Source of the DNA: a virus
Strand: one strand, 5' to 3'
Length of the DNA stretch: 55,498 nt
IMG/VR virus record: IMGVR_UViG_3300042691_029566
Location: 1-55,498 of that record
Shown here one piece after another: positions 1 to 55,498 of this stretch (positions are counted from its first letter, which is position 1; the number at the start of each line of letters is the position of its first letter). The translations under genes and the position numbers were made by a program. The notes under the pieces are model-generated. The model was not told where the DNA came from. It saw nothing but the letters and a program-made list of their open reading frames with translations, and ran no database searches.

Positions 1-1157
1 GTAATGAGATTTACCAATATACTGACGAGAATACAACTGCAATCTGTACTCTTTCATCTATGGTGTTAAAAAACTATGTAAAAGATGGTGAGTTTGATTT
101 CCAAGGGTTATATGAAGAGACACGTAAGGTTGTAAGAGCGTTGAACAAAGTTGTTAACATCAATAACTACTCAACTGAAAAGGGACGTAAGGGTGGATTG
201 GAACAAAGAGCAATTGCTATTGGAACACAAGGACTTGCGGATGTATTCTACTTGATGGACTACATATTCACATCTGAAGAGGCTCGTAAGTTGAATAAAG
301 AGATTTTTGAAACAATCTATTTCGCAGCAATCACTGAAAGTAACAGATTGTGTATGGATGGTAAGTATGAACCATACGCTCACTTTGAAGGGTCACCAAT
401 GTCACAAGGAGTATTCCAATTTGATATGTGGGGATTGAAAGAAGATGAGTTATCATCAAGATGGCCTTGGGGAATTCTTAAACAGAATGTTAGTAAGTAT
501 GGAGTTTGTAACTCATTATTCACGGCTCAAATGCCTGTGGCGTCTTCAGCAAAGATTACAGGTTCATATGAAATGACAGAACCAGCTCACTCAGCAATCT
601 TTAACAGACGTGTAGTCGGTGGAGAGATTATGATTGTTAACAAGTATTTGATTAGTGATTTTGAAAAGATTGGAATTTGGTCTGAAGATTTGAAGAATGA
701 AATCATTATTAACGAAGGGTCAATTCAAAATATTAACTTCAACAATTACCTTGATTTGGAAGATAAAAAATACAACTCAAAGGTTAAAAGAATTGAACAT
801 TTGATTAATAAGTATAAAACAATTTGGGAAATCTCACAAAAGGCATTGATTGAAATGGCGGCAGATAGAGCACCATTTATTGACCAATCACAATCAATGA
901 ACATCTATATGGGTAACCCAACGTTGTCAAAGATTTCATCATCACATTTCTATGGATGGGAAAAGGGATTAAAAACACTTTGTTATTACGTTAGAACAAA
1001 GGCAATCTCAACAGGAGCGAAACACTTGGCAGTTGATATTTCAAAAATTAACAAACCAAAACCAACTCCTGAACCACCAAAGGTAGATTACAGTTATATG
1101 AACTTACCACCAAAACCTGAGAATAGTGATTTTGATTGTTTTGGTTGTTCATCTTAA
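1..1157 (+). CDS. nrdA: Ribonucleoside-diphosphate reductase large (alpha) subunit, C-terminal part
   Basis: This class I ribonucleotide reductase alpha chain reduces ribonucleotides to deoxyribonucleotides for phage DNA synthesis. The gene enters from the left edge. The open frame starts at base 3 with Asn-Glu-Ile, and bases 1-2 (gt) could finish a TGT codon, which would be the thiyl-radical Cys of the family's NLCxEI motif. Visible are the AICTLSS segment (one redox Cys), PFIDQSQSMN, the HFYGWEKGLKT stretch followed by Cys-Tyr-Tyr (the radical-transfer tyrosine pair), and a C-terminal Cys-x-x-Cys ending in CFGCSS, the mobile reductant tail. The ATG at 60 is internal to the protein, not its start. 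The beta subunit is not in the window. A strong terminator follows directly. The family call is very secure. Confidence 0.96.
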   Translation, partial: NEIYQYTDENTTAICTLSSMVLKNYVKDGEFDFQGLYEETRKVVRALNKVVNINNYSTEKGRKGGLEQRAIAIGTQGLADVFYLMDYIFTSEEARKLNKEIFETIYFAAITESNRLCMDGKYEPYAHFEGSPMSQGVFQFDMWGLKEDELSSRWPWGILKQNVSKYGVCNSLFTAQMPVASSAKITGSYEMTEPAHSAIFNRRVVGGEIMIVNKYLISDFEKIGIWSEDLKNEIIINEGSIQNINFNNYLDLEDKKYNSKVKRIEHLINKYKTIWEISQKALIEMAADRAPFIDQSQSMNIYMGNPTLSKISSSHFYGWEKGLKTLCYYVRTKAISTGAKHLAVDISKINKPKPTPEPPKVDYSYMNLPPKPENSDFDCFGCSS

Positions 1158-1180
1158 ACTTTTAAAACATCCGATGTGTT

Positions 1181-1208
1181 ATCCCGAGCTAGGTCGGGAT
1201 TTTTTTTG
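1181..1208 (+). terminator. Rho-independent terminator after nrdA
   Basis: A perfect 7-bp stem ATCCCGA/TCGGGAT (1181-1187 with 1194-1200) encloses a 6-base loop and is followed by a run of seven Ts. It separates nrdA from the flavodoxin-like gene, whose own upstream motif begins 6 bases later. Confidence 0.93.
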
Positions 1209-1213
1209 TTTAT

Positions 1214-1224
1214 AAACTATTTAT
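1214..1224 (+). promoter_or_regulatory. Candidate phage late promoter element AAACTATTTAT
   Basis: This 11-mer recurs exactly at 4581-4591 and 14172-14182, and with one change at 40054-40064, always just upstream of a gene or operon. Here it ends only 4 bases before the ATG at 1229 and follows a terminator, so transcription probably restarts here. The promoter role is inferred from position and recurrence. Confidence 0.55.
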
Positions 1225-1228
1225 CGGT

Positions 1229-1996
1229 ATGTCTAATATTATTAAGGAAGAAATTGAAAAAATAAGAAAAATGATGCTTTTGGAAGAATTAGTCCAAGAT
1301 GATGGTGCTAAGAAACTAAAACAAACTTTAGACATTTTAAAAAACAAGAAAAAAGTTTTATTGTTAAGTTGTTCAAATAGGTTTAATTGGGACCCTAAAC
1401 AAATTGATGTTCCTAAATCAAAACTAATCGCTATGTACCTGAATGAAGAACTTGGGGATAAATCAGTTTTTATGGATGTTTCAGAACTCAAGATTTTTCC
1501 TTGTGAAGGTAATGTGTCAAGAAAAGAAGGTAATAGTTGTGGTATCTTAAAATCTTTACTTAAAGATGATAAAAAAAACCCTTCAGGACATCACAGATGT
1601 TGGGCAAGTTTAAATAATAAAACTGACGAACTATGGAAAGTTTCTAAAGAACTTTTTGAGTCTGATGCAGTAATATTCTTTAGTTCGGTAAGGTGGGGAC
1701 AGGCTAACATGTTCTATCAAAATCTTATAGAAAGATTGAATTGGATTGAAAGTAGACACACTACTTTAGGTGAAAAGAATATAGTCGAAGGTATTGAGAC
1801 AGGTTTTATTTGTGTTGGTCAAAACTGGAATGGTGAGAATGTTACCGAAACCCAAATGGAAGTTCATAAATTCTATGGATTTGAACCAAACAAGGAACTA
1901 TATTGGAATTGGCAATATACAACAGATTCTAATGACGAAAGTAAATCTTCTTACAAAAAGTCCCACAAAAAATTCATTGACGATATGGGATTATGA
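1229..1996 (+). CDS. Flavodoxin-fold NAD(P)H-dependent oxidoreductase-like protein
   Basis: The 255-residue protein has the pattern of the flavodoxin-like/NADPH-dependent FMN reductase superfamily. After a charged N-terminal helix comes a first beta strand with the phosphate-binding loop region (VLLLSCSNR, about residues 43-51), and later a central segment of the type SDAVIFFSSVRWGQ...NLIERL, the usual flavin-ring loop and helix. It probably binds FMN and transfers electrons; the substrate is unknown. It lies next to nrdA, but a terminator separates them and it is twice the length of NrdI, so an RNR-activating role is only speculation. The first 20 residues (IIKEEIEKIRKMMLLEE region) resemble short peptides in the proteins at 41876 and 43642. 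Several Cys and a HHRCW motif lie near residues 95-130. Confidence 0.7.
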   Translation: MSNIIKEEIEKIRKMMLLEELVQDDGAKKLKQTLDILKNKKKVLLLSCSNRFNWDPKQIDVPKSKLIAMYLNEELGDKSVFMDVSELKIFPCEGNVSRKEGNSCGILKSLLKDDKKNPSGHHRCWASLNNKTDELWKVSKELFESDAVIFFSSVRWGQANMFYQNLIERLNWIESRHTTLGEKNIVEGIETGFICVGQNWNGENVTETQMEVHKFYGFEPNKELYWNWQYTTDSNDESKSSYKKSHKKFIDDMGL

Positions 1997-2168
1997 GGTT
2001 GGGTATTATAAGTACAACTCAAAAGAAAAACCAATTGTTGATTGTTTGAGTTATTATCCCATCAATGATTACATAACTGAATATTTGTTAAAACAAGAAT
2101 TTGTGGAATTTGAATACGATAATGGAATACCGAAAACTATTAATGGTAAAATTGTGGTATTAATTTAA
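1977..2168 (+). CDS. Small hypothetical protein (63 aa), TTG start proposed
   Basis: A coherent acidic and aromatic protein (YEVGYYKYN..., ending KTINGKIVVLI) is readable in the frame that overlaps the end of the flavodoxin-like gene. The same frame is open further upstream, but there it is the shadow of the preceding gene. The best local start is TTG at 1977, after an A-rich stretch, overlapping the upstream gene by 20 bases. TTG starts are also needed at 10535, 14209 and 47279. No family was recognised. Confidence 0.5.
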   Translation: MTIWDYEVGYYKYNSKEKPIVDCLSYYPINDYITEYLLKQEFVEFEYDNGIPKTINGKIVVLI

Positions 2169-2225
2169 TCCTTAGATAGGTATTTTTTTTATTTTATACG
2201 CTATTTAGTTAAAATATCGCGACAT

Positions 2226-2234
2226 TATATTTAT
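2226..2234 (+). promoter_or_regulatory. Candidate late promoter TATATTTAT before gp25
   Basis: TATTTAT at 2228-2234 ends 5 bases before the ATG of the gp25 gene. The surrounding string TATATTTATATcATATG is nearly identical to the region before the minus-strand gene that starts at 31772. CTATTTAG at 2201-2208 is a second, weaker copy. The inferred transcript would start at or next to the ATG. Confidence 0.5.
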
Positions 2235-2239
2235 ATCAT

Positions 2240-2704
2240 ATGGCAAATGGTATAACATACGGTATAAATTTTCCTTTTTTAGATTCTAAAACTGGTAAAT
2301 ACCTTTCCTTATCTGAAACTACAAATGATGAGATAAGAAGTAATTTGATTCATTTGCTTTTAACTAGAAAAGGAAGTAGATATTTTTTACCTGATTTTGG
2401 AACACGTATTTATGAATTTATATTTGAACCATTAGACGGACCAACATTTAATGATATTGAATCAGACATTAAAGACTCCGTTGAGAAATACATACCTAAT
2501 TTACTAATTAATAGTATATCAATAACCCCTTTAGTTGAGTTAGAAGAGGACCCAATTGCTGCAAACACAAATCCTGATTTGGACCCAAGAGTTTATCTTT
2601 TACCTGGTAGAGGGACTAAAGAGTATACTGCTAAGGTTAAAGTTGAATACACAATAACAAACGATGTTTTTAACTCTAAAGACTTTGTAATCATCAATAT
2701 ATAA
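2240..2704 (+). CDS. 25: Baseplate wedge protein, gp25-like (GPW_gp25 family)
   Basis: The 154-residue protein carries the hallmarks of the T4 gp25/P2 gpW lysozyme-like wedge family: an early LLLTRKGSRYFLPDFGTRIYE segment (about residues 39-60), then EPLD and a conserved beta region ending near the C-terminus. In T4, gp25 joins gp6 and gp53 to form the core of each baseplate wedge. The gp6-like gene follows after one base, which matches the usual pairing. Length agrees with the family (T4 gp25 has 132 residues). It opens a tail operon running to about 14 kb. Confidence 0.92.
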   Translation: MANGITYGINFPFLDSKTGKYLSLSETTNDEIRSNLIHLLLTRKGSRYFLPDFGTRIYEFIFEPLDGPTFNDIESDIKDSVEKYIPNLLINSISITPLVELEEDPIAANTNPDLDPRVYLLPGRGTKEYTAKVKVEYTITNDVFNSKDFVIINI

Positions 2705-2705
2705 A

Positions 2706-4541
2706 ATGGCAAAACAAATATCATATACTGTAAGGGACTTTCAAAATATTCGTAGTGAACTTATTAATTACGTAAAAAGTTATTATCCTGAATTAATTCA
2801 AAACGCAAATGACGCTTCGGTGTTTTCTGTATTTTTGGATATGAACGCGGCGGTTGCCGATAACTTAAATTATAACATAGACAGAGCGTTACAAGAAACT
2901 GTATTACAATACGCTCAACAACGTTCTTCAATATATAACATTGCAAGAACTTATGGTTTAAAGATTCCGGGATTAAGACCCTCAGTTGCAATTTGTGATT
3001 TTAGTATAACGGTACCAGCATTTGGGGACCAACCTGATAATACGTATTGTGGTAAGTTAAGAAGAGGTTCACAATTTGTTGGGGCGGGACAGGTTTTTGA
3101 AAACATATATGACATTGACTTCGCATCGGCATTTAGTAACGATGGAGTAACCCCAAGATTAGTAATACCAAATAGAGACTCTAACAACAATTTAATAAAT
3201 TATACCATTATTAAAAGAGAACCGGTTGTTAATGGGATAACGAAAGTGTTTAGAAGGGTAATTAATACTAATGACTCCAGACCTTTCTTTGAATTATTCT
3301 TACCTGAAAAAAATGTAATAGGTGTGACTAGTGTTATTGTTAAACCTGGTACCAATTATGCTAATGTACCCTCGGCTCAAGAATTTCTATCTGCTAATAA
3401 TAGATGGTACGAAGTTGACGCTTTGGCACAGGATAGAATTTTTATTGAGGACCCAACAAGGTCATCAGATAACCCTGGGTTAAAAGTTGGTAGATACGTT
3501 CAGACAAATAATAGATTTATCACTGAATATACACCTGAAGGATTTTTAAAAATGACTTTTGGTGGTGGTAGTCAATCAACGGATGAAATTTTACGAGATT
3601 TCGCTAGAAGCGGTCAACCTTTGGATTTATCTAAATATCAAAATAATTACTCACTCGGGTCAACAATACCTGTTAATAGTACTTTATTTGTACAATACAG
3701 AATTGGAGGTGGTTTAGGTACTAATTTGGGTGTAAATGTTATTAACCAAATCGGACAAGTTAACTTTGAAGTTAACGGTGCGTCTCAGACTATTAATACT
3801 TCGGTAATAAGTTCTTTAAATTGTACTAATCCTTTCCCAGCTATCGGAGGTGCTAACTTACCGACAGTTGAAGAGGTTAGAAATTTAGTTGGATTTAATT
3901 TCTCTTCTCAGAATAGAGCGGTTACAATAAATGATTACGAGTCAATTTTAAGAAAAATGCCTTCTCAATTTGGTGCACCAGCTAAAGTTGCGATACTTGA
4001 GAGTGATAACAAAATTAATGTCACATTATTAACTTATGATAGTTTAGGTAATTTAAGTGATGTTGTCTCACAAACTTTATTGGATAATGTGGCATCTTAC
4101 TTATCAAACTACAGAATGATTAATGATTATGTTGTAGTAGGGGCTGCGAATGTTATTGATTTATCTTTTGACATATCAATAGTTTTGGATTCAAGCCAAA
4201 ACCAAGGAGTTGTAATTACCGATGTGATAAACACAGTTACAAACTTCATGGAACCCACCAACAGAGAAATGGGGCAACCATTATATGTTTCAGAAATTAA
4301 AAGACTCATACAATCATTAAACGGAGTATTATCGGTATCCAATGTCTCAGTCTTTAATAAAGTAGGTGGATTATATTCATCATCTGAAACATCACAAAGT
4401 TATTCAAATGATGTTACTAAACAAATAAGTTTGGTTAATGATACAGTATATTCTGAACCAAATCAGATATTCCAAGTAAGATATCCTAATGTTGATATAT
4501 TGGTTAGGACTATCAATTCTCAAACTGTGAATATTTCATAG
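2706..4541 (+). CDS. 6: Baseplate wedge protein, gp6-like (Baseplate_J family)
   Basis: The 611-residue protein matches the gp6/gpJ wedge family in length (T4 gp6 has 660) and in features. These are an N-terminal helical part that begins ISYTVRDFQNIRSELINYV, a segment with AVADNLNYNIDRALQE, and a middle region with FSSQNRAVTINDYESILRKMP, the typical Baseplate_J block (about residues 398-418). In T4, gp6 dimers link neighbouring wedges into the inner ring that triggers sheath contraction. It starts one base after the gp25 stop, with no separate promoter. Confidence 0.9.
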   Translation: MAKQISYTVRDFQNIRSELINYVKSYYPELIQNANDASVFSVFLDMNAAVADNLNYNIDRALQETVLQYAQQRSSIYNIARTYGLKIPGLRPSVAICDFSITVPAFGDQPDNTYCGKLRRGSQFVGAGQVFENIYDIDFASAFSNDGVTPRLVIPNRDSNNNLINYTIIKREPVVNGITKVFRRVINTNDSRPFFELFLPEKNVIGVTSVIVKPGTNYANVPSAQEFLSANNRWYEVDALAQDRIFIEDPTRSSDNPGLKVGRYVQTNNRFITEYTPEGFLKMTFGGGSQSTDEILRDFARSGQPLDLSKYQNNYSLGSTIPVNSTLFVQYRIGGGLGTNLGVNVINQIGQVNFEVNGASQTINTSVISSLNCTNPFPAIGGANLPTVEEVRNLVGFNFSSQNRAVTINDYESILRKMPSQFGAPAKVAILESDNKINVTLLTYDSLGNLSDVVSQTLLDNVASYLSNYRMINDYVVVGAANVIDLSFDISIVLDSSQNQGVVITDVINTVTNFMEPTNREMGQPLYVSEIKRLIQSLNGVLSVSNVSVFNKVGGLYSSSETSQSYSNDVTKQISLVNDTVYSEPNQIFQVRYPNVDILVRTINSQTVNIS

Positions 4542-4580
4542 TAAAATTAGACGAGCATTTATTTTTTCAAAATAGTGAAT

Positions 4581-4591
4581 AAACTATTTAT
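4581..4591 (+). promoter_or_regulatory. Candidate late promoter element AAACTATTTAT
   Basis: This is an exact copy of the 11-mer at 1214 and 14172. It lies in the 61-base gap after gp6 and ends 11 bases before the ATG of the giant protein gene, after which comes an A-run. Confidence 0.55.
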
Positions 4592-4602
4592 AAAAAAAAA
4601 CA

Positions 4603-7600
4603 ATGCCGAAATCTTTTAGAATACGAACAAACCTTAACGAAGATAGAAATTTACAAGTTAAATTAGAACAAAATTTTGATACGCTTGAAGTATTATCGTT
4701 AACTGTCACTCCTGATGAAATATACACGAGGAATTGTTCTGATTTTGGAGTTGTTTGTGGTCGTGTATTTGCCAATAATGGATTTGGTATCCCTAATGCA
4801 AAAGTTTCTATTTTCATACCCTTAGAGGAGGAAGATTTATACAATGATATTATATCTACGTTATATCCATATAAAACTTTACAAGATGTAAATGATGATG
4901 GATATAGATATAACCTTTTACCGTACACATCTTCACATAGCGGACACGTACCTGTTGGTACTTTTCCTGATAGAAGTGACGTTTTAATTGATAAAAATGT
5001 AATTGAAGTTTATGACAAATATTATAAGTTTACAGTTCAAACGAATGATTCAGGTGACTATATGATATTTGGTGTTCCTGTTGGGAACCATGAATTATTC
5101 ATGCAGGTTGACCTATCTGATATTGGACCATTCTCACAAACCCCCCAAGATTTGATTAGAATGGGTAGGGCTATTGAGTCTCAGGTTGATGGAGATTTAT
5201 TTAAAACATCAACTAATTTTGATGAGTTACCTCAAATTGTAAGTTTAAGAAGAACTATAACTGTTTCACCTTTTTTCGGAGAAGCTGAAATTTGTAACTA
5301 CAATATCTACAGGTCAGATTTTGATTTAACTAACGAAGCAGCAATTAAGATTGAACCTACTTCAGTTTTTATGGGGTCAATGTTTTCAACTAATGATACT
5401 CAAAAAATCGGATACTCAAAATTTTTAGGTATTGTAGGTCAAAACAAATGTAAAAGTTCGGTTAAAATGGGTAATCTATGTGATTTAATCCCTGGTCCTG
5501 GAAGTATTGAATCAATTAGACAAACTGAATTATTGGATGAAAATGGGTTACCGATTATTGAGGAATTTAAATTGGATAATGGAGGTAAAGTAATTGACGA
5601 GAATGGAGTTTGGGTGACAGAAGTCCCGATGAACTTAGACTATGTTTATACTGATGAATATGGTAACCAAAAAATTAGTTATAATCCTAATATAGGAATA
5701 CCTACGAGAGGAAAATATAGATTTAAAGTTAAGTGGCAACAGTCCACAAAACTTTCTGAAGAGATTAAAAGAGCGTATTACTTAGTTCCTAATATTAAAG
5801 AATATGGGTGGTATGATGAAACTGAGGACCCAATTAAGAAAACATATTCTGAAACTGAAAGTACACAACAATTAAGTGTTGGTGTGACAACTTGGTCTAA
5901 AAGTGTTAGTAGTGCGGTTATTGTTAGAATTTTATCTGTTAAAAATGTTACTAACTATAAGATTTTAAATAATGGTATGGTTTACTACGGTAAGAATTTA
6001 AGACCGTCAAATTTTCCATATCAATTCACATTTGAAGTTGAGGATGTCAATGAACCAATAATAATTAATTACATTACTATACCATTACAGAAGTTTTTAG
6101 CTGAGGGTTCTTACGCATTTAGTTTAGATTGGAATGATTATGCAAATTACCAAGATGCAATAGATTGTAAGGATACTTTTTATGATATGTCTTACAATAA
6201 AGTTTATACTGTGAGTAATTTAATTGATAGGTTCCAAACTAGTAGATTTGTGTGGAATACTACTCAAATAAAATATATTCAAGACAGTACTTGTGAGGGT
6301 AACTATAATAAGTTTCCAACTAACGATTCACATTTCCGATTAAATTTTCTTTGGTTCTTTGTGTCTTTTGTTGTGTCTGTTTTACCGTATTTATTATTTG
6401 CGATTGTTGCCGTTGTACATGTCTTGGCTTGGGTCTATGATAATATATTGCCTGTTATTGATAATATTATTAATAGAATACGAGAGACAATAGTAAAAAT
6501 TTGTAATAAAATAAATCAATTTGTACCAAATTGGGTTGGTACTATTAATTGTCCTGATTGGGAACCAATAGATAGACCCGATAACCCTTTTTTAAATATT
6601 GGATTACCATTAGTAATTTATACTGAAGATGGGTGTGAGAGATGTAGATGTAACATTTCTAATGTTGTAGTTGCCACTCCATTATTAACAGGTTCGTATG
6701 GACAGACTGCGATACTTTTTGATGTGACAAATTCAAGTAGTTTTAATTTTACAGAAGTTTCAGCGACTACGGAGGCTAATATACAGCAAGTCGGAGAAAA
6801 CCCAATTAATCAATTTGTACAAATAAACAATATTACCAAAGATTATTGGCAAAAAACTGCAAATTTAGTATTAACAGGTAACGATGACCCTGAACTAAAA
6901 GAGTCAACAAATACACCATGGACTTACTTTTTTGATGAGGTTAGAGGTGCTGATAGTATTATAATGTCACCTCAGTTAAACATGGGGGCGTTGTACAATT
7001 TGTTTAATACTAAAGATAAATTTTTTGAAAAAAGTTTTCTATATAATGGACAGCAAATATATTATACTGGATGGAATCAGATTAAAGTTAAATGGCAACC
7101 AAATAATAATTTACCAAATGATAATACTCAATTTAATCATTTTGATAATGTGTTGGTTTTAGTTTTAGATAGTGATGAGGTCGATTTAGTTTCAGGTGAT
7201 ATAATTACATTCCAAGACCCTACTAAATCTTTAGATATTAACTATACTAAAGGTACAACATCTCAAACAGGAGCAACGGGGTATACCAAGTCAGTAACAC
7301 AATTATCAGTATCCTATGCTGACCCTACTATTACTAATGGGTCAAGTTCTGCGAATAAAACTACTACATATACTATTACAGGATTTCCTCAAAATATTGT
7401 TTGGAGTATTAGTACTCCTTCAGGGCCAACACCTGGACCAATTCAAGTAGAATATGCAAGTTCAACTGGAGTTGGTAAATTACCATCTGACATAGAGTAC
7501 TTCCAAGTATTAACAGGTATGACTATATCTGAATATGAGGCAAAATCAGTTTATAATCATAATCCATTTACGTTAGGTAGAAGATACTTACAAGTTAAAG

Positions 7601-10542
7601 ATGCATTATCTAATGGTGATATGTATATGTTTTTAAACCAAAACAATACTAATAACAATAACAATCCTGAAGTATCAAATAGTTTTACAAATAAACATCA
7701 GGTTATTATGTGGTCTAAGGATACGGGATATCAAACAAGTGTATTACCTCCTATTTGGACTAATCAATATATTGGTACTGTCACACCTAATCAAGATGTA
7801 AATTATAAAAATAAAAGAATTTTAATATTGATGAGAGGGGTTGATATTCATTCACCTAGCATTGATATGAAAATTGATTTGTCACGACTTTTTGGTAAAT
7901 GGCAATATAGTTGGAATGAAAATACTGTGCCGAGTGCTCCTGACCCTAATGTTAAGTATATTATTAAGGGACAATTTAAGATGAATATTCCAATACAGGC
8001 ATCTTACTCAACTGTGGGGTCAAACTCAATTAGCTCTTCAAATCACTACCTATTTTCAAATAATGACGCAACACAAGGTGGGTATGACAAAACAACTAAA
8101 AGTTCAATTTTTTATAAGAGTTATTTGTTTGAATATAAAAATTTAGGTCAAAACAGCTTCCAACCATTTAAATCTCACATGCATAAATATTACTCGGGGG
8201 TTGGTCCTGCGATTTTTGAATCATATGCGAATTTAAATTGGCAGGCAGATTTGGGTTCTCAAAATGATAGTATTGTAGGTTTATTAAACCAATATAGAGA
8301 ACAAGTATATAATCGTCTATGGGCTAGTGGACAAGATTCTACACCTGTAAATACGGGGTTTTACCCAACACCGTCTTACTATTCAACAACGACTAAAAAT
8401 TTAACAATATCTAATAATAATTTTTATAGGAAATATTTTACTGATATATACGCTTGGACTGGACCCTATAAATATTTTGGACTTAATGAGTTATCTTCGG
8501 CATATAACTTGTCAACATATTCTTGGACTGACAGATTTTTTACAAGCAATTATTTACCTAATGAGGTAGTTGAAGGGGCTGAAATTTTTGAATCTACACA
8601 TGAAACAACTCAATATTATGCATTGATAACTAGCCCTAATGTTTCGTATCCTGATGGAGAGTTTCCATTTACGACTTACCCAACAGGGAAGTATATTAAT
8701 AAATGGGCACCAACTAATTGGGATATTTTAGATGGAAGGAGAGGTTCTCAGATGTTTAGTTTTGACTATTTTGCGCCTGAGGACCCGACAGACATTTCTT
8801 ACAGTACGTACCCATTAAATTTCTCAGATAGTAGATACATTGTTGTCAGAACTGATAGGTTACCAAGCTCAACCAACATGACAAAATTTGGGGCTAATAG
8901 TTCTTTTTTGCATCAAAATCCAAATTTTACAGTTTTTAAAATTTCTTCGGATAATGAAATTATACCATTGTCTAATGTTACTCAAATTGAGGTCACTCCT
9001 CCCGAATCCAATCAATTACTGGCACCTGAATATGAGGGGGTGTTAAAATCGGTACAAGATTGTAATTATGCAGTATTACAAGGATGTTATAGTTTTGATA
9101 CTACAAATAATGTACCGATAATATCCCCAAATTGTCAACAACTTATGTCTTATGGTAATGTTGTTAAATTTAAGTACGGTACCGGATGTTATAATTTAGT
9201 TTCATCCCCATTTGACAGTTTTAGACCTGATATTGAAAGTATTAAAGAGTGGGCTGCTAGATTAAAAATGAATTTGGCGGTTTGTTTGGATGTGTTTTCT
9301 CACACATTCTCAAACCAATATATAAATGGTGCCCTTTACATGTACGCATTTAAAAACAATAGATTTTTTAATACTTCAAATCAACCATTTAGTGAGTATT
9401 GTAAAGATGTTGTATATCTTAATGACTATTCAAACACATTCTACTATCGTAGTAGTCCATACATGACGGACACTAATACAATTAATAATGGTAAATTTAT
9501 TGGTAAACCTAATCCTGTTGGTAATTCATATGAAACAGGTAATGTAAGATTACTTGGTTCACCGACTACAATATTAGATTTAGGACCTAAAGTTATTTAT
9601 ACACAAGAATTGGTGTTTAGTGATGACTATGATGGATATATTATGGATAGATTGAAATCTACCACATATCAGGGAATTACTCAGGTAATGAATATGTTTA
9701 TATTAAGTAGGATTACAAGTCCTACTTTATCTAAATTAATTGTCCCCCAAAGTGATGACCCGAATGAAGGTGATAACGATGCAGGAGTACAATCCCTTTT
9801 CCAAAATACAAGATGGTTTAAAAACCCTTCAAACCTTGACTTATTAATTCCTCAGTCAGTTGATGGGGATTTATCTCAGATGTTGTCAATTAATTCTGAG
9901 TTTGGAATGACTGAATTCTCACCTGAAAATTATCCTGGGGATACTGTATATTTTGGATTTAGTAATCAAGGAGTGTATGATGGGTTTGCAATGTTTGGAA
10001 TTTTCTTTACAGGTAATACCCAAGATAGGGATTATATTACTCCAAGAAGAACTATATGGAATCAAAATTCTTCATTCCCTGTTAACAATGATTATGACTT
10101 TACTCAAATACCTGTTAAAACACAAGTAGTTCCTTTTTATAATTGGAAAATTTCTGATTTTAATAGTTCAGGAGAATTACAACCGACAACAATTTTTGGT
10201 ACTCAAAAAAATGATTGGTATACTGATAAATTTGGGAGCTCTTCACCGGTATATCCAAATCAATTCCAAAGTAATGGATACCAAACTATGGATAGGTTAA
10301 ATCCTACAAGTAGATACTTCCAATCAAATATTGTAAATAATAAAACAAATTATGCTCAGAATTATATTATTAATTTTAATACAACTGGGGGTACGACATA
10401 TCAGATACCAACAAACAGTGACTTTAGTAATTATTTTATAGCAGGTTCTCCATTCCATTTTTACTTTGGGTTAGTTAAAGGAAAATCTGCGTTAGATGTA
10501 TTCATAAAAAAATATTTAAATGAAAATTCAATAGTTGAGTGA
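4603..10542 (+). CDS. Giant virion protein (1979 aa) with carboxypeptidase-regulatory-like domain and membrane segments
   Basis: This is one of the largest proteins here. An N-terminal domain (about residues 47-175) has the pattern of a carboxypeptidase-regulatory-like beta-sandwich: GVVCGRVFANNGFGIPNAKVSIFIPL, then TNDSGDYMIFGVPVGNHEL. Around residues 577-612 is a long hydrophobic stretch (LNFLWFFVSFVVSVLPYLLFAIVAVVHVLAWVY), enough for one or two membrane spans, followed by an amphipathic segment and a Cys cluster CERCRC near 676. The rest is rich in Asn, Tyr and Thr, as in fibrous tail proteins. Its place directly after gp25 and gp6 points to a baseplate or tail component. The hydrophobic span may help penetrate the cell envelope, but this is inference. 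The next gene overlaps its end by 8 bases. Confidence 0.7.
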   Translation: MPKSFRIRTNLNEDRNLQVKLEQNFDTLEVLSLTVTPDEIYTRNCSDFGVVCGRVFANNGFGIPNAKVSIFIPLEEEDLYNDIISTLYPYKTLQDVNDDGYRYNLLPYTSSHSGHVPVGTFPDRSDVLIDKNVIEVYDKYYKFTVQTNDSGDYMIFGVPVGNHELFMQVDLSDIGPFSQTPQDLIRMGRAIESQVDGDLFKTSTNFDELPQIVSLRRTITVSPFFGEAEICNYNIYRSDFDLTNEAAIKIEPTSVFMGSMFSTNDTQKIGYSKFLGIVGQNKCKSSVKMGNLCDLIPGPGSIESIRQTELLDENGLPIIEEFKLDNGGKVIDENGVWVTEVPMNLDYVYTDEYGNQKISYNPNIGIPTRGKYRFKVKWQQSTKLSEEIKRAYYLVPNIKEYGWYDETEDPIKKTYSETESTQQLSVGVTTWSKSVSSAVIVRILSVKNVTNYKILNNGMVYYGKNLRPSNFPYQFTFEVEDVNEPIIINYITIPLQKFLAEGSYAFSLDWNDYANYQDAIDCKDTFYDMSYNKVYTVSNLIDRFQTSRFVWNTTQIKYIQDSTCEGNYNKFPTNDSHFRLNFLWFFVSFVVSVLPYLLFAIVAVVHVLAWVYDNILPVIDNIINRIRETIVKICNKINQFVPNWVGTINCPDWEPIDRPDNPFLNIGLPLVIYTEDGCERCRCNISNVVVATPLLTGSYGQTAILFDVTNSSSFNFTEVSATTEANIQQVGENPINQFVQINNITKDYWQKTANLVLTGNDDPELKESTNTPWTYFFDEVRGADSIIMSPQLNMGALYNLFNTKDKFFEKSFLYNGQQIYYTGWNQIKVKWQPNNNLPNDNTQFNHFDNVLVLVLDSDEVDLVSGDIITFQDPTKSLDINYTKGTTSQTGATGYTKSVTQLSVSYADPTITNGSSSANKTTTYTITGFPQNIVWSISTPSGPTPGPIQVEYASSTGVGKLPSDIEYFQVLTGMTISEYEAKSVYNHNPFTLGRRYLQVKDALSNGDMYMFLNQNNTNNNNNPEVSNSFTNKHQVIMWSKDTGYQTSVLPPIWTNQYIGTVTPNQDVNYKNKRILILMRGVDIHSPSIDMKIDLSRLFGKWQYSWNENTVPSAPDPNVKYIIKGQFKMNIPIQASYSTVGSNSISSSNHYLFSNNDATQGGYDKTTKSSIFYKSYLFEYKNLGQNSFQPFKSHMHKYYSGVGPAIFESYANLNWQADLGSQNDSIVGLLNQYREQVYNRLWASGQDSTPVNTGFYPTPSYYSTTTKNLTISNNNFYRKYFTDIYAWTGPYKYFGLNELSSAYNLSTYSWTDRFFTSNYLPNEVVEGAEIFESTHETTQYYALITSPNVSYPDGEFPFTTYPTGKYINKWAPTNWDILDGRRGSQMFSFDYFAPEDPTDISYSTYPLNFSDSRYIVVRTDRLPSSTNMTKFGANSSFLHQNPNFTVFKISSDNEIIPLSNVTQIEVTPPESNQLLAPEYEGVLKSVQDCNYAVLQGCYSFDTTNNVPIISPNCQQLMSYGNVVKFKYGTGCYNLVSSPFDSFRPDIESIKEWAARLKMNLAVCLDVFSHTFSNQYINGALYMYAFKNNRFFNTSNQPFSEYCKDVVYLNDYSNTFYYRSSPYMTDTNTINNGKFIGKPNPVGNSYETGNVRLLGSPTTILDLGPKVIYTQELVFSDDYDGYIMDRLKSTTYQGITQVMNMFILSRITSPTLSKLIVPQSDDPNEGDNDAGVQSLFQNTRWFKNPSNLDLLIPQSVDGDLSQMLSINSEFGMTEFSPENYPGDTVYFGFSNQGVYDGFAMFGIFFTGNTQDRDYITPRRTIWNQNSSFPVNNDYDFTQIPVKTQVVPFYNWKISDFNSSGELQPTTIFGTQKNDWYTDKFGSSSPVYPNQFQSNGYQTMDRLNPTSRYFQSNIVNNKTNYAQNYIINFNTTGGTTYQIPTNSDFSNYFIAGSPFHFYFGLVKGKSALDVFIKKYLNENSIVE

Positions 10543-12316
10543 TTTAGGACAAATATCAATAATTAAGGGTGAGCTCAGATATAAGGGTTCTAACGATGTG
10601 GATTTTAGATTACAAATCCCGTTAGTTAATACTATTAAAGAATATGATGAAACCGATAAAAATCTAACATTAAATTTACAACAGTTATTTGACACTGAAA
10701 GAAATGAATGTACGATTTTCAGACCGACTTGTAAATTTAGTTGGTTATTTAGTAACTCATATAGTGGATTAACTATCGGTAACACCACATCAACACCCTA
10801 TAAACCTTTTAACAATCAGTTGTATTATACTGATGTTTTAACGTATAAACAACTACAACTTACTGCCGGTAATGGAGTTAGTAATCAAATATCTTGGGCT
10901 GGGTATCCTCAATACAATGAATTTTCTTTAATTAGAAATGATTTGAATGTTAATGGATATACTAAGCTGGGAGGTGACCGACCTCATTTACATGCTTCAG
11001 ATAACTTGGCACCATACTACAATTGGTATATTCATTTGTCTTACGCTTATAGTTCAACAACTGCTCAGACAATGCAATGTGTGATGAGTAACGGCTCAAC
11101 ATATAATTGGAATTGTTCTGATGGTATACCATATTATCTTACCAGAGGATTCTTAAATGGAAAACCAATTATACAATTTGATTGTCCGATGAACCATAAC
11201 CTAAATGTTGGGGATTATGTTAAGTTAAGTAATACCTGCAATGGAGTTACGTACTTCCAAGTATATAGTCTTGGTAATGGACTAAGTAATAGTAAAAAAT
11301 TTATATTCAATGTATATGATGTTGGATATAATTGTACTATTTTAGAAAATAGTGGTATGGGAACATTCAAAAGGGTTATTGGGGAAGAAGTTCAAGGAGT
11401 GTCAAAATACTATGTAAGAAAACATAAAATTTTAACAAATTTTACAGATGCCGTTATTACCAAATCGGGGTTTGAAAAAAATGGATTAAGAGTCGTTAAA
11501 AAATTTGAATCAAAACAGTTAACTCCAAATTTAGTTTCAAGAGTTTCAGTTAAGGAAGATAGTCAATCTTATAACATATCATTTTTAAATGATATTGATA
11601 TTAATGGGTTATTAGATAATTTAAAAAGACCAATAACTGAATTATATTTCACGGTTATAAATCGTGGTTATTTTGGATGGTTTAACAAACCAATTGGTAA
11701 TACTAATACTGCTCTAAAGAAGGGATGGGAATTTAATTTAGGACCACAACTAAATGGGTGGTGGGATAGGAGTAACGTCAACTCTAACACACAAATACAA
11801 ACTTTATCATATGCTAGTTCTGTTCCTGAATATAGTAATAAGATTTTTTACTATAATTCGGATTTAAATATTGGTGATGAAATTGACGGAGATTTTTGTG
11901 AGTGGAATGATTTGGAACAAAATGAGATAGTCATTTCAGAACATTATCATAAGATAACATTTAATCCTGATGTTTTTAATATCGGAACAACAACTACTAA
12001 TCCGTTAGGTTACTATTATAAACCACATAATAAAATGGTAATTAAAGTTTTTTCAAATTATGTGGAAGAAAGTGACGGACAAATTATTAACGACTTACCT
12101 AATTACGCATTTTATAAGAAAAGTACGCAAGAATATATATGGAGAGACATTTATACATATGGATTTATTGACAATGAGGATAGAGGTGTTGATTATCCAT
12201 ATCTAAATAATTCTCACTACCCTCACAATAATTTCCAATTTAGAATTATTCCTGAGGGAACCAATATTGCAACAGGTAGTACATCAAATATTATAATAAC
12301 TGATAACTGTGAATAG
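10535..12316 (+). CDS. Putative baseplate/tail structural protein (593 aa)
   Basis: The start is a TTG that overlaps the stop of the giant gene by 8 bases; no ATG lies near. The protein is rich in Asn, Tyr and Ser and predicted beta-rich, with no motif that I recognise as enzymatic. It includes a GDRPHLHASDN stretch (about residues 148-158). Its tight coupling to the preceding gene and to the next one (also 8 bases overlap) suggests a shared subassembly of the baseplate or tail. Confidence 0.6.
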   Translation: MSDLGQISIIKGELRYKGSNDVDFRLQIPLVNTIKEYDETDKNLTLNLQQLFDTERNECTIFRPTCKFSWLFSNSYSGLTIGNTTSTPYKPFNNQLYYTDVLTYKQLQLTAGNGVSNQISWAGYPQYNEFSLIRNDLNVNGYTKLGGDRPHLHASDNLAPYYNWYIHLSYAYSSTTAQTMQCVMSNGSTYNWNCSDGIPYYLTRGFLNGKPIIQFDCPMNHNLNVGDYVKLSNTCNGVTYFQVYSLGNGLSNSKKFIFNVYDVGYNCTILENSGMGTFKRVIGEEVQGVSKYYVRKHKILTNFTDAVITKSGFEKNGLRVVKKFESKQLTPNLVSRVSVKEDSQSYNISFLNDIDINGLLDNLKRPITELYFTVINRGYFGWFNKPIGNTNTALKKGWEFNLGPQLNGWWDRSNVNSNTQIQTLSYASSVPEYSNKIFYYNSDLNIGDEIDGDFCEWNDLEQNEIVISEHYHKITFNPDVFNIGTTTTNPLGYYYKPHNKMVIKVFSNYVEESDGQIINDLPNYAFYKKSTQEYIWRDIYTYGFIDNEDRGVDYPYLNNSHYPHNNFQFRIIPEGTNIATGSTSNIIITDNCE

Positions 12317-13070
12317 AATAAAAATACTTAAAGATGGTGTTAATAATCAAATTCAAATACCTTTATTTGAAGATTGGGATTATAATAACCGAGAGGATAG
12401 TGTAAATGAGTATTCTCAGGATGTGTTACGAGAATTAGTTGGTTCTGCGACAGATTATGAAATTGCTAGATTCACAAAGAGACCAATCTATGTGAGCGCG
12501 ACGAATTCCTATATAACGTCTATTAAACACGTTTTCAAATTTTTCAATCCCGAAACCGGAACTTGGGATGAGAATTATATTAATCCAAACTATTTCTCAT
12601 TTAATGATATAAAAAATGATGACAAATCATTTAAAAATTCTTTTTTTAAATTGGATTTGTACGATAAGATGGAACAATCTAAGAGAAAAAATTTCTTAAC
12701 AATTGTTTTACAAAACAATCAGGATACATTTGAATATACTTTAAATAATAAAACTTACGTACTAAAGAAACCATCATATAGTTTAAATTACAATACCACA
12801 TCTGAAGGATTTTTTATGTATTGGTTTAAGGAATACCAAATTTTAAATTTAGATAGTTTATATATTACTGCTAAATTTTTTAATTCAAAGACTGGAGAGT
12901 TTGTAACTTTTTTAAATCAGTCAAGTAACACTAAAAGAATTATTGACTCTGAACTTTATTATAAAGTTAATTTTAATTTTAATAATTATACATATTACTA
13001 TACTGGTATTGTTAATGACGAAGAACAAGAAACAATTACTTGGTATGAATATTTAAACCCAACATCGTAA
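12309..13070 (+). CDS. Putative tail structural protein (253 aa)
   Basis: It starts with GTG at 12309, inside the end of the previous gene, and its last base overlaps the ATG of the next one (TAATG). The product is rich in Asn, Tyr, Phe and Lys with no signal peptide. I do not recognise the family. Overlapping coupling within the tail operon is the only functional hint. Confidence 0.55.
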   Translation: MNRIKILKDGVNNQIQIPLFEDWDYNNREDSVNEYSQDVLRELVGSATDYEIARFTKRPIYVSATNSYITSIKHVFKFFNPETGTWDENYINPNYFSFNDIKNDDKSFKNSFFKLDLYDKMEQSKRKNFLTIVLQNNQDTFEYTLNNKTYVLKKPSYSLNYNTTSEGFFMYWFKEYQILNLDSLYITAKFFNSKTGEFVTFLNQSSNTKRIIDSELYYKVNFNFNNYTYYYTGIVNDEEQETITWYEYLNPTS

Positions 13071-14152
13071 TGGAAACTTTTAAAATAAAAATATCACCTG
13101 AGGTTTTATCAGGGGACATTTTCCCTGAAACTTATGATGGGTTTAACTTTGGGGTGTATTCCGGGTTATCAATGGTTCTTAGCGGAGGACCTAACGGTTC
13201 ATCATTATTGACAGGATTAACTATACCTATAATGTTAACTCAAGACTCTCATGATTTTGGATACTACTCAACATTTGACGGTAATATTTTACAACAGAAC
13301 ATTATCACTAATTTTGTTTTTAGTGCTAACTCAGCTTCTCCGTATACATATTATTTTTATAACACTTCTGATAATAATTCAATTTTTACTCAGGAGTCAA
13401 TTTATAATATTGATTGGGGTGATAATACAACCACTAATAGTCAATTGATTTCACCTAATTATGTTATGCACACTTACAATCAGGTTGAATCTCAAACAGA
13501 ATTTACAATCACATTAACTCAGACAAATACTTGGGGTGTTGTTAAAGTGAAGAAAACAATTGTAGTTCCATTTACCGGTATAACAATTGAGAATACTTTA
13601 GGTACCGTTGTCTTTGTTAACAATTTCCCATTAACCCCTGATAATCCAACATCGTATAATTATATTTTTTCTGGTGACTCAATAACCGAAGTTTCACAGG
13701 CGGTAACCTCTAATTTTGTTGATGTCCCTTATGTGGTTTCAGGATTTAGTGAATCAAGATTATTTGATTTAGTTCAGTATGGGCCGGATAAATTTCCATT
13801 AAATGTATTGTTACCTGTTGATGGAGGGGGGACTGGTAAGATTAATAACATCACAACCGATGGTTACATATATTATGAAATTGATGGTATTAGTTATGTT
13901 GACTTTACTGGAGGGACCACAACATTTTCAATTAATTCGTCGGGATTTTCTAATTCAGATTTAGTTATGAGTGCTATTACAAAAAATGAGGCATTATTAA
14001 ATATAATAGACCAACCACAGATATTCTCAAGTGTATTAATTGAGAGAGGTAAGAACTCTGTTTTAGAAAACTTTAGAAGAATTGGGGAGGTTGATACTGT
14101 TGATGAGTTGGTTAATTATGGGTATGGATTTTTTAATGTTATTAGTCAATAA
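13070..14152 (+). CDS. Putative tail protein with PKD-like domain (360 aa)
   Basis: Residues about 100-172 look like a PKD/Ig-like beta-sandwich: IYNIDWGDNTTT, then MHTYNQ, then EFTITLTQTNTWG, the classic WGD...HTY...TVTLTVTN order. Such domains act as spacers or sugar-binding modules in surface proteins of Bacteroidota and in phage fibres. The remainder is beta-rich with Gly, Ser and Thr. It is the last gene of the operon before the 56-base gap that holds the motif at 14172. Confidence 0.6.
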   Translation: METFKIKISPEVLSGDIFPETYDGFNFGVYSGLSMVLSGGPNGSSLLTGLTIPIMLTQDSHDFGYYSTFDGNILQQNIITNFVFSANSASPYTYYFYNTSDNNSIFTQESIYNIDWGDNTTTNSQLISPNYVMHTYNQVESQTEFTITLTQTNTWGVVKVKKTIVVPFTGITIENTLGTVVFVNNFPLTPDNPTSYNYIFSGDSITEVSQAVTSNFVDVPYVVSGFSESRLFDLVQYGPDKFPLNVLLPVDGGGTGKINNITTDGYIYYEIDGISYVDFTGGTTTFSINSSGFSNSDLVMSAITKNEALLNIIDQPQIFSSVLIERGKNSVLENFRRIGEVDTVDELVNYGYGFFNVISQ

Positions 14153-14171
14153 CTATTAAAAAATGTGATTA

Positions 14172-14182
14172 AAACTATTTAT
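14172..14182 (+). promoter_or_regulatory. Candidate late promoter element AAACTATTTAT
   Basis: This is the third exact copy of the 11-mer. It lies in the intergenic gap 14153-14208, ends 26 bases before the TTG start at 14209, and is followed by an A/T-rich leader. Confidence 0.55.
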
Positions 14183-14208
14183 AAAAATAAAATAAAAACT
14201 AAGAAACT

Positions 14209-15114
14209 TTGGCTACAGGTAATTACGGAACGATACGATTAGCGGATGTCAGCCCACAAGATGTGGAGATAATTGTTAATTATACACCATCAAGAGATGC
14301 GGGTAACAATTTCACCTTGACTAAATTAGACACTTTACAATACCTTACACCATATTTTAATAATGGTGCAACAGGGGGGAATGCTAATGAGGTTTTAGGA
14401 GGACTTTATAATTTAGTATTGCCTACAGACCAATTTAATGCTCTTGGGATTTACACATTAATGATTAGACCTGCTCAAATTAGGACTACAATTAATGAGT
14501 GTGGTGTATTAAGTGCTCTACCTAATGTTAAAGGAATCATTATTGATTTACAAACAGTCCCTGAAGAATATAGAAATAAATTTGTTAATCAGGGATTAGT
14601 TGGTTTTAGAGTTGAGTATTTAAATGACGACGGAAGTAAGGTACCTAATTTTTTTAGAGTAATAACCTCAAACTTTTTTTGTGAACCTGTAATACAGAAT
14701 TTAACGAATACTAATGTCAAATCAATTAGATATAGTTACACCGACAGTGTTTCAAATCTAATGTTCTGTACTCTAACTCCATCATCATCACCATCGTCAA
14801 AACCAAATGCTACTCCATATATTGGGGTTGCAAATCAGAATATTATTATAACTAACACATTCTTTAACCCCACAATGGTTGAAGTTGAAATTGTTGAGCA
14901 TGATGCGTCAACACTTGCAATTGCTTTATATGGTAATCAAACTAAGTCTATGGATGATGGAATTTATACCATATATGACGATACTAATAATATATACCGT
15001 CAATACAATCTTTATGAAATCCGCGACCAATTTAATAACTTATTATATGAGGTTAGACAAGATAGAGGGGATAATATTGATTTCGGTAAAAGTTTTGAAA
15101 ATATAATAGGATAA
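14209..15114 (+). CDS. Putative tail/baseplate structural protein (301 aa)
   Basis: The proposed start is TTG (reading M-A-T-G-N-Y-G-T-I-R), as no ATG is available between the promoter motif and the conserved-looking start of the protein. The product is globular and mixed alpha/beta, with a short Ser/Pro linker (SSSPSSKPN, about residues 190-198). Its stop shares a base with the start of the large gpI/gp7-like gene. This suggests that both products act in the same wedge or tail-fibre attachment complex. No family was recognised with confidence. Confidence 0.55.
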   Translation: MATGNYGTIRLADVSPQDVEIIVNYTPSRDAGNNFTLTKLDTLQYLTPYFNNGATGGNANEVLGGLYNLVLPTDQFNALGIYTLMIRPAQIRTTINECGVLSALPNVKGIIIDLQTVPEEYRNKFVNQGLVGFRVEYLNDDGSKVPNFFRVITSNFFCEPVIQNLTNTNVKSIRYSYTDSVSNLMFCTLTPSSSPSSKPNATPYIGVANQNIIITNTFFNPTMVEVEIVEHDASTLAIALYGNQTKSMDDGIYTIYDDTNNIYRQYNLYEIRDQFNNLLYEVRQDRGDNIDFGKSFENIIG

Positions 15115-18023
15115 TGGTAAAATATGCGTGTCCACCACAAAGTGCATCTGGAGATGGTTCATTCGCCAATAATTTGGTTGGACTGCAATTAGTACAGGGT
15201 GGAGGATTAACTAATGCAAATTTTGAATTTTCACAAGGTGTTGTTGCTAGAGTTGTAAGAAATTTTGAAGCCGGTGTTTTCTCAGAACCGATTTCGTTAA
15301 AAGATTTACAAATATCAAATTTAGAAAAATCTGAAAGTATATTTAACACTAATTTCAAACTCTATCCTAATTTTGATAAAACTAACGTATTAAATTTTAC
15401 AAATTACGGTCCGTTATCTAAAAGAATGGAGGCCGCTGCGTTGGGGATTATAAACTATTTTCCAGCAGCAATTGAGACAACAAAGTATTATAACGACTTA
15501 ACAACAGGGTACACTGCAACAGACGTTGAGTATGATGAAGATAGTGATGTTACTAAATTAATATTGAATTGTTTTTTATTTAGAAATCCGTTCGGTATTG
15601 ATTATAGTTATAATGCGACTGAAAATATTAGTAATTTACCATATTCAGTATCTGATTATAGAAATTTCAAAGATAAGTATAAAAGTTATACATTAGTCTA
15701 TAACTCGGGATATTATGACGTTGAAGCTATTATTGCGACGGATGACATGTCAGCATCAACTTTATCTATTTGGGTTAATGGTAATCCATTTGATTTAACT
15801 GGGGGGGCAATATCCGTTGATTATAGTTTCATACTCAGACCAAATGATACTATTGTAAATGAAATTTTTAATTTAGAGTTAGATAACGTACAAGAATTTT
15901 TATTAAATAGATATATCACTCCGATATATACTGCATCATTCCAAGTACCGACTGAAGGTAATGATGGGACAATATTTACATCATATCAGACTTTAACTTG
16001 GCCCCTTGATGGTAGTTGGAATATAGATATTAGAACCGAACAATTTACTGGTTATTTAACTAAATTAGTTACTATTGGGGAAGAGTTTGATGTCTCGTCA
16101 ACAGATTTAATATCAAGGTTTTATACTACTAATGCATTTAAAGAATTTGACACCTCAGATTCTAAGGTTGATAAGGTTCTTAAAATATATGGTAGAAGTT
16201 TTGATGAAGTTAAACAATATATTGATGGTGTTAAAAATGTTAATTCTATAAATTATAATATTGGAAATGATGTTCCATCAGGACTTTTAACTAATGTCGC
16301 TCAGACATTGGGATGGAATATTAACATTTCCCCAATTAGTAATGTTGACTACATTTCTTCACTTTATGGTACAACAGAAAATGCTTTTCCGGCATACTCA
16401 ACAAGTCAAACAATACAAGATTTAAACGACCAATTTTTTAGAAATTTAATACTTAATTCTGCTTGGTTATATAAATCAAAGGGTACAAGAAAGGCTATTG
16501 ATTTTTTAATGGAGTTTGTTGGGGTACCCGACGCATTATTAGAGTTTAATGAAAATGTGTATAAGGCAGACGCTCCAATTAATATGGAAAGGTTTGATGA
16601 GCAATTTGCGTTAATTTCATCAGGTACTTATATCCCTGAAGTTCCAATATTAGACGAAAATAATGTTTATATTTTAAAAGGATATCAATATACGGCGTTT
16701 ACGTCATCAACTTCAGTTATTGAGGTTAGTACGACTAGAGACGATATTCCTGTTGATGAGAATGGATACCCAATAAAACTAACAGAAGATGATAACTACT
16801 TCTTTCAAAAAGGTGAAGGTTGGTTTGAATCAACACCACAACATCAAGCTCCACAAATCGTTAATGAAAATTTAAGTGTTTTTACAGGACAAAATTACGA
16901 TATACAGACTCAAATTGAACCGTCAACTTACGGACAAAAATATTTGGATTTTTATAGGGATTTCCCATATATGGATTTGGGATTTTCATTAAAAAAACAA
17001 ATAGATAATAGAAAAAGTTGGAGTAATGAAACAGATTCGCGTATTAATAATGATAATTTATTTGATTCGTATTATAGTGTTAGTGATGATAGGTTAACTT
17101 TAAATGTTAAGAATACTGAAATATTTTTAAATCCCGCACAGGCTTTAGTCTACGACGTTTGGTATATGTCACAAACTGAGGACTACCCAATACCATTAAC
17201 TGGTTTATCATCACCTTATCCACAGGTTGGGGGAGTTGATTCAACATACATAAATCCAAAACCACAAATAAAAACATTCTATGAATTTTATAATAGGTTT
17301 TGGAAAAACATGATAAATGTTAGAAATAGACAATTTTCATCGGATGGTAAAACTAGCGGTTACCCAACATTACAATCCATCTTTTGGAAGTACCGTACAA
17401 TGTACGAAGATACGGGAATTGAGAACAACAACTTCAACTATGGAAATATGATTGAATATATTAACGGACTTGGTGATTATTGGATTAGGGTTATTGAGCA
17501 GTTTATGCCGGCATCTGCAATATGGAACACAGGTACTAAGTTTGAAAATTCAATTTTTCATAGACAAAAATTTATATACAGAATGCAAAGAGGTTGTCAG
17601 ATTGTGTCAACAACAACGCCAGGGGCGGTTGTTGCTGGTACCATCACACCCCCATGTTCTCCAAAAATTTATACAATTAATTTAATTTCATTATCTCAAA
17701 TACAAGGTAACTTTAGTGATAGTACGGTTATTAGTAGACAGTATTTCTTTGAGTTTACTATTGGTAATACAACATTTAACTTTACATTACCAATAACTTA
17801 TACACAGGATAATCTATTCCCAACAAGTGATAGTGATTATTTAACACAAGTACAAAGTGTTATTAACTCTTATAATTTTACAAATGTTGGTTTTATTCTT
17901 AATACACAACCATCATTAACTGCCATAGGACAGGTAACATTTAAATTATCAAATGTTAATTGTACTTATAACGGAAGTATCGGTAGTATAACATTTGGTA
18001 CAATAAACGAACAATACACATAA
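15114..18023 (+). CDS. Baseplate protein with Tail_P2_I-like segment (gpI/gp7-type, inferred)
   Basis: The 969-residue protein contains SAWLYKSKGTRKAIDFLMEFVG (about residues 449-470), which matches the KGTxxAIxxLLxxxG hallmark of the P2 gpI-like tail family. T4 gp7 carries the equivalent fold in the wedge. The preceding region (KEFDTSDSKVDKVLKIYGRSFDEVKQYIDGV) is helical, as expected for a wedge protein. Further on are Trp/Tyr-rich blocks (FYNRFWKNMINVRNRQF; YWIRVIEQFMPASAIW). A C-terminal beta domain begins near residue 860. Together with the gp25 and gp6 homologues it would complete the conserved wedge set. The gp7 equivalence is inference. Confidence 0.65.
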   Translation: MVKYACPPQSASGDGSFANNLVGLQLVQGGGLTNANFEFSQGVVARVVRNFEAGVFSEPISLKDLQISNLEKSESIFNTNFKLYPNFDKTNVLNFTNYGPLSKRMEAAALGIINYFPAAIETTKYYNDLTTGYTATDVEYDEDSDVTKLILNCFLFRNPFGIDYSYNATENISNLPYSVSDYRNFKDKYKSYTLVYNSGYYDVEAIIATDDMSASTLSIWVNGNPFDLTGGAISVDYSFILRPNDTIVNEIFNLELDNVQEFLLNRYITPIYTASFQVPTEGNDGTIFTSYQTLTWPLDGSWNIDIRTEQFTGYLTKLVTIGEEFDVSSTDLISRFYTTNAFKEFDTSDSKVDKVLKIYGRSFDEVKQYIDGVKNVNSINYNIGNDVPSGLLTNVAQTLGWNINISPISNVDYISSLYGTTENAFPAYSTSQTIQDLNDQFFRNLILNSAWLYKSKGTRKAIDFLMEFVGVPDALLEFNENVYKADAPINMERFDEQFALISSGTYIPEVPILDENNVYILKGYQYTAFTSSTSVIEVSTTRDDIPVDENGYPIKLTEDDNYFFQKGEGWFESTPQHQAPQIVNENLSVFTGQNYDIQTQIEPSTYGQKYLDFYRDFPYMDLGFSLKKQIDNRKSWSNETDSRINNDNLFDSYYSVSDDRLTLNVKNTEIFLNPAQALVYDVWYMSQTEDYPIPLTGLSSPYPQVGGVDSTYINPKPQIKTFYEFYNRFWKNMINVRNRQFSSDGKTSGYPTLQSIFWKYRTMYEDTGIENNNFNYGNMIEYINGLGDYWIRVIEQFMPASAIWNTGTKFENSIFHRQKFIYRMQRGCQIVSTTTPGAVVAGTITPPCSPKIYTINLISLSQIQGNFSDSTVISRQYFFEFTIGNTTFNFTLPITYTQDNLFPTSDSDYLTQVQSVINSYNFTNVGFILNTQPSLTAIGQVTFKLSNVNCTYNGSIGSITFGTINEQYT

Positions 18024-18028
18024 ACTGA

Positions 18029-20170
18029 ATGCCATTTAATTATAGTATAATACTGACAGGTGATTGTTCCAATACTAATAACGGGGCGTTAAATCTACAG
18101 GTAACAGGTGACGGTAGTCCATATACAATAAGTTGGAATAATCCTGTATTAACCACCAGTGCCTTTACCAGTAATTACTCACTAACTGGATTAAGTGCGG
18201 GAACCTATAACTTTAACCTAACAAACTCACTAACACCTAGAAATGAATCTATTAATAATATATCATTTGTTATTGGTACTGGAACTACCGCATATATTAG
18301 TAATGTAGTTAATACTACTTGTGGGATTGATAACGGGTCGTTAATATTTAACGTTTCTGAAAATTTAGGGTCAACTGAAGTTACCTTATATAAAAATGGT
18401 GAAGAATATGTGACTAACACTATAACACTAAATCAATTTTTATTTAGTAGTCTAAGTGATGGTGTATATTATTGTAGTTATACTGATTATGGTGGATGTT
18501 ACGGAGAAACTGAAAATGTTGTAATACGAAGTTCAAATGTGTTAGATTATGGATTACATACGATTGATAATCCTTCATGTTCTTATCAAAACGGTAAGAT
18601 ATATGTAACAGGAATAACAGGTACTGCACCATTCACATATTTATGGTCTAGTAATCCTACAAGTGCGACTTCAGAATATTTTGTAACAGGATTGGCGGCA
18701 TCAAATTATTCAGTTACGGTTACTGATAGTTTTGGATGTCAAATCACTAAAACCACAACAGTTAACCAAGCCCCTCAGATTTCAATTGTTGATTATGTTC
18801 CAAGTCAACCTTCATGTTCTGGTTATGATGGTTATGTTAATTTTCAAATATCAGGAGGAACTGGACCTTACTTTTATTTATTGAGTAATGGTGATTCATT
18901 AGTTTCTTACAGTGAAACTTTTGGATTTTCGGGATTGAATGCCGGAAATTATACTTTAACTATTACTGACGTTGCGTTATGTAAATTAACATATAATTTT
19001 ACATTATTAACACCAAATTCTTTTGTATTAGTTTCTGAGACAAAACAAGATATGTCTTGTGGATTTGAAACTGGAAGTATATCGGTTGAAGTTAATGGAG
19101 GAGTTTTACCTTATGTATTTGAATTAACTAACAACTCAGGATTTACGAATACCCAAACTAGTTTTATACCTTCAGTAACATTTGAATCATTAAGTTCTGA
19201 TACCTATACATTGACTATTTCTGATGCGGGAAGTGCGTGTACTTACTCGTCAAATATAGTTATAAATAATAACATACCATTTGACATCAACGTGACTTCA
19301 CAAAGTACGTACTGTCAACCAAATGATGGGTTAATACAGGTAAATGTTATTAATGAAACTACCTCAGGTTTAATGTATGAATACTCGTTATCAAATGGAG
19401 TATATTCTGAATTTACGACTGCAACAACGTACACATTTTCATCTCTAACACAAGGGGATTATACGGTAACCGTAAATAATGAGAATTTTTGTTCTCAGGA
19501 AAAACAAATATCTGTTGAAGGATTAACGCCATTTAAAACAATTTTAGTACCAACTGGATGTCTTAATGGTAGTGGAGGTACTATATCGGCATTAATCATT
19601 GACGAAGAAGGACCTTTTAATTTAACATGGAGTGATAATGTTAACGGACAAACTGGAGTGTTTTTAACAGGATTAACTGCCGGTACATATTACTTAACGA
19701 TTAGTGGTACTAATGGTTGTCAGGCATATTTAGAAACATCAATTACTTGTAATCCACCACAAACTAGAACTACAAGTTTCACATTTGATACTAATGAAGA
19801 AGAGGATAGTACATCTTTAACTGATTTTTCTAATTTATTATATAATGGGTATATTGACGTTACTACAGGACATGATTTATGTAAATTAAATAGTGCGACA
19901 TTTTATTGTGATGTTGAGTTAAGTGGTATAACATATAGTGCGGAATTCTATACAACATTATCGTTGGATGATTTACCTACAGTTTCAGGGTTTTCGGCAA
20001 TTTTACAGTATGTGTTGTTAAACATTCCTTATATTGAAACAGTTATTATCAATAACGAAGACAACACTATATTAATTCAGTCCCAAAGTGTTGGAGGGGT
20101 TGAGGTTTATAGGGATGAAGATATTATTGTTTCAGTTAGAATTGAATACGATACTTCATGTGTTACATAA
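18029..20170 (+). CDS. Tail adhesin with about seven SprB-like repeats
   Basis: The 713-residue protein consists of about seven repeats of roughly 80 residues, each with a Cys-x-x-x-(N/D)G start (PSCSYQNGKIYV, MSCGFETGSISV), a GGxxPY middle and an LxAGxYxxTVTDxxxC end. This is the SprB-repeat pattern of flavobacterial gliding adhesins and other Bacteroidota surface proteins. A different C-terminal domain (about residues 585-713) follows. It is probably a fibre or decoration that contacts the host surface. Location after the baseplate genes and before other fibre genes fits. It starts with ATG five bases after the previous stop. The repeats are strong evidence for a Bacteroidota host. Confidence 0.78.
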   Translation: MPFNYSIILTGDCSNTNNGALNLQVTGDGSPYTISWNNPVLTTSAFTSNYSLTGLSAGTYNFNLTNSLTPRNESINNISFVIGTGTTAYISNVVNTTCGIDNGSLIFNVSENLGSTEVTLYKNGEEYVTNTITLNQFLFSSLSDGVYYCSYTDYGGCYGETENVVIRSSNVLDYGLHTIDNPSCSYQNGKIYVTGITGTAPFTYLWSSNPTSATSEYFVTGLAASNYSVTVTDSFGCQITKTTTVNQAPQISIVDYVPSQPSCSGYDGYVNFQISGGTGPYFYLLSNGDSLVSYSETFGFSGLNAGNYTLTITDVALCKLTYNFTLLTPNSFVLVSETKQDMSCGFETGSISVEVNGGVLPYVFELTNNSGFTNTQTSFIPSVTFESLSSDTYTLTISDAGSACTYSSNIVINNNIPFDINVTSQSTYCQPNDGLIQVNVINETTSGLMYEYSLSNGVYSEFTTATTYTFSSLTQGDYTVTVNNENFCSQEKQISVEGLTPFKTILVPTGCLNGSGGTISALIIDEEGPFNLTWSDNVNGQTGVFLTGLTAGTYYLTISGTNGCQAYLETSITCNPPQTRTTSFTFDTNEEEDSTSLTDFSNLLYNGYIDVTTGHDLCKLNSATFYCDVELSGITYSAEFYTTLSLDDLPTVSGFSAILQYVLLNIPYIETVIINNEDNTILIQSQSVGGVEVYRDEDIIVSVRIEYDTSCVT

Positions 20171-20179
20171 CACATAATA

Positions 20180-20189
20180 AAGTATTTAT
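20180..20189 (+). promoter_or_regulatory. Candidate late promoter AAGTATTTAT
   Basis: TATTTAT at 20183-20189 ends 5 bases before the ATG at 20195, in a 24-base intergenic gap. The same short spacing is seen before the genes at 1229, 2240, 26852, 29017 and 31772. Confidence 0.5.
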
Positions 20190-20194
20190 GATTA

Positions 20195-21205
20195 ATGGGT
20201 CAAATTGTTATTCAAAATCTAAGTGGGATACCACCGTACCAAGTTTATACATGTGACGTATACGAATTTAACTGTGTTTATACAACAACAATTGAAGGAT
20301 ATGTTCCTCCTCAGGTTACTATCTACTTACCCTCACAATTTGATACTGCTCCACAGGCATTAATTAAGATTATAGACTCAACAGGGTGTATTTTTACTGA
20401 AAACTATATGTGTGTTACACCAACACCAACACCGAGTATTACCCCTTCAGTTACCCCAACAGTTTCATTAACACCATCAATTACTCCAACACCAAGTATT
20501 ACACCATCAATTACCCCGACGACATCTCTGACACCAAGTATAACACCGACACCGACTATTACACCATCAATTACCCCAACAAATACAATTACTCCATCCA
20601 CAACTGTGACACCGACACCATCGGTTACACCTGAGATACCGTTAGCTTATTTGTTTATTGAACCTTATAGTGGGTCATCAAGTATTGGAAGTTACATGTA
20701 TTCACAAGGTTCCAATTTTTACGGATTTACAAATGCAACACAACCTAGTAGTAGTGCGTCTACTTTCCAAACTGATATGTCAACTTATGTGAATTTTTCA
20801 GGGTGGTCAAATGGGCAGTTCCCAAAAATAATAAAAGCATCTTATAATTACATTGTTAATAATAGTGATACATATGACGAGTATGGTAACCCTGTGATAC
20901 AATATAATTTTATCACAACTCAAGTCCCTGAAAATTATGTACAAAGTAAATCATGGTATACTTGGTTAATACCTACAGGTTTAACAAATGGGGAATATCA
21001 AATAGAAATTGATTTGGGGGTAGTTAACCCAAATGTGTTTACAAGTTATAAAATGAATTCATCAATGTATACAAATTCGTTTAGTTATGTTGGACCCACA
21101 ATTGGAAACACGACATATAGAGTTTATACAACTTTCCCAAATTCAGCTTTTGAGTTAAACAATAATTTACCATTATATTTTAGAGGAAGTTCGGTTGGTT
21201 TATAA
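20195..21205 (+). CDS. Tail-fibre-type protein: small conserved module, Pro-Thr linker, C-terminal domain
   Basis: Residues 1-75 form a small module ([13 protein letters not shown] ... LPSQF ... IKIIDSTGC) that also makes up the whole of the genes at 23816 and 31548. Residues about 73-148 are a low-complexity linker of [13 protein letters not shown] units. The last 190 residues form a beta-rich domain with many Ser, Asn and Tyr, probably receptor-binding or trimerising. The gene has its own candidate promoter. A role as an accessory fibre or whisker is inferred from architecture and neighbours. Confidence 0.6.
20413..20632 (+). repeat. Low-complexity repeat encoding Pro-Thr-Ser linker
   Basis: Degenerate tandem units of the type ACACCATCAATTACCCC encode TPSITPT-like peptides. 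A longer set with related coding content lies in opposite orientation at 30813-31293. The tract is AC-rich on this strand. Confidence 0.85.
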
Positions 21206-21214
21206 TTATATAAT

Positions 21215-23812
21215 ATGAGTTTTCCATACAAAAATCCAATATCATCACTACAAGTCGGAACAACACAAAGTGTCCCAATATCCAATACATACGGGTTAGG
21301 ATATAGTGTTAATAATATTGGTGGTTACATGGAGGTTTATAGTTTAAATGACTTAATTTATACTATACCTACAGGAACAACTGGAAGTATTGAATATTCA
21401 GGAAACACTATTCCTATTGAGTTTACTAAAGGAAATGGAAATGTTTGGTCTCCTGATGTTTTAGTATTAGCTTCAGACAATATATCTTCAGGTAGACGAA
21501 GACTTGGTATGTTAGTTTATGTTTATGAAGAAGACCAAGTTTACCAATTTCATATAAGTGGATATACTTCATTGTTTACTGCAGCGACTGCAAGTACGAA
21601 TTGTGTTACAATTAGTGAATACGGAACGTTAGTTAGAAATAATACTCCACAAGGTAGGAATTTCATAAATGCTTGGACCGCATCCACTATTGAAGATGTT
21701 AGCGGATATACAAGCACAAACGCTACTTGGCGCAAATTTAATACGGGTACAGGTGGTACATCAGGAGCATATCTTCCATTAAGTGGAGGAACTGTAACAG
21801 GTGGAACAATATTCCAAAGTGGAGTAACTGCAAATACAGTATCACAGGTTAATTATATTGACTTTACAACCGGGTCAACAAATCCATCTCAGACAGGTGG
21901 AAGAATGTTCTTTGATAATGTATCAAAGGCTCTTTCTTATTATGATGTGGATAATAGTTTAGTACCAATTGCGATGGGTCAACAACTCTACACAAGAGTT
22001 TATAATGGTACGGGAGTTCAAATTGATAAGGGGAAAGTAGTCACAATCACTGGAACAACTATTGGTTTACCGAGTATAAAATTGGCAACCAATAATCACG
22101 CCTTACAAAGTCCAAGACCTATTGGAGTTACTGCTGAGGACATACCAAATGGAGGTACAGGGTTAGTTTTAAATAATGGTATTTTAAGTGGAATAACAAT
22201 CAACACATTTGCAAATGGTGATGTGTTATACCTTTCTGACACAATTCCTGGTGGATATGTTAATTCAACATCGTCATTATCTTTTAGTGCCAGAACAAAT
22301 GAAATTGGATATGTCTTACAAACAGGAACAACCACAGGTAAGATTTATGTTAATATTAATAATGAAGATTCTAACCTTACACTAACGGATATTGAAAGAA
22401 ATATCTTGGAGGGTAATGTCATTTCAAGTGGTGTATATGAATTTACTGGAATAACTCAGGGTACGGGACAAACAATAAATGTTGCAATGGCAAGAGGATG
22501 GATTGTTAAAAATACATATTCATTTGCAACATTACCTGATGTTATTAACCTTTATTATTCAGGTGGGACAAACATACCTTTAACATATTTGAACACTGCG
22601 GTTACCACATATATTCTTATTAGTAGTGCCTCAACATTAATCCAACAAACAACTTTCCCAACACCTCAAGAAAGAAGAGAAAATATTTATTTAGGAAGAA
22701 TTGGACATGCTGATAGATTAACAATTACTAATTTACAAAATGCAACTGATTTTGATGTATCACCAATGGCGGCAATACGTGACCTTTGGACGCCATTAAA
22801 ACTTATTAATCAAGGTGTTTTGGTGTCCGCGAATGGTGTTAATATGAATATTAATACATCGGCAGGGGTTTTATGGGGTAATGGTATTGGATGGTTCACA
22901 AATCAACAAAACCCTGATAGTGTTACCATTTCAGGAACATCTCCCACAACATTTCAATATAGAACACGAAACGGACCTATAACTGGAGGCACAATTCCAT
23001 CAGGTAATACAACAACAATTCAACCTGGATATTATGACTTAAATGGTGTTGTTACTGCGGTAGGTGGGGGTTCAAACTCTTCAACAAACCAAAGAGTTTT
23101 CTTATTCCCAACAGGACTTGTTAGGATTCAATTGGGACAACAAGTATATGGAAGTTTAACAGCCGCAGTTGCTGGCTCACAGACAGAACAATTTACCGAT
23201 TTTAGTAATAACCGAGATAATGGTATATTAATTGGTATAATCTCGGTAAATAAAAACGCATCGGTTGGTAATGGTGGTTTGGTCAATAGTAGTTATGCGG
23301 TATTCAATCTCGTGTCAAAGTTTGGTGAGGTATTAGGAGGAACAGGGGGTCTATCAACAACAACTTTACAGCAAGCATATGAGAATTCAACAACACCTGA
23401 AATAGTAACAAATTCGGCAGAAGGAGCATTATCAATTCAAAATGGGACGGGTGCTGCAGATAATGTAACAAATTTATTTGAGGGTAGAAATACCGCAACA
23501 TCACTCACATCATTCATTAGAGCCGACGGATTAATATCAGGTTCAACATTATCAACACCAGGATTTAACGCTAATTCAAACGGGTTAACTGCGACAACAA
23601 TTTCAGCAACAACAGTATCTATTGGGTCACCATCAAGCTCCGCAGCTATTTTAGAAGTCGCTTCAACATCCCAAGGTGTTTTGTTCCCAAGAATGACACA
23701 AACCCAAAGAACTTCAATATTATCACCAACTGCGGGTTTAATAGTTTATCAGACGGATAGTCCTGATGGGTTATATATTTATAAAGTTGGAGGATGGGTA
23801 CAAATCATATAA
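21215..23812 (+). CDS. Large tail fibre protein (865 aa)
   Basis: Fibre hallmarks run along the protein: LPLSGGTVTGGTIFQSGVTANT near residue 190, a common fibre spacer; then a domain with GVQIDKGKVVTITG, GVTAEDIPNGGTGLVLNNG and GDVLYLS (about residues 265-390), a beta module frequent in phage fibres. Near the end is the segment SSSAAILEVASTSQGVLFPRMTQTQR and PDGLYIYKVGGWVQII, a C-terminal motif widespread in fibre-like and surface proteins of Bacteroidota and their phages. The product is probably a trimeric receptor-binding fibre. The gene lies 9 bases after the preceding stop and is followed by a 77-residue module gene. Confidence 0.75.
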   Translation: MSFPYKNPISSLQVGTTQSVPISNTYGLGYSVNNIGGYMEVYSLNDLIYTIPTGTTGSIEYSGNTIPIEFTKGNGNVWSPDVLVLASDNISSGRRRLGMLVYVYEEDQVYQFHISGYTSLFTAATASTNCVTISEYGTLVRNNTPQGRNFINAWTASTIEDVSGYTSTNATWRKFNTGTGGTSGAYLPLSGGTVTGGTIFQSGVTANTVSQVNYIDFTTGSTNPSQTGGRMFFDNVSKALSYYDVDNSLVPIAMGQQLYTRVYNGTGVQIDKGKVVTITGTTIGLPSIKLATNNHALQSPRPIGVTAEDIPNGGTGLVLNNGILSGITINTFANGDVLYLSDTIPGGYVNSTSSLSFSARTNEIGYVLQTGTTTGKIYVNINNEDSNLTLTDIERNILEGNVISSGVYEFTGITQGTGQTINVAMARGWIVKNTYSFATLPDVINLYYSGGTNIPLTYLNTAVTTYILISSASTLIQQTTFPTPQERRENIYLGRIGHADRLTITNLQNATDFDVSPMAAIRDLWTPLKLINQGVLVSANGVNMNINTSAGVLWGNGIGWFTNQQNPDSVTISGTSPTTFQYRTRNGPITGGTIPSGNTTTIQPGYYDLNGVVTAVGGGSNSSTNQRVFLFPTGLVRIQLGQQVYGSLTAAVAGSQTEQFTDFSNNRDNGILIGIISVNKNASVGNGGLVNSSYAVFNLVSKFGEVLGGTGGLSTTTLQQAYENSTTPEIVTNSAEGALSIQNGTGAADNVTNLFEGRNTATSLTSFIRADGLISGSTLSTPGFNANSNGLTATTISATTVSIGSPSSSAAILEVASTSQGVLFPRMTQTQRTSILSPTAGLIVYQTDSPDGLYIYKVGGWVQII

Positions 23813-23815
23813 ACT

Positions 23816-24049
23816 ATGGGAATAAATTTAACGATAACTGACATTTCAGGAATACCACCATTTGAGGTATATATGTGTGACTCAAATGTGAATAATTGTC
23901 AATTAGTTGATACTTTATATGACCCTGTTTATTGGCCGACAGTTATTGATTTACCAAGCAGTTTAACAGGTAGTACAATAATCTTTGTTAAGATTGTTGA
24001 TTCTAATTTATGTGAAACATTTAAATTTATAAGTTGTTCTAATTCTTAG
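23816..24049 (+). CDS. Small tail-fibre-associated module protein (77 aa)
   Basis: The whole product corresponds to the N-terminal module of the 20195 protein and to the 31548 protein: (I/L)(T/S)DISGIPPFEVY(M/T)CD, then a central LPSS segment and VKIVDSxxCE. All three lie next to large fibre genes, which suggests a fibre cap, connector or assembly partner. The function is unknown. Its 3' end overlaps the convergent RuvC-like gene by 11 bases. Confidence 0.6.
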   Translation: MGINLTITDISGIPPFEVYMCDSNVNNCQLVDTLYDPVYWPTVIDLPSSLTGSTIIFVKIVDSNLCETFKFISCSNS

Positions 24050-24632
24050 AATTAAGATAGGATAAGACAACAGTATATGCATCTGTCATGTCAAAGTTCT
24101 CTTTTTTCAGAGTGTTGTTTCTTGTATATAACCACTGAATCTGAGGTTCTCTTTTAGCAACCAATTCCCAAATAATTTGTTTTTTATCACAATCTTTAGG
24201 ATAACCACCAAACAATACAAATTTACCCTTTTCATTTTTTTGAACTAATTCAGGGAAAGCTTCTTTTCTTGAATTATACGTTGATATATATTCAGGGACA
24301 ACTCCTAAAATATCATAAACTTCCTTAGATATTAATGTGTTATAACGTAGTAGGGTTGCAATAGTGTAAACATTATTACTATTCAATAGAGGTTCTTCAA
24401 TTATGACTCTGATGACCCCAATACCTTTATACTCCTCAAGTTTTTTTCTAAATAAAGTGGACTTATTAATTAATTCTTCCATTTTATTGTCACTTGATGG
24501 TTTTGGTCTTGGAGAAATATGAGTTAACTCTAATAAATCTCTTGAGGATAAATCAAAAAGGGCGACACCAATTGTTTTGGTTGAAACGTCCAATCCCAAA
24601 ATCTTTGGGGAATTTTTAATACTTTTTGCCAT
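24039..24632 (-). CDS. RuvC-like Holliday-junction resolvase / RNase H-fold nuclease
   Basis: The 197-residue protein shows the RuvC-type acidic site. ILGLDVSTKTIGVAL gives Asp15, RVIIEEP gives Glu79/Glu80, and the late FDMTDAYTVVLSYL segment gives Asp181 and Asp184. Such enzymes cut branched DNA before packaging; T4 uses the unrelated endonuclease VII (gp49). Cleavage specificity cannot be judged from sequence. The gene is isolated between fibre genes, convergent with the plus cluster and in line with the minus cluster, an unusual location for a DNA enzyme. An internal KKQIIWELVAK helix is typical of these small viral members. Confidence 0.82.
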   Translation of the reverse strand: MAKSIKNSPKILGLDVSTKTIGVALFDLSSRDLLELTHISPRPKPSSDNKMEELINKSTLFRKKLEEYKGIGVIRVIIEEPLLNSNNVYTIATLLRYNTLISKEVYDILGVVPEYISTYNSRKEAFPELVQKNEKGKFVLFGGYPKDCDKKQIIWELVAKREPQIQWLYTRNNTLKKENFDMTDAYTVVLSYLNSKN

Positions 24633-24677
24633 AATTTAATTAATTATTAAATTATAATTCTTAATTGTAAACAATTC

Positions 24678-26852
24678 TTAAAAATCTAATTTAATTGCAA
24701 CTTGTTGAATACCTGTTCTAACTTGAGGCGATTGAAATTTACCTAATACTAATAAATTTTTATCGTTATCATATAAACCAATTTCACTCATATAAGGTAA
24801 ACTTCCAGTAGTCCAAGTTGGGTTGGATGATTTAACAAATTGATTATTTGGTAAATTAATAAGATATCTCATTTCATATATTGTTGCTTGTATGTCTGTA
24901 TTGATATTCCCATAAAATAAATTTTCATCACCAAAACCTAATTTTGTTGTATTACTATTTAATGGAATTGTGATTTGTTCGCTTAATTGATATGTTGGGG
25001 CTGATGAATATAATGTTGGAGTAATTGTAAAAGTTTTAGCAGTCATACCTCCAGGTATAATATTACCATTAGTTGCAATGTAAGAACTTAATTCATTTGA
25101 AGTGAATGCGGTTATCTTTTTCCATGAGTCGGCTAATGGGCGAGACATTGATGTTGTACCTGTTTGGGCGATAACGTAGAACAAATTAGATGAGAAACCT
25201 GTAGTACTTCCAGTATTCATATATGTAAAATCTCCACCAAAACTAACTGTTACATTCTGTTCCGTTAAACCAACTCCAGTCATTGGACCTAAAATATTTT
25301 GATAGTAGTTACAATGCATTCCTTGCCAATCACCTTCAAATCCGTAACTAACCCAAATTTGTTGACTATCATTATCTAATAGTCCGTTAGTTGAATCGTC
25401 ACCACAAGAACCTGGACTGATTAATCCTAATTTAGGTGATGGTAATGTATAGTTTCTGTTTGCAACATATGTCATCGTTGCAATGATTTCTTCGTCATCA
25501 AATATTATGATTTTATCATCTGGAAAAACTCTACCAACTCTACTTGGGTAACCGTCAGGATTTGTGTGAGTGTCATATAAATTGTAGAAACGAATTCCTG
25601 GAGAATTCATATCTGAATTTTTAGATGATTTGATATAGTATGGCGTTAATAAATCAAGAGATGAATAACCTGGAGGGTCAATAAAAAATGTCTCACCTGA
25701 TGTTGATGGAGATGAATTTTTATGCCACATTAACCACGGTAAAGTTATTGAAAAATTTCTGGCTTCACCGTCGGAACCGTCAACGTAAACTTCAGTTGCA
25801 AATTTTTCTCCGTAGAAATTAATAATTGCGTTATTGGTATAATGAACGATTGATATTGATTTTTGTTCTTCAGGTAATACTGTAATCATCTCACCAAATG
25901 AATTATAATAAGTTACCGCAGTTGTCGCACTTTGTCCTGTTGAAGACATATAACCATAATATTCTTTAGTACTCAAATAATCTATTGATGGGAAATTAGT
26001 ATATGTTCTATATGGTGCAGCAACTCCTGCTGGAGATTCAGACCAAGGAATATTCATGTTCCACACTCTAACATAACCATCCTCAGGGGTACAAACCGAT
26101 TCGTAATTAATTACACTATCACTCCAATAATTCTGAGGTGTTGGTAAATCATATCCTGTAATTCCTGACGTTGTGAATATGCATCTTCCATAACCGCTAA
26201 ATCCTAATGAATTTAAATCAGGAACTGCTCTGTCTAAATATAAAGTTGATGTCAGAGTGTTAAAACTACCAACTCTGAATGTTAAAATAGGTGAATTAAA
26301 ATTAACACAATTACAAGTATTACCACTAATTGTATAAATTGTGACATAAGTATTTGCTGATAAAGTTCCTGTAGATGAATCCGAACATGGGTTTGAACTA
26401 AGAGTTAAGAAACCGTTGGTACCAACAAATGTTGATAAATCTACAACGTATTGTGAATTATATGTGTAAGCGCTACTGGTTTGTATCTTATAACAATTAG
26501 TAGACGCTGAAAAAAATCCTGATGTTGTTGCTTTATTAAAAACCGATTCATCTGATGATGCCATAAATGGTATACCGTAAGTAATACCTGAAGTTGTACT
26601 TAAATAAAATGGATACTTAATATCGTTTTTATTTGATGATGGAATTCCTGTTGAATTTTGTGCATTATATGATGGTTCTAAAATTTGAAAATTCGCCTTG
26701 TTATAGGGGATTGAAACTTTGTTGTAGTTTACTTCACTATCACCTACTTGAAAATATGCAATATTAAAATTACCTTCAGATAGTTTTTTTCTACCTGTAT
26801 CTGTTAATCTTGTGACTATTAAACCTTGTGTGTTCTTTATTATGTATCCCAT
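24678..26852 (-). CDS. Putative tail fibre / baseplate-attached protein (724 aa)
   Basis: The N-terminus (VTRLTDTGRKKLSEGNFNI, then YFQVGDSEVNY) resembles a motif found at the start of virion proteins of large T4-like phages, a tail-associated domain. The C-terminus (SLPYMSEIGLYDNDKNLLVLGKFQSP) resembles the EIGLYD motif of phage tail-collar and fibre proteins. The region between is beta-rich with scattered Cys. It probably docks on the baseplate and carries or forms a fibre. It lies 14 bases after the stop of the next upstream minus gene and has its own TATTTAT. Confidence 0.62.
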   Translation of the reverse strand: MGYIIKNTQGLIVTRLTDTGRKKLSEGNFNIAYFQVGDSEVNYNKVSIPYNKANFQILEPSYNAQNSTGIPSSNKNDIKYPFYLSTTSGITYGIPFMASSDESVFNKATTSGFFSASTNCYKIQTSSAYTYNSQYVVDLSTFVGTNGFLTLSSNPCSDSSTGTLSANTYVTIYTISGNTCNCVNFNSPILTFRVGSFNTLTSTLYLDRAVPDLNSLGFSGYGRCIFTTSGITGYDLPTPQNYWSDSVINYESVCTPEDGYVRVWNMNIPWSESPAGVAAPYRTYTNFPSIDYLSTKEYYGYMSSTGQSATTAVTYYNSFGEMITVLPEEQKSISIVHYTNNAIINFYGEKFATEVYVDGSDGEARNFSITLPWLMWHKNSSPSTSGETFFIDPPGYSSLDLLTPYYIKSSKNSDMNSPGIRFYNLYDTHTNPDGYPSRVGRVFPDDKIIIFDDEEIIATMTYVANRNYTLPSPKLGLISPGSCGDDSTNGLLDNDSQQIWVSYGFEGDWQGMHCNYYQNILGPMTGVGLTEQNVTVSFGGDFTYMNTGSTTGFSSNLFYVIAQTGTTSMSRPLADSWKKITAFTSNELSSYIATNGNIIPGGMTAKTFTITPTLYSSAPTYQLSEQITIPLNSNTTKLGFGDENLFYGNINTDIQATIYEMRYLINLPNNQFVKSSNPTWTTGSLPYMSEIGLYDNDKNLLVLGKFQSPQVRTGIQQVAIKLDF

Positions 26853-26857
26853 TTTAT

Positions 26858-26864
26858 ATAAATA
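26858..26864 (-). promoter_or_regulatory. Candidate late promoter TATTTAT (minus strand)
   Basis: Read on the minus strand, TATTTAT ends 5 bases before the ATG at 26852. It fills most of the 14-base gap to the upstream gene. Confidence 0.45.
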
Positions 26865-26866
26865 TT

Positions 26867-29017
26867 TTAATATGATATTCTATTTGTTGTATCCAAAGTG
26901 GAAGGATTATTATTTCCTGAAATTTGTCTAAATGAAGTTATTGATTCTGTTGAAAAATTATAAATTAAACAATTTGGTTGAGGTGTAGTAGGTATGAATT
27001 TAATGTTATATTGAAATGTAATACCCGGTCTACATAAATTTGTTGAATTTATTCTAAAATTATATGCCGGCTCAAAATTAAATTTTATTAAGTCTGAACT
27101 TGATATCGTTAATGGTGATGATGACGTTCCTACCGTAAAAATTCTTTTAAGTTTTCTGGTAAAAACAGTTGATGTGAATGTACATGAAGTATTATTATTT
27201 GCGGGAATGAAATTAGGACTCACGTTACTATTTAATCTTGTAATTGCTCCTGTGTCAGAAGTTGATACCGATATAATTGATGAACTAATTGGAGTTGAGT
27301 TTTTAAAAACATTCACATCGTCGTAACTATCCGACCAACCTCCGGCATATGTGTCTAAATATTGAGCAGTTGTTGCTAGCTGAGCTCTTATTGTTAGTTC
27401 AAAGTAACCCTGAAGAGTAACATTTGATGGTAAATTTAAAATTGACACATCAATGTTAAAATTTCTATATATACTTCTAACCGAGATACCACCTGTTAAT
27501 GTTGTATTAGTATAAAATGTACTTGCGTTATCGTATTTGTTAAGATTTAATGATAGATTTGCGCCTGCTGTTGATGGAATTATAAAACTACCTGTTACAG
27601 TACTACCTGTTTGGTCTGTAATGGTATATGTGTGAGAACCTGAAGTTAGGTTTGCAACAGATGATGTTGTAGTATTTGAACCAATTAAATTGTTATCGAC
27701 TATAAAAGTATATGGACTTAAACCGCCAACTACGGGAGAAAATGTTGCAATTCCTTGAGGTGTTGGACTTGTGGAACAATATCCTTGAGTTGTGATTGTT
27801 GGTGTTATTACAGTATTTTGACAAGTTCCTGAATATAGTGTGAATACTGTATTATTTACACCGTCATTGTATAACCAAGAACTTGAATTGACAGACCACG
27901 CACCTAACGGATATTGTGTTGTTGGACCAAATAATGTTGACGATACTGTATTCGTTATACATCCATTTGGTAAAGTTATAGGTACAGTTGATGTAAATGA
28001 AGATGTAATCCAGTTAGTTCCATTAAATGATAGTGTAACAGATGAAGAAACCCCAATTGACGATGCGTTTGTTAATGTGTAACTTGCTCTGTTATTTATT
28101 GTCCCCGCACTTGTAAATGAAAGTTGAAATCCTTTACCACAGTATTCAAATTGTATACAAAGATTATTAGGGTATATGAAAACTTGAGCAGGTTGTGTTA
28201 TAGTACAGGATAAAGAATATTGTTGAAAATTAGAACCTGTTCCACTGTCCTGTATAGTTAAAGTGTAGGGATTTCCATTAAGTCCTAAATTAACTAATGG
28301 GAAGTTTGATTGAGTTAATAAAGTTGCTCCGGAATAAACAAAATATGGAGGTGTTCCTCCTTGTATTGATGGGTAGAATAACTTACCGTCACTTAACCCA
28401 AATTGACTAATATTTTGAGTGTTACATGTTGACAATAATGTTGATGGTGCGGATGGTAACGTACAATTAATTGACGCTATATTATTCGTAAAATCTAAAA
28501 CGTCAAATGAATATGTACCTCCTGGTTTATTAGCTAGTACTTGTATGTTACCAGGATTAGAAGATGCTGTTAATTGAGTTGTGGTGTTAGAACTGTAAAT
28601 TAAGTAAGGAGGTACTCCGCCTACAATATTTAAAGAGACTATACCTGCATTAGGGTTTAAAAATGTCGGTACTGTTGTTTGAACACAAGTAACCTCTAAA
28701 AATGATTCTGTAATAACTACACATTCATTTGATGTCGTAGTGATATATGAACTAATACTATCAATATCATCTTCTATAATATCAGGACAAGGGTTTGATG
28801 TTGTGCATTCAGTACAATCAGTCTGAGCCGTCATTCCAACCAAGTTATAAGTCTTTGGTTGATAAAATAGTTCAGGTAATTCAACGTAGGTTGCACAAAA
28901 ATCTAAACCTTCAGTAGTGTCAATATAATAAGTTTCCAACTCAGAAACTGAGCTAGGTATACCATTTACGTAAAAATATTCAGTACCATCACAACAATTT
29001 TGAAATCCATATGCCAT
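26867..29017 (-). CDS. Tail adhesin with Cys-rich N-terminal module and SprB-like repeats (716 aa)
   Basis: The first ~80 residues (FQNCCDGTEYFYVNG ... YYIDT ... CATY ... CTECTTSNPCP) form a Cys-rich module shared with the 29045 protein. Then come SprB-like repeats: IVGGVPPYLIY, SIQGGTPPYFVYSG, VVGGLSPYTFIVDNN, each followed by a Gly/Ser-Tyr-TxTIxD type strand. The C-terminal part is beta-rich with few recognisable motifs. A host-binding tail protein is the likely role. The gene belongs to the minus-strand fibre cluster 31772-24678. Confidence 0.65.
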   Translation of the reverse strand: MAYGFQNCCDGTEYFYVNGIPSSVSELETYYIDTTEGLDFCATYVELPELFYQPKTYNLVGMTAQTDCTECTTSNPCPDIIEDDIDSISSYITTTSNECVVITESFLEVTCVQTTVPTFLNPNAGIVSLNIVGGVPPYLIYSSNTTTQLTASSNPGNIQVLANKPGGTYSFDVLDFTNNIASINCTLPSAPSTLLSTCNTQNISQFGLSDGKLFYPSIQGGTPPYFVYSGATLLTQSNFPLVNLGLNGNPYTLTIQDSGTGSNFQQYSLSCTITQPAQVFIYPNNLCIQFEYCGKGFQLSFTSAGTINNRASYTLTNASSIGVSSSVTLSFNGTNWITSSFTSTVPITLPNGCITNTVSSTLFGPTTQYPLGAWSVNSSSWLYNDGVNNTVFTLYSGTCQNTVITPTITTQGYCSTSPTPQGIATFSPVVGGLSPYTFIVDNNLIGSNTTTSSVANLTSGSHTYTITDQTGSTVTGSFIIPSTAGANLSLNLNKYDNASTFYTNTTLTGGISVRSIYRNFNIDVSILNLPSNVTLQGYFELTIRAQLATTAQYLDTYAGGWSDSYDDVNVFKNSTPISSSIISVSTSDTGAITRLNSNVSPNFIPANNNTSCTFTSTVFTRKLKRIFTVGTSSSPLTISSSDLIKFNFEPAYNFRINSTNLCRPGITFQYNIKFIPTTPQPNCLIYNFSTESITSFRQISGNNNPSTLDTTNRISY

Positions 29018-29021
29018 ATTA

Positions 29022-29028
29022 ATAAATA
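29022..29028 (-). promoter_or_regulatory. Candidate late promoter TATTTAT (minus strand)
   Basis: On the minus strand TATTTAT ends 4 bases before the ATG at 29017, in the 27-base gap after the 29045 gene. Confidence 0.45.
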
Positions 29029-29044
29029 ATTATAATTTCATTTT

Positions 29045-31543
29045 TTATGTGTTTAGTACTTTAATTTCATTATCTAAGTTCACTGATACGTACATTCTAT
29101 CATAAACTGTATCATAAGCAATTCCTCTCGGTCCATCACCTATTGTAATTGTATTAGTTATTGTATTGGTATTAATGTTGAATACTGTTAAGTTATCAAA
29201 AGATAAATTACTTACGTATAATCTATCACTATTAGTGTCAAGTGCAATTGTGTTAGCCGCACCACTTCCTAAACCTGTTGACAATGTTGAACCTGTTAAG
29301 TTAGTATTTGGATTAATTGTTATCACATTACCTGTACCATTACAAGCTACGTATACTGTGTCGTTGTTTGGAGAGTAAACTGCAAATCTTGGTAAATGTC
29401 CTGATAAACCTCCAGGTCCAATTGGTATTGTTGATATTACTGAATTTGTAATTGTGTTAATTACTGAAACAGTTCCACCTGAAGAACAAGGTACATATAG
29501 TCTTGAATTTTTAGCAACAAATACTGGTTGCTCAGGTCTGTTTTGAACTGAGATTGTTCCTCCTAATGTGTATGGTACACCCGAAGATACGTCAAAGTAT
29601 CTAACTTGTGCTTGATTATAGATTGATACATATATTCTATTATTAACTGAATCAAACGACATTCCATACGGGAAGTTTGTACCACCAAGAGATATTGTTT
29701 GTACGATAGTGTTAGAACTTAATGCAACAACACTTAATGTTCCACTTGTGTGGTTAGATACAATTAATGTATTATTGATTGGGTCAATCACACCACCATA
29801 ATTAGGTGCTGTAAATCCTGTAATTGTTGAAGTTACGGATATTGCGGAAAGACTAATTACACTTACGGTTGCTCCTGAGTTAATACTATATAATGTTTCA
29901 GTACTTTCGTCAACTACACCATAGAAAGGTGCTAATGGTACTGATAATGTTGCAATTACATGAGGTGGAGGTGTTGTTGGAGTTGGTGTTGGTGTCGTGG
30001 TAGGTGTTGGGGTTGGTGAGTATGACGGAACACAGAATCTACATTCAAACAAGTTTCCACTCTCAATTGAATTAAGTACATTTACAGGTGGAATCGGGTC
30101 ATCGTACAAGTAAGTTACACAAACTGGATTGTTATCAATAATTGCACTAAACGTTGCACCTGTATTAAATGGAACTGATTCTGAAACATAATAAGTTAAT
30201 GGGTCAGTACAATCTTGAAGAACCTTAGACAATGAGCTTGTGAAAGAAGTCTCAATAGTTGTTGTTGTACTTGAGCCAGTAACACTAACACCCTTCACTA
30301 AGTTTGTTGGTGTTGGTGTTGGAGTAGGTGTTTCTAATGGGTAATCATAAGTACTTGCTGAAAAACTAACTGCCTTACCGTAACATATTGGAGTTGGTGT
30401 TGGAGTTGGGGTTGGTGTACTTGTTGATGTGACTGTTGGTGTTGGGGTGGGTGTGGCTCCTGATGTTATATTACAATCAAAAGAAGCTGTAAAATCAAAT
30501 GTGTTACATGCATCAGTACTTGATGGTGTTGGTGTTGGGCAAACATTGTTAAACCATGTTTCATCTAAATCAGGACATTTTGAATATGTCTTAGTTGGTC
30601 CAAACAATACTGCAGTACCTCCACTAGTTTCGGATAATACCCATCTTGAATTAGTAATATCAAAATAAATAAATGATGGTGTCGTTGCGTCAGGCGCATA
30701 AAATATATCATATCCGTTATATCCACCATAGTTGTAATATGTACCATCGTATTGTGAATACCCTGTTAACTTTGTGAAAACACAAAATGATTGATAAACA
30801 CAACCAGATAATGGAGTTGTACTTGGAGTAATTGTTGGTGTTACACTAACTGAAGGTGTTGTGGTTGGTGAAACTTGTAGAGTTGGTCTTGGTGTCTTTG
30901 TTATTGTTGGTGATGGTGTTATTGTTGGTGTTATACTTGGAGTTGGTGTGGGTGTTGGAGTATTACTTGATGTTGGAGTTAATGTTGGTGTTACTGAAGG
31001 TGATGGAGTTACAGTTCTTGTTGGAGTATTAGTTGGTGTTAATGATGGTGTAGAAGTATTTGTTGGTGTATTAGTAACTGTTGGAGTGTTGGTTGGTGTT
31101 TTAGTTACCGTTGGGGTTACAGTAGGTGTATTAGTTGGTGTTTTAGTTACCGTTGGGGTATTTGTTATCGTTGGTGTCGGTGTACTAGATGGTGTTACAG
31201 TTTGAGTGGTAGTTACCGTTGGTGTAGGGGTTGCAGTTCTTGTTGGTGTCGGTGAAGGTGCGGGAGTTGAAGTTGGAGTTGGTGTTGGACCCGGAACACA
31301 AGGATAAACTAATTTACATGCTGTACAACTTGAATAAGATGTCGTATTAGATGAAAACAAAATATATTCTGTTGCTCCTCTATTAAAACCTGAAGTTAAA
31401 AATTCTGAGCATCCTGTATATTGGTCCGTCTCTAAATAATAAGAGTAACCTGCGGTAAATGCCGATAACGGTAAAGAAGATTCTACCTGAAATGTTGTAC
31501 CGCTACAACACCCCGAAAAACTATACCATTCTATTATTCCCAA
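29045..31543 (-). CDS. Tail protein with Cys-rich module, Pro-Thr linker and YVTN-type beta-propeller (832 aa)
   Basis: Residues 1-80 are the Cys-rich module ([15 protein letters not shown] ... [11 protein letters not shown] ... [13 protein letters not shown]) shared with the neighbouring 26867 protein. Residues about 84-245 are a long TPTxTPS linker; two further Thr-Pro tracts interrupt globular parts. From about residue 532 to the end runs a series of ~42-residue units with [66 protein letters not shown] and [13 protein letters not shown]. This is the YVTN/YncE-like propeller signature, about seven blades. A propeller at a fibre end suggests ligand binding. It is followed downstream by the 26867 gene. 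Confidence 0.78.
29968..30022 (-). repeat. Thr-Pro coding tract
   Basis: This short GTTGGTGTTGG-type tract encodes [19 protein letters not shown] between the globular middle part and the beta-propeller of the 29045 gene. Similar short tracts lie near 30302-30335 and 30390-30460. Confidence 0.8.
30813..31293 (-). repeat. Long low-complexity repeat encoding Pro-Thr-Ser linker
   Basis: About 480 bases of degenerate GTTGGTGTT/GTTACCGTTGGGGT units encode [17 protein letters not shown]-like peptides. Internal near-exact units ([10 protein letters not shown] coded twice around 31060-31160) indicate recent duplication. The tract is in inverted orientation relative to the tract at 20413-20632. Confidence 0.88.
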
Positions 31544-31547
31544 TTTG

Positions 31548-31772
31548 TTAAGTTGTTGTGCATCCTGTTATTATACACCCATCGCCGTCAACTATCTTAA
31601 CACAATACGCCGTTTGGTCCTGTATTGCTCTTGGTAAATCAAAGGTGTAGGGTAAGTCGCCAGTTGCGATTTCATTTATATAATAGTATTGAGTAACGTC
31701 TCCTGAAAATGAGACATACACCTGAAAAGGTGTTGTACCTGTAATGTCGTAAATGTAACCTGAACTTGGCAT
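31548..31772 (-). CDS. Small tail-fibre-associated module protein (74 aa)
   Basis: This is a third copy of the small module ([16 protein letters not shown] ... LPRAI ... [14 protein letters not shown]), also seen at 23816 and at the N-terminus of the 20195 protein. It is the first gene of the minus-strand fibre cluster, with a four-base gap to the propeller fibre gene. Its own TATTTAT stands 6 bases before the ATG. The function is unknown; a connector or assembly role is plausible from its repeated association with fibre genes. Confidence 0.6.
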
Positions 31773-31778
31773 ATGAAT

Positions 31779-31785
31779 ATAAATA
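31779..31785 (-). promoter_or_regulatory. Candidate late promoter TATTTAT (minus strand)
   Basis: On the minus strand the sequence reads TATATTTATATTCATATG, almost the same as before gp25 at 2226-2242. The heptamer ends 6 bases before the start at 31772. It forms half of a divergent promoter region with the element at 31811-31841. Confidence 0.5.
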
Positions 31786-31810
31786 TAAAAGGTAAGAAAA
31801 GTTTGTGTAG

Positions 31811-31841
31811 TTTGATTTAAATAAGTTTTTTATTATATTTT
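31811..31841 (+). promoter_or_regulatory. Host-type (Bacteroidota) promoter TTTG-N19-TATATTTT
   Basis: TTTG at 31811-31814 and TATATTTT at 31834-31841 are 19 bases apart. This fits the Bacteroidota consensus TTTG-N19-21-TAnnTTTG except for the last base. The -7 element abuts the ATG at 31842, which favours the second ATG at 31848 as translation start. Confidence 0.55.
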
Positions 31842-32744
31842 ATGGGTATGGATGAAAATGAAGTTTTGGTTGACATGTTAAGAGACTTGTTCGGTAAGGA
31901 CAAACACTATTATGCATCAAAAGGACAAATATCATTTAATTGTCCTTATTGTGATGATGGTAAAAATAAAGGTAACTTAGAGGTTAATATTAACGAACAC
32001 GTTTATAAATGTTGGGCTTGTTCTGAAACAAACGGAACTCACGGAGTATTGGGTAAATTAGTTGATATTTTTGGGACAAAAAGACAAAAGAAAATTTACG
32101 ACGTATTCAAACCTGAAGAATATAAAACAAGGGAGAAAGAAAGACCGAAGTTAAAACTACCTAAAGAATTCATTTCTTTCAAAGACGTAAACCCATTACA
32201 CATCCCACATAAGGAGGCGTTAAAGTATATTAAATCTCGTGGTATCACCGACCAAATGGTTGAAAAGTATAATATCGGATTTGCATGTGAGGGGGAATAC
32301 ATGGGAAGAATAATTGTCCCATCATACGGGATGGATGACGAGATGAATTATTTTGTCTCAAGGGCTTGGTTTAAAACGAAAAACAAATACAAAAATCCGG
32401 AGTTCCCAAAAGAGACTATCATCTTCAATGAAAAGTTAATTGATTGGGAAAAACCGATTTATATATGTGAAGGTGTTTTTGACGGATTCTTTACACCAAA
32501 CCCAGTTATACTTTTAGGGAAAGTGCTTCATGATTTATTGTTTGATGCGATATATAATAAGGCTAAGTCAGATGTTATAATATGTTTGGACGAAGATGCT
32601 TGGAACAACGCAAAAAAATTATACAACACTCTTAATGGAGGTAAGTTAAGAGGGAGAGTTAAAATTATAAAATTACCGAAAGACAAAGATGTTGCCGAAC
32701 TAAGGGGTAACATTGAAGATTATTTTTATCAAATGAATTATTAA
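31842..32744 (+). CDS. DnaG-type DNA primase (T4 gp61 counterpart)
   Basis: It makes RNA primers for lagging-strand synthesis with the replicative helicase. A zinc-binding domain has Cys34-x2-Cys37 and Cys57-x2-Cys60 (CPYC ... CWAC). A linker holds ALKYIKSRGIT, as in primase cores, then a TOPRIM region with YICEGVFDGF and DVIICLDEDAW, the metal-binding acidic residues, and a final AELRGNIEDYF helix. The 300 residues are slightly shorter than T4 gp61 (342). The ATG at 31842 is used here, but the in-frame ATG at 31848 lies 6 bases after the putative -7 element. The PD-(D/E)XK gene follows after 3 bases. Confidence 0.88.
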   Translation: MGMDENEVLVDMLRDLFGKDKHYYASKGQISFNCPYCDDGKNKGNLEVNINEHVYKCWACSETNGTHGVLGKLVDIFGTKRQKKIYDVFKPEEYKTREKERPKLKLPKEFISFKDVNPLHIPHKEALKYIKSRGITDQMVEKYNIGFACEGEYMGRIIVPSYGMDDEMNYFVSRAWFKTKNKYKNPEFPKETIIFNEKLIDWEKPIYICEGVFDGFFTPNPVILLGKVLHDLLFDAIYNKAKSDVIICLDEDAWNNAKKLYNTLNGGKLRGRVKIIKLPKDKDVAELRGNIEDYFYQMNY

Positions 32745-32747
32745 GAA

Positions 32748-33602
32748 ATGGATTTAAAAAAAATTGCTGAAGAGATTAGAGAAATCTTGGATGAGAAAAG
32801 AAAAGACTTGGAGTTGACCTTTATTGAGGACACCCACACTTATTATATGAAAGATACTGATGGTGAAGTTAAGAACACATTCCCCTCGGTTTCAAAAGTA
32901 TTAAAGAAGTTTTACCCTGAGTTCCCAACAGACGAAGCGGCTGAAAAGAAATCAAAAGGAGACCCAATTGTTAAACAACAATTGATTGAGGAATGGGCTG
33001 CGGCTGGTGACTACTCAACCAATATGGGAAGTAGGGTTCATTACATTTTGGAAAAAAAACTTATTGAAAAGTATGGGGATTATAAGGAAGTAAGACAGCC
33101 GATATTTGATTGTGATTTTACTCAAATATTAAAAAGTGATAGTATGGTTAGTGCAGGTAACAAATATCTTAAATTAATGGAGAGTAGAGATGTTGTATTA
33201 CTTGATACTGAAATGGTGCTAGGTCATCCAGACTTAAAGTACACGGGGCAGCCGGACAAAATTTGGTTAGTGGTTAACAAGAAGGGTGATGAGTTCGGAT
33301 TATTAATAACCGATTGGAAAACGAATAAGCCTAAAAACTTTCAATCAAATAACTTTACCAAACCGATGTATAAACCTTTTGAAAAGTATCCAAATACTGC
33401 ATTAGGTCACTACTACGTTCAATTACCTTTATATGGTAAGTTACTTTTACATATGTTGAAAGGAACCAAATACGAAAACATTAGATTATATGGTTGTATT
33501 GTCGTATTATTGCGTGAGGATTCAGAATATGAAGAGTATCGTGTTCCGCAAGAAGTCATTGACACAGTCCTTAATATGAATATGGAGGATTATTTAAATT
33601 GA
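32748..33602 (+). CDS. PD-(D/E)XK exonuclease-like protein (RecB/Cas4-type fold)
   Basis: The 284-residue protein has the nuclease core in order: GSRVHYILE (His98, helix motif I), Glu155 in TEMVLGH, GQPDKI with Asp170, TDWKTNK with Asp189 and Lys191, and YVQLPLYG (Gln225, Tyr229). These correspond to the E-x-GxxD-DxK-QxxxY motifs of the RecB/Cas4-like nuclease family. No Cys cluster for an iron-sulfur centre is seen, unlike Cas4. Placed between primase and the gp47/gp46 genes, it probably trims DNA ends in replication or recombination. Confidence 0.83.
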   Translation: MDLKKIAEEIREILDEKRKDLELTFIEDTHTYYMKDTDGEVKNTFPSVSKVLKKFYPEFPTDEAAEKKSKGDPIVKQQLIEEWAAAGDYSTNMGSRVHYILEKKLIEKYGDYKEVRQPIFDCDFTQILKSDSMVSAGNKYLKLMESRDVVLLDTEMVLGHPDLKYTGQPDKIWLVVNKKGDEFGLLITDWKTNKPKNFQSNNFTKPMYKPFEKYPNTALGHYYVQLPLYGKLLLHMLKGTKYENIRLYGCIVVLLREDSEYEEYRVPQEVIDTVLNMNMEDYLN

Positions 33603-33629
33603 CAATTCATTTGAAAAGTGATATATTTA
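33599..33629 (+). promoter_or_regulatory. Candidate promoter TTG-N20-TATATTTA
   Basis: TTG at 33599-33601 and TATATTTA at 33622-33629 have 20-base spacing, one mismatch from the Bacteroidota -7 consensus. The same bases also read as a sigma70-like TTGACA-N17-TATATT. The element ends 4 bases before the ATG at 33634 and overlaps the stop of the nuclease gene. Confidence 0.45.
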
Positions 33630-33633
33630 AACC

Positions 33634-33834
33634 ATGATAAAACTAACATTTAACACAACTGACAAAACAGCATTTGTTGATTTCGGAAATCAAATGACTG
33701 ACAATTATCTAAATGTACCAACAGTACAAGTAAGAGAAGGGTACTATGAATTAATGCAAAAAGATGAAAACGGAAAGTCATTACCGATTCTTCGTCTACC
33801 CATAAACCACACAATTATGTTTATTGAAAACTAA
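33634..33834 (+). CDS. Hypothetical protein (66 aa)
   Basis: A small soluble protein with a beta-rich pattern (KLTFNTTDKTAFVDF, VQVREGYYELM, LPINHTIMFIEN). No family was recognised. It begins 4 bases after a candidate promoter and stands first in a row of small genes leading to the gp47/gp46 pair. Confidence 0.55.
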   Translation: MIKLTFNTTDKTAFVDFGNQMTDNYLNVPTVQVREGYYELMQKDENGKSLPILRLPINHTIMFIEN

Positions 33835-33838
33835 TATT

Positions 33839-33976
33839 ATGAAAAGAACTGAAAAAATAATAATCGCTATTTTAACAGGATTGTGTCTCGGATTTTTAAT
33901 CGGAGCGGCAACTTCCTGTGTATCAAAACATCCAAAATGTGCGGCATACGATAACGTCCAAACAATAAAACAATGA
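33839..33976 (+). CDS. Small putative lipoprotein (45 aa)
   Basis: The ATG is at 33839 and the stop overlaps the next gene's start (ATGA at 33973). After a Lys/Arg-containing start (MKRTEK) comes a hydrophobic core (IIIAILTGLCLGFLIGA) and a plausible lipobox ATSC. The short mature part is CVSKHPKCAAYDNVQTIKQ, like the tiny lipoproteins common in Bacteroidota. It could sit in the outer membrane. A role as outer-membrane spanin in lysis is possible but only inferred from size and lipobox. Confidence 0.65.
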   Translation: MKRTEKIIIAILTGLCLGFLIGAATSCVSKHPKCAAYDNVQTIKQ

Positions 33977-34326
33977 GAAAACTATTAACCTTCTTATTAG
34001 TATTTCTAACTATCGGAATGTTCGGACAAATGTCATCCGAGGTAAAAACTCCTGAATTATATGTTGAACCACAATCAATCCAATCGGTAAAAGACGTATG
34101 GGTTTCTGACAAGGACGATAATCGTAAAGTTGGATTAACAATGGTGATTGGTGGTCTTGCAGTTGTTGGATTGGACCTTTATGAAGGTAAAGAAGCTTGG
34201 AAAAGACCGACAAGTAATGGATGGGTTTATAGACCCTTTATTACTCAATCAACAAGACCAATAATGATGTTAACGGGAGTTGCGTTGACAGGAACTGGAT
34301 TAGGGATAATGTTATATAATAGATAA
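33973..34326 (+). CDS. Exported membrane protein with flavobacterial-type signal peptide (117 aa)
   Basis: The N-terminus MRKLLTFLLVFLTIGMFGQ is a signal peptide of typical Bacteroidota form, with cleavage likely near FGQ. The mature part has two hydrophobic stretches (VGLTMVIGGLAVVGLDLY, about residues 53-70, and IMMLTGVALTGTGLGIML, about 96-113), likely membrane spans. It is translationally coupled to the preceding lipoprotein gene by an ATGA overlap, so both may act together in the envelope. The function is unknown. Confidence 0.65.
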   Translation: MRKLLTFLLVFLTIGMFGQMSSEVKTPELYVEPQSIQSVKDVWVSDKDDNRKVGLTMVIGGLAVVGLDLYEGKEAWKRPTSNGWVYRPFITQSTRPIMMLTGVALTGTGLGIMLYNR

Positions 34327-34327
34327 T

Positions 34328-34552
34328 ATGGATAATAAAATTAATTTAAAAGAAATGCCCACAGTAACATGTGAGTCATGTGGGTTTGACCAGTTTAAAG
34401 AGGTGACTTTCATTAAGAGGGTTCCTAAAGAATTAACAGGAACTGACAGAGATACCGATGTCCCATTTCCAACATACGCTTGTATAAAATGCGGACATAT
34501 CAATGACGATTTTAACCCCTTTTTTGAAGGTAACCCAGATTTAGAACTATGA
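34328..34552 (+). CDS. Small zinc-ribbon protein (74 aa)
   Basis: Two Cys-x-x-Cys pairs (CESC near residue 15-18 and CIKC near 52-55) are placed as in a rubredoxin-like zinc ribbon, with GFDQFKEVTF and GHINDDFNPFF around them. It could bind nucleic acid or act as an adaptor; no closer family was recognised. The stop overlaps the ATG of the gp47-like gene by 4 bases (ATGA), which suggests co-translation. Confidence 0.65.
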   Translation: MDNKINLKEMPTVTCESCGFDQFKEVTFIKRVPKELTGTDRDTDVPFPTYACIKCGHINDDFNPFFEGNPDLEL

Positions 34553-35328
34553 TAAAAAAAATAATACATTTCAGTGACTTACATGTTCGTTTATTTAAAG
34601 ACCACGATTTATATAGAGAAATTCTCAAAGATGCCTTTAAACAGTGGGGAGATATTGCTCCTGACCGTATTGTCTTTACTGGAGATTTAGTTCATTCTAA
34701 AAACCAAATGACACCTGAACTTGTTGAGTTCATCGCATGGGTTTTGACTGAGTGTTCCAAAATTGCAAAGACAATCTTAATTCCTGGAAACCACGATTTC
34801 CTTGAAAATAATATGGAACGATTAGATGCTCTAACACCCGTTGTGGATTCACTTAAAAATGAGATGGTAACTTACTATAAGAATAGAGGTGTGTATACCG
34901 ATGAAAACATTGATTGGTGTGTATATTCACTTATGGACCATAATATTCCGCCTGATATTGAAAAGTCAGACCGAGTTAAGATTGGACTATTCCACGGGCC
35001 GGTACAAGGACTTACAACCAATTTAGGTTTTAAGTTTGAAGATGGATTTGAAGCATCAAAGTTTGATGGGTGTGATTTGGTATTTTGTGGTGATATTCAT
35101 AAGAGACAAATTTTTGATATTCCTGGTGGTAAAAAAGCTTATATGATTGGCTCAACTATTTGTCAAAATTATGGTGAAACAATTACCAAACATGGATATG
35201 GAATCTATGATGTTGAGAAAGATGAATATACTGTTGTTGATTTACATAACCCAAAACCATTCGTGGCATTTAGAATAAACTCATACGAAGATATTGAAAA
35301 TGGAGCAGAAAAACTCTTTAACTATTGA
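34549..35328 (+). CDS. 47: Recombination nuclease subunit, gp47/SbcD/Mre11-like
   Basis: A metallophosphoesterase nuclease that works with gp46 to resect DNA ends for recombination-dependent replication. Motifs appear in order: SDLHVR (Asp10, His12), FTGDLVHS (Asp46), IPGNHDF (Asn81, His82, Asp83), GLFHGPVQG, and FCGDIHKRQ with the metal-binding His. At 259 residues it is about 80 shorter than T4 gp47 (339), so the C-terminal capping region seems reduced. The gp46 partner gene is not adjacent; three small genes lie between. Confidence 0.92.
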   Translation: MIKKIIHFSDLHVRLFKDHDLYREILKDAFKQWGDIAPDRIVFTGDLVHSKNQMTPELVEFIAWVLTECSKIAKTILIPGNHDFLENNMERLDALTPVVDSLKNEMVTYYKNRGVYTDENIDWCVYSLMDHNIPPDIEKSDRVKIGLFHGPVQGLTTNLGFKFEDGFEASKFDGCDLVFCGDIHKRQIFDIPGGKKAYMIGSTICQNYGETITKHGYGIYDVEKDEYTVVDLHNPKPFVAFRINSYEDIENGAEKLFNY

Positions 35329-35752
35329 GCTCAGTAGACTAGACTCTGAAGATATTAATCTATTCTGTAAAACAAATGAAATTACGGACGTAAACGGATT
35401 TGTTAACCTATGTCTTAGAAAGGGATACTACATTGAAAAATATGGGTTATTAAATCAAGGTACTTTACCCGATGTGATTGAAAGGGAATTTGAGCGAGAG
35501 GTAAAAGTGGAAGATACCTCAAAGATTGAAGAATTACAGAATGAAATTTACATTTTAAAAGGTAAATTAGAAGACCAAAAAGAAGTTGAGTGTGGAAAAC
35601 TCCAAGACACACTGATGGAATTAAACAGACAACTTGGAGATAAAAACGAAACGATAAAAGAATTAAGAAATAAGGTTAACGACCTTGAAAATCTAACAAA
35701 AACTTCTTATGCTTTTTATCTAAAAAATTCAAACTTAAAAGATAGATTATGA
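35300..35752 (+). CDS. Coiled-coil hypothetical protein (150 aa)
   Basis: The ATG at 35300 is preferred over an in-frame TTG two codons earlier; the gene overlaps the gp47 end by 29 bases. The N-terminal half (IELSRLDSEDINLFCKTNEI ... VNLCLRKGYYIEKYG) looks like a small domain of the kind seen before coiled coils. Residues about 75-140 are a strong heptad-rich coiled coil (IEELQNEIYILKGKLEDQK...LRNKVNDLENL). Placement between 47 and 46 suggests an accessory factor in recombination, which is inference. Confidence 0.6.
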   Translation: MEQKNSLTIELSRLDSEDINLFCKTNEITDVNGFVNLCLRKGYYIEKYGLLNQGTLPDVIEREFEREVKVEDTSKIEELQNEIYILKGKLEDQKEVECGKLQDTLMELNRQLGDKNETIKELRNKVNDLENLTKTSYAFYLKNSNLKDRL

Positions 35753-36105
35753 TTACAACATTATTAGCTTGGTGTATTTTGAGCTATGGGCTCATGAATA
35801 TTATGGTTTACGGAACCATTTTTAAAGGATTACGAAATGGTATTAGTGAAATTGGTGATTCAGGGATTCCATTAGTGTCGGGTGTATTTAACTTCATCTC
35901 AGGAATTTTAGGATGTCCTATGTGTTTTAGTACTTGGGGAGGATTTTTCTTAGGATTCTTTATCTACTCACCATCTCATGAATTATTCCAAACTCACGAG
36001 TATATTTCATGGTTCTTTGATGGTATTATGTCATCAGGAGCGGTATGGGCGATTAATTCATACATTGAGTGGTATGAGCAAAACAGACCATCTAAAAACG
36101 ATTAA
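35749..36105 (+). CDS. Multi-pass membrane protein (118 aa)
   Basis: It begins with an ATGA overlap. Three to four hydrophobic stretches are visible, including TTLLAWCILSYGLMNIMVYG at the start and GCPMCFSTWGGFFLGFFIY in the middle. The Cys-Pro-x-Cys-x-(S/G)-x-W-x-G pattern resembles DUF1360-like small membrane proteins. The function is unknown. It could be a membrane anchor or holin candidate, but its context is the recombination genes. Confidence 0.55.
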   Translation: MITTLLAWCILSYGLMNIMVYGTIFKGLRNGISEIGDSGIPLVSGVFNFISGILGCPMCFSTWGGFFLGFFIYSPSHELFQTHEYISWFFDGIMSSGAVWAINSYIEWYEQNRPSKND

Positions 36106-36124
36106 TTTTAAAAACAAATAATAT

Positions 36125-36307
36125 ATGCCAAAGTCAAGACAAAGAAAGGACCACAAAAAGAAGTCCGAAGCCAGAACTCGTAAAAATGCATCACTTCGTC
36201 GTAAATACGAAAAGGAAATGCAAAATATGATGATGGAACAAATTGAAAAAATGAGACAAGCTCAATCAGGGGCTACCGAAAATGGACCTGTTCAGCAAAC
36301 CGCTTAA
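36125..36307 (+). CDS. Small basic protein (60 aa)
   Basis: The N-terminal half is extremely basic (PKSRQRKDHKKKSEARTRKN), followed by a Met/Glu-rich helix (MQNMMMEQIEKMRQAQ). It may bind nucleic acid. No family function is known to me. Its 3' end overlaps the gp46 gene by 26 bases. Confidence 0.55.
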   Translation: MPKSRQRKDHKKKSEARTRKNASLRRKYEKEMQNMMMEQIEKMRQAQSGATENGPVQQTA

Positions 36308-38651
36308 TTTAGAGAGAGTAAAGATGATTAAAGATTTGGATTTTGATAAGTTAGAGAATCCATACGTTCAAGTCGTATGGGAGGATGCTCCTGAAAATTT
36401 TACACAGGAAAAGTTAAAGAATGTGAAACATTACTTCCAAAAGAAGTATAACACAACCAGTGTAAACGTTATTACCAAACTCAAAAAGAGTGAGGAAGTT
36501 CAGGACAATGTGGATGTTTCTATCAATATTATGGATGAAAACTATCAACATGAACTTATCAAATCCATTCTTGAATCTAAAAATCAATCCGCTTTTTATG
36601 AAGACGTATTGAAAATTGATTCGGCAGTTAACAACAAAATGATTGCCGAACAAGAAGAAGTTGGAACGTTCAAGAAGTGGTTCATTAAAGAGATTGAGTT
36701 CTCAAACTTCCTATCTTATGGGGATAATCAAAAACTTAATTTTCAATCACTTGGAGGTATTACAGTAATTGAATCTGACCCACCAAACTTCGGAGGTAAG
36801 ACAGTATTGTCAGTTGACTTATTGTTGTTCTTATTCTTCAATACGACAACAAAAACGACCAAAGCTGAAGAAATCTTTAACCGTTATTCAGGTAAAGATA
36901 AGGTATCGGTTAAAGGTGAGATTATTATTGATGGGGAAGATTACATCATTGTTCGTGAACTTGAACGTAAAAAGTCAAAGGCTGGTGAGTGGAATGTTAA
37001 AACTGAATTGGATTTCTTTAAGAAATACCCTGATGGTTCCTTGGTTAAATTCACTGGTGAACAGAGAAGAGAAACTGAAAAGTTTATTAAAACTTCCATA
37101 GGTAGTTATGATGACTTTTTGATGACAATCTTAACGACAGGAACAAACTTGGAGGACTTGTTGGAGGCAAAACCAACTGCGAGAGGACAAGTGTTGTCAC
37201 GATTCTTGGGATTAGATTTCCTTAAAAGAAAAGAAGAGACCGGTAAAGAGATTTACTCTGAGTTCTCAAGGGGAATGATTTCAAACATCTATAATACTGA
37301 GAGTTTAAAAACTCAAAATGAAGAACTTGAAATGTCAATTAAGACATTTGAGGAAAACATTAAAGATGGGGAATCAAAGGTTTTAGACGTTCAGGGTAGA
37401 TTACAAAAGGGTCAGGAATATCGTGACAATTTGTTAAAACAAAAAGTTACTGTAGAGAAAGAGTTAACTCTTTTGAATCCTGACCAAACCAAAAAAGAAA
37501 TTGATGGGTTTGAATCTCAAATTAAACAAAACGTTTCATTACGTGATGGTGTTAAGATTGTTGAACCTTCAGAGTTCTACAAAGAGAACGAACACGACAA
37601 GGTTAAAGAAGAATACCAAAGGGCGTATAAGGAAAAGGTTGAGATTGATACAAACATCAATGGGATTAACAAACTAAAGAGTTCTGTTAGTGGAGGAATC
37701 AAATGCGAACACTGTGGGATTGAATTAATGAACGCAGCAATCACCCAATCTCGTATTGCGGAACTTGATGGATATATCGGGCGTAAAACCGAGATTGAGG
37801 GGTTAATGCAGGAATTATCCGACAAAGAACAGGGATTTGTTAAGTTGAAAAAGGACTTTGATGAGTATGAGAGGAACAAACTTGTATTTGAAAAATACCA
37901 AGCGACGATTGAAAACCTACAAACAAAGAAAGAAACTTTGGAAGGGAAACTTGGAAGATATGAGGAGATGCAAGATGTTATTAAATCTAACGAACAGATT
38001 GAATCTCAAATCATTAAAGCCAATTTAAGATTGGATGAGTTGAAGAGAGAGGAAGAACAGATTAAGAGAACCATTGCAAACTCTGAATTCCAAATCAAAC
38101 AAAACCGAGAAAAGATTGAAGGTAACTTAAAGACCATCACAAAGATTGCTGAGGAACAAGAGAAGGAGATTAAGTATAAATTATACTTGGAATTGTTTGG
38201 TAAGAATGGAATTGCGAAACGTATTATGAAGAGTATGATGCCACTCATCAACTCTGAACTACAACGATTACTTCAAGATTCATGTTACTTCAGATTGGAA
38301 ATCCGTATCAGTGAAAAGAACGAAGTTGAGTTTTGGATGATTGATAATAATACCCAAGTTGAAAAACTAATGACAACAGGTTCGGGATATGAAAAGACAA
38401 TTGCGTCACTTGCTTTAAGAGCGGTCCTTGCTAAAGTTTGTTCGTTACCAAAACCAAACATCACAGTATTTGACGAGGTATTCGGAAAGATTTCAAATGA
38501 TAACTTGGAAATGGTATATGAGTTCTTTATTAAGATTAAAGAATACTTTGAAAACATTTTGGTTATCACTCACAATCCAATGATATCCAATTGGGCAGAC
38601 AATGTAATTAAAATTACAAAAACGGACAACATATCAAAAGTTAGTCAATAA
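36282..38651 (+). CDS. 46: Recombination nuclease ATPase, gp46/SbcC/Rad50-like with N-terminal extension
   Basis: This SMC-type ATPase partners gp47. Before the usual start of the head domain (EIEFSNFLSYGDNQKLNF, about residue 138) lies an extra ~135-residue N-terminal part that T4 gp46 lacks. The Walker A is degenerate, PPNFGGKT (Lys173, Thr174), rather than GxNGxGK(S/T). A zinc hook CEHC (Cys475, Cys478) lies in the middle of long coiled coils. The signature is GSGYEKT (Ser701-Lys705), Walker B is ITVFDE (Asp731, Glu732), and the switch His is in VITHNP. The ATG at 36282 is chosen; Met16 (MIKDLDFDKLENP) is a fair alternative. A terminator follows. Confidence 0.92.
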   Translation: MDLFSKPLNLERVKMIKDLDFDKLENPYVQVVWEDAPENFTQEKLKNVKHYFQKKYNTTSVNVITKLKKSEEVQDNVDVSINIMDENYQHELIKSILESKNQSAFYEDVLKIDSAVNNKMIAEQEEVGTFKKWFIKEIEFSNFLSYGDNQKLNFQSLGGITVIESDPPNFGGKTVLSVDLLLFLFFNTTTKTTKAEEIFNRYSGKDKVSVKGEIIIDGEDYIIVRELERKKSKAGEWNVKTELDFFKKYPDGSLVKFTGEQRRETEKFIKTSIGSYDDFLMTILTTGTNLEDLLEAKPTARGQVLSRFLGLDFLKRKEETGKEIYSEFSRGMISNIYNTESLKTQNEELEMSIKTFEENIKDGESKVLDVQGRLQKGQEYRDNLLKQKVTVEKELTLLNPDQTKKEIDGFESQIKQNVSLRDGVKIVEPSEFYKENEHDKVKEEYQRAYKEKVEIDTNINGINKLKSSVSGGIKCEHCGIELMNAAITQSRIAELDGYIGRKTEIEGLMQELSDKEQGFVKLKKDFDEYERNKLVFEKYQATIENLQTKKETLEGKLGRYEEMQDVIKSNEQIESQIIKANLRLDELKREEEQIKRTIANSEFQIKQNREKIEGNLKTITKIAEEQEKEIKYKLYLELFGKNGIAKRIMKSMMPLINSELQRLLQDSCYFRLEIRISEKNEVEFWMIDNNTQVEKLMTTGSGYEKTIASLALRAVLAKVCSLPKPNITVFDEVFGKISNDNLEMVYEFFIKIKEYFENILVITHNPMISNWADNVIKITKTDNISKVSQ

Positions 38652-38655
38652 AAAG

Positions 38656-38682
38656 AATACGGAGAAATCCGTATTTTTTTTT
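38656..38682 (+). terminator. Rho-independent terminator after gp46
   Basis: A perfect 8-bp stem AATACGGA/TCCGTATT (38656-38663 with 38668-38675) closes a GAAA tetraloop and runs into a T-tract to 38682. The T-tract end is also the -33 box of the next promoter. Confidence 0.93.
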
Positions 38683-38712
38683 GGATTTAACCCTAAACAT
38701 ATTGTATATTTG
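38680..38712 (+). promoter_or_regulatory. Host-type (Bacteroidota) promoter TTTG-N21-TATATTTG
   Basis: TTTG (38680-38683) and TATATTTG (38705-38712) are 21 bases apart, a full match to the Bacteroidota consensus TTTG-N19-21-TAnnTTTG. The ATG at 38726 follows 13 bases later. It overlaps the terminator T-tract, so one operon ends and the next begins within a few bases. Confidence 0.75.
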
Positions 38713-38725
38713 TAGAAATAAAATT

Positions 38726-39247
38726 ATGGATTACTTATTATTTGCTTTCGGGGATTACACTAAGACTGACCCCCATATTAATTTAATTGTGGATTTTGTA
38801 TCACAAATCTCAAGTAAAGAAGTCACATATCAATACGGAGACTCAGGAATTATTGTTAGTTTCTCAACAGTTAAGACAGTTGATGAAATCACAGATTATC
38901 TTGAGATTAATTTGACTAAATTAACTGCAATGTTCTTCGTATTTCCGGTAACCGATGACACCATAATGTCAATGGATACTGAAATTTACTCTCACTTATT
39001 TAGTAAAACTGACAATTTGTCAGAAACCCCGACACAAAAATATGTGTCAGATATGACGGATATCCCGTCGTTTGACAGAATAATGGATACAAAACCATTG
39101 GATGAGTTATTTAATATCTTATTTAAGCCGGTTGAAGTGAAAAAGGTATTAACTTTGGACGAGATATTGGATAAGATAATTGATAAAGGAATTAATAATT
39201 TAACACAAACAGAAAAAGAACAACTAGATGAGTACTCAAAAAAGTAA
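38726..39247 (+). CDS. Hypothetical protein upstream of the sigma factor gene (173 aa)
   Basis: The ATG at 38726 is chosen because the in-frame TTG at 38681 lies inside the promoter. The N-terminal half (MDYLLFAFGDYTK ... VDFVSQISSKEVTYQYGDSGIIVSF) looks like a small alpha/beta domain. A long acidic linker and a C-terminal helix region (LTLDEILDKIIDKGINNLTQTEKEQLDEYSK) end the protein; that last motif is a recurrent C-terminal helix in Bacteroidota and phage proteins. It overlaps the sigma gene by 20 bases, so they are co-expressed. The function is unknown; a link to transcription control is inference. Confidence 0.6.
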   Translation: MDYLLFAFGDYTKTDPHINLIVDFVSQISSKEVTYQYGDSGIIVSFSTVKTVDEITDYLEINLTKLTAMFFVFPVTDDTIMSMDTEIYSHLFSKTDNLSETPTQKYVSDMTDIPSFDRIMDTKPLDELFNILFKPVEVKKVLTLDEILDKIIDKGINNLTQTEKEQLDEYSKK

Positions 39248-40052
39248 GAAAATGGTGGACAAGAGCGTGGTTATTCCAATTAACCAAGATGAGATTTCGC
39301 ATTATTTGAAGGACATTAGAAAGATTAAGGTAATGACACCCGAGAGGGAAAGGGAGTTATCTTTAAGAATACAATCTCCAAATATTACTGAAAAAGAAAA
39401 ACAACAAATCCAACAAGAATTACTTGAGGGTAATTTAAGATTCGTAATTACCGTGGCTAAGATGTATCAAAATCAGGGAGTTGACTTTTGTGACTTAATT
39501 GCTGAGGGTAATATTGGATTAATGAGAGCGATTCAAAACTTTGATTGGACCAAAAACCTAAGATTTATATCTTATGCGGTGTGGTGGATTAGACAATCAA
39601 TTCTTCAGTCTTTAAACGAACACTCAAGAACCATTCGTATTCCTGTAAATGTTATACAGGACTTGTATAAAGAGAAAAAGAAGACTGAAAAGGACGGAAG
39701 TGAGATTGATAGTAGATTCGTTAACCTACCATCAACAATCAATCTTGAGCATCAAATCAACGAAGAGGGAGACACTCTAATTGATTTAATTGAGAATAAG
39801 GACTCAATGAGACCCGATGAGGTTTTCAACGGGGACCAACAACTTAAAGACGGGTTGTTTGACATTATGAATGTTTTGGATGAAAGAGAAAGACAAATCG
39901 TTGAGGACTATTACGGTATCTCGGGGACTCCAAGAACATTGGAAGATATTGGTTCGGATTTCAACCTAACCAAAGAAAGAGTTAGACAGATTAAGGAAAA
40001 AGCTTTACGTAAACTACGTAACGAGAGTTCAAGTTTGTTTGATTACATCTAA
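39228..40052 (+). CDS. RpoD-like sigma factor (sigma70 family)
   Basis: The 274-residue protein has the domains of a primary-type sigma factor without a large region 1.1. SHYLKDIRKIKVMTPERE is region 1.2; GNLRFVITVAKMYQ...DLIAEGNIGLMRAI is region 2.1-2.2; RFISYAVWWIRQSI is 2.3-2.4, the -10 reader; EHSRTIRIPVNV begins region 3; ERERQIVEDYYGI and RTLEDIGSDFNLTKERVRQIKEKALRKLR form region 4 with its helix-turn-helix. It resembles bacterial RpoD far more than T4 gp55. It may direct host RNA polymerase to phage promoters, perhaps the TATTTAT sites. Transcribed from the host-type promoter at 38680. Confidence 0.93.
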   Translation: MSTQKSKKMVDKSVVIPINQDEISHYLKDIRKIKVMTPERERELSLRIQSPNITEKEKQQIQQELLEGNLRFVITVAKMYQNQGVDFCDLIAEGNIGLMRAIQNFDWTKNLRFISYAVWWIRQSILQSLNEHSRTIRIPVNVIQDLYKEKKKTEKDGSEIDSRFVNLPSTINLEHQINEEGDTLIDLIENKDSMRPDEVFNGDQQLKDGLFDIMNVLDERERQIVEDYYGISGTPRTLEDIGSDFNLTKERVRQIKEKALRKLRNESSSLFDYI

Positions 40053-40053
40053 T

Positions 40054-40064
40054 GAACTATTTAT
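40054..40064 (+). promoter_or_regulatory. Candidate late promoter GAACTATTTAT
   Basis: This differs by one base from the 11-mer at 1214, 4581 and 14172. It lies directly after the sigma gene, 40 bases before the ATG at 40105, and heads the probable lysis and head-protein operon. Confidence 0.5.
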
Positions 40065-40104
40065 TGTTAAGTAATATTTTATAAATTAAAAAAAAAATAG
40101 TGTT

Positions 40105-40380
40105 ATGAATACAGTACAAAAATATTTGCCTTACGCAACATTCGCTTTAATTTTGTTTATCTTTTTAAAGGGTTGTGGTACTGGCTCTCAGGTTAAAAGT
40201 ACCGATAAGAAAATTGAAATACTAACACATAAGGTTGATTCTTTATCAAACATCGTGGTGACTCAAGAAGAGATGATTAATACTTTAGAGAACACCACTA
40301 TGTGGCAGACATTGGTTATTGAGGAACTTTCTGATAAGGACCATATGCCAATAAACCATTACAGAAGTCAAACTAAATAA
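40105..40380 (+). CDS. Membrane-anchored coiled-coil protein, possible spanin (91 aa)
   Basis: An N-terminal hydrophobic segment (YATFALILFIFLKG) ends at a Cys (KGCGTGS) that could be a weak lipobox, although Lys at -2 is unusual. Then follows a helical coiled coil (IEILTHKVDSLSNIVVTQEEMINTLE). Single anchor plus coiled coil just upstream of the amidase suits an inner-membrane spanin. The stop shares a base with the next ATG (TAATG). The lysis role is inferred from layout. Confidence 0.5.
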   Translation: MNTVQKYLPYATFALILFIFLKGCGTGSQVKSTDKKIEILTHKVDSLSNIVVTQEEMINTLENTTMWQTLVIEELSDKDHMPINHYRSQTK

Positions 40381-41294
40381 TGAAAAGTTGGTTACAGAAA
40401 AACATTAAAAACATTATAATAACAGCCTTTGTAATTCCTATATTACTTGTTGCCTTTGTATCAATCTCTCACGTAACTTCATTCTACGGATTATCAAACC
40501 CTATTACATGGGCTGTTTATTTATCTATTGGTATTGAAATTGCCGCCTTGTCAGCCTTGGCGGCAGTTTCAGTTAATATGGGAAGATTTGTATATCTCCC
40601 ATTTTTTGTTGTTACCCTAATTCAAATGATTGGTAACATATTTTTCTCTTTTACATATATTGATGAGACAGGTCAACCCTTCCAAGATTGGGTAGCAATG
40701 GTTGGTGGATTGTTTGAAGGTATGGGTGTTGAGAAGACCGATTTTAATACTCATAAAACAATCGTTGCGTTTTTATCAGGTGGATTATTACCGATAATTT
40801 CACTAACTTTTGCACACATGCTTGTTAAATTTTCAGAACAGTCTCCTGAAGAAAAGGAAGTATTGAGTGAAGATGAATTTAAAGAAATACTTAAAGAACG
40901 TAGAGAAAATTCCGAAACTGAAAAATGGACTCCGACTGATGAGCAACTTGAAATTTTAGAGAAAATATTGGTTGGAAAATATGAAGAACCTGAAAAAGAA
41001 AAAATAATTGAAGAACCAATTAATCCGACTAAAGAAGAACTTGACGAACTGGAAAAACTAATGAAAAAGATAGTTGAAGATAAAGTTACGGATGATGAAT
41101 ATGTTAAAGATGAAACCATAGAATATTATAGTAATTTAACTGAACCTATAACAGAGAAAGAAGAAGAGATTACTGAAACACCTCAAGAGACTGAGGTGGA
41201 AAAAAAAAATAATTCCGACGAACTTCACACCGAACAAGAAACCAGGAGGGATGAAGATTACAAGATTTTAAATTATTCTAATAGAAATGCTTAA
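40380..41294 (+). CDS. Membrane protein with four predicted spans and acidic tail (304 aa)
   Basis: Hydrophobic stretches lie at about residues 11-31, 43-65, 68-92 and 126-148 (IIITAFVIPILLVAFVSI; WAVYLSIGIEIAALSALAAV; YLPFFVVTLIQMIGNIFFSF; IVAFLSGGLLPIISLTFAHM). The last 150 residues are a highly acidic Glu/Lys-rich tail, probably cytoplasmic and unstructured. Placed between a spanin-like gene and an amidase gene, it could act as a holin or membrane platform, but it is not a typical holin. It overlaps the amidase gene by 8 bases. Confidence 0.5.
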   Translation: MKSWLQKNIKNIIITAFVIPILLVAFVSISHVTSFYGLSNPITWAVYLSIGIEIAALSALAAVSVNMGRFVYLPFFVVTLIQMIGNIFFSFTYIDETGQPFQDWVAMVGGLFEGMGVEKTDFNTHKTIVAFLSGGLLPIISLTFAHMLVKFSEQSPEEKEVLSEDEFKEILKERRENSETEKWTPTDEQLEILEKILVGKYEEPEKEKIIEEPINPTKEELDELEKLMKKIVEDKVTDDEYVKDETIEYYSNLTEPITEKEEEITETPQETEVEKKNNSDELHTEQETRRDEDYKILNYSNRNA

Positions 41295-41886
41295 CATCAA
41301 AAAATATGGTAAGTTTAAAAAGTTTGATAAGAATAAGAAAAAAAAACAAATAATACTTTGCAACAGTTTTCGTCCTTATGAGGAGTATCTTGCTTCCTTA
41401 AAATACCGTAACAACGGCAAGTATGATAAGGTACCAAACTATTTTATAACTAGAGATGGGGATATATTAAGTCTAATCCCTGATGACTCATATTCAAATT
41501 TTTTTTACGACAATGACATTAATAAGAATTCAATAATTATATGTCTTGAAAATTTAGGATGGTTGAATAAAAAACCTTTAGATATTCACCACACTAACTG
41601 GATAGGTGATATTTATAATACAGAAGTTTATACTAAAAAGTGGAGAGAGAAGGTGTACTGGGCAAAGTATACTGAAAAACAGATTGAAAGTTTAGTTGAG
41701 ATTTCAAAAAAATTATTAGTAAAGTTCTCAATTGATAACAAGTTTATTGGGCACAATACTAAAGTAGAAGGTATTAAATTGTATAATGGAATTGTATGTA
41801 GGAGTAATTTCAATGAGAGATATACCGATTTAAATCCTTCATTTGAATTTGAAAAATTTAAACAATATATAGAAAATGAAAGATAA
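41287..41886 (+). CDS. N-acetylmuramoyl-L-alanine amidase (Amidase_2/PGRP-like endolysin) with altered zinc site
   Basis: The 199-residue protein keeps the amidase-2 layout: strand QIILCNSFRP, then YFITRDGDILSLIPD, SIIICLENLGWL, WIGDIY, YTEKQIESLVEISKKL, FIGHNTKVEG and YTDLNPSFEF. His156 and Asp181 match two zinc ligands of AmpD/T7-lysozyme-like enzymes. The first ligand, normally His in the first strand, is Cys25 or Asn26 here. A Cys25/His156/Asp181 site is plausible. It would cut the amide bond between muramic acid and L-alanine at lysis. A basic N-terminus (KKYGKFKKFDKNKKKK) replaces a signal peptide. Confidence 0.75.
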   Translation: MLNIKKYGKFKKFDKNKKKKQIILCNSFRPYEEYLASLKYRNNGKYDKVPNYFITRDGDILSLIPDDSYSNFFYDNDINKNSIIICLENLGWLNKKPLDIHHTNWIGDIYNTEVYTKKWREKVYWAKYTEKQIESLVEISKKLLVKFSIDNKFIGHNTKVEGIKLYNGIVCRSNFNERYTDLNPSFEFEKFKQYIENER

Positions 41887-42475
41887 CCAAGATATTAAGG
41901 ACCAACTAAGGAAAATTAAGAATTTAATTAATGAAAGTAATCCTGTTGTTAAATCACATGTAAATGAGATTAAAAAGAGATATTCAATTAACGAACAAAT
42001 TGAAACCCCTTCAAATATAGGTAAACGATATAATGTACCAACATCTGTTGAAGATGACATTGAGGATGATACTGAGAAGAAAAATGAGGTGGAACAAGGT
42101 TATAGAATTTCTGGTGGGGTATTAGTTATACACGGGGATACTAAAAAAGATATAGAATTAACTACTGATGATAAAATCGCTTTCCAAGAAACAATGGACG
42201 AGTTTGTTAACGAAGTATCGGACTTGGTTAATTTTGAGCAATTAAACGTTTATAAAAATAACGTGGATTGGTCTGGTAAAATTGTTGATTTTGACATGGA
42301 TTTTTATTTCACTATTGGTGAAAATAATGGAATATATGTGTCAGGGGAAATGATGAAATTAGATGAGAATTTGTTAAATACTGTAAATAAGTTACAAACT
42401 TTTTATGAAAAGTTCAAATCTAAGTGGGCTAAAGTTTTAGCGGTCAGAAAGAAAACTAAACCAACTGAAGAATAA
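41876..42475 (+). CDS. Acidic hypothetical protein (199 aa), possible internal virion protein
   Basis: It overlaps the amidase gene by 11 bases. The N-terminal helix DIKDQLRKIKNLINES contains Ile18-Asn-Glu20/Ser21, which fits the T4 prohead-protease consensus (I/L)xE before a small residue; a second site (INEQ) follows near residue 38. The rest is a charged alpha/beta domain (GGVLVIHGDTKKDIELTTDDKIAF, KIVDFDMDFYFTIGENNG). Virion association is inferred from this and from its neighbours. Confidence 0.5.
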   Translation: MKDNQDIKDQLRKIKNLINESNPVVKSHVNEIKKRYSINEQIETPSNIGKRYNVPTSVEDDIEDDTEKKNEVEQGYRISGGVLVIHGDTKKDIELTTDDKIAFQETMDEFVNEVSDLVNFEQLNVYKNNVDWSGKIVDFDMDFYFTIGENNGIYVSGEMMKLDENLLNTVNKLQTFYEKFKSKWAKVLAVRKKTKPTEE

Positions 42476-42479
42476 TTTT

Positions 42480-42725
42480 ATGGCATTTAATCAAAGTGAA
42501 ACCAAAGAGATTGAAAAAATCGCCAGAGAAGAGGTGAGAAAATTCATGTCATCCAACACTGTAAAACAGTTTGAGGATAAGTTATTAGATATGGTTGCGA
42601 AAGAAATTAAGAATGGTAAGATGGAGAAGGATGTTAAAGAAATTGTAACTAAAGTTTTCAGTGAGTTTTATAAATTTATGTGGCAACAAAGAAATTATTG
42701 GGAGCCTCGTTTAAAAAATGCATAA
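42480..42725 (+). CDS. Small helical hypothetical protein (81 aa)
   Basis: The product is almost entirely charged helix (ETKEIEKIAREEVRKFMSS ... MVAKEIKNGKMEKDVKEIV), ending with FYKFMWQQRNYWEPRLKNA. Its place between two putative head-internal proteins suggests a scaffold or head role, but I recognise no family. It overlaps the next ATG by 8 bases. Confidence 0.5.
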   Translation: MAFNQSETKEIEKIAREEVRKFMSSNTVKQFEDKLLDMVAKEIKNGKMEKDVKEIVTKVFSEFYKFMWQQRNYWEPRLKNA

Positions 42726-43617
42726 TATGGATATTGGAAAAGACTTAATTAGTAAACTAATTTCATCATACAACTCTGTGGGTGCTGGAGGTACTGAAAG
42801 TGCTAATGAAATTAACAAAATTAAAGACTCAGTAAATAAAACAGAAGTTTCTGAAAAGTGGTCGGAAAAATATAAAAAGAGTATTGATTGTAATAACCCA
42901 AAAGGTTTTAGTCAAAGAGCTCATTGTCAAGGAAAGAAGAAAAAGTTAAAGGAAAGTTTAACAGAATCTGAAAGGACAACTATGGCGAAATTAAGAGATA
43001 TTGCTAAGAAACATGCTTGTAAAGATACCAAAAACTGTACTGCAAAAGATAAAATTGAAAGTGTTTATCAGGAGTTAAAAAAACAATATCAAATGGGGGT
43101 TAAAGTGGAGAAAGAACATAAATCCGCCGACCCAAAATTAATAGCATTAGACCACTTATCTGAGGACCCAAAGTATTATACTAAGTTAAAGAAGATGGAG
43201 TCAAATGAATCTACAGGTTCAGGTTCAAGTGGGTCTTTCTCAGGACCAATTGCATTTGCGGATAGTCAATTTCTTAGAAACAGTTTAAAAGAAAAACCAA
43301 AAAAAGTTGAAGCTAAGGAGGCAACTGGTTCTGGTTCTTCAGGTTCATATGAAGGTCCGGCATTTGGGGCAAAATCAATGAGTCCAAAGGATTGGAGAGG
43401 AGCCGCAAAACCACAAATACCTGGAGGTAAGTTCGTAACCGTTAAAAAGAAATGTAAAACATTCCCTTATTGTAATCAGGGAGACATTAATGCTTTGAAT
43501 TTAACTGAGAGTAAATTATTTGAAGACATAACTAATAGAATCTCAATGAAATATGATGTTGATGTTGATATGATTAAAAAAATAATAATTAATGATATTA
43601 ATAAAAGACAAGATTAA
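42718..43617 (+). CDS. Lys/Glu-rich protein with DUF5661-like segment, possible head-internal protein (299 aa)
   Basis: The start ATG at 42718 overlaps the previous gene; ATG 42727 is an alternative. Distinct parts are visible: SIDCNNPKGFSQRAHCQGKKKK (residues 55-76, a Cys/His motif that might bind metal); GVKVEKEHKSADPKLIALDHLSEDPKYYTKL (about 127-157), which resembles DUF5661; and two copies of TGSGSSGS(F/Y)xGP near 166 and 203. Sites matching (I/L)xE/S occur at residues 77-80, 81-84 and 262-265. The high charge and sites suggest a protein cleaved by a prohead protease, by analogy with T4 internal proteins. The protease is not in the window. Confidence 0.55.
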   Translation: MHNMDIGKDLISKLISSYNSVGAGGTESANEINKIKDSVNKTEVSEKWSEKYKKSIDCNNPKGFSQRAHCQGKKKKLKESLTESERTTMAKLRDIAKKHACKDTKNCTAKDKIESVYQELKKQYQMGVKVEKEHKSADPKLIALDHLSEDPKYYTKLKKMESNESTGSGSSGSFSGPIAFADSQFLRNSLKEKPKKVEAKEATGSGSSGSYEGPAFGAKSMSPKDWRGAAKPQIPGGKFVTVKKKCKTFPYCNQGDINALNLTESKLFEDITNRISMKYDVDVDMIKKIIINDINKRQD

Positions 43618-43627
43618 TAGTATTTAT
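43617..43627 (+). promoter_or_regulatory. Candidate late promoter ATAGTATTTAT
   Basis: TATTTAT at 43621-43627 lies in the 24-base gap between two genes, ending 14 bases before the ATG at 43642. Confidence 0.42.
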
Positions 43628-43641
43628 TATAAACTGATATC

Positions 43642-44940
43642 ATGAAAAATAGTAAAGAACTTTTCAATAGAATTTTAAATGAGTCAATTCAAAGTAAAGC
43701 TGATGAGTTGACTGAAAAAATTATGCAAAAAGTTGAAACTAATGAAGATATTGACACTTTTGAATTAGAAGTTGGGCAAGAGTATGACTATAAAAAATCT
43801 GACGACTATAAATCTAAAAGAGTTGTTTATAAAGGTAAAGTACCTCATGGCGGTAAGTTTGAAAATAATGACGGTGAAAAAATAATTTTAAGTAATAAAT
43901 TGATTAATAAAATGATAAGAAAAATTAATGAAACCCAATTAGAAAAAGAAATTGGTGAAGGTAATAAGTTTACAGGTGAATTGGCAAAGGCTAAAAAGGC
44001 TGGTAAAACATCATTTGAGGTTGATGGAAAAACCTATAAAGTTGAAGCTAATGAAGATTTAGGAGGTATGGAAGATTCACATCCGGCTTTCGGTGGAATG
44101 AATCTAATGAACCCATCAGATGAAGATAAAGAAACTTTAGAAAAATACCTTAGAAGATACATAAAGAGAGACTATAGTGTTGAAGACGAAGATGATTTTG
44201 GTTTTGAAACACTTGAGGAGTCAGTAACTTATAGAGTTGCAATATCTGAAAATCATACTGTTGATTTAACTGAGAATGAGTTAGTTGATATGATTGAGTC
44301 AATAGTTACTGAAGAACAGATAACAAACAATGTTAAGGGTGGTAAAGCTAAAGGGTTAGTTGCTTATGACAAAGTGCACAAACAAGATTCACAAGTTAAC
44401 TCTAACGCTTTGAAAGACGTTGAAAAGAAAATGAAAGAGTATGTTAAGGCAGGTTCAAAAGGAAATTTTGAAATGAATCCTAAACACTTCCCAAAAGGAA
44501 ATGGTGAATTAGGAGAGATGTCTAAAAAGGCTTATAGAGCATCAGACGCTGTTGAAGAATATATTGAAAACTTCGCTTATTCTCCTGGCATGGAAAATTT
44601 AAAATATGATGAGATTGAACCAAATGATGAATGGTTGTCAATGAATATTGAAGGTTCTGAAAAGACTGGTAACTCAGGTAAATATGCAAATGCTGTTGAG
44701 ACTGACTTAGGTAAGAAAATCAATAAGAAAAGAAAAGAAAACCTATATCAGAAAGAAGTTGATAGAAGTTATAAGAGAGTGAAACAACCTGTAGATACTG
44801 CAGGGGAAGATAAGAAAGAAGGTAAATTAGATAAAATGTTTTCAAAGTTAGGCGAATCTGAAAATGAAAAAACAAATCTAATTAATGAGGAAATGAGTAA
44901 AATGAAAAATTTAATTACTTATCGCCAAAAAACTCAATAA
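43642..44940 (+). CDS. Charged hypothetical protein, possible head-internal/structural protein (432 aa)
   Basis: The N-terminus NRILNESIQ (Leu12-Asn-Glu/Ser15) again fits the prohead-protease consensus. A segment GNKFTGELAKAKKAGKTSFEVDGKTYKVE (about residues 107-135) is a motif I know from virion-associated proteins of large phages. Further on come acidic helices and a basic part (KKINKKRKENLYQKEVDRSYKRVKQ). The C-terminal helix NLINEEMSKMKNLI resembles the N-terminal helix of the 41876 protein. It has its own candidate promoter and ends in a terminator. The role is inferred. Confidence 0.55.
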   Translation: MKNSKELFNRILNESIQSKADELTEKIMQKVETNEDIDTFELEVGQEYDYKKSDDYKSKRVVYKGKVPHGGKFENNDGEKIILSNKLINKMIRKINETQLEKEIGEGNKFTGELAKAKKAGKTSFEVDGKTYKVEANEDLGGMEDSHPAFGGMNLMNPSDEDKETLEKYLRRYIKRDYSVEDEDDFGFETLEESVTYRVAISENHTVDLTENELVDMIESIVTEEQITNNVKGGKAKGLVAYDKVHKQDSQVNSNALKDVEKKMKEYVKAGSKGNFEMNPKHFPKGNGELGEMSKKAYRASDAVEEYIENFAYSPGMENLKYDEIEPNDEWLSMNIEGSEKTGNSGKYANAVETDLGKKINKKRKENLYQKEVDRSYKRVKQPVDTAGEDKKEGKLDKMFSKLGESENEKTNLINEEMSKMKNLITYRQKTQ

Positions 44941-44968
44941 TAGTTACAATTACTGATTATTAATTATT

Positions 44969-45001
44969 ATTCTCCATAGTTCCCTATGGAGAATTTTTTT
45001 T
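44969..45001 (+). terminator. Strong terminator hairpin that contains the next start codon
   Basis: An 11-bp perfect stem ATTCTCCATAG/CTATGGAGAAT (44969-44979 with 44984-44994) closes a TTCC loop and is followed by seven or more Ts. The ATG at 44986 of the next gene lies inside the 3' arm, and the T-tract codes for Phe-Phe-Ser. Confidence 0.93.
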
Positions 45002-45459
45002 CATATATATCTAAGCCGGTTAATTCGGACGAATTTGAGTTTTGGGTAGACTCAAACAATATTTGTTTTATTAAATTAGAACTATATAAGGATTTCATGA
45101 TTTCGTTATTAAACTTAATATATGAAACTTATTTAGGTGAAGAAGAAGGTAATGAAACTAATATACGACTAACTGAAGAAGATAATTTAAAACACTTTGA
45201 ATGGTGTTGGAAAAAAACACTTGAAAGTTTTAGAAAGGAGAAGATAATTTTTGAACCTGATGGGGACCACTATGACTTCATTAAAGGTTTTCTATATGAA
45301 ACATTTTACTTACAAAAATCTAAAGAAATTAAAATGTCGTTGATTAAATTTTTTGAAGAGGTATTCAATATTGAAACCATGTTTACAAAATCGGATTTGG
45401 ATTTGTTAACCACCCTATACAAAACTTTGGAAAAAAACATGAAAGTAAATTTACAATAA
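44986..45459 (+). CDS. Hypothetical protein (157 aa) starting within a terminator
   Basis: The first ATG is in the terminator stem (MENFFSYISKPVNSDEF...). Reading through would place the start in a strong hairpin; the next in-frame Met is about 37 residues in and would remove the conserved-looking FEFWVDSNNICFIKLE part. A non-ATG start after the T-tract is also possible. The protein is acidic, with Trp and Phe in helices (HFEWCWKKTLESFRKEKIIFEPDG). No family was recognised. Confidence 0.55.
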   Translation: MENFFSYISKPVNSDEFEFWVDSNNICFIKLELYKDFMISLLNLIYETYLGEEEGNETNIRLTEEDNLKHFEWCWKKTLESFRKEKIIFEPDGDHYDFIKGFLYETFYLQKSKEIKMSLIKFFEEVFNIETMFTKSDLDLLTTLYKTLEKNMKVNLQ

Positions 45460-45475
45460 AAGATAAATGACTATC

Positions 45476-45506
45476 TTGATATTGAAATAAACATTTATTA
45501 TATTTT
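45476..45506 (+). promoter_or_regulatory. Host-type (Bacteroidota) promoter TTG-N20-TATATTTT
   Basis: TTG (45476-45478) and TATATTTT (45499-45506) are 20 bases apart, a one-base deviation from the -7 consensus. The H1-like gene starts 6 bases downstream. CATTTAT at 45492-45498 is a partial copy of the late heptamer. Confidence 0.55.
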
Positions 45507-45512
45507 AGTAAC

Positions 45513-45689
45513 ATGGAAACAGTAGAAAAAATCAAGGAATTAACTGAATCACTTTCAATTGATGCTGGTAAGTTTTACAATGGAAACAAAAGTGCGGGAA
45601 CACGTGCTAGAAAAACTGCTCAGGAATTGAAATCATTACTACAGCAATTCAGAGGTGAAATTCTAGATTCAAGAAAACAAGATGCTTAA
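45513..45689 (+). CDS. Histone H1-like (Hc1-type) DNA-binding protein, 58 aa
   Basis: This gene of only 58 codons reads METVEKIKELTESLSIDAGK, then FYNGNKSAGTRARKTAQELK, then SLLQQFRGEILDSRKQDA. The pattern (acidic helix, DAxKFY, NKxAGTRxRKxxQELK) is that of the short histone H1-like proteins encoded by many Bacteroidota. These bind and compact DNA. In the phage it may organise its own or host DNA, or modulate transcription. The ATG is 6 bases after a host-type promoter. The next gene starts within its stop region (ATG at 45682). Confidence 0.8.
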   Translation: METVEKIKELTESLSIDAGKFYNGNKSAGTRARKTAQELKSLLQQFRGEILDSRKQDA

Positions 45690-45870
45690 TACAACTACTA
45701 TATTTATATTTTTATTTGTATTGAGTATTCTATATAATACTAGAATTTTATTCATCTTTATAAGAGCCCTACTACAGACACCTCCTCAACACATGAGGTT
45801 AAGTAGTGGGGAACTTTTATTACTACTATTATCCATTTCATATATAATAACATTTATAATACAGAATTAA
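45682..45870 (+). CDS. Small membrane protein with two spans (62 aa)
   Basis: Two hydrophobic stretches (TTTIFIFLFVLSILYN and GELLLLLLSISYIITFII) flank a short loop with Arg, Pro and Gln. It overlaps the H1-like gene by 8 bases and shares a base with the next ATG (TAATG). Size and topology allow a holin, but the amidase is 4 kb away, so function remains open. Confidence 0.55.
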   Translation: MLNTTTIFIFLFVLSILYNTRILFIFIRALLQTPPQHMRLSSGELLLLLLSISYIITFIIQN

Positions 45871-46325
45871 TGAGTATATACAAAGAACTTTCCCCCTTAA
45901 TTAACTATATTGATAGTATTCGCAGATTGGAAAATTATATTGTATTTGATATAAAATTCCCTACATCATGGAAAGTGTTGAAAAAATATATTGTTGAAGA
46001 TAAGTTTGTTAACAATGGTATTTTTGACGAACAACTATCTTTATCCTTTGTTTCGGACTTTAATGAAAACGAGATATCAACAACGCAAAAAAATATATTG
46101 GGGATTATTAATTATAATTTAGAGAGAGAGGCTAAAGAGAGATTGTTGGAGTCTAAAATTAATGAATTAAAAACAATTTTTGATAAGGAAAGTTTAGATA
46201 ACTTGAAAGTTTTAAAGTTTAATATTAACGGAGAAAAATCAACAAAATTAGAAAATGTCAAAAATAACGAGCCAGCAAAAACAACTGGATTATCTGATAT
46301 CATCGCAGAAGAGGGACAAGATTGA
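45870..46325 (+). CDS. Hypothetical protein (151 aa)
   Basis: The protein starts with a compact alpha/beta domain (YKELSPLINYIDSIRRLENYIVFDIKFPTSWKV) and ends in helices (ILGIINYNLEREAKERLLESKINELKTIF) and a polar tail. I do not recognise the family. Its end overlaps the next gene by 71 bases, an unusually long overlap. Confidence 0.55.
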   Translation: MSIYKELSPLINYIDSIRRLENYIVFDIKFPTSWKVLKKYIVEDKFVNNGIFDEQLSLSFVSDFNENEISTTQKNILGIINYNLEREAKERLLESKINELKTIFDKESLDNLKVLKFNINGEKSTKLENVKNNEPAKTTGLSDIIAEEGQD

Positions 46326-46446
46326 TTTAGAGAATGAAAAATCAAAATTCCTGAAAGAAATTAAAAGCGTTAAAAAGGAAGATTTATTTCCTGTTGCAAA
46401 AAAACTAACACTATGGCAGAGAATAAAGAAGGTACTGAATTTCTAA
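46255..46446 (+). CDS. Small basic coiled-coil protein (63 aa)
   Basis: This Lys-rich helix protein (QQKQLDYLISSQKRDKIDLENEKSKFLKEIKSVKKEDLF) has an ending WQRIKKVLNF that could be amphipathic and membrane-binding. It overlaps both neighbours (71 and 34 bases). The long overlap lowers certainty, but the composition is protein-like and the following gene depends on the same arrangement. Confidence 0.48.
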   Translation: MSKITSQQKQLDYLISSQKRDKIDLENEKSKFLKEIKSVKKEDLFPVAKKLTLWQRIKKVLNF

Positions 46447-46634
46447 CGAAATTAGCGATGATTGCCGATGCGGGGCAAGAATTGGTTAAAGGTAAAATGA
46501 CAATCGTATTCCAAGTGGAGAATCCCGACTTTTCTGAAATATATATGATGGTTGAAGAAAAACCTGACTATACTAAGGAAGAATTTAAAATTGAGATTTC
46601 AGGGTCCGATTTTATTTTTATGTTGGATAAGTAG
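46413..46634 (+). CDS. Hypothetical protein (73 aa)
   Basis: A small acidic protein (EFLTKLAMIADAGQELVKGKMTIVFQVENPDFSEIYMMVEE...) with a helix followed by beta strands. No family was recognised. It starts within the preceding gene and its 3' end overlaps the convergent minus-strand gene by 17 bases. Confidence 0.52.
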   Translation: MAENKEGTEFLTKLAMIADAGQELVKGKMTIVFQVENPDFSEIYMMVEEKPDYTKEEFKIEISGSDFIFMLDK

Positions 46635-47241
46635 TGTAACTGGTGTATAGGAATTTCTTATTATATCCACGTTCAACTAACATATTATAAAGGTATTTTC
46701 TTTGAGGGGATGAAACATCCTTAACTACTATTAATTTTGTTCCTAATTTTATCTCTTGGAATAAATTCATCAGTCTGTCAGAATCACTTTCATTTTTCAA
46801 ACTAAATAATTTAAAGTTATCGTCATCCTGTAATATGAATTTATTTTTTAGTTTTGAAACCATATATACCTTATCCTTTTTTAAATACGAGGATTCAAAC
46901 TCAGATAAAGTAATCCTTTTATTTTCTTGAACGTCAAAAATATCCTCTTCAAAATTGTAAGGGGAAATTCTATAGATGTAGTTTAAATCGTCAATTTTGG
47001 AATCAATGGTTTTGTTTCTACCATATTCATCTGTGTAGTAAATTTTATCTTCAATAAATTTATCAGTAATTATTGCAATATTAAATTTACACTCATATCC
47101 TGACTCATATTTTTTTGCGAAAATTATATCATTTGATTTTTTAATTAACTTATTATAATAATCAACTGCCAAATTTTCTCTAACGAAGGATTTAAGTTTT
47201 TTCTTTTTTTTATTATTCTTAAAAACGATAATATGAAACAT
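46618..47241 (-). CDS. Hypothetical protein (207 aa)
   Basis: It begins MFHIIVFKNNKKKKKLKSFV, with a basic patch after the first strand, then alternates beta strands and charged loops (KFNIAIITDKFIEDKIYYTDEYG ... YRISPYNFEEDIFDV) and ends in a helix (RKYLYNMLVERGYNKKF). No motif for an enzyme is visible. It is transcribed alone on the minus strand, divergent from dnaJ with a 37-base gap. Confidence 0.55.
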   Translation of the reverse strand: MFHIIVFKNNKKKKKLKSFVRENLAVDYYNKLIKKSNDIIFAKKYESGYECKFNIAIITDKFIEDKIYYTDEYGRNKTIDSKIDDLNYIYRISPYNFEEDIFDVQENKRITLSEFESSYLKKDKVYMVSKLKNKFILQDDDNFKLFSLKNESDSDRLMNLFQEIKLGTKLIVVKDVSSPQRKYLYNMLVERGYNKKFLYTSYTTYPT

Positions 47242-47278
47242 ATTTTAAATTTAATAAACTTTTGTAAATAAAAAAGAG

Positions 47279-48196
47279 TTGGAAAATTACTACGAAATTT
47301 TAGGTGTTAATCAAACCGCATCCCAAGAAGAAATTAAAAAGGCTTACAGAAAAAAGGCGGTAGAACATCACCCTGATAAAGGTGGGGATGAAACAATCTT
47401 TAAAAAGATATCAGAAGCTTATGAAACAATTGGGGACGAAACTAAACGCGCTCAATATGACAATCAAAGAAATAATCCTTTTGGTAATTTCGCAGGAGGA
47501 GACCCATTTGATGCATTCAGTAGTTTCTTCAGTAATATGGGTAATCAACAAAGACAAAGAAGAGCTCCTGATAAAATAATTAATATATCTGTTGGAGTTG
47601 TTGATTCATTCACCGAGAAACAAATGAATATCAATTTCTCAAGGAAAACTGCTTGTAATCCTTGTAATGGGCAGGGAGGAGAAAGATTAACATGTAATAC
47701 GTGTAATGGGCAAGGAAGTATTACCCAAAGAGTTGGAAATTCATTTTTTGCAAATATTGTGAGAACAACATGTAATAGCTGTCAAGGTAGAGGTTTTACA
47801 TTTAAAACAACTTGTCATGTTTGTCACGGAGATGGTAGAAATGATGAATTTAAAACAATTGACTTTAAATTACCTCACGGTATTACTGACGGACAATTTA
47901 TCAGAGCTCAAGGTATGGGTGATTATCACGATGGTATATTTGGCGATGCTATACTAAAGATTAATATTGTCCCTCAAAATGGATTTGAAAAATCCGACAA
48001 CGACTTAATATATAACTATGAAATGAAGATTGATGAGTTTAATAATGAATCAATCAACGTTCCACATCCTAAAGGGGATTTAAGTCTTAAATTACCTGAA
48101 GTTATAGATACAACAAAACCCCTAAGAGTTAGGGGTTATGGGTTTAACAGTGCTGATTTTTACGTTAAGTTGTTTGTAAAACACAAACGAGGTTAA
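47279..48196 (+). CDS. dnaJ: DnaJ-type co-chaperone (Hsp40)
   Basis: The product activates an Hsp70 (host DnaK) and delivers substrates to it. The J domain (YYEILGVNQTASQEEIKKAYRKKAVEHHPDKGG) has His31-Pro32-Asp33. A Gly/Phe linker (NNPFGNFAGGDPFDAFSSFF) follows. Four zinc motifs are intact: CNPCNGQG, CNTCNGQG, CNSCQGRG, CHVCHGDG. A shortened C-terminal substrate-binding region ends the 305 residues (E. coli DnaJ has 376). The start must be TTG at 47279, as no ATG is near. It may assist folding of the giant fibres. Convergent overlap of 4 bases with the next gene. Confidence 0.95.
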   Translation: MENYYEILGVNQTASQEEIKKAYRKKAVEHHPDKGGDETIFKKISEAYETIGDETKRAQYDNQRNNPFGNFAGGDPFDAFSSFFSNMGNQQRQRRAPDKIINISVGVVDSFTEKQMNINFSRKTACNPCNGQGGERLTCNTCNGQGSITQRVGNSFFANIVRTTCNSCQGRGFTFKTTCHVCHGDGRNDEFKTIDFKLPHGITDGQFIRAQGMGDYHDGIFGDAILKINIVPQNGFEKSDNDLIYNYEMKIDEFNNESINVPHPKGDLSLKLPEVIDTTKPLRVRGYGFNSADFYVKLFVKHKRG

Positions 48197-48585
48197 TTAC
48201 TTTCGTCTTTACAATAGTACATCCAAGAGTAGTCGTTATACTCAATGGCGATGAAAATGGAAGGACTATTAGCAATTGGACCCATATAAAAATTACAATT
48301 AGTTCCATTTGAATCTAACATTCTATACTGAACTCCGTCTTCAGTTTCAGATAGTTTGGAAACTACTCGGTATTGTTGAATCGTGTTACTATAAATCGTA
48401 ACTTTGGTTTGTTCTAGCTTAATTAGAATATTACAATCGTTAGGTGTTCCATTCCAAACAATTTCATTGGTTGAAAAATCTCTTTTACCTAAAGTGAATT
48501 GATGAGCTCTTGCAAAGGCAATGTCTTGTGAGAAGGTTAGTAAAGTTGAGATTACTAAAAGAGTTGATAAGATAAATTTTTTCAT
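48193..48585 (-). CDS. Secreted protein with flavobacterial-type signal peptide (130 aa)
   Basis: MKKFILSTLLVISTLLTFSQ is a typical Sec signal peptide with cleavage likely after FSQ. The mature ~110 residues are beta-rich with three Cys (NDCNIL, TNCNFY, YYCKDE) and no known motif. It acts in the periplasm or outside; superinfection exclusion or envelope modification are possible but unproved. It has its own host-type promoter, so it may be expressed early and separately from the fibre genes behind it. Confidence 0.68.
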   Translation of the reverse strand: MKKFILSTLLVISTLLTFSQDIAFARAHQFTLGKRDFSTNEIVWNGTPNDCNILIKLEQTKVTIYSNTIQQYRVVSKLSETEDGVQYRMLDSNGTNCNFYMGPIANSPSIFIAIEYNDYSWMYYCKDESN

Positions 48586-48601
48586 TTGTTTTTATTTTTC
48601 A

Positions 48602-48632
48602 CAAATGTAAGAATAATATTTGGAATTACCAA
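48602..48632 (-). promoter_or_regulatory. Host-type (Bacteroidota) promoter TTG-N20-TACATTTG (minus strand)
   Basis: On the minus strand TTG (48632-48630) and TACATTTG (48609-48602) are 20 bases apart, a full -7 match to TAnnTTTG. The secreted-protein gene starts 16 bases further on. The -33 box lies inside the last codons of the upstream glycine-rich gene. Confidence 0.68.
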
Positions 48633-49510
48633 CAAGAAATTATACAAAGTCCGTTTCCTCCTCTTCCACCAGTTCCTCCAACACCACCGGTACCACTTGT
48701 TCCTGCTCCTCCTCCTCCACCACCACTACCGATATTTCCGTTACCTCCAAATCCACCTGTAGTTGTTGAGTTAGAAGCGCCACCTGAACCACCTACTGAC
48801 GCGAATGGGGCTAATAGAAAAATTCCTGTATTTCCTGAAACTATTGCAGTTGTTCCACCTGGATTAGTTGGGACGAAACCCGCACCTGTGATATTACCTC
48901 CTGCTTGTGCAGTACCAGGTGCCGCGGCGTTGATACCCGCTCCTCCACCTCCACCACACACAGGAACACCCGCAGTTGCACCATATACTAAAGCGGTTGG
49001 AGCACCTGTTGCGTTACCCGCACCTGCAGTCTGACCTGCGGTTGATGTGAATGTTCCTAAAGTTGAGTAAACACTTGAAGTTTGAGTTGTTGCTGCTCCA
49101 CCCGCACCCGCAGTGACACCTGCACCTCCTTGAGTCCCGCCATTCGCAACTACTACTCTTGTTGTTGCAACGCCATTACCTAATACGGGTAAATCTACTA
49201 TTGTTGTACCACCCGCAGTTCCCGCAGCGCCTGCCGCACCACCATTACCTCCAGCACCTACTGTGACTATTAATGTGTTAGGTATAAAAATTGCGGGAAT
49301 TAATAACCTTGTCATTGCTCCTGAACCTCCACCTCCACCTCCGGCACCCGCGGCACCTGATGCTCTTGTTGCTCCACCGGCACCACCACCTCCAGCACCG
49401 ATAGCAGTGATTTCAATCATAGTTATTCCGTTAGGTTTATTCCATTCACCTGAAGCATAAAACACTTGAGTTTTATATGATGAGTCAGGAAGATTAAATA
49501 CGTAATCCAT
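48626..49510 (-). CDS. Glycine-rich tail adhesin-like protein (294 aa)
   Basis: The start (FNLPDSSYKTQVFYASGEWNKPNGITMIEITAIGAGGGG) matches the glycine-rich domain family found in phage tail proteins, with W-x-x-P-x-G-x-T-x-(I/V)-x-(I/V)-x-x-x-G-x-GGGG. The rest alternates poly-Gly/Ala blocks with loops (GGGGGGSG, GAGGNGGAAG, GGGGGGAG) and ends GGRGGNGLCIISCW. Such blocks recall the polyglycine sandwich of T-even gp38 adhesins, where the loops recognise the host. It is a paralogue of the next upstream gene. Role as receptor-binding tip is inference. Confidence 0.68.
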   Translation of the reverse strand: MDYVFNLPDSSYKTQVFYASGEWNKPNGITMIEITAIGAGGGGAGGATRASGAAGAGGGGGGSGAMTRLLIPAIFIPNTLIVTVGAGGNGGAAGAAGTAGGTTIVDLPVLGNGVATTRVVVANGGTQGGAGVTAGAGGAATTQTSSVYSTLGTFTSTAGQTAGAGNATGAPTALVYGATAGVPVCGGGGGAGINAAAPGTAQAGGNITGAGFVPTNPGGTTAIVSGNTGIFLLAPFASVGGSGGASNSTTTGGFGGNGNIGSGGGGGGAGTSGTGGVGGTGGRGGNGLCIISCW

Positions 49511-49524
49511 TTTATATTATATTT

Positions 49525-50421
49525 TTACCAATAATTTATTACTACAAGTCCATTACCACCACGACCACCTGTTCCACCAGTGGTTCCACCACCTCCTCCT
49601 CCACCACCACAACCAATATTACCATTACCACCAAATCCACCAACTAATCCATCACTTGATGCTCCACCTGAACCACCTGTTGATGCGAATGGGGTTAATA
49701 AATGAATACCTGTATTACCTGAAAAGGTTGGAGACACTCCACCTGGAATAGTCGGAACAAAACCTGCTCCGTTAATTGCACCTCCTGCAAATGTTGATTG
49801 TACTGAAGTATTAATTCCCGCACCACCCGCTCCACCTGTAACAGTCCCTGCGTAAGTATTTGAATTCCCCGCAGCACCTGTCTGAGCACCACCTGTTGCA
49901 CCTGCTTGTCCTCCAATAGTTGAAAAAACACCTAATTTATCTAATACTTGAACTGCGGTGGTTGACCCCGCACCAGCACTTCCACCCGCCCCACCTGAAG
50001 CTGAGGTTCCTGCGTTTCCTCCATTGCCTCCATTACCTCTTAATAGTAATGCGGTTAAATCGGTTGGTGTTGGTACAGAAGGACCAGTTGACCTAATTGA
50101 CTCTACATATGATGGGGTAGCGTTTGTTCCTGCGGTATTTGCGCCACCACCATTTCCTCCAGCCCCAATCACAACGTTTAATGCGTCGGGAAGGAATATT
50201 CTTTTAATTAATAATGTTGAGATTGCTCCTGAACCACCTCCTCCACCTCCTCCACGAGGGTTACCTGTTGCATTTGTAAATCCACCACCACCACCTCCAC
50301 CGGGTCCAATACATACGATGTGTAACATTGTTGCACCTTGAGGTATTGTCCAAGTTGTGGACTGATAAAAAACTTGTGTTTTTAATTGGTTTGTTGGTAA
50401 ATCAAATGAACCGTAACTCAT
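49525..50421 (-). CDS. Glycine-rich tail adhesin-like protein, paralogue (298 aa)
   Basis: It has the same layout as the 48626 product: FDLPTNQLKTQVFYQSTTWTIPQGATMLHIVCIGPGGGG at the start, Gly-rich blocks throughout, and GGRGGNGLVVINYW at the end. Conservation of the ends with variable loops in between (around residues 95-200) is what a duplicated adhesin pair with different binding specificity would show. Located one base from the 50421-50606 gene and downstream of the giant fibre gene. Confidence 0.68.
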   Translation of the reverse strand: MSYGSFDLPTNQLKTQVFYQSTTWTIPQGATMLHIVCIGPGGGGGGGFTNATGNPRGGGGGGGSGAISTLLIKRIFLPDALNVVIGAGGNGGGANTAGTNATPSYVESIRSTGPSVPTPTDLTALLLRGNGGNGGNAGTSASGGAGGSAGAGSTTAVQVLDKLGVFSTIGGQAGATGGAQTGAAGNSNTYAGTVTGGAGGAGINTSVQSTFAGGAINGAGFVPTIPGGVSPTFSGNTGIHLLTPFASTGGSGGASSDGLVGGFGGNGNIGCGGGGGGGGTTGGTGGRGGNGLVVINYW

Positions 50422-50606
50422 TATGGAATACAGCTTGGTTTAGGAGGTTCAGGGTCAGTTACGTAGTAACCATATGGTGGTTCTAAATTTAAAGTGTTAC
50501 AATCTAAATCCATTAGCCTAGCCAATGTTCCTGATGTCTCATCTATCTCCATATAACCTTCAGATACTGGAGAACCGTAAGTGAATAATATCTTTTGATA
50601 AATCAT
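50421..50606 (-). CDS. Small hypothetical protein (61 aa)
   Basis: The product (IYQKILFTYGSPVSEGYMEIDE ... PPYGYYVTDPEPPKPSCIP) shares its start and stop bases with the neighbours on both sides (single-base overlaps), so it is translated as part of the fibre operon. No family was recognised; the Pro-rich tail suggests a linker or assembly peptide. Confidence 0.52.
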   Translation of the reverse strand: MIYQKILFTYGSPVSEGYMEIDETSGTLARLMDLDCNTLNLEPPYGYYVTDPEPPKPSCIP

Positions 50607-51022
50607 TAGTAATCTCCTCCTATAACCGTTGCGTCAATACCTCCAGCCGCTGCCGTACCTATTGTCACATAAATTACATAGTTGGCAGGTATTGCGAAGT
50701 TTAATGGTAATTCGTAGTTAACCGAAGCCGCCGTTTGAGATAGTGTATTTGTTGCAAGTGTTATCTCGTCCCATAATACATTATTTGCTGCGGTTGTAGT
50801 TGCTGAACCATTATTAATCCAAACCCTTGCAACTGTTGCCGAAGCGTTTGAACCTGTATGTCTAAATCTTATTTTTTGAACATAACTACCATTTGTTCCT
50901 CCTGTGAATACAGGGTAAACAGTACCTGTTGTTAAATCCGTAGTTGCGTTCGCTGTTGTAATTGTATTTCCCCATTCAATTTGAGGAGATAATGTAAAAA
51001 TTGGTGTTGTATTTGCTGGCAT
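50606..51022 (-). CDS. Putative virion protein (138 aa), tail-associated
   Basis: The Thr/Ala-rich beta protein contains GSYVQKIRFRHTGSNASATVARVWINNG (about residues 44-71) and IPANYVIYVTIGTA near the end. This resembles small beta-sandwich phage proteins found near tail fibre genes. It lies just downstream of the giant fibre gene. The upstream bases (ATAATATAAAATG) resemble those of the 48626 gene. Confidence 0.6.
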   Translation of the reverse strand: MPANTTPIFTLSPQIEWGNTITTANATTDLTTGTVYPVFTGGTNGSYVQKIRFRHTGSNASATVARVWINNGSATTTAANNVLWDEITLATNTLSQTAASVNYELPLNFAIPANYVIYVTIGTAAAGGIDATVIGGDY

Positions 51023-51051
51023 TTTATATTATTTTATTATTTTTTATTTTT

Positions 51052-54000
51052 TTATATAAGATTAAAGTTATTTGCCGTAGTGTAAATAGCTCCGTAGTTA
51101 GTAGAACCTCCACCACCACCTCCTGATGCATTTATTGTAACTGCACCAATACCATTTGTTGGGGATATTGTCACGTTTGTTCCCGCAACTATTTGAGTAA
51201 CAACATTACCTTGATAAGTCGTTGCTGATATTGTTGTTGACCTAACATTCGTTAGTCCTGTTAAAGTATCACTCCAATTTGCTTTACCGTCAGATGTTTT
51301 TGATACTAAAACATAACCTATTGCTTCTGAACCATCTTGTAATTGAATTGAGTAATTAGACCCTCCATTTAAAGCTGAGAAGAAACCACCTATATTTGTG
51401 GGACTTCCACCATCCTGAATGTCAGCTACCCCTTGAACACCTATATTAGTACCCGTATCCGCAACAGACGAACCATAAACCCCAACAGATGATGACGCCC
51501 CACCAAAAACTCCATAACCAGTTCCCACACCTTGTCCTTGTATTCCAGCAGATGTCCCATCCCCTCTAATACCATAGGATGATGCTGCTGCGGTGTAAAC
51601 CCATAATTTAATCCCGGCAGTTGGTACCTGACCAACTGCGACACTTGTCCCATCATCTCTTATTTGACTATTAGTTAATGCAGTAGTACCAGTCCATTTT
51701 GGAATGAAATTACTAGTAGTTGTCCCCGAATTTATAACTGTACCTGAAAAAGGTAAATTTTGATATGTTGTTGCCGATATTGTATTTGCACTTAAACCAC
51801 CTGTAAATCTAGTTGCACTTGGTATTGTACCACCTGTAAAAGATATACTTAAATTTGGATAAGTCCCACCTGTAGAAATACCTGTTCCACCTGATATTGT
51901 AATAGGTGTTATCCATCCATCCAATTTACCAAATGCGTCTGCGTATGGTATTGCACTTGCCGTAGGTGTTGCAGTACCCACAGGGTCTGAACCTCCACTC
52001 TTATGTCTTGCTGCGTGAGTTTCAATCGTCACACCATTGATAGTTCCTGCGTTGGTAATTGTATTACCACTCATATTTAAACTACCTGACATACTTCTAC
52101 TACCATCAACCAACAAATATTGTTTGTGGTCATCAGCAGTTAAACCTAATAAGTTTGCGTGTAATGAAGATGCGTTAACTCCACCTGCTTTAAATCCAAT
52201 TACTGGTCTTATGTCCTCAAATTCAATTATATTTGAAGCTCCTTGTTGGACGTATATTGAGGCAATTGATACAACCGCATCATCAAAGTACGTTGGAGGT
52301 GTTGGTAAGTCGGCATTCTCAGCTTCAACTAATGTTGTATACTGATTTTGACCTAATACTAAGAAGTATTTCTCATACGCCCCATCACCTAACACGTATA
52401 ATGTGTGTTTTGTATACGCTGAAGTTGTAAGTCCTGATAGCGTTCCGTTATTGTCAAAGTTATTACCTTGAACAAATGTTGTTGCAGATGTGTTCCATCC
52501 ACCGATACCATTTCTATAGTATTGCGTAAATGTTATACCTGAACCTCCTGATGGTAAGAATTGATTTTCAGAAAAGAAATAATCACCATTACTAACATTT
52601 ATTCTAAATGCCGTAGCGTTTTGTGTTACTAATGAACCTGTAGCATAAACGGGACCAAGAGCGATTCTATTAAATGTTGAGAATAAGTTTGAGGTATGTT
52701 GGGCTTTTTGTGGTGATGGGTCAATGAACTCAATTGTTGATGCATTGGTAACCACTCTACCTAATATAATGTTTTCAGTATTATTAGGTATTGTATTGGA
52801 TGCCGATAATATTGAACTACTATTAATATAGATGTAATTGTTTGTATTTGCTCCTAATAGTATTACTGAATTAGTCCAATCAATTCTTTGGAATATTTCA
52901 CTTGATGGGTTTTGTAGATATCCATATCCACTAGATGTTTGAGCCGACAATCCACCAATAGAAGTGATAGTTCCACCCGTCATTGCTCCCATCGTACTTG
53001 CTTGGAAGATTAATGTTGAAGTGTCGGTATGAGTACCATCTTCAAATGTTATAGATATTTTTCTAGTAACGTCCAATTCACCATCATCGTGGTCCAAGAA
53101 CTGCCAATAAACGCCGGGGGCATTATTTGTAATCTTTTGGTGAGATAAACTACCTTGAATTGTGCCTGTTGTAAATTGTTGGTCAATTCTCAAATCTTTT
53201 ATTGTTGAATTAACGATACTGATACCATCAATATCAAAAGTACAACCACTACCTATATTTGGGTTACGTATACCGTAATCCCAACCATTAATGTTAATAC
53301 TTGATATGTTTAAATCAGCACCGTCTTCAATTACTATACATGCTGAATCAGTCGCTGACTGACCAATATTATCACCAACGGTTACATTTATTGACGCATC
53401 AACACCTTGTGCGTAATATGCGATGGTTGGTAATCCTAACGCTCCTGTTGCAAAGTTATAATGGTTTTCTAAATTTGCCGAGGCACTTCCTCCCGCTGAA
53501 ATTACAGAAACTCCATAATTGTAGTCACCATTTAAATCCACATATTCACCAAAAAATTGAGTATCTAAAGAACTTGACTGTACCGCAATATGAGTATCAT
53601 TATCATACATAGAAATTTTATGTACAAGTGAAAAACCTCCAGTGTTTCTGCAAAAAATACCAACACCACCTGAACCCGTCATACCCGATATTGTCATAAA
53701 CGACAATTCATTTGAATCCCCTAATATGAAAAGATAACCGGACTCAAACCCTGATTTAGGGATAATGACTGTTTGTAAAATATCACTACCAACAATACTG
53801 ACGTAAGGGGTACTTGTTAAATCAATTTCTTCCTCTTCAAATTTACCTGGGCCAACACTAATAATATATCTATTTGTAGATGATGTGTTTCCTGAAGATA
53901 TTAAATAACTAACTGCCTCTGTAATACCCGAAAAATCACCACCTTTCTTAGCAACGGTGATTTGTCTAGGGTCTTGGCTAACCTCATAAAGAGGGGCATC

Positions 54001-55498
54001 AGGGTTGATGATTGTCTTTAAGAAATTATCAGTTCCTTGAATCTTACCTGTTGCACCTGAGTGAGCGATGTTTACGTCAATTGTATTGTTCTCAAAGTTT
54101 AATGCGGTTGCATCAATACTTGGAGCCGCCCCAACTTGAGGTGCGTCAATACCAACGGACCATCTTTGGAAGTTAACTGCTGTCAATCTTAAAAATCCAC
54201 CATTCTCAACATAGAAACCTGTTCCCGCAGCTGCTCCTACCGCTTTCGTTAATAGACATCCATTAACGACAAAACCACAACTTGCGGCATCTGCTTTGGC
54301 AAAAATAAGTCCTGTTGTTGTTGTAATTCCACCATTAGTAGAGGTTACGTTTCTTAACTGCATTCTACCAATACCACTACCACTATTGGTTGCGTAAAAA
54401 CCTATTGTGAATGGATAACCACCATACTTAACGTTTGAACATTGCATGATGACATTTGCACCACCATAAGCTACAACTTTTGCGTGAGTGTAGTTTGCTC
54501 CAAATCTAACGTTCTCAACATATGAGATTGCACTTGATTGAGGAGTCGTTGAGGAAGAATAAACAATTGCAGATACTGATGTGCCGGTACAACCCTGTAC
54601 CTGACAATCAAATAATGCCGATTGGTCACTTAAATTAATTAATGTCTGTGAACCATCATTTGCTTGGATAATTGTTGATACTGAACTTTCACCCACAACT
54701 GAAACCCAAGAAGGGATTGTGAATGGGTCTTCATAATAAACTCCACCTGCAACTTGTACACTATACGTATTTGCTGAAGTTGACGCTGTAATACTATCAA
54801 CTGCGTCTTTAATACTATTAAAATCAACCCCCACACTTCCATCAAGACCAACAGTTACGGTGTTGTTTGCATTAATTAAACTTTTAATATTTCTTGATTC
54901 AATATTTCCGGTTGATGAATTTCTAACTAACACACTTGAATCTGTGGTGTTAGTTGTTGGTGTTGTTGATATGTTAAGAGTGTTTGCAGTTAAACCTCCG
55001 GTAAAGTTAGTTGGATTAGTTACAGTTCCACCCGTGAAGTTAACTCCGAAGTTAGGGTAAGTACCCGAAACTTGCATATTAGTTCCACCTGTGATTGTTA
55101 CAGTTTGGTCAGGTGCGGTATTAGTTATTGTTGTAACTCCTGCAACTGTTGACGTGCTTATACCTGTTGAACCATTAATGGTATTAATGAAATTACTATT
55201 AAGATATACGTTACCTGATGCGTCTAAAACAAGAGCATTTATTTCAGTTGAGTTGGTTAAGTTATTGAATACAGGTGCGGAATTAAATGTTGTGACACCT
55301 GAAATATTTGTGTCACCTGTAACTGTTAAATCACCATTAATTGTTAAACCTGTTAATGTTCCACCACTGAATGTTGGTAAGTTTGTGTATGTAGTTGCGG
55401 ATATCGTCGTTGCGGTTATTCCACCTGATACATTTAGATTTGCGTAAACATTGGAGTTGCCGCTGGTTATAAAACCATTTTTTATATTAAATTCGTTT
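51052..55498 (-). CDS. Giant tail fibre with two beta-helix modules (5' end outside the window)
   Basis: The frame stays open without stop from 55498, so the ATG at 55077 is internal and at least 1482 residues are encoded. Spacers like GGITATTISATTYTNLP and GGTxTNPTxFTGGLTANT occur several times. Two pectin-lyase-like beta-helix starts are seen: VGLDGSVGVDFNSIKDAVDSI...VQVAGGVYYEDPFTIPSWVSVVG, and later VAKKGGDFSGITEAVSYLIS...IISVGPGKFEEEEIDL...YVSIVG. Further on are LTADDHKQYLLVDGSRSMSG and HAARHKSGGSDPV, common fibre motifs, then a GxxGxGxGxGVxG region, and a poly-Gly C-terminal part. It is likely a main host-binding fibre, perhaps polysaccharide-degrading. No catalytic residues can be assigned. 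Confidence 0.8.
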   Translation of the reverse strand, partial: NEFNIKNGFITSGNSNVYANLNVSGGITATTISATTYTNLPTFSGGTLTGLTINGDLTVTGDTNISGVTTFNSAPVFNNLTNSTEINALVLDASGNVYLNSNFINTINGSTGISTSTVAGVTTITNTAPDQTVTITGGTNMQVSGTYPNFGVNFTGGTVTNPTNFTGGLTANTLNISTTPTTNTTDSSVLVRNSSTGNIESRNIKSLINANNTVTVGLDGSVGVDFNSIKDAVDSITASTSANTYSVQVAGGVYYEDPFTIPSWVSVVGESSVSTIIQANDGSQTLINLSDQSALFDCQVQGCTGTSVSAIVYSSSTTPQSSAISYVENVRFGANYTHAKVVAYGGANVIMQCSNVKYGGYPFTIGFYATNSGSGIGRMQLRNVTSTNGGITTTTGLIFAKADAASCGFVVNGCLLTKAVGAAAGTGFYVENGGFLRLTAVNFQRWSVGIDAPQVGAAPSIDATALNFENNTIDVNIAHSGATGKIQGTDNFLKTIINPDAPLYEVSQDPRQITVAKKGGDFSGITEAVSYLISSGNTSSTNRYIISVGPGKFEEEEIDLTSTPYVSIVGSDILQTVIIPKSGFESGYLFILGDSNELSFMTISGMTGSGGVGIFCRNTGGFSLVHKISMYDNDTHIAVQSSSLDTQFFGEYVDLNGDYNYGVSVISAGGSASANLENHYNFATGALGLPTIAYYAQGVDASINVTVGDNIGQSATDSACIVIEDGADLNISSININGWDYGIRNPNIGSGCTFDIDGISIVNSTIKDLRIDQQFTTGTIQGSLSHQKITNNAPGVYWQFLDHDDGELDVTRKISITFEDGTHTDTSTLIFQASTMGAMTGGTITSIGGLSAQTSSGYGYLQNPSSEIFQRIDWTNSVILLGANTNNYIYINSSSILSASNTIPNNTENIILGRVVTNASTIEFIDPSPQKAQHTSNLFSTFNRIALGPVYATGSLVTQNATAFRINVSNGDYFFSENQFLPSGGSGITFTQYYRNGIGGWNTSATTFVQGNNFDNNGTLSGLTTSAYTKHTLYVLGDGAYEKYFLVLGQNQYTTLVEAENADLPTPPTYFDDAVVSIASIYVQQGASNIIEFEDIRPVIGFKAGGVNASSLHANLLGLTADDHKQYLLVDGSRSMSGSLNMSGNTITNAGTINGVTIETHAARHKSGGSDPVGTATPTASAIPYADAFGKLDGWITPITISGGTGISTGGTYPNLSISFTGGTIPSATRFTGGLSANTISATTYQNLPFSGTVINSGTTTSNFIPKWTGTTALTNSQIRDDGTSVAVGQVPTAGIKLWVYTAAASSYGIRGDGTSAGIQGQGVGTGYGVFGGASSSVGVYGSSVADTGTNIGVQGVADIQDGGSPTNIGGFFSALNGGSNYSIQLQDGSEAIGYVLVSKTSDGKANWSDTLTGLTNVRSTTISATTYQGNVVTQIVAGTNVTISPTNGIGAVTINASGGGGGGSTNYGAIYTTANNFNLI

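Follow-up and report, generated by a model that had tools for sequence, protein, structure and literature searches.

The question raised by this locus is which promoters a phage would read with a sigma factor that looks like the primary sigma factor of its host. The window, the whole stretch of DNA analysed, is a 55,498-base IMG/VR virus record (a fragment of about 55 kb), and it encodes at 39228-40052 on the + strand an RpoD-like sigma factor of 274 aa, here called S1. It was initially annotated as a sigma factor with regions 1.2 to 4 that is carried instead of the T4-type late sigma gp55, is transcribed from a host-type promoter and may then switch transcription to the structural genes by reading their TATTTAT motif.

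S1 is a member of the sigma-70 family, with Pfam matches above cut-off to region 2 (PF04542, E 1e-15; aa 66-134, 39423-39629, + strand) and region 4 (PF04545, E 4.5e-17; aa 214-265, 39867-40022, + strand), and a match to region 1.2 (PF00140, 26.3 bits against a cut-off of 22; aa 23-49, 39294-39374, + strand). Region 3 (PF04539) was matched by none of three phage sigmas, versus matches at about 1e-17 for two Bacteroidota RpoDs. Its place is taken by a linker of 39 aa (aa 142-180, 39651-39767, + strand) with a sigma-finger-like end preceding GDT, and the distance between regions 2 and 4 is 39 aa in all 75 distinct S1 copies compared with 58-59 in four bacterial RpoDs. S1 is not a full RpoD, as most of the sigma-3 domain is missing; of the regions initially assigned, 1.2, 2 and 4 are present and region 3 is not.

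The resemblance to a bacterial primary sigma, which had also been proposed, was borne out by matches to bacterial SigA/RpoD chains in the PDB, with E-values down to 7e-47, and by the comparison with the RpoD of Bacteroidota. This protein (RpoD/SigA, approximately 287 aa) has regions 1.2, 2 and 4 and no region 1.1, like S1, and the two are nearly identical in regions 2.3-2.4 and 4.2. S1 carries RFISYAVWWIRQSILQSLN in region 2.3-2.4, where the shared sequence is FISYAVWW[IV]RQSILQ (FISYAVWW[IV][RK]QSI.Q.L in the alignment), and in region 4.2, where the shared form is T[RK]ERVRQIKEKA, its recognition helix is TKERVRQIK, with TKERVRQ[IV]K invariant in 75 of 75 distinct copies. From this near identity, promoters with a TTG element at -33 are predicted for S1, and the invariance of region 4.2 likewise leads us to expect a -33 element. 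S1 differs from Bacteroidota RpoD in its overall identity of only about 40%, in the collapse of the sigma-3 domain, in the lysine for arginine after the first threonine of region 4.2 and in an acidic-aromatic C-terminus.

The C-terminus of S1 is LFDYI (40035-40049, + strand), which is near-invariant among the relatives as L[FY][DE]Y[ILM]. It is acidic, in contrast to the basic end of RpoD, and recalls in style the clamp-binding tails of T4 gp55 and gp43. Coupling to a sliding clamp through this tail was considered and set aside as a lead only: the DNA polymerases of the relatives end otherwise, no further protein with such an ending was found across four contigs, and the gp45-type clamp (PF02916) gave no match in 10 large relatives, a search by which a diverged clamp could be missed. 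The C-terminus of RpoD itself has a similar L..YL pattern, which also counts against this reading.

Over 500 phage loci in IMG/VR encode relatives of S1. Viral contigs were scanned twice, which gave 45 and then at least 591 loci, the best 80 of the second scan being retained, whereas the best identity in a collection of annotated phages was about 39%, indicating that no cultured member of the S1 family is present in that collection. The large, uncultured lake viruses of bacteria that carry S1 form a very common family. In a tree, all phage copies fall into one clade (support 100/100), the stem of which is 1.06 changes per site long; this argues that the gene is old in phages. Among short sigmas of primary type, from Bacteroidota, Fibrobacterota and other groups, this long-stemmed clade takes no firm place. 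Recent capture from a host was rejected, as the retrieved bacterial sequences are all at or below about 41% identity and the phage copies form one deep clade. S1 may instead descend from a short primary-type sigma of Bacteroidota-like bacteria, having been long in the phage family and having lost its sigma-3 domain there.

The genes next to S1 have the same order in the relatives examined: a gp47-like SbcD subunit (34549-35328, + strand; phrog_100, E 1e-28), a gp46-like SbcC subunit (36282-38651, + strand; phrog_77, E 1e-42), a gene of 173 aa that we call X (38726-39247, + strand), and S1, the start of which overlaps X by 20 nt. As had been claimed, the operon of X and S1 is preceded by a host-type promoter, TTTG-N21-TATATTTG (38680-38712, + strand), at a distance of 46 nt from X. 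TAnnTTTG, which serves the primary sigma of Bacteroidota as its -7 box (PMC9723704), is conserved ahead of the operon in 65 of the 76 distinct relatives, compared with TATTTAT alone in 2 of 76. S1 should therefore be an early product of the host enzyme. The predicted N-terminal domain of the partner X is ferredoxin-like; a variable acidic linker follows, and then C-terminal helices matching DUF6576, with the motif LTLDEILDKI..G..SLT..EK..L..YSK. A role for X as an anti-sigma factor was considered and dropped: AlphaFold and Foldseek gave no sigma-related fold, and the ferredoxin-like, ACT/PII-like likeness of the N-terminal domain was not significant.

The replication genes of S1 phages, with exceptions such as a helicase operon that carries TATTTAT, have neither TATTTAT nor the host-type motif. 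A third class of site, TTGAC-N18-TATnnTT (M), was found in upstream regions of ssb (17 of 19 distinct regions), polB (18/22) and primase (14/20). The spacing peaks at exactly 18, with 24 sites on the coding strand compared with 3 at a spacing of 17, 1 at 19 and 5 on the opposite strand, and M sites lie on 11/30 replication versus 2/32 structural landmarks (6/16 versus 1/20 in held-out genomes). One of the two held-out genomes, G017, has no clear M spacing peak (3 sites each at 18 and 19). In the window, the motif scan placed TTGAC-N18-TAT upstream of the ORF at 33634-33834 (33599-33624, + strand), and an M-like bipartite site, TTGAT-N17-TAT (31812-31836, + strand), precedes the DNA primase (31842-32744, + strand; phrog_47, E 2e-33), a proposed middle gene. 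M has the -33 element that TATTTAT lacks, and is on sequence grounds the better candidate for S1.

The host class and M share the frame TTG-N20-TA, so that the host sigma could read M as a variant. This leads to an alternative in which S1 reads the host-sigma promoters, TTTG-N19/20-TAnnTTTG, as a phage-controlled substitute, for example once the host sigma is displaced, with M being a variant of the host class. The near identity of regions 2.3-2.4 and 4.2 to RpoD favours such a substitute, as do the presence of host-type promoters in S1 phages and the common spacing of the -33 and -7 elements. However, at equal spacing the marks of the two classes are mutually exclusive: none of 36 sites with AC after the -33 TTG had the TTTG ending at -7, compared with 43 of 99 others in six genomes (p=1e-7), and in the two held-out genomes alone the figures were 0/14 and 21/44 (p=9e-4), sites in related genomes being counted as independent in these and the following contingency tests. 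This exclusion points to two specificities. The share of AC was 36/135 in S1 phages and 0/49 in three phages without S1 (p=4e-6), which also differ from the S1 phages in host and ancestry. Moreover, the host class is strong in Microcystis phage Mel-JY01 (PP395634), where S1 is absent (TTG-N20-TAnnTTTG, 16 coding versus 1 opposite), and hence does not depend on S1. We therefore regard the substitute as unlikely, although it is the alternative that keeps the most weight. A finding that counts against M as the target of S1 is the M-like site at the X-S1 operon itself in one relative (G002). The strength of a Bacteroidota-type promoter class in Mel-JY01 suggests that this phage may in reality infect a member of the Bacteroidota rather than Microcystis.

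That the structural genes bear a motif unlike the host-type one, as initially stated, agrees with our counts. In three large relatives, TATTTAT (P) was present in 61, 109 and 67 upstream regions on the coding strand versus 28, 47 and 35 on the opposite strand, with 10-24 in shuffles. Among structural landmarks (genes or operons), 26 of 32 carried it, compared with 9 of 41 others (p=4.6e-7), the figures being 16/20 versus 5/24 in a held-out replicate of two genomes (p=1.9e-4). No -33 element is conserved in its flanks. The sites of three genomes (G001-G003) have a weak T-rich, G-poor stretch 12-15 nt upstream, too near for a usual -35 element. The motif scan of the window gave + strand sites at 1218-1224 (a putative late promoter), 2228-2234 (ahead of baseplate genes, identified by homology to Flavobacterium phage immuto), 4585-4591 (ahead of a 1979-aa ORF), 20183-20189, 40058-40064 (directly past the stop codon of S1 and ahead of the ORF at 40105-40380) and 43621-43627 (ahead of the ORF at 43642-44940), and - strand sites at 26858-26864, 29022-29028 and 31779-31785. 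The sites at 1218-1224, 2228-2234, 20183-20189, 26858-26864 and 29022-29028 start just 11-13 nt 5' of the annotated ATG. If initiation occurs about 6 nt past the motif, this distance may leave late transcripts with little or no leader; otherwise, the true start codons could lie downstream. A further motif, ATAAATA, in regions free of TATTTAT was rejected as an artefact of the filter used.

Could S1 read TATTTAT and drive the late switch, as originally proposed? S1 and TATTTAT co-occur in the S1 phage family, S1 has a host-type promoter, and a few replication operons, among them the helicase operon, also bear the motif. These points fit the proposal, but Flavobacterium phage immuto (NC_055915) contradicts it. 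No S1 was found in the six frames of immuto, by the same alignment that recovered S1 in four other records as a positive control, and yet TATTTAT precedes its terL, sheath, tube, hub and other structural genes, with ATATTTA at 39 coding versus 4 opposite-strand positions. Immuto encodes a different sigma factor, S2 (E 3.6e-18), which is also present in Mel-JY01, where TATTTAT is weaker (24 versus 14). TATTTAT promoters and S2 in phages lacking S1 indicate that S1 is not required for TATTTAT, in a comparison across hosts and lineages that differ from those of the S1 phages. The sites also have no conserved -33 element, yet region 4 of S1 is intact, and with S2 a gp55-like sigma is available for late promoters. 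Reading of TATTTAT by S1 thus appears improbable, while a switch from host to phage sigma as such is plausible in view of the host-type promoter and the conservation of S1. In a further phage without S1, LR756508 (484 kb, of which 300 kb were read), no clear promoter class of any kind was seen. The early region of immuto (60-76 kb; L096) carries a repeated TTG-N20-TAT[AC]TTTA, with 29 coding versus 1 opposite at spacings of 18-21; it is a close variant of the host consensus and is hardly used by S1 phages.

It is very improbable that TATTTAT is a translation-initiation or mRNA signal and not a promoter: in half of the genes it starts 12-27 nt before the ATG and is followed by an A-rich stretch, but its near absence from operon-internal genes (10/447 genes with gaps of at most 10 nt in four genomes) argues against a translation signal, as does its tie to structural genes.

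The claim that S1 is carried instead of gp55 was not borne out: the window is a 55-kb fragment, and almost all large relatives have S1 together with a gp55-like sigma. A search for sigma region 2 gave two matches in each of 10 large relatives, the second being S2 (240-266 aa) in 9 of 10. In the tenth (G003), an IMG/VR fragment in which S2 was not detected, the second match is a different, ECF-like protein of 192 aa (L068:17573-18151; phrog_1740, E 2e-26). The best PHROG of S2 is that of gp55, weakly (phrog_234, E 0.004-0.009), and with a profile made from the gp55 of T4 and eight further phages, S2 was the top match (E 2e-4 to 1e-3) in all three genomes that yielded it. By hhalign, S2 and gp55 were linked with 61% probability (E 8e-5), a statistically weak link, whereas S1 was not detected by the gp55 profile (E 3.5) and reached 4.5% probability. 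The AlphaFold model of S2 (mean pLDDT 73.6) can be superposed on sigma region 2 structures (for 4lup, 91 residues with Z 8.2 and rmsd 2.9); Foldseek with this model gave no significant match alone (best E 0.044). The hydrophobic-acidic clamp-binding motif of gp55 is absent from the C-termini of S2. We consider S2 to be gp55-like, short of a proven gp55, and judging from sequence, it would be a better reader of TATTTAT than S1.

The model that we prefer, with a probability of about one half, is a succession in which the host sigma would be followed by S1 on the M class and then by S2 on the late genes. S1 would be made early from the promoter read by the host sigma, and could then steer the host RNA polymerase to the middle promoters TTGAC-N18-TATnnTT of ssb, polB and primase, while S2, as a gp55-type sigma, would read the promoters of the structural genes, which consist of TATTTAT with no -33 element. 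The binding of S1 to core polymerase, the promoter class given to each sigma and the timing are all inferred. In a wider form, which we put forward tentatively, three sigmas would relay on one host core, the host sigma for early genes, S1 for replication and S2 for late genes, and this relay would replace the activator-based middle switch of T4, MotA/AsiA.

Successive phage sigmas are known from the cascade of Bacillus phage SPO1, in which gp28 is followed by gp33/gp34 for middle and late genes. The logic of the proposed succession of S1 and S2 is the same. The sigma lineages differ, however, as here a relative of the host primary sigma is combined with a gp55-like one, and their order is deduced rather than observed. 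T4 gp55 resembles S1 in lying near gp46/gp47, in its short acidic-hydrophobic C-terminus and in being a phage sigma that acts on the host polymerase, as S1 presumably does. Unlike gp55, S1 has regions 1.2 and 4, and the gp55-like protein of these phages is S2, encoded elsewhere in the genome. Late genes of T4 are transcribed with gp55, gp33 and the gp45 clamp (PMC2988020, PMC7892883). Iyer and co-workers described group 2 jumbo phages with two types of sigma factor, one minimal and one close to cellular RpoD (PMC7824862). No promoters were assigned to those sigmas, and the S1 family differs in being uncultured, in having lost the sigma-3 domain and in having an RpoD-like and a gp55-like sigma together. 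An incomplete literature search gave no earlier report of the sigma-3 loss or of the M, P and host-type promoter classes, which appear to be new, as does the combination of S1 with a gp55-like sigma.

If the model is true, gene timing in a dominant group of freshwater jumbo phages depends on two phage-encoded sigmas that differ in origin, and a sigma of primary type can function without the sigma-3 domain. With promoter classes this concrete, the time of expression could be predicted for most genes in hundreds of uncultured genomes. Immuto is an isolate, which makes the S2/TATTTAT half of the model open to test now. As a separate observation, the RecA match in two of the relatives (G001:C1:110342-111352 and G005:C1:73563-74573) contains one in-frame TAA, which could be a sequence error or an oddity of translation.
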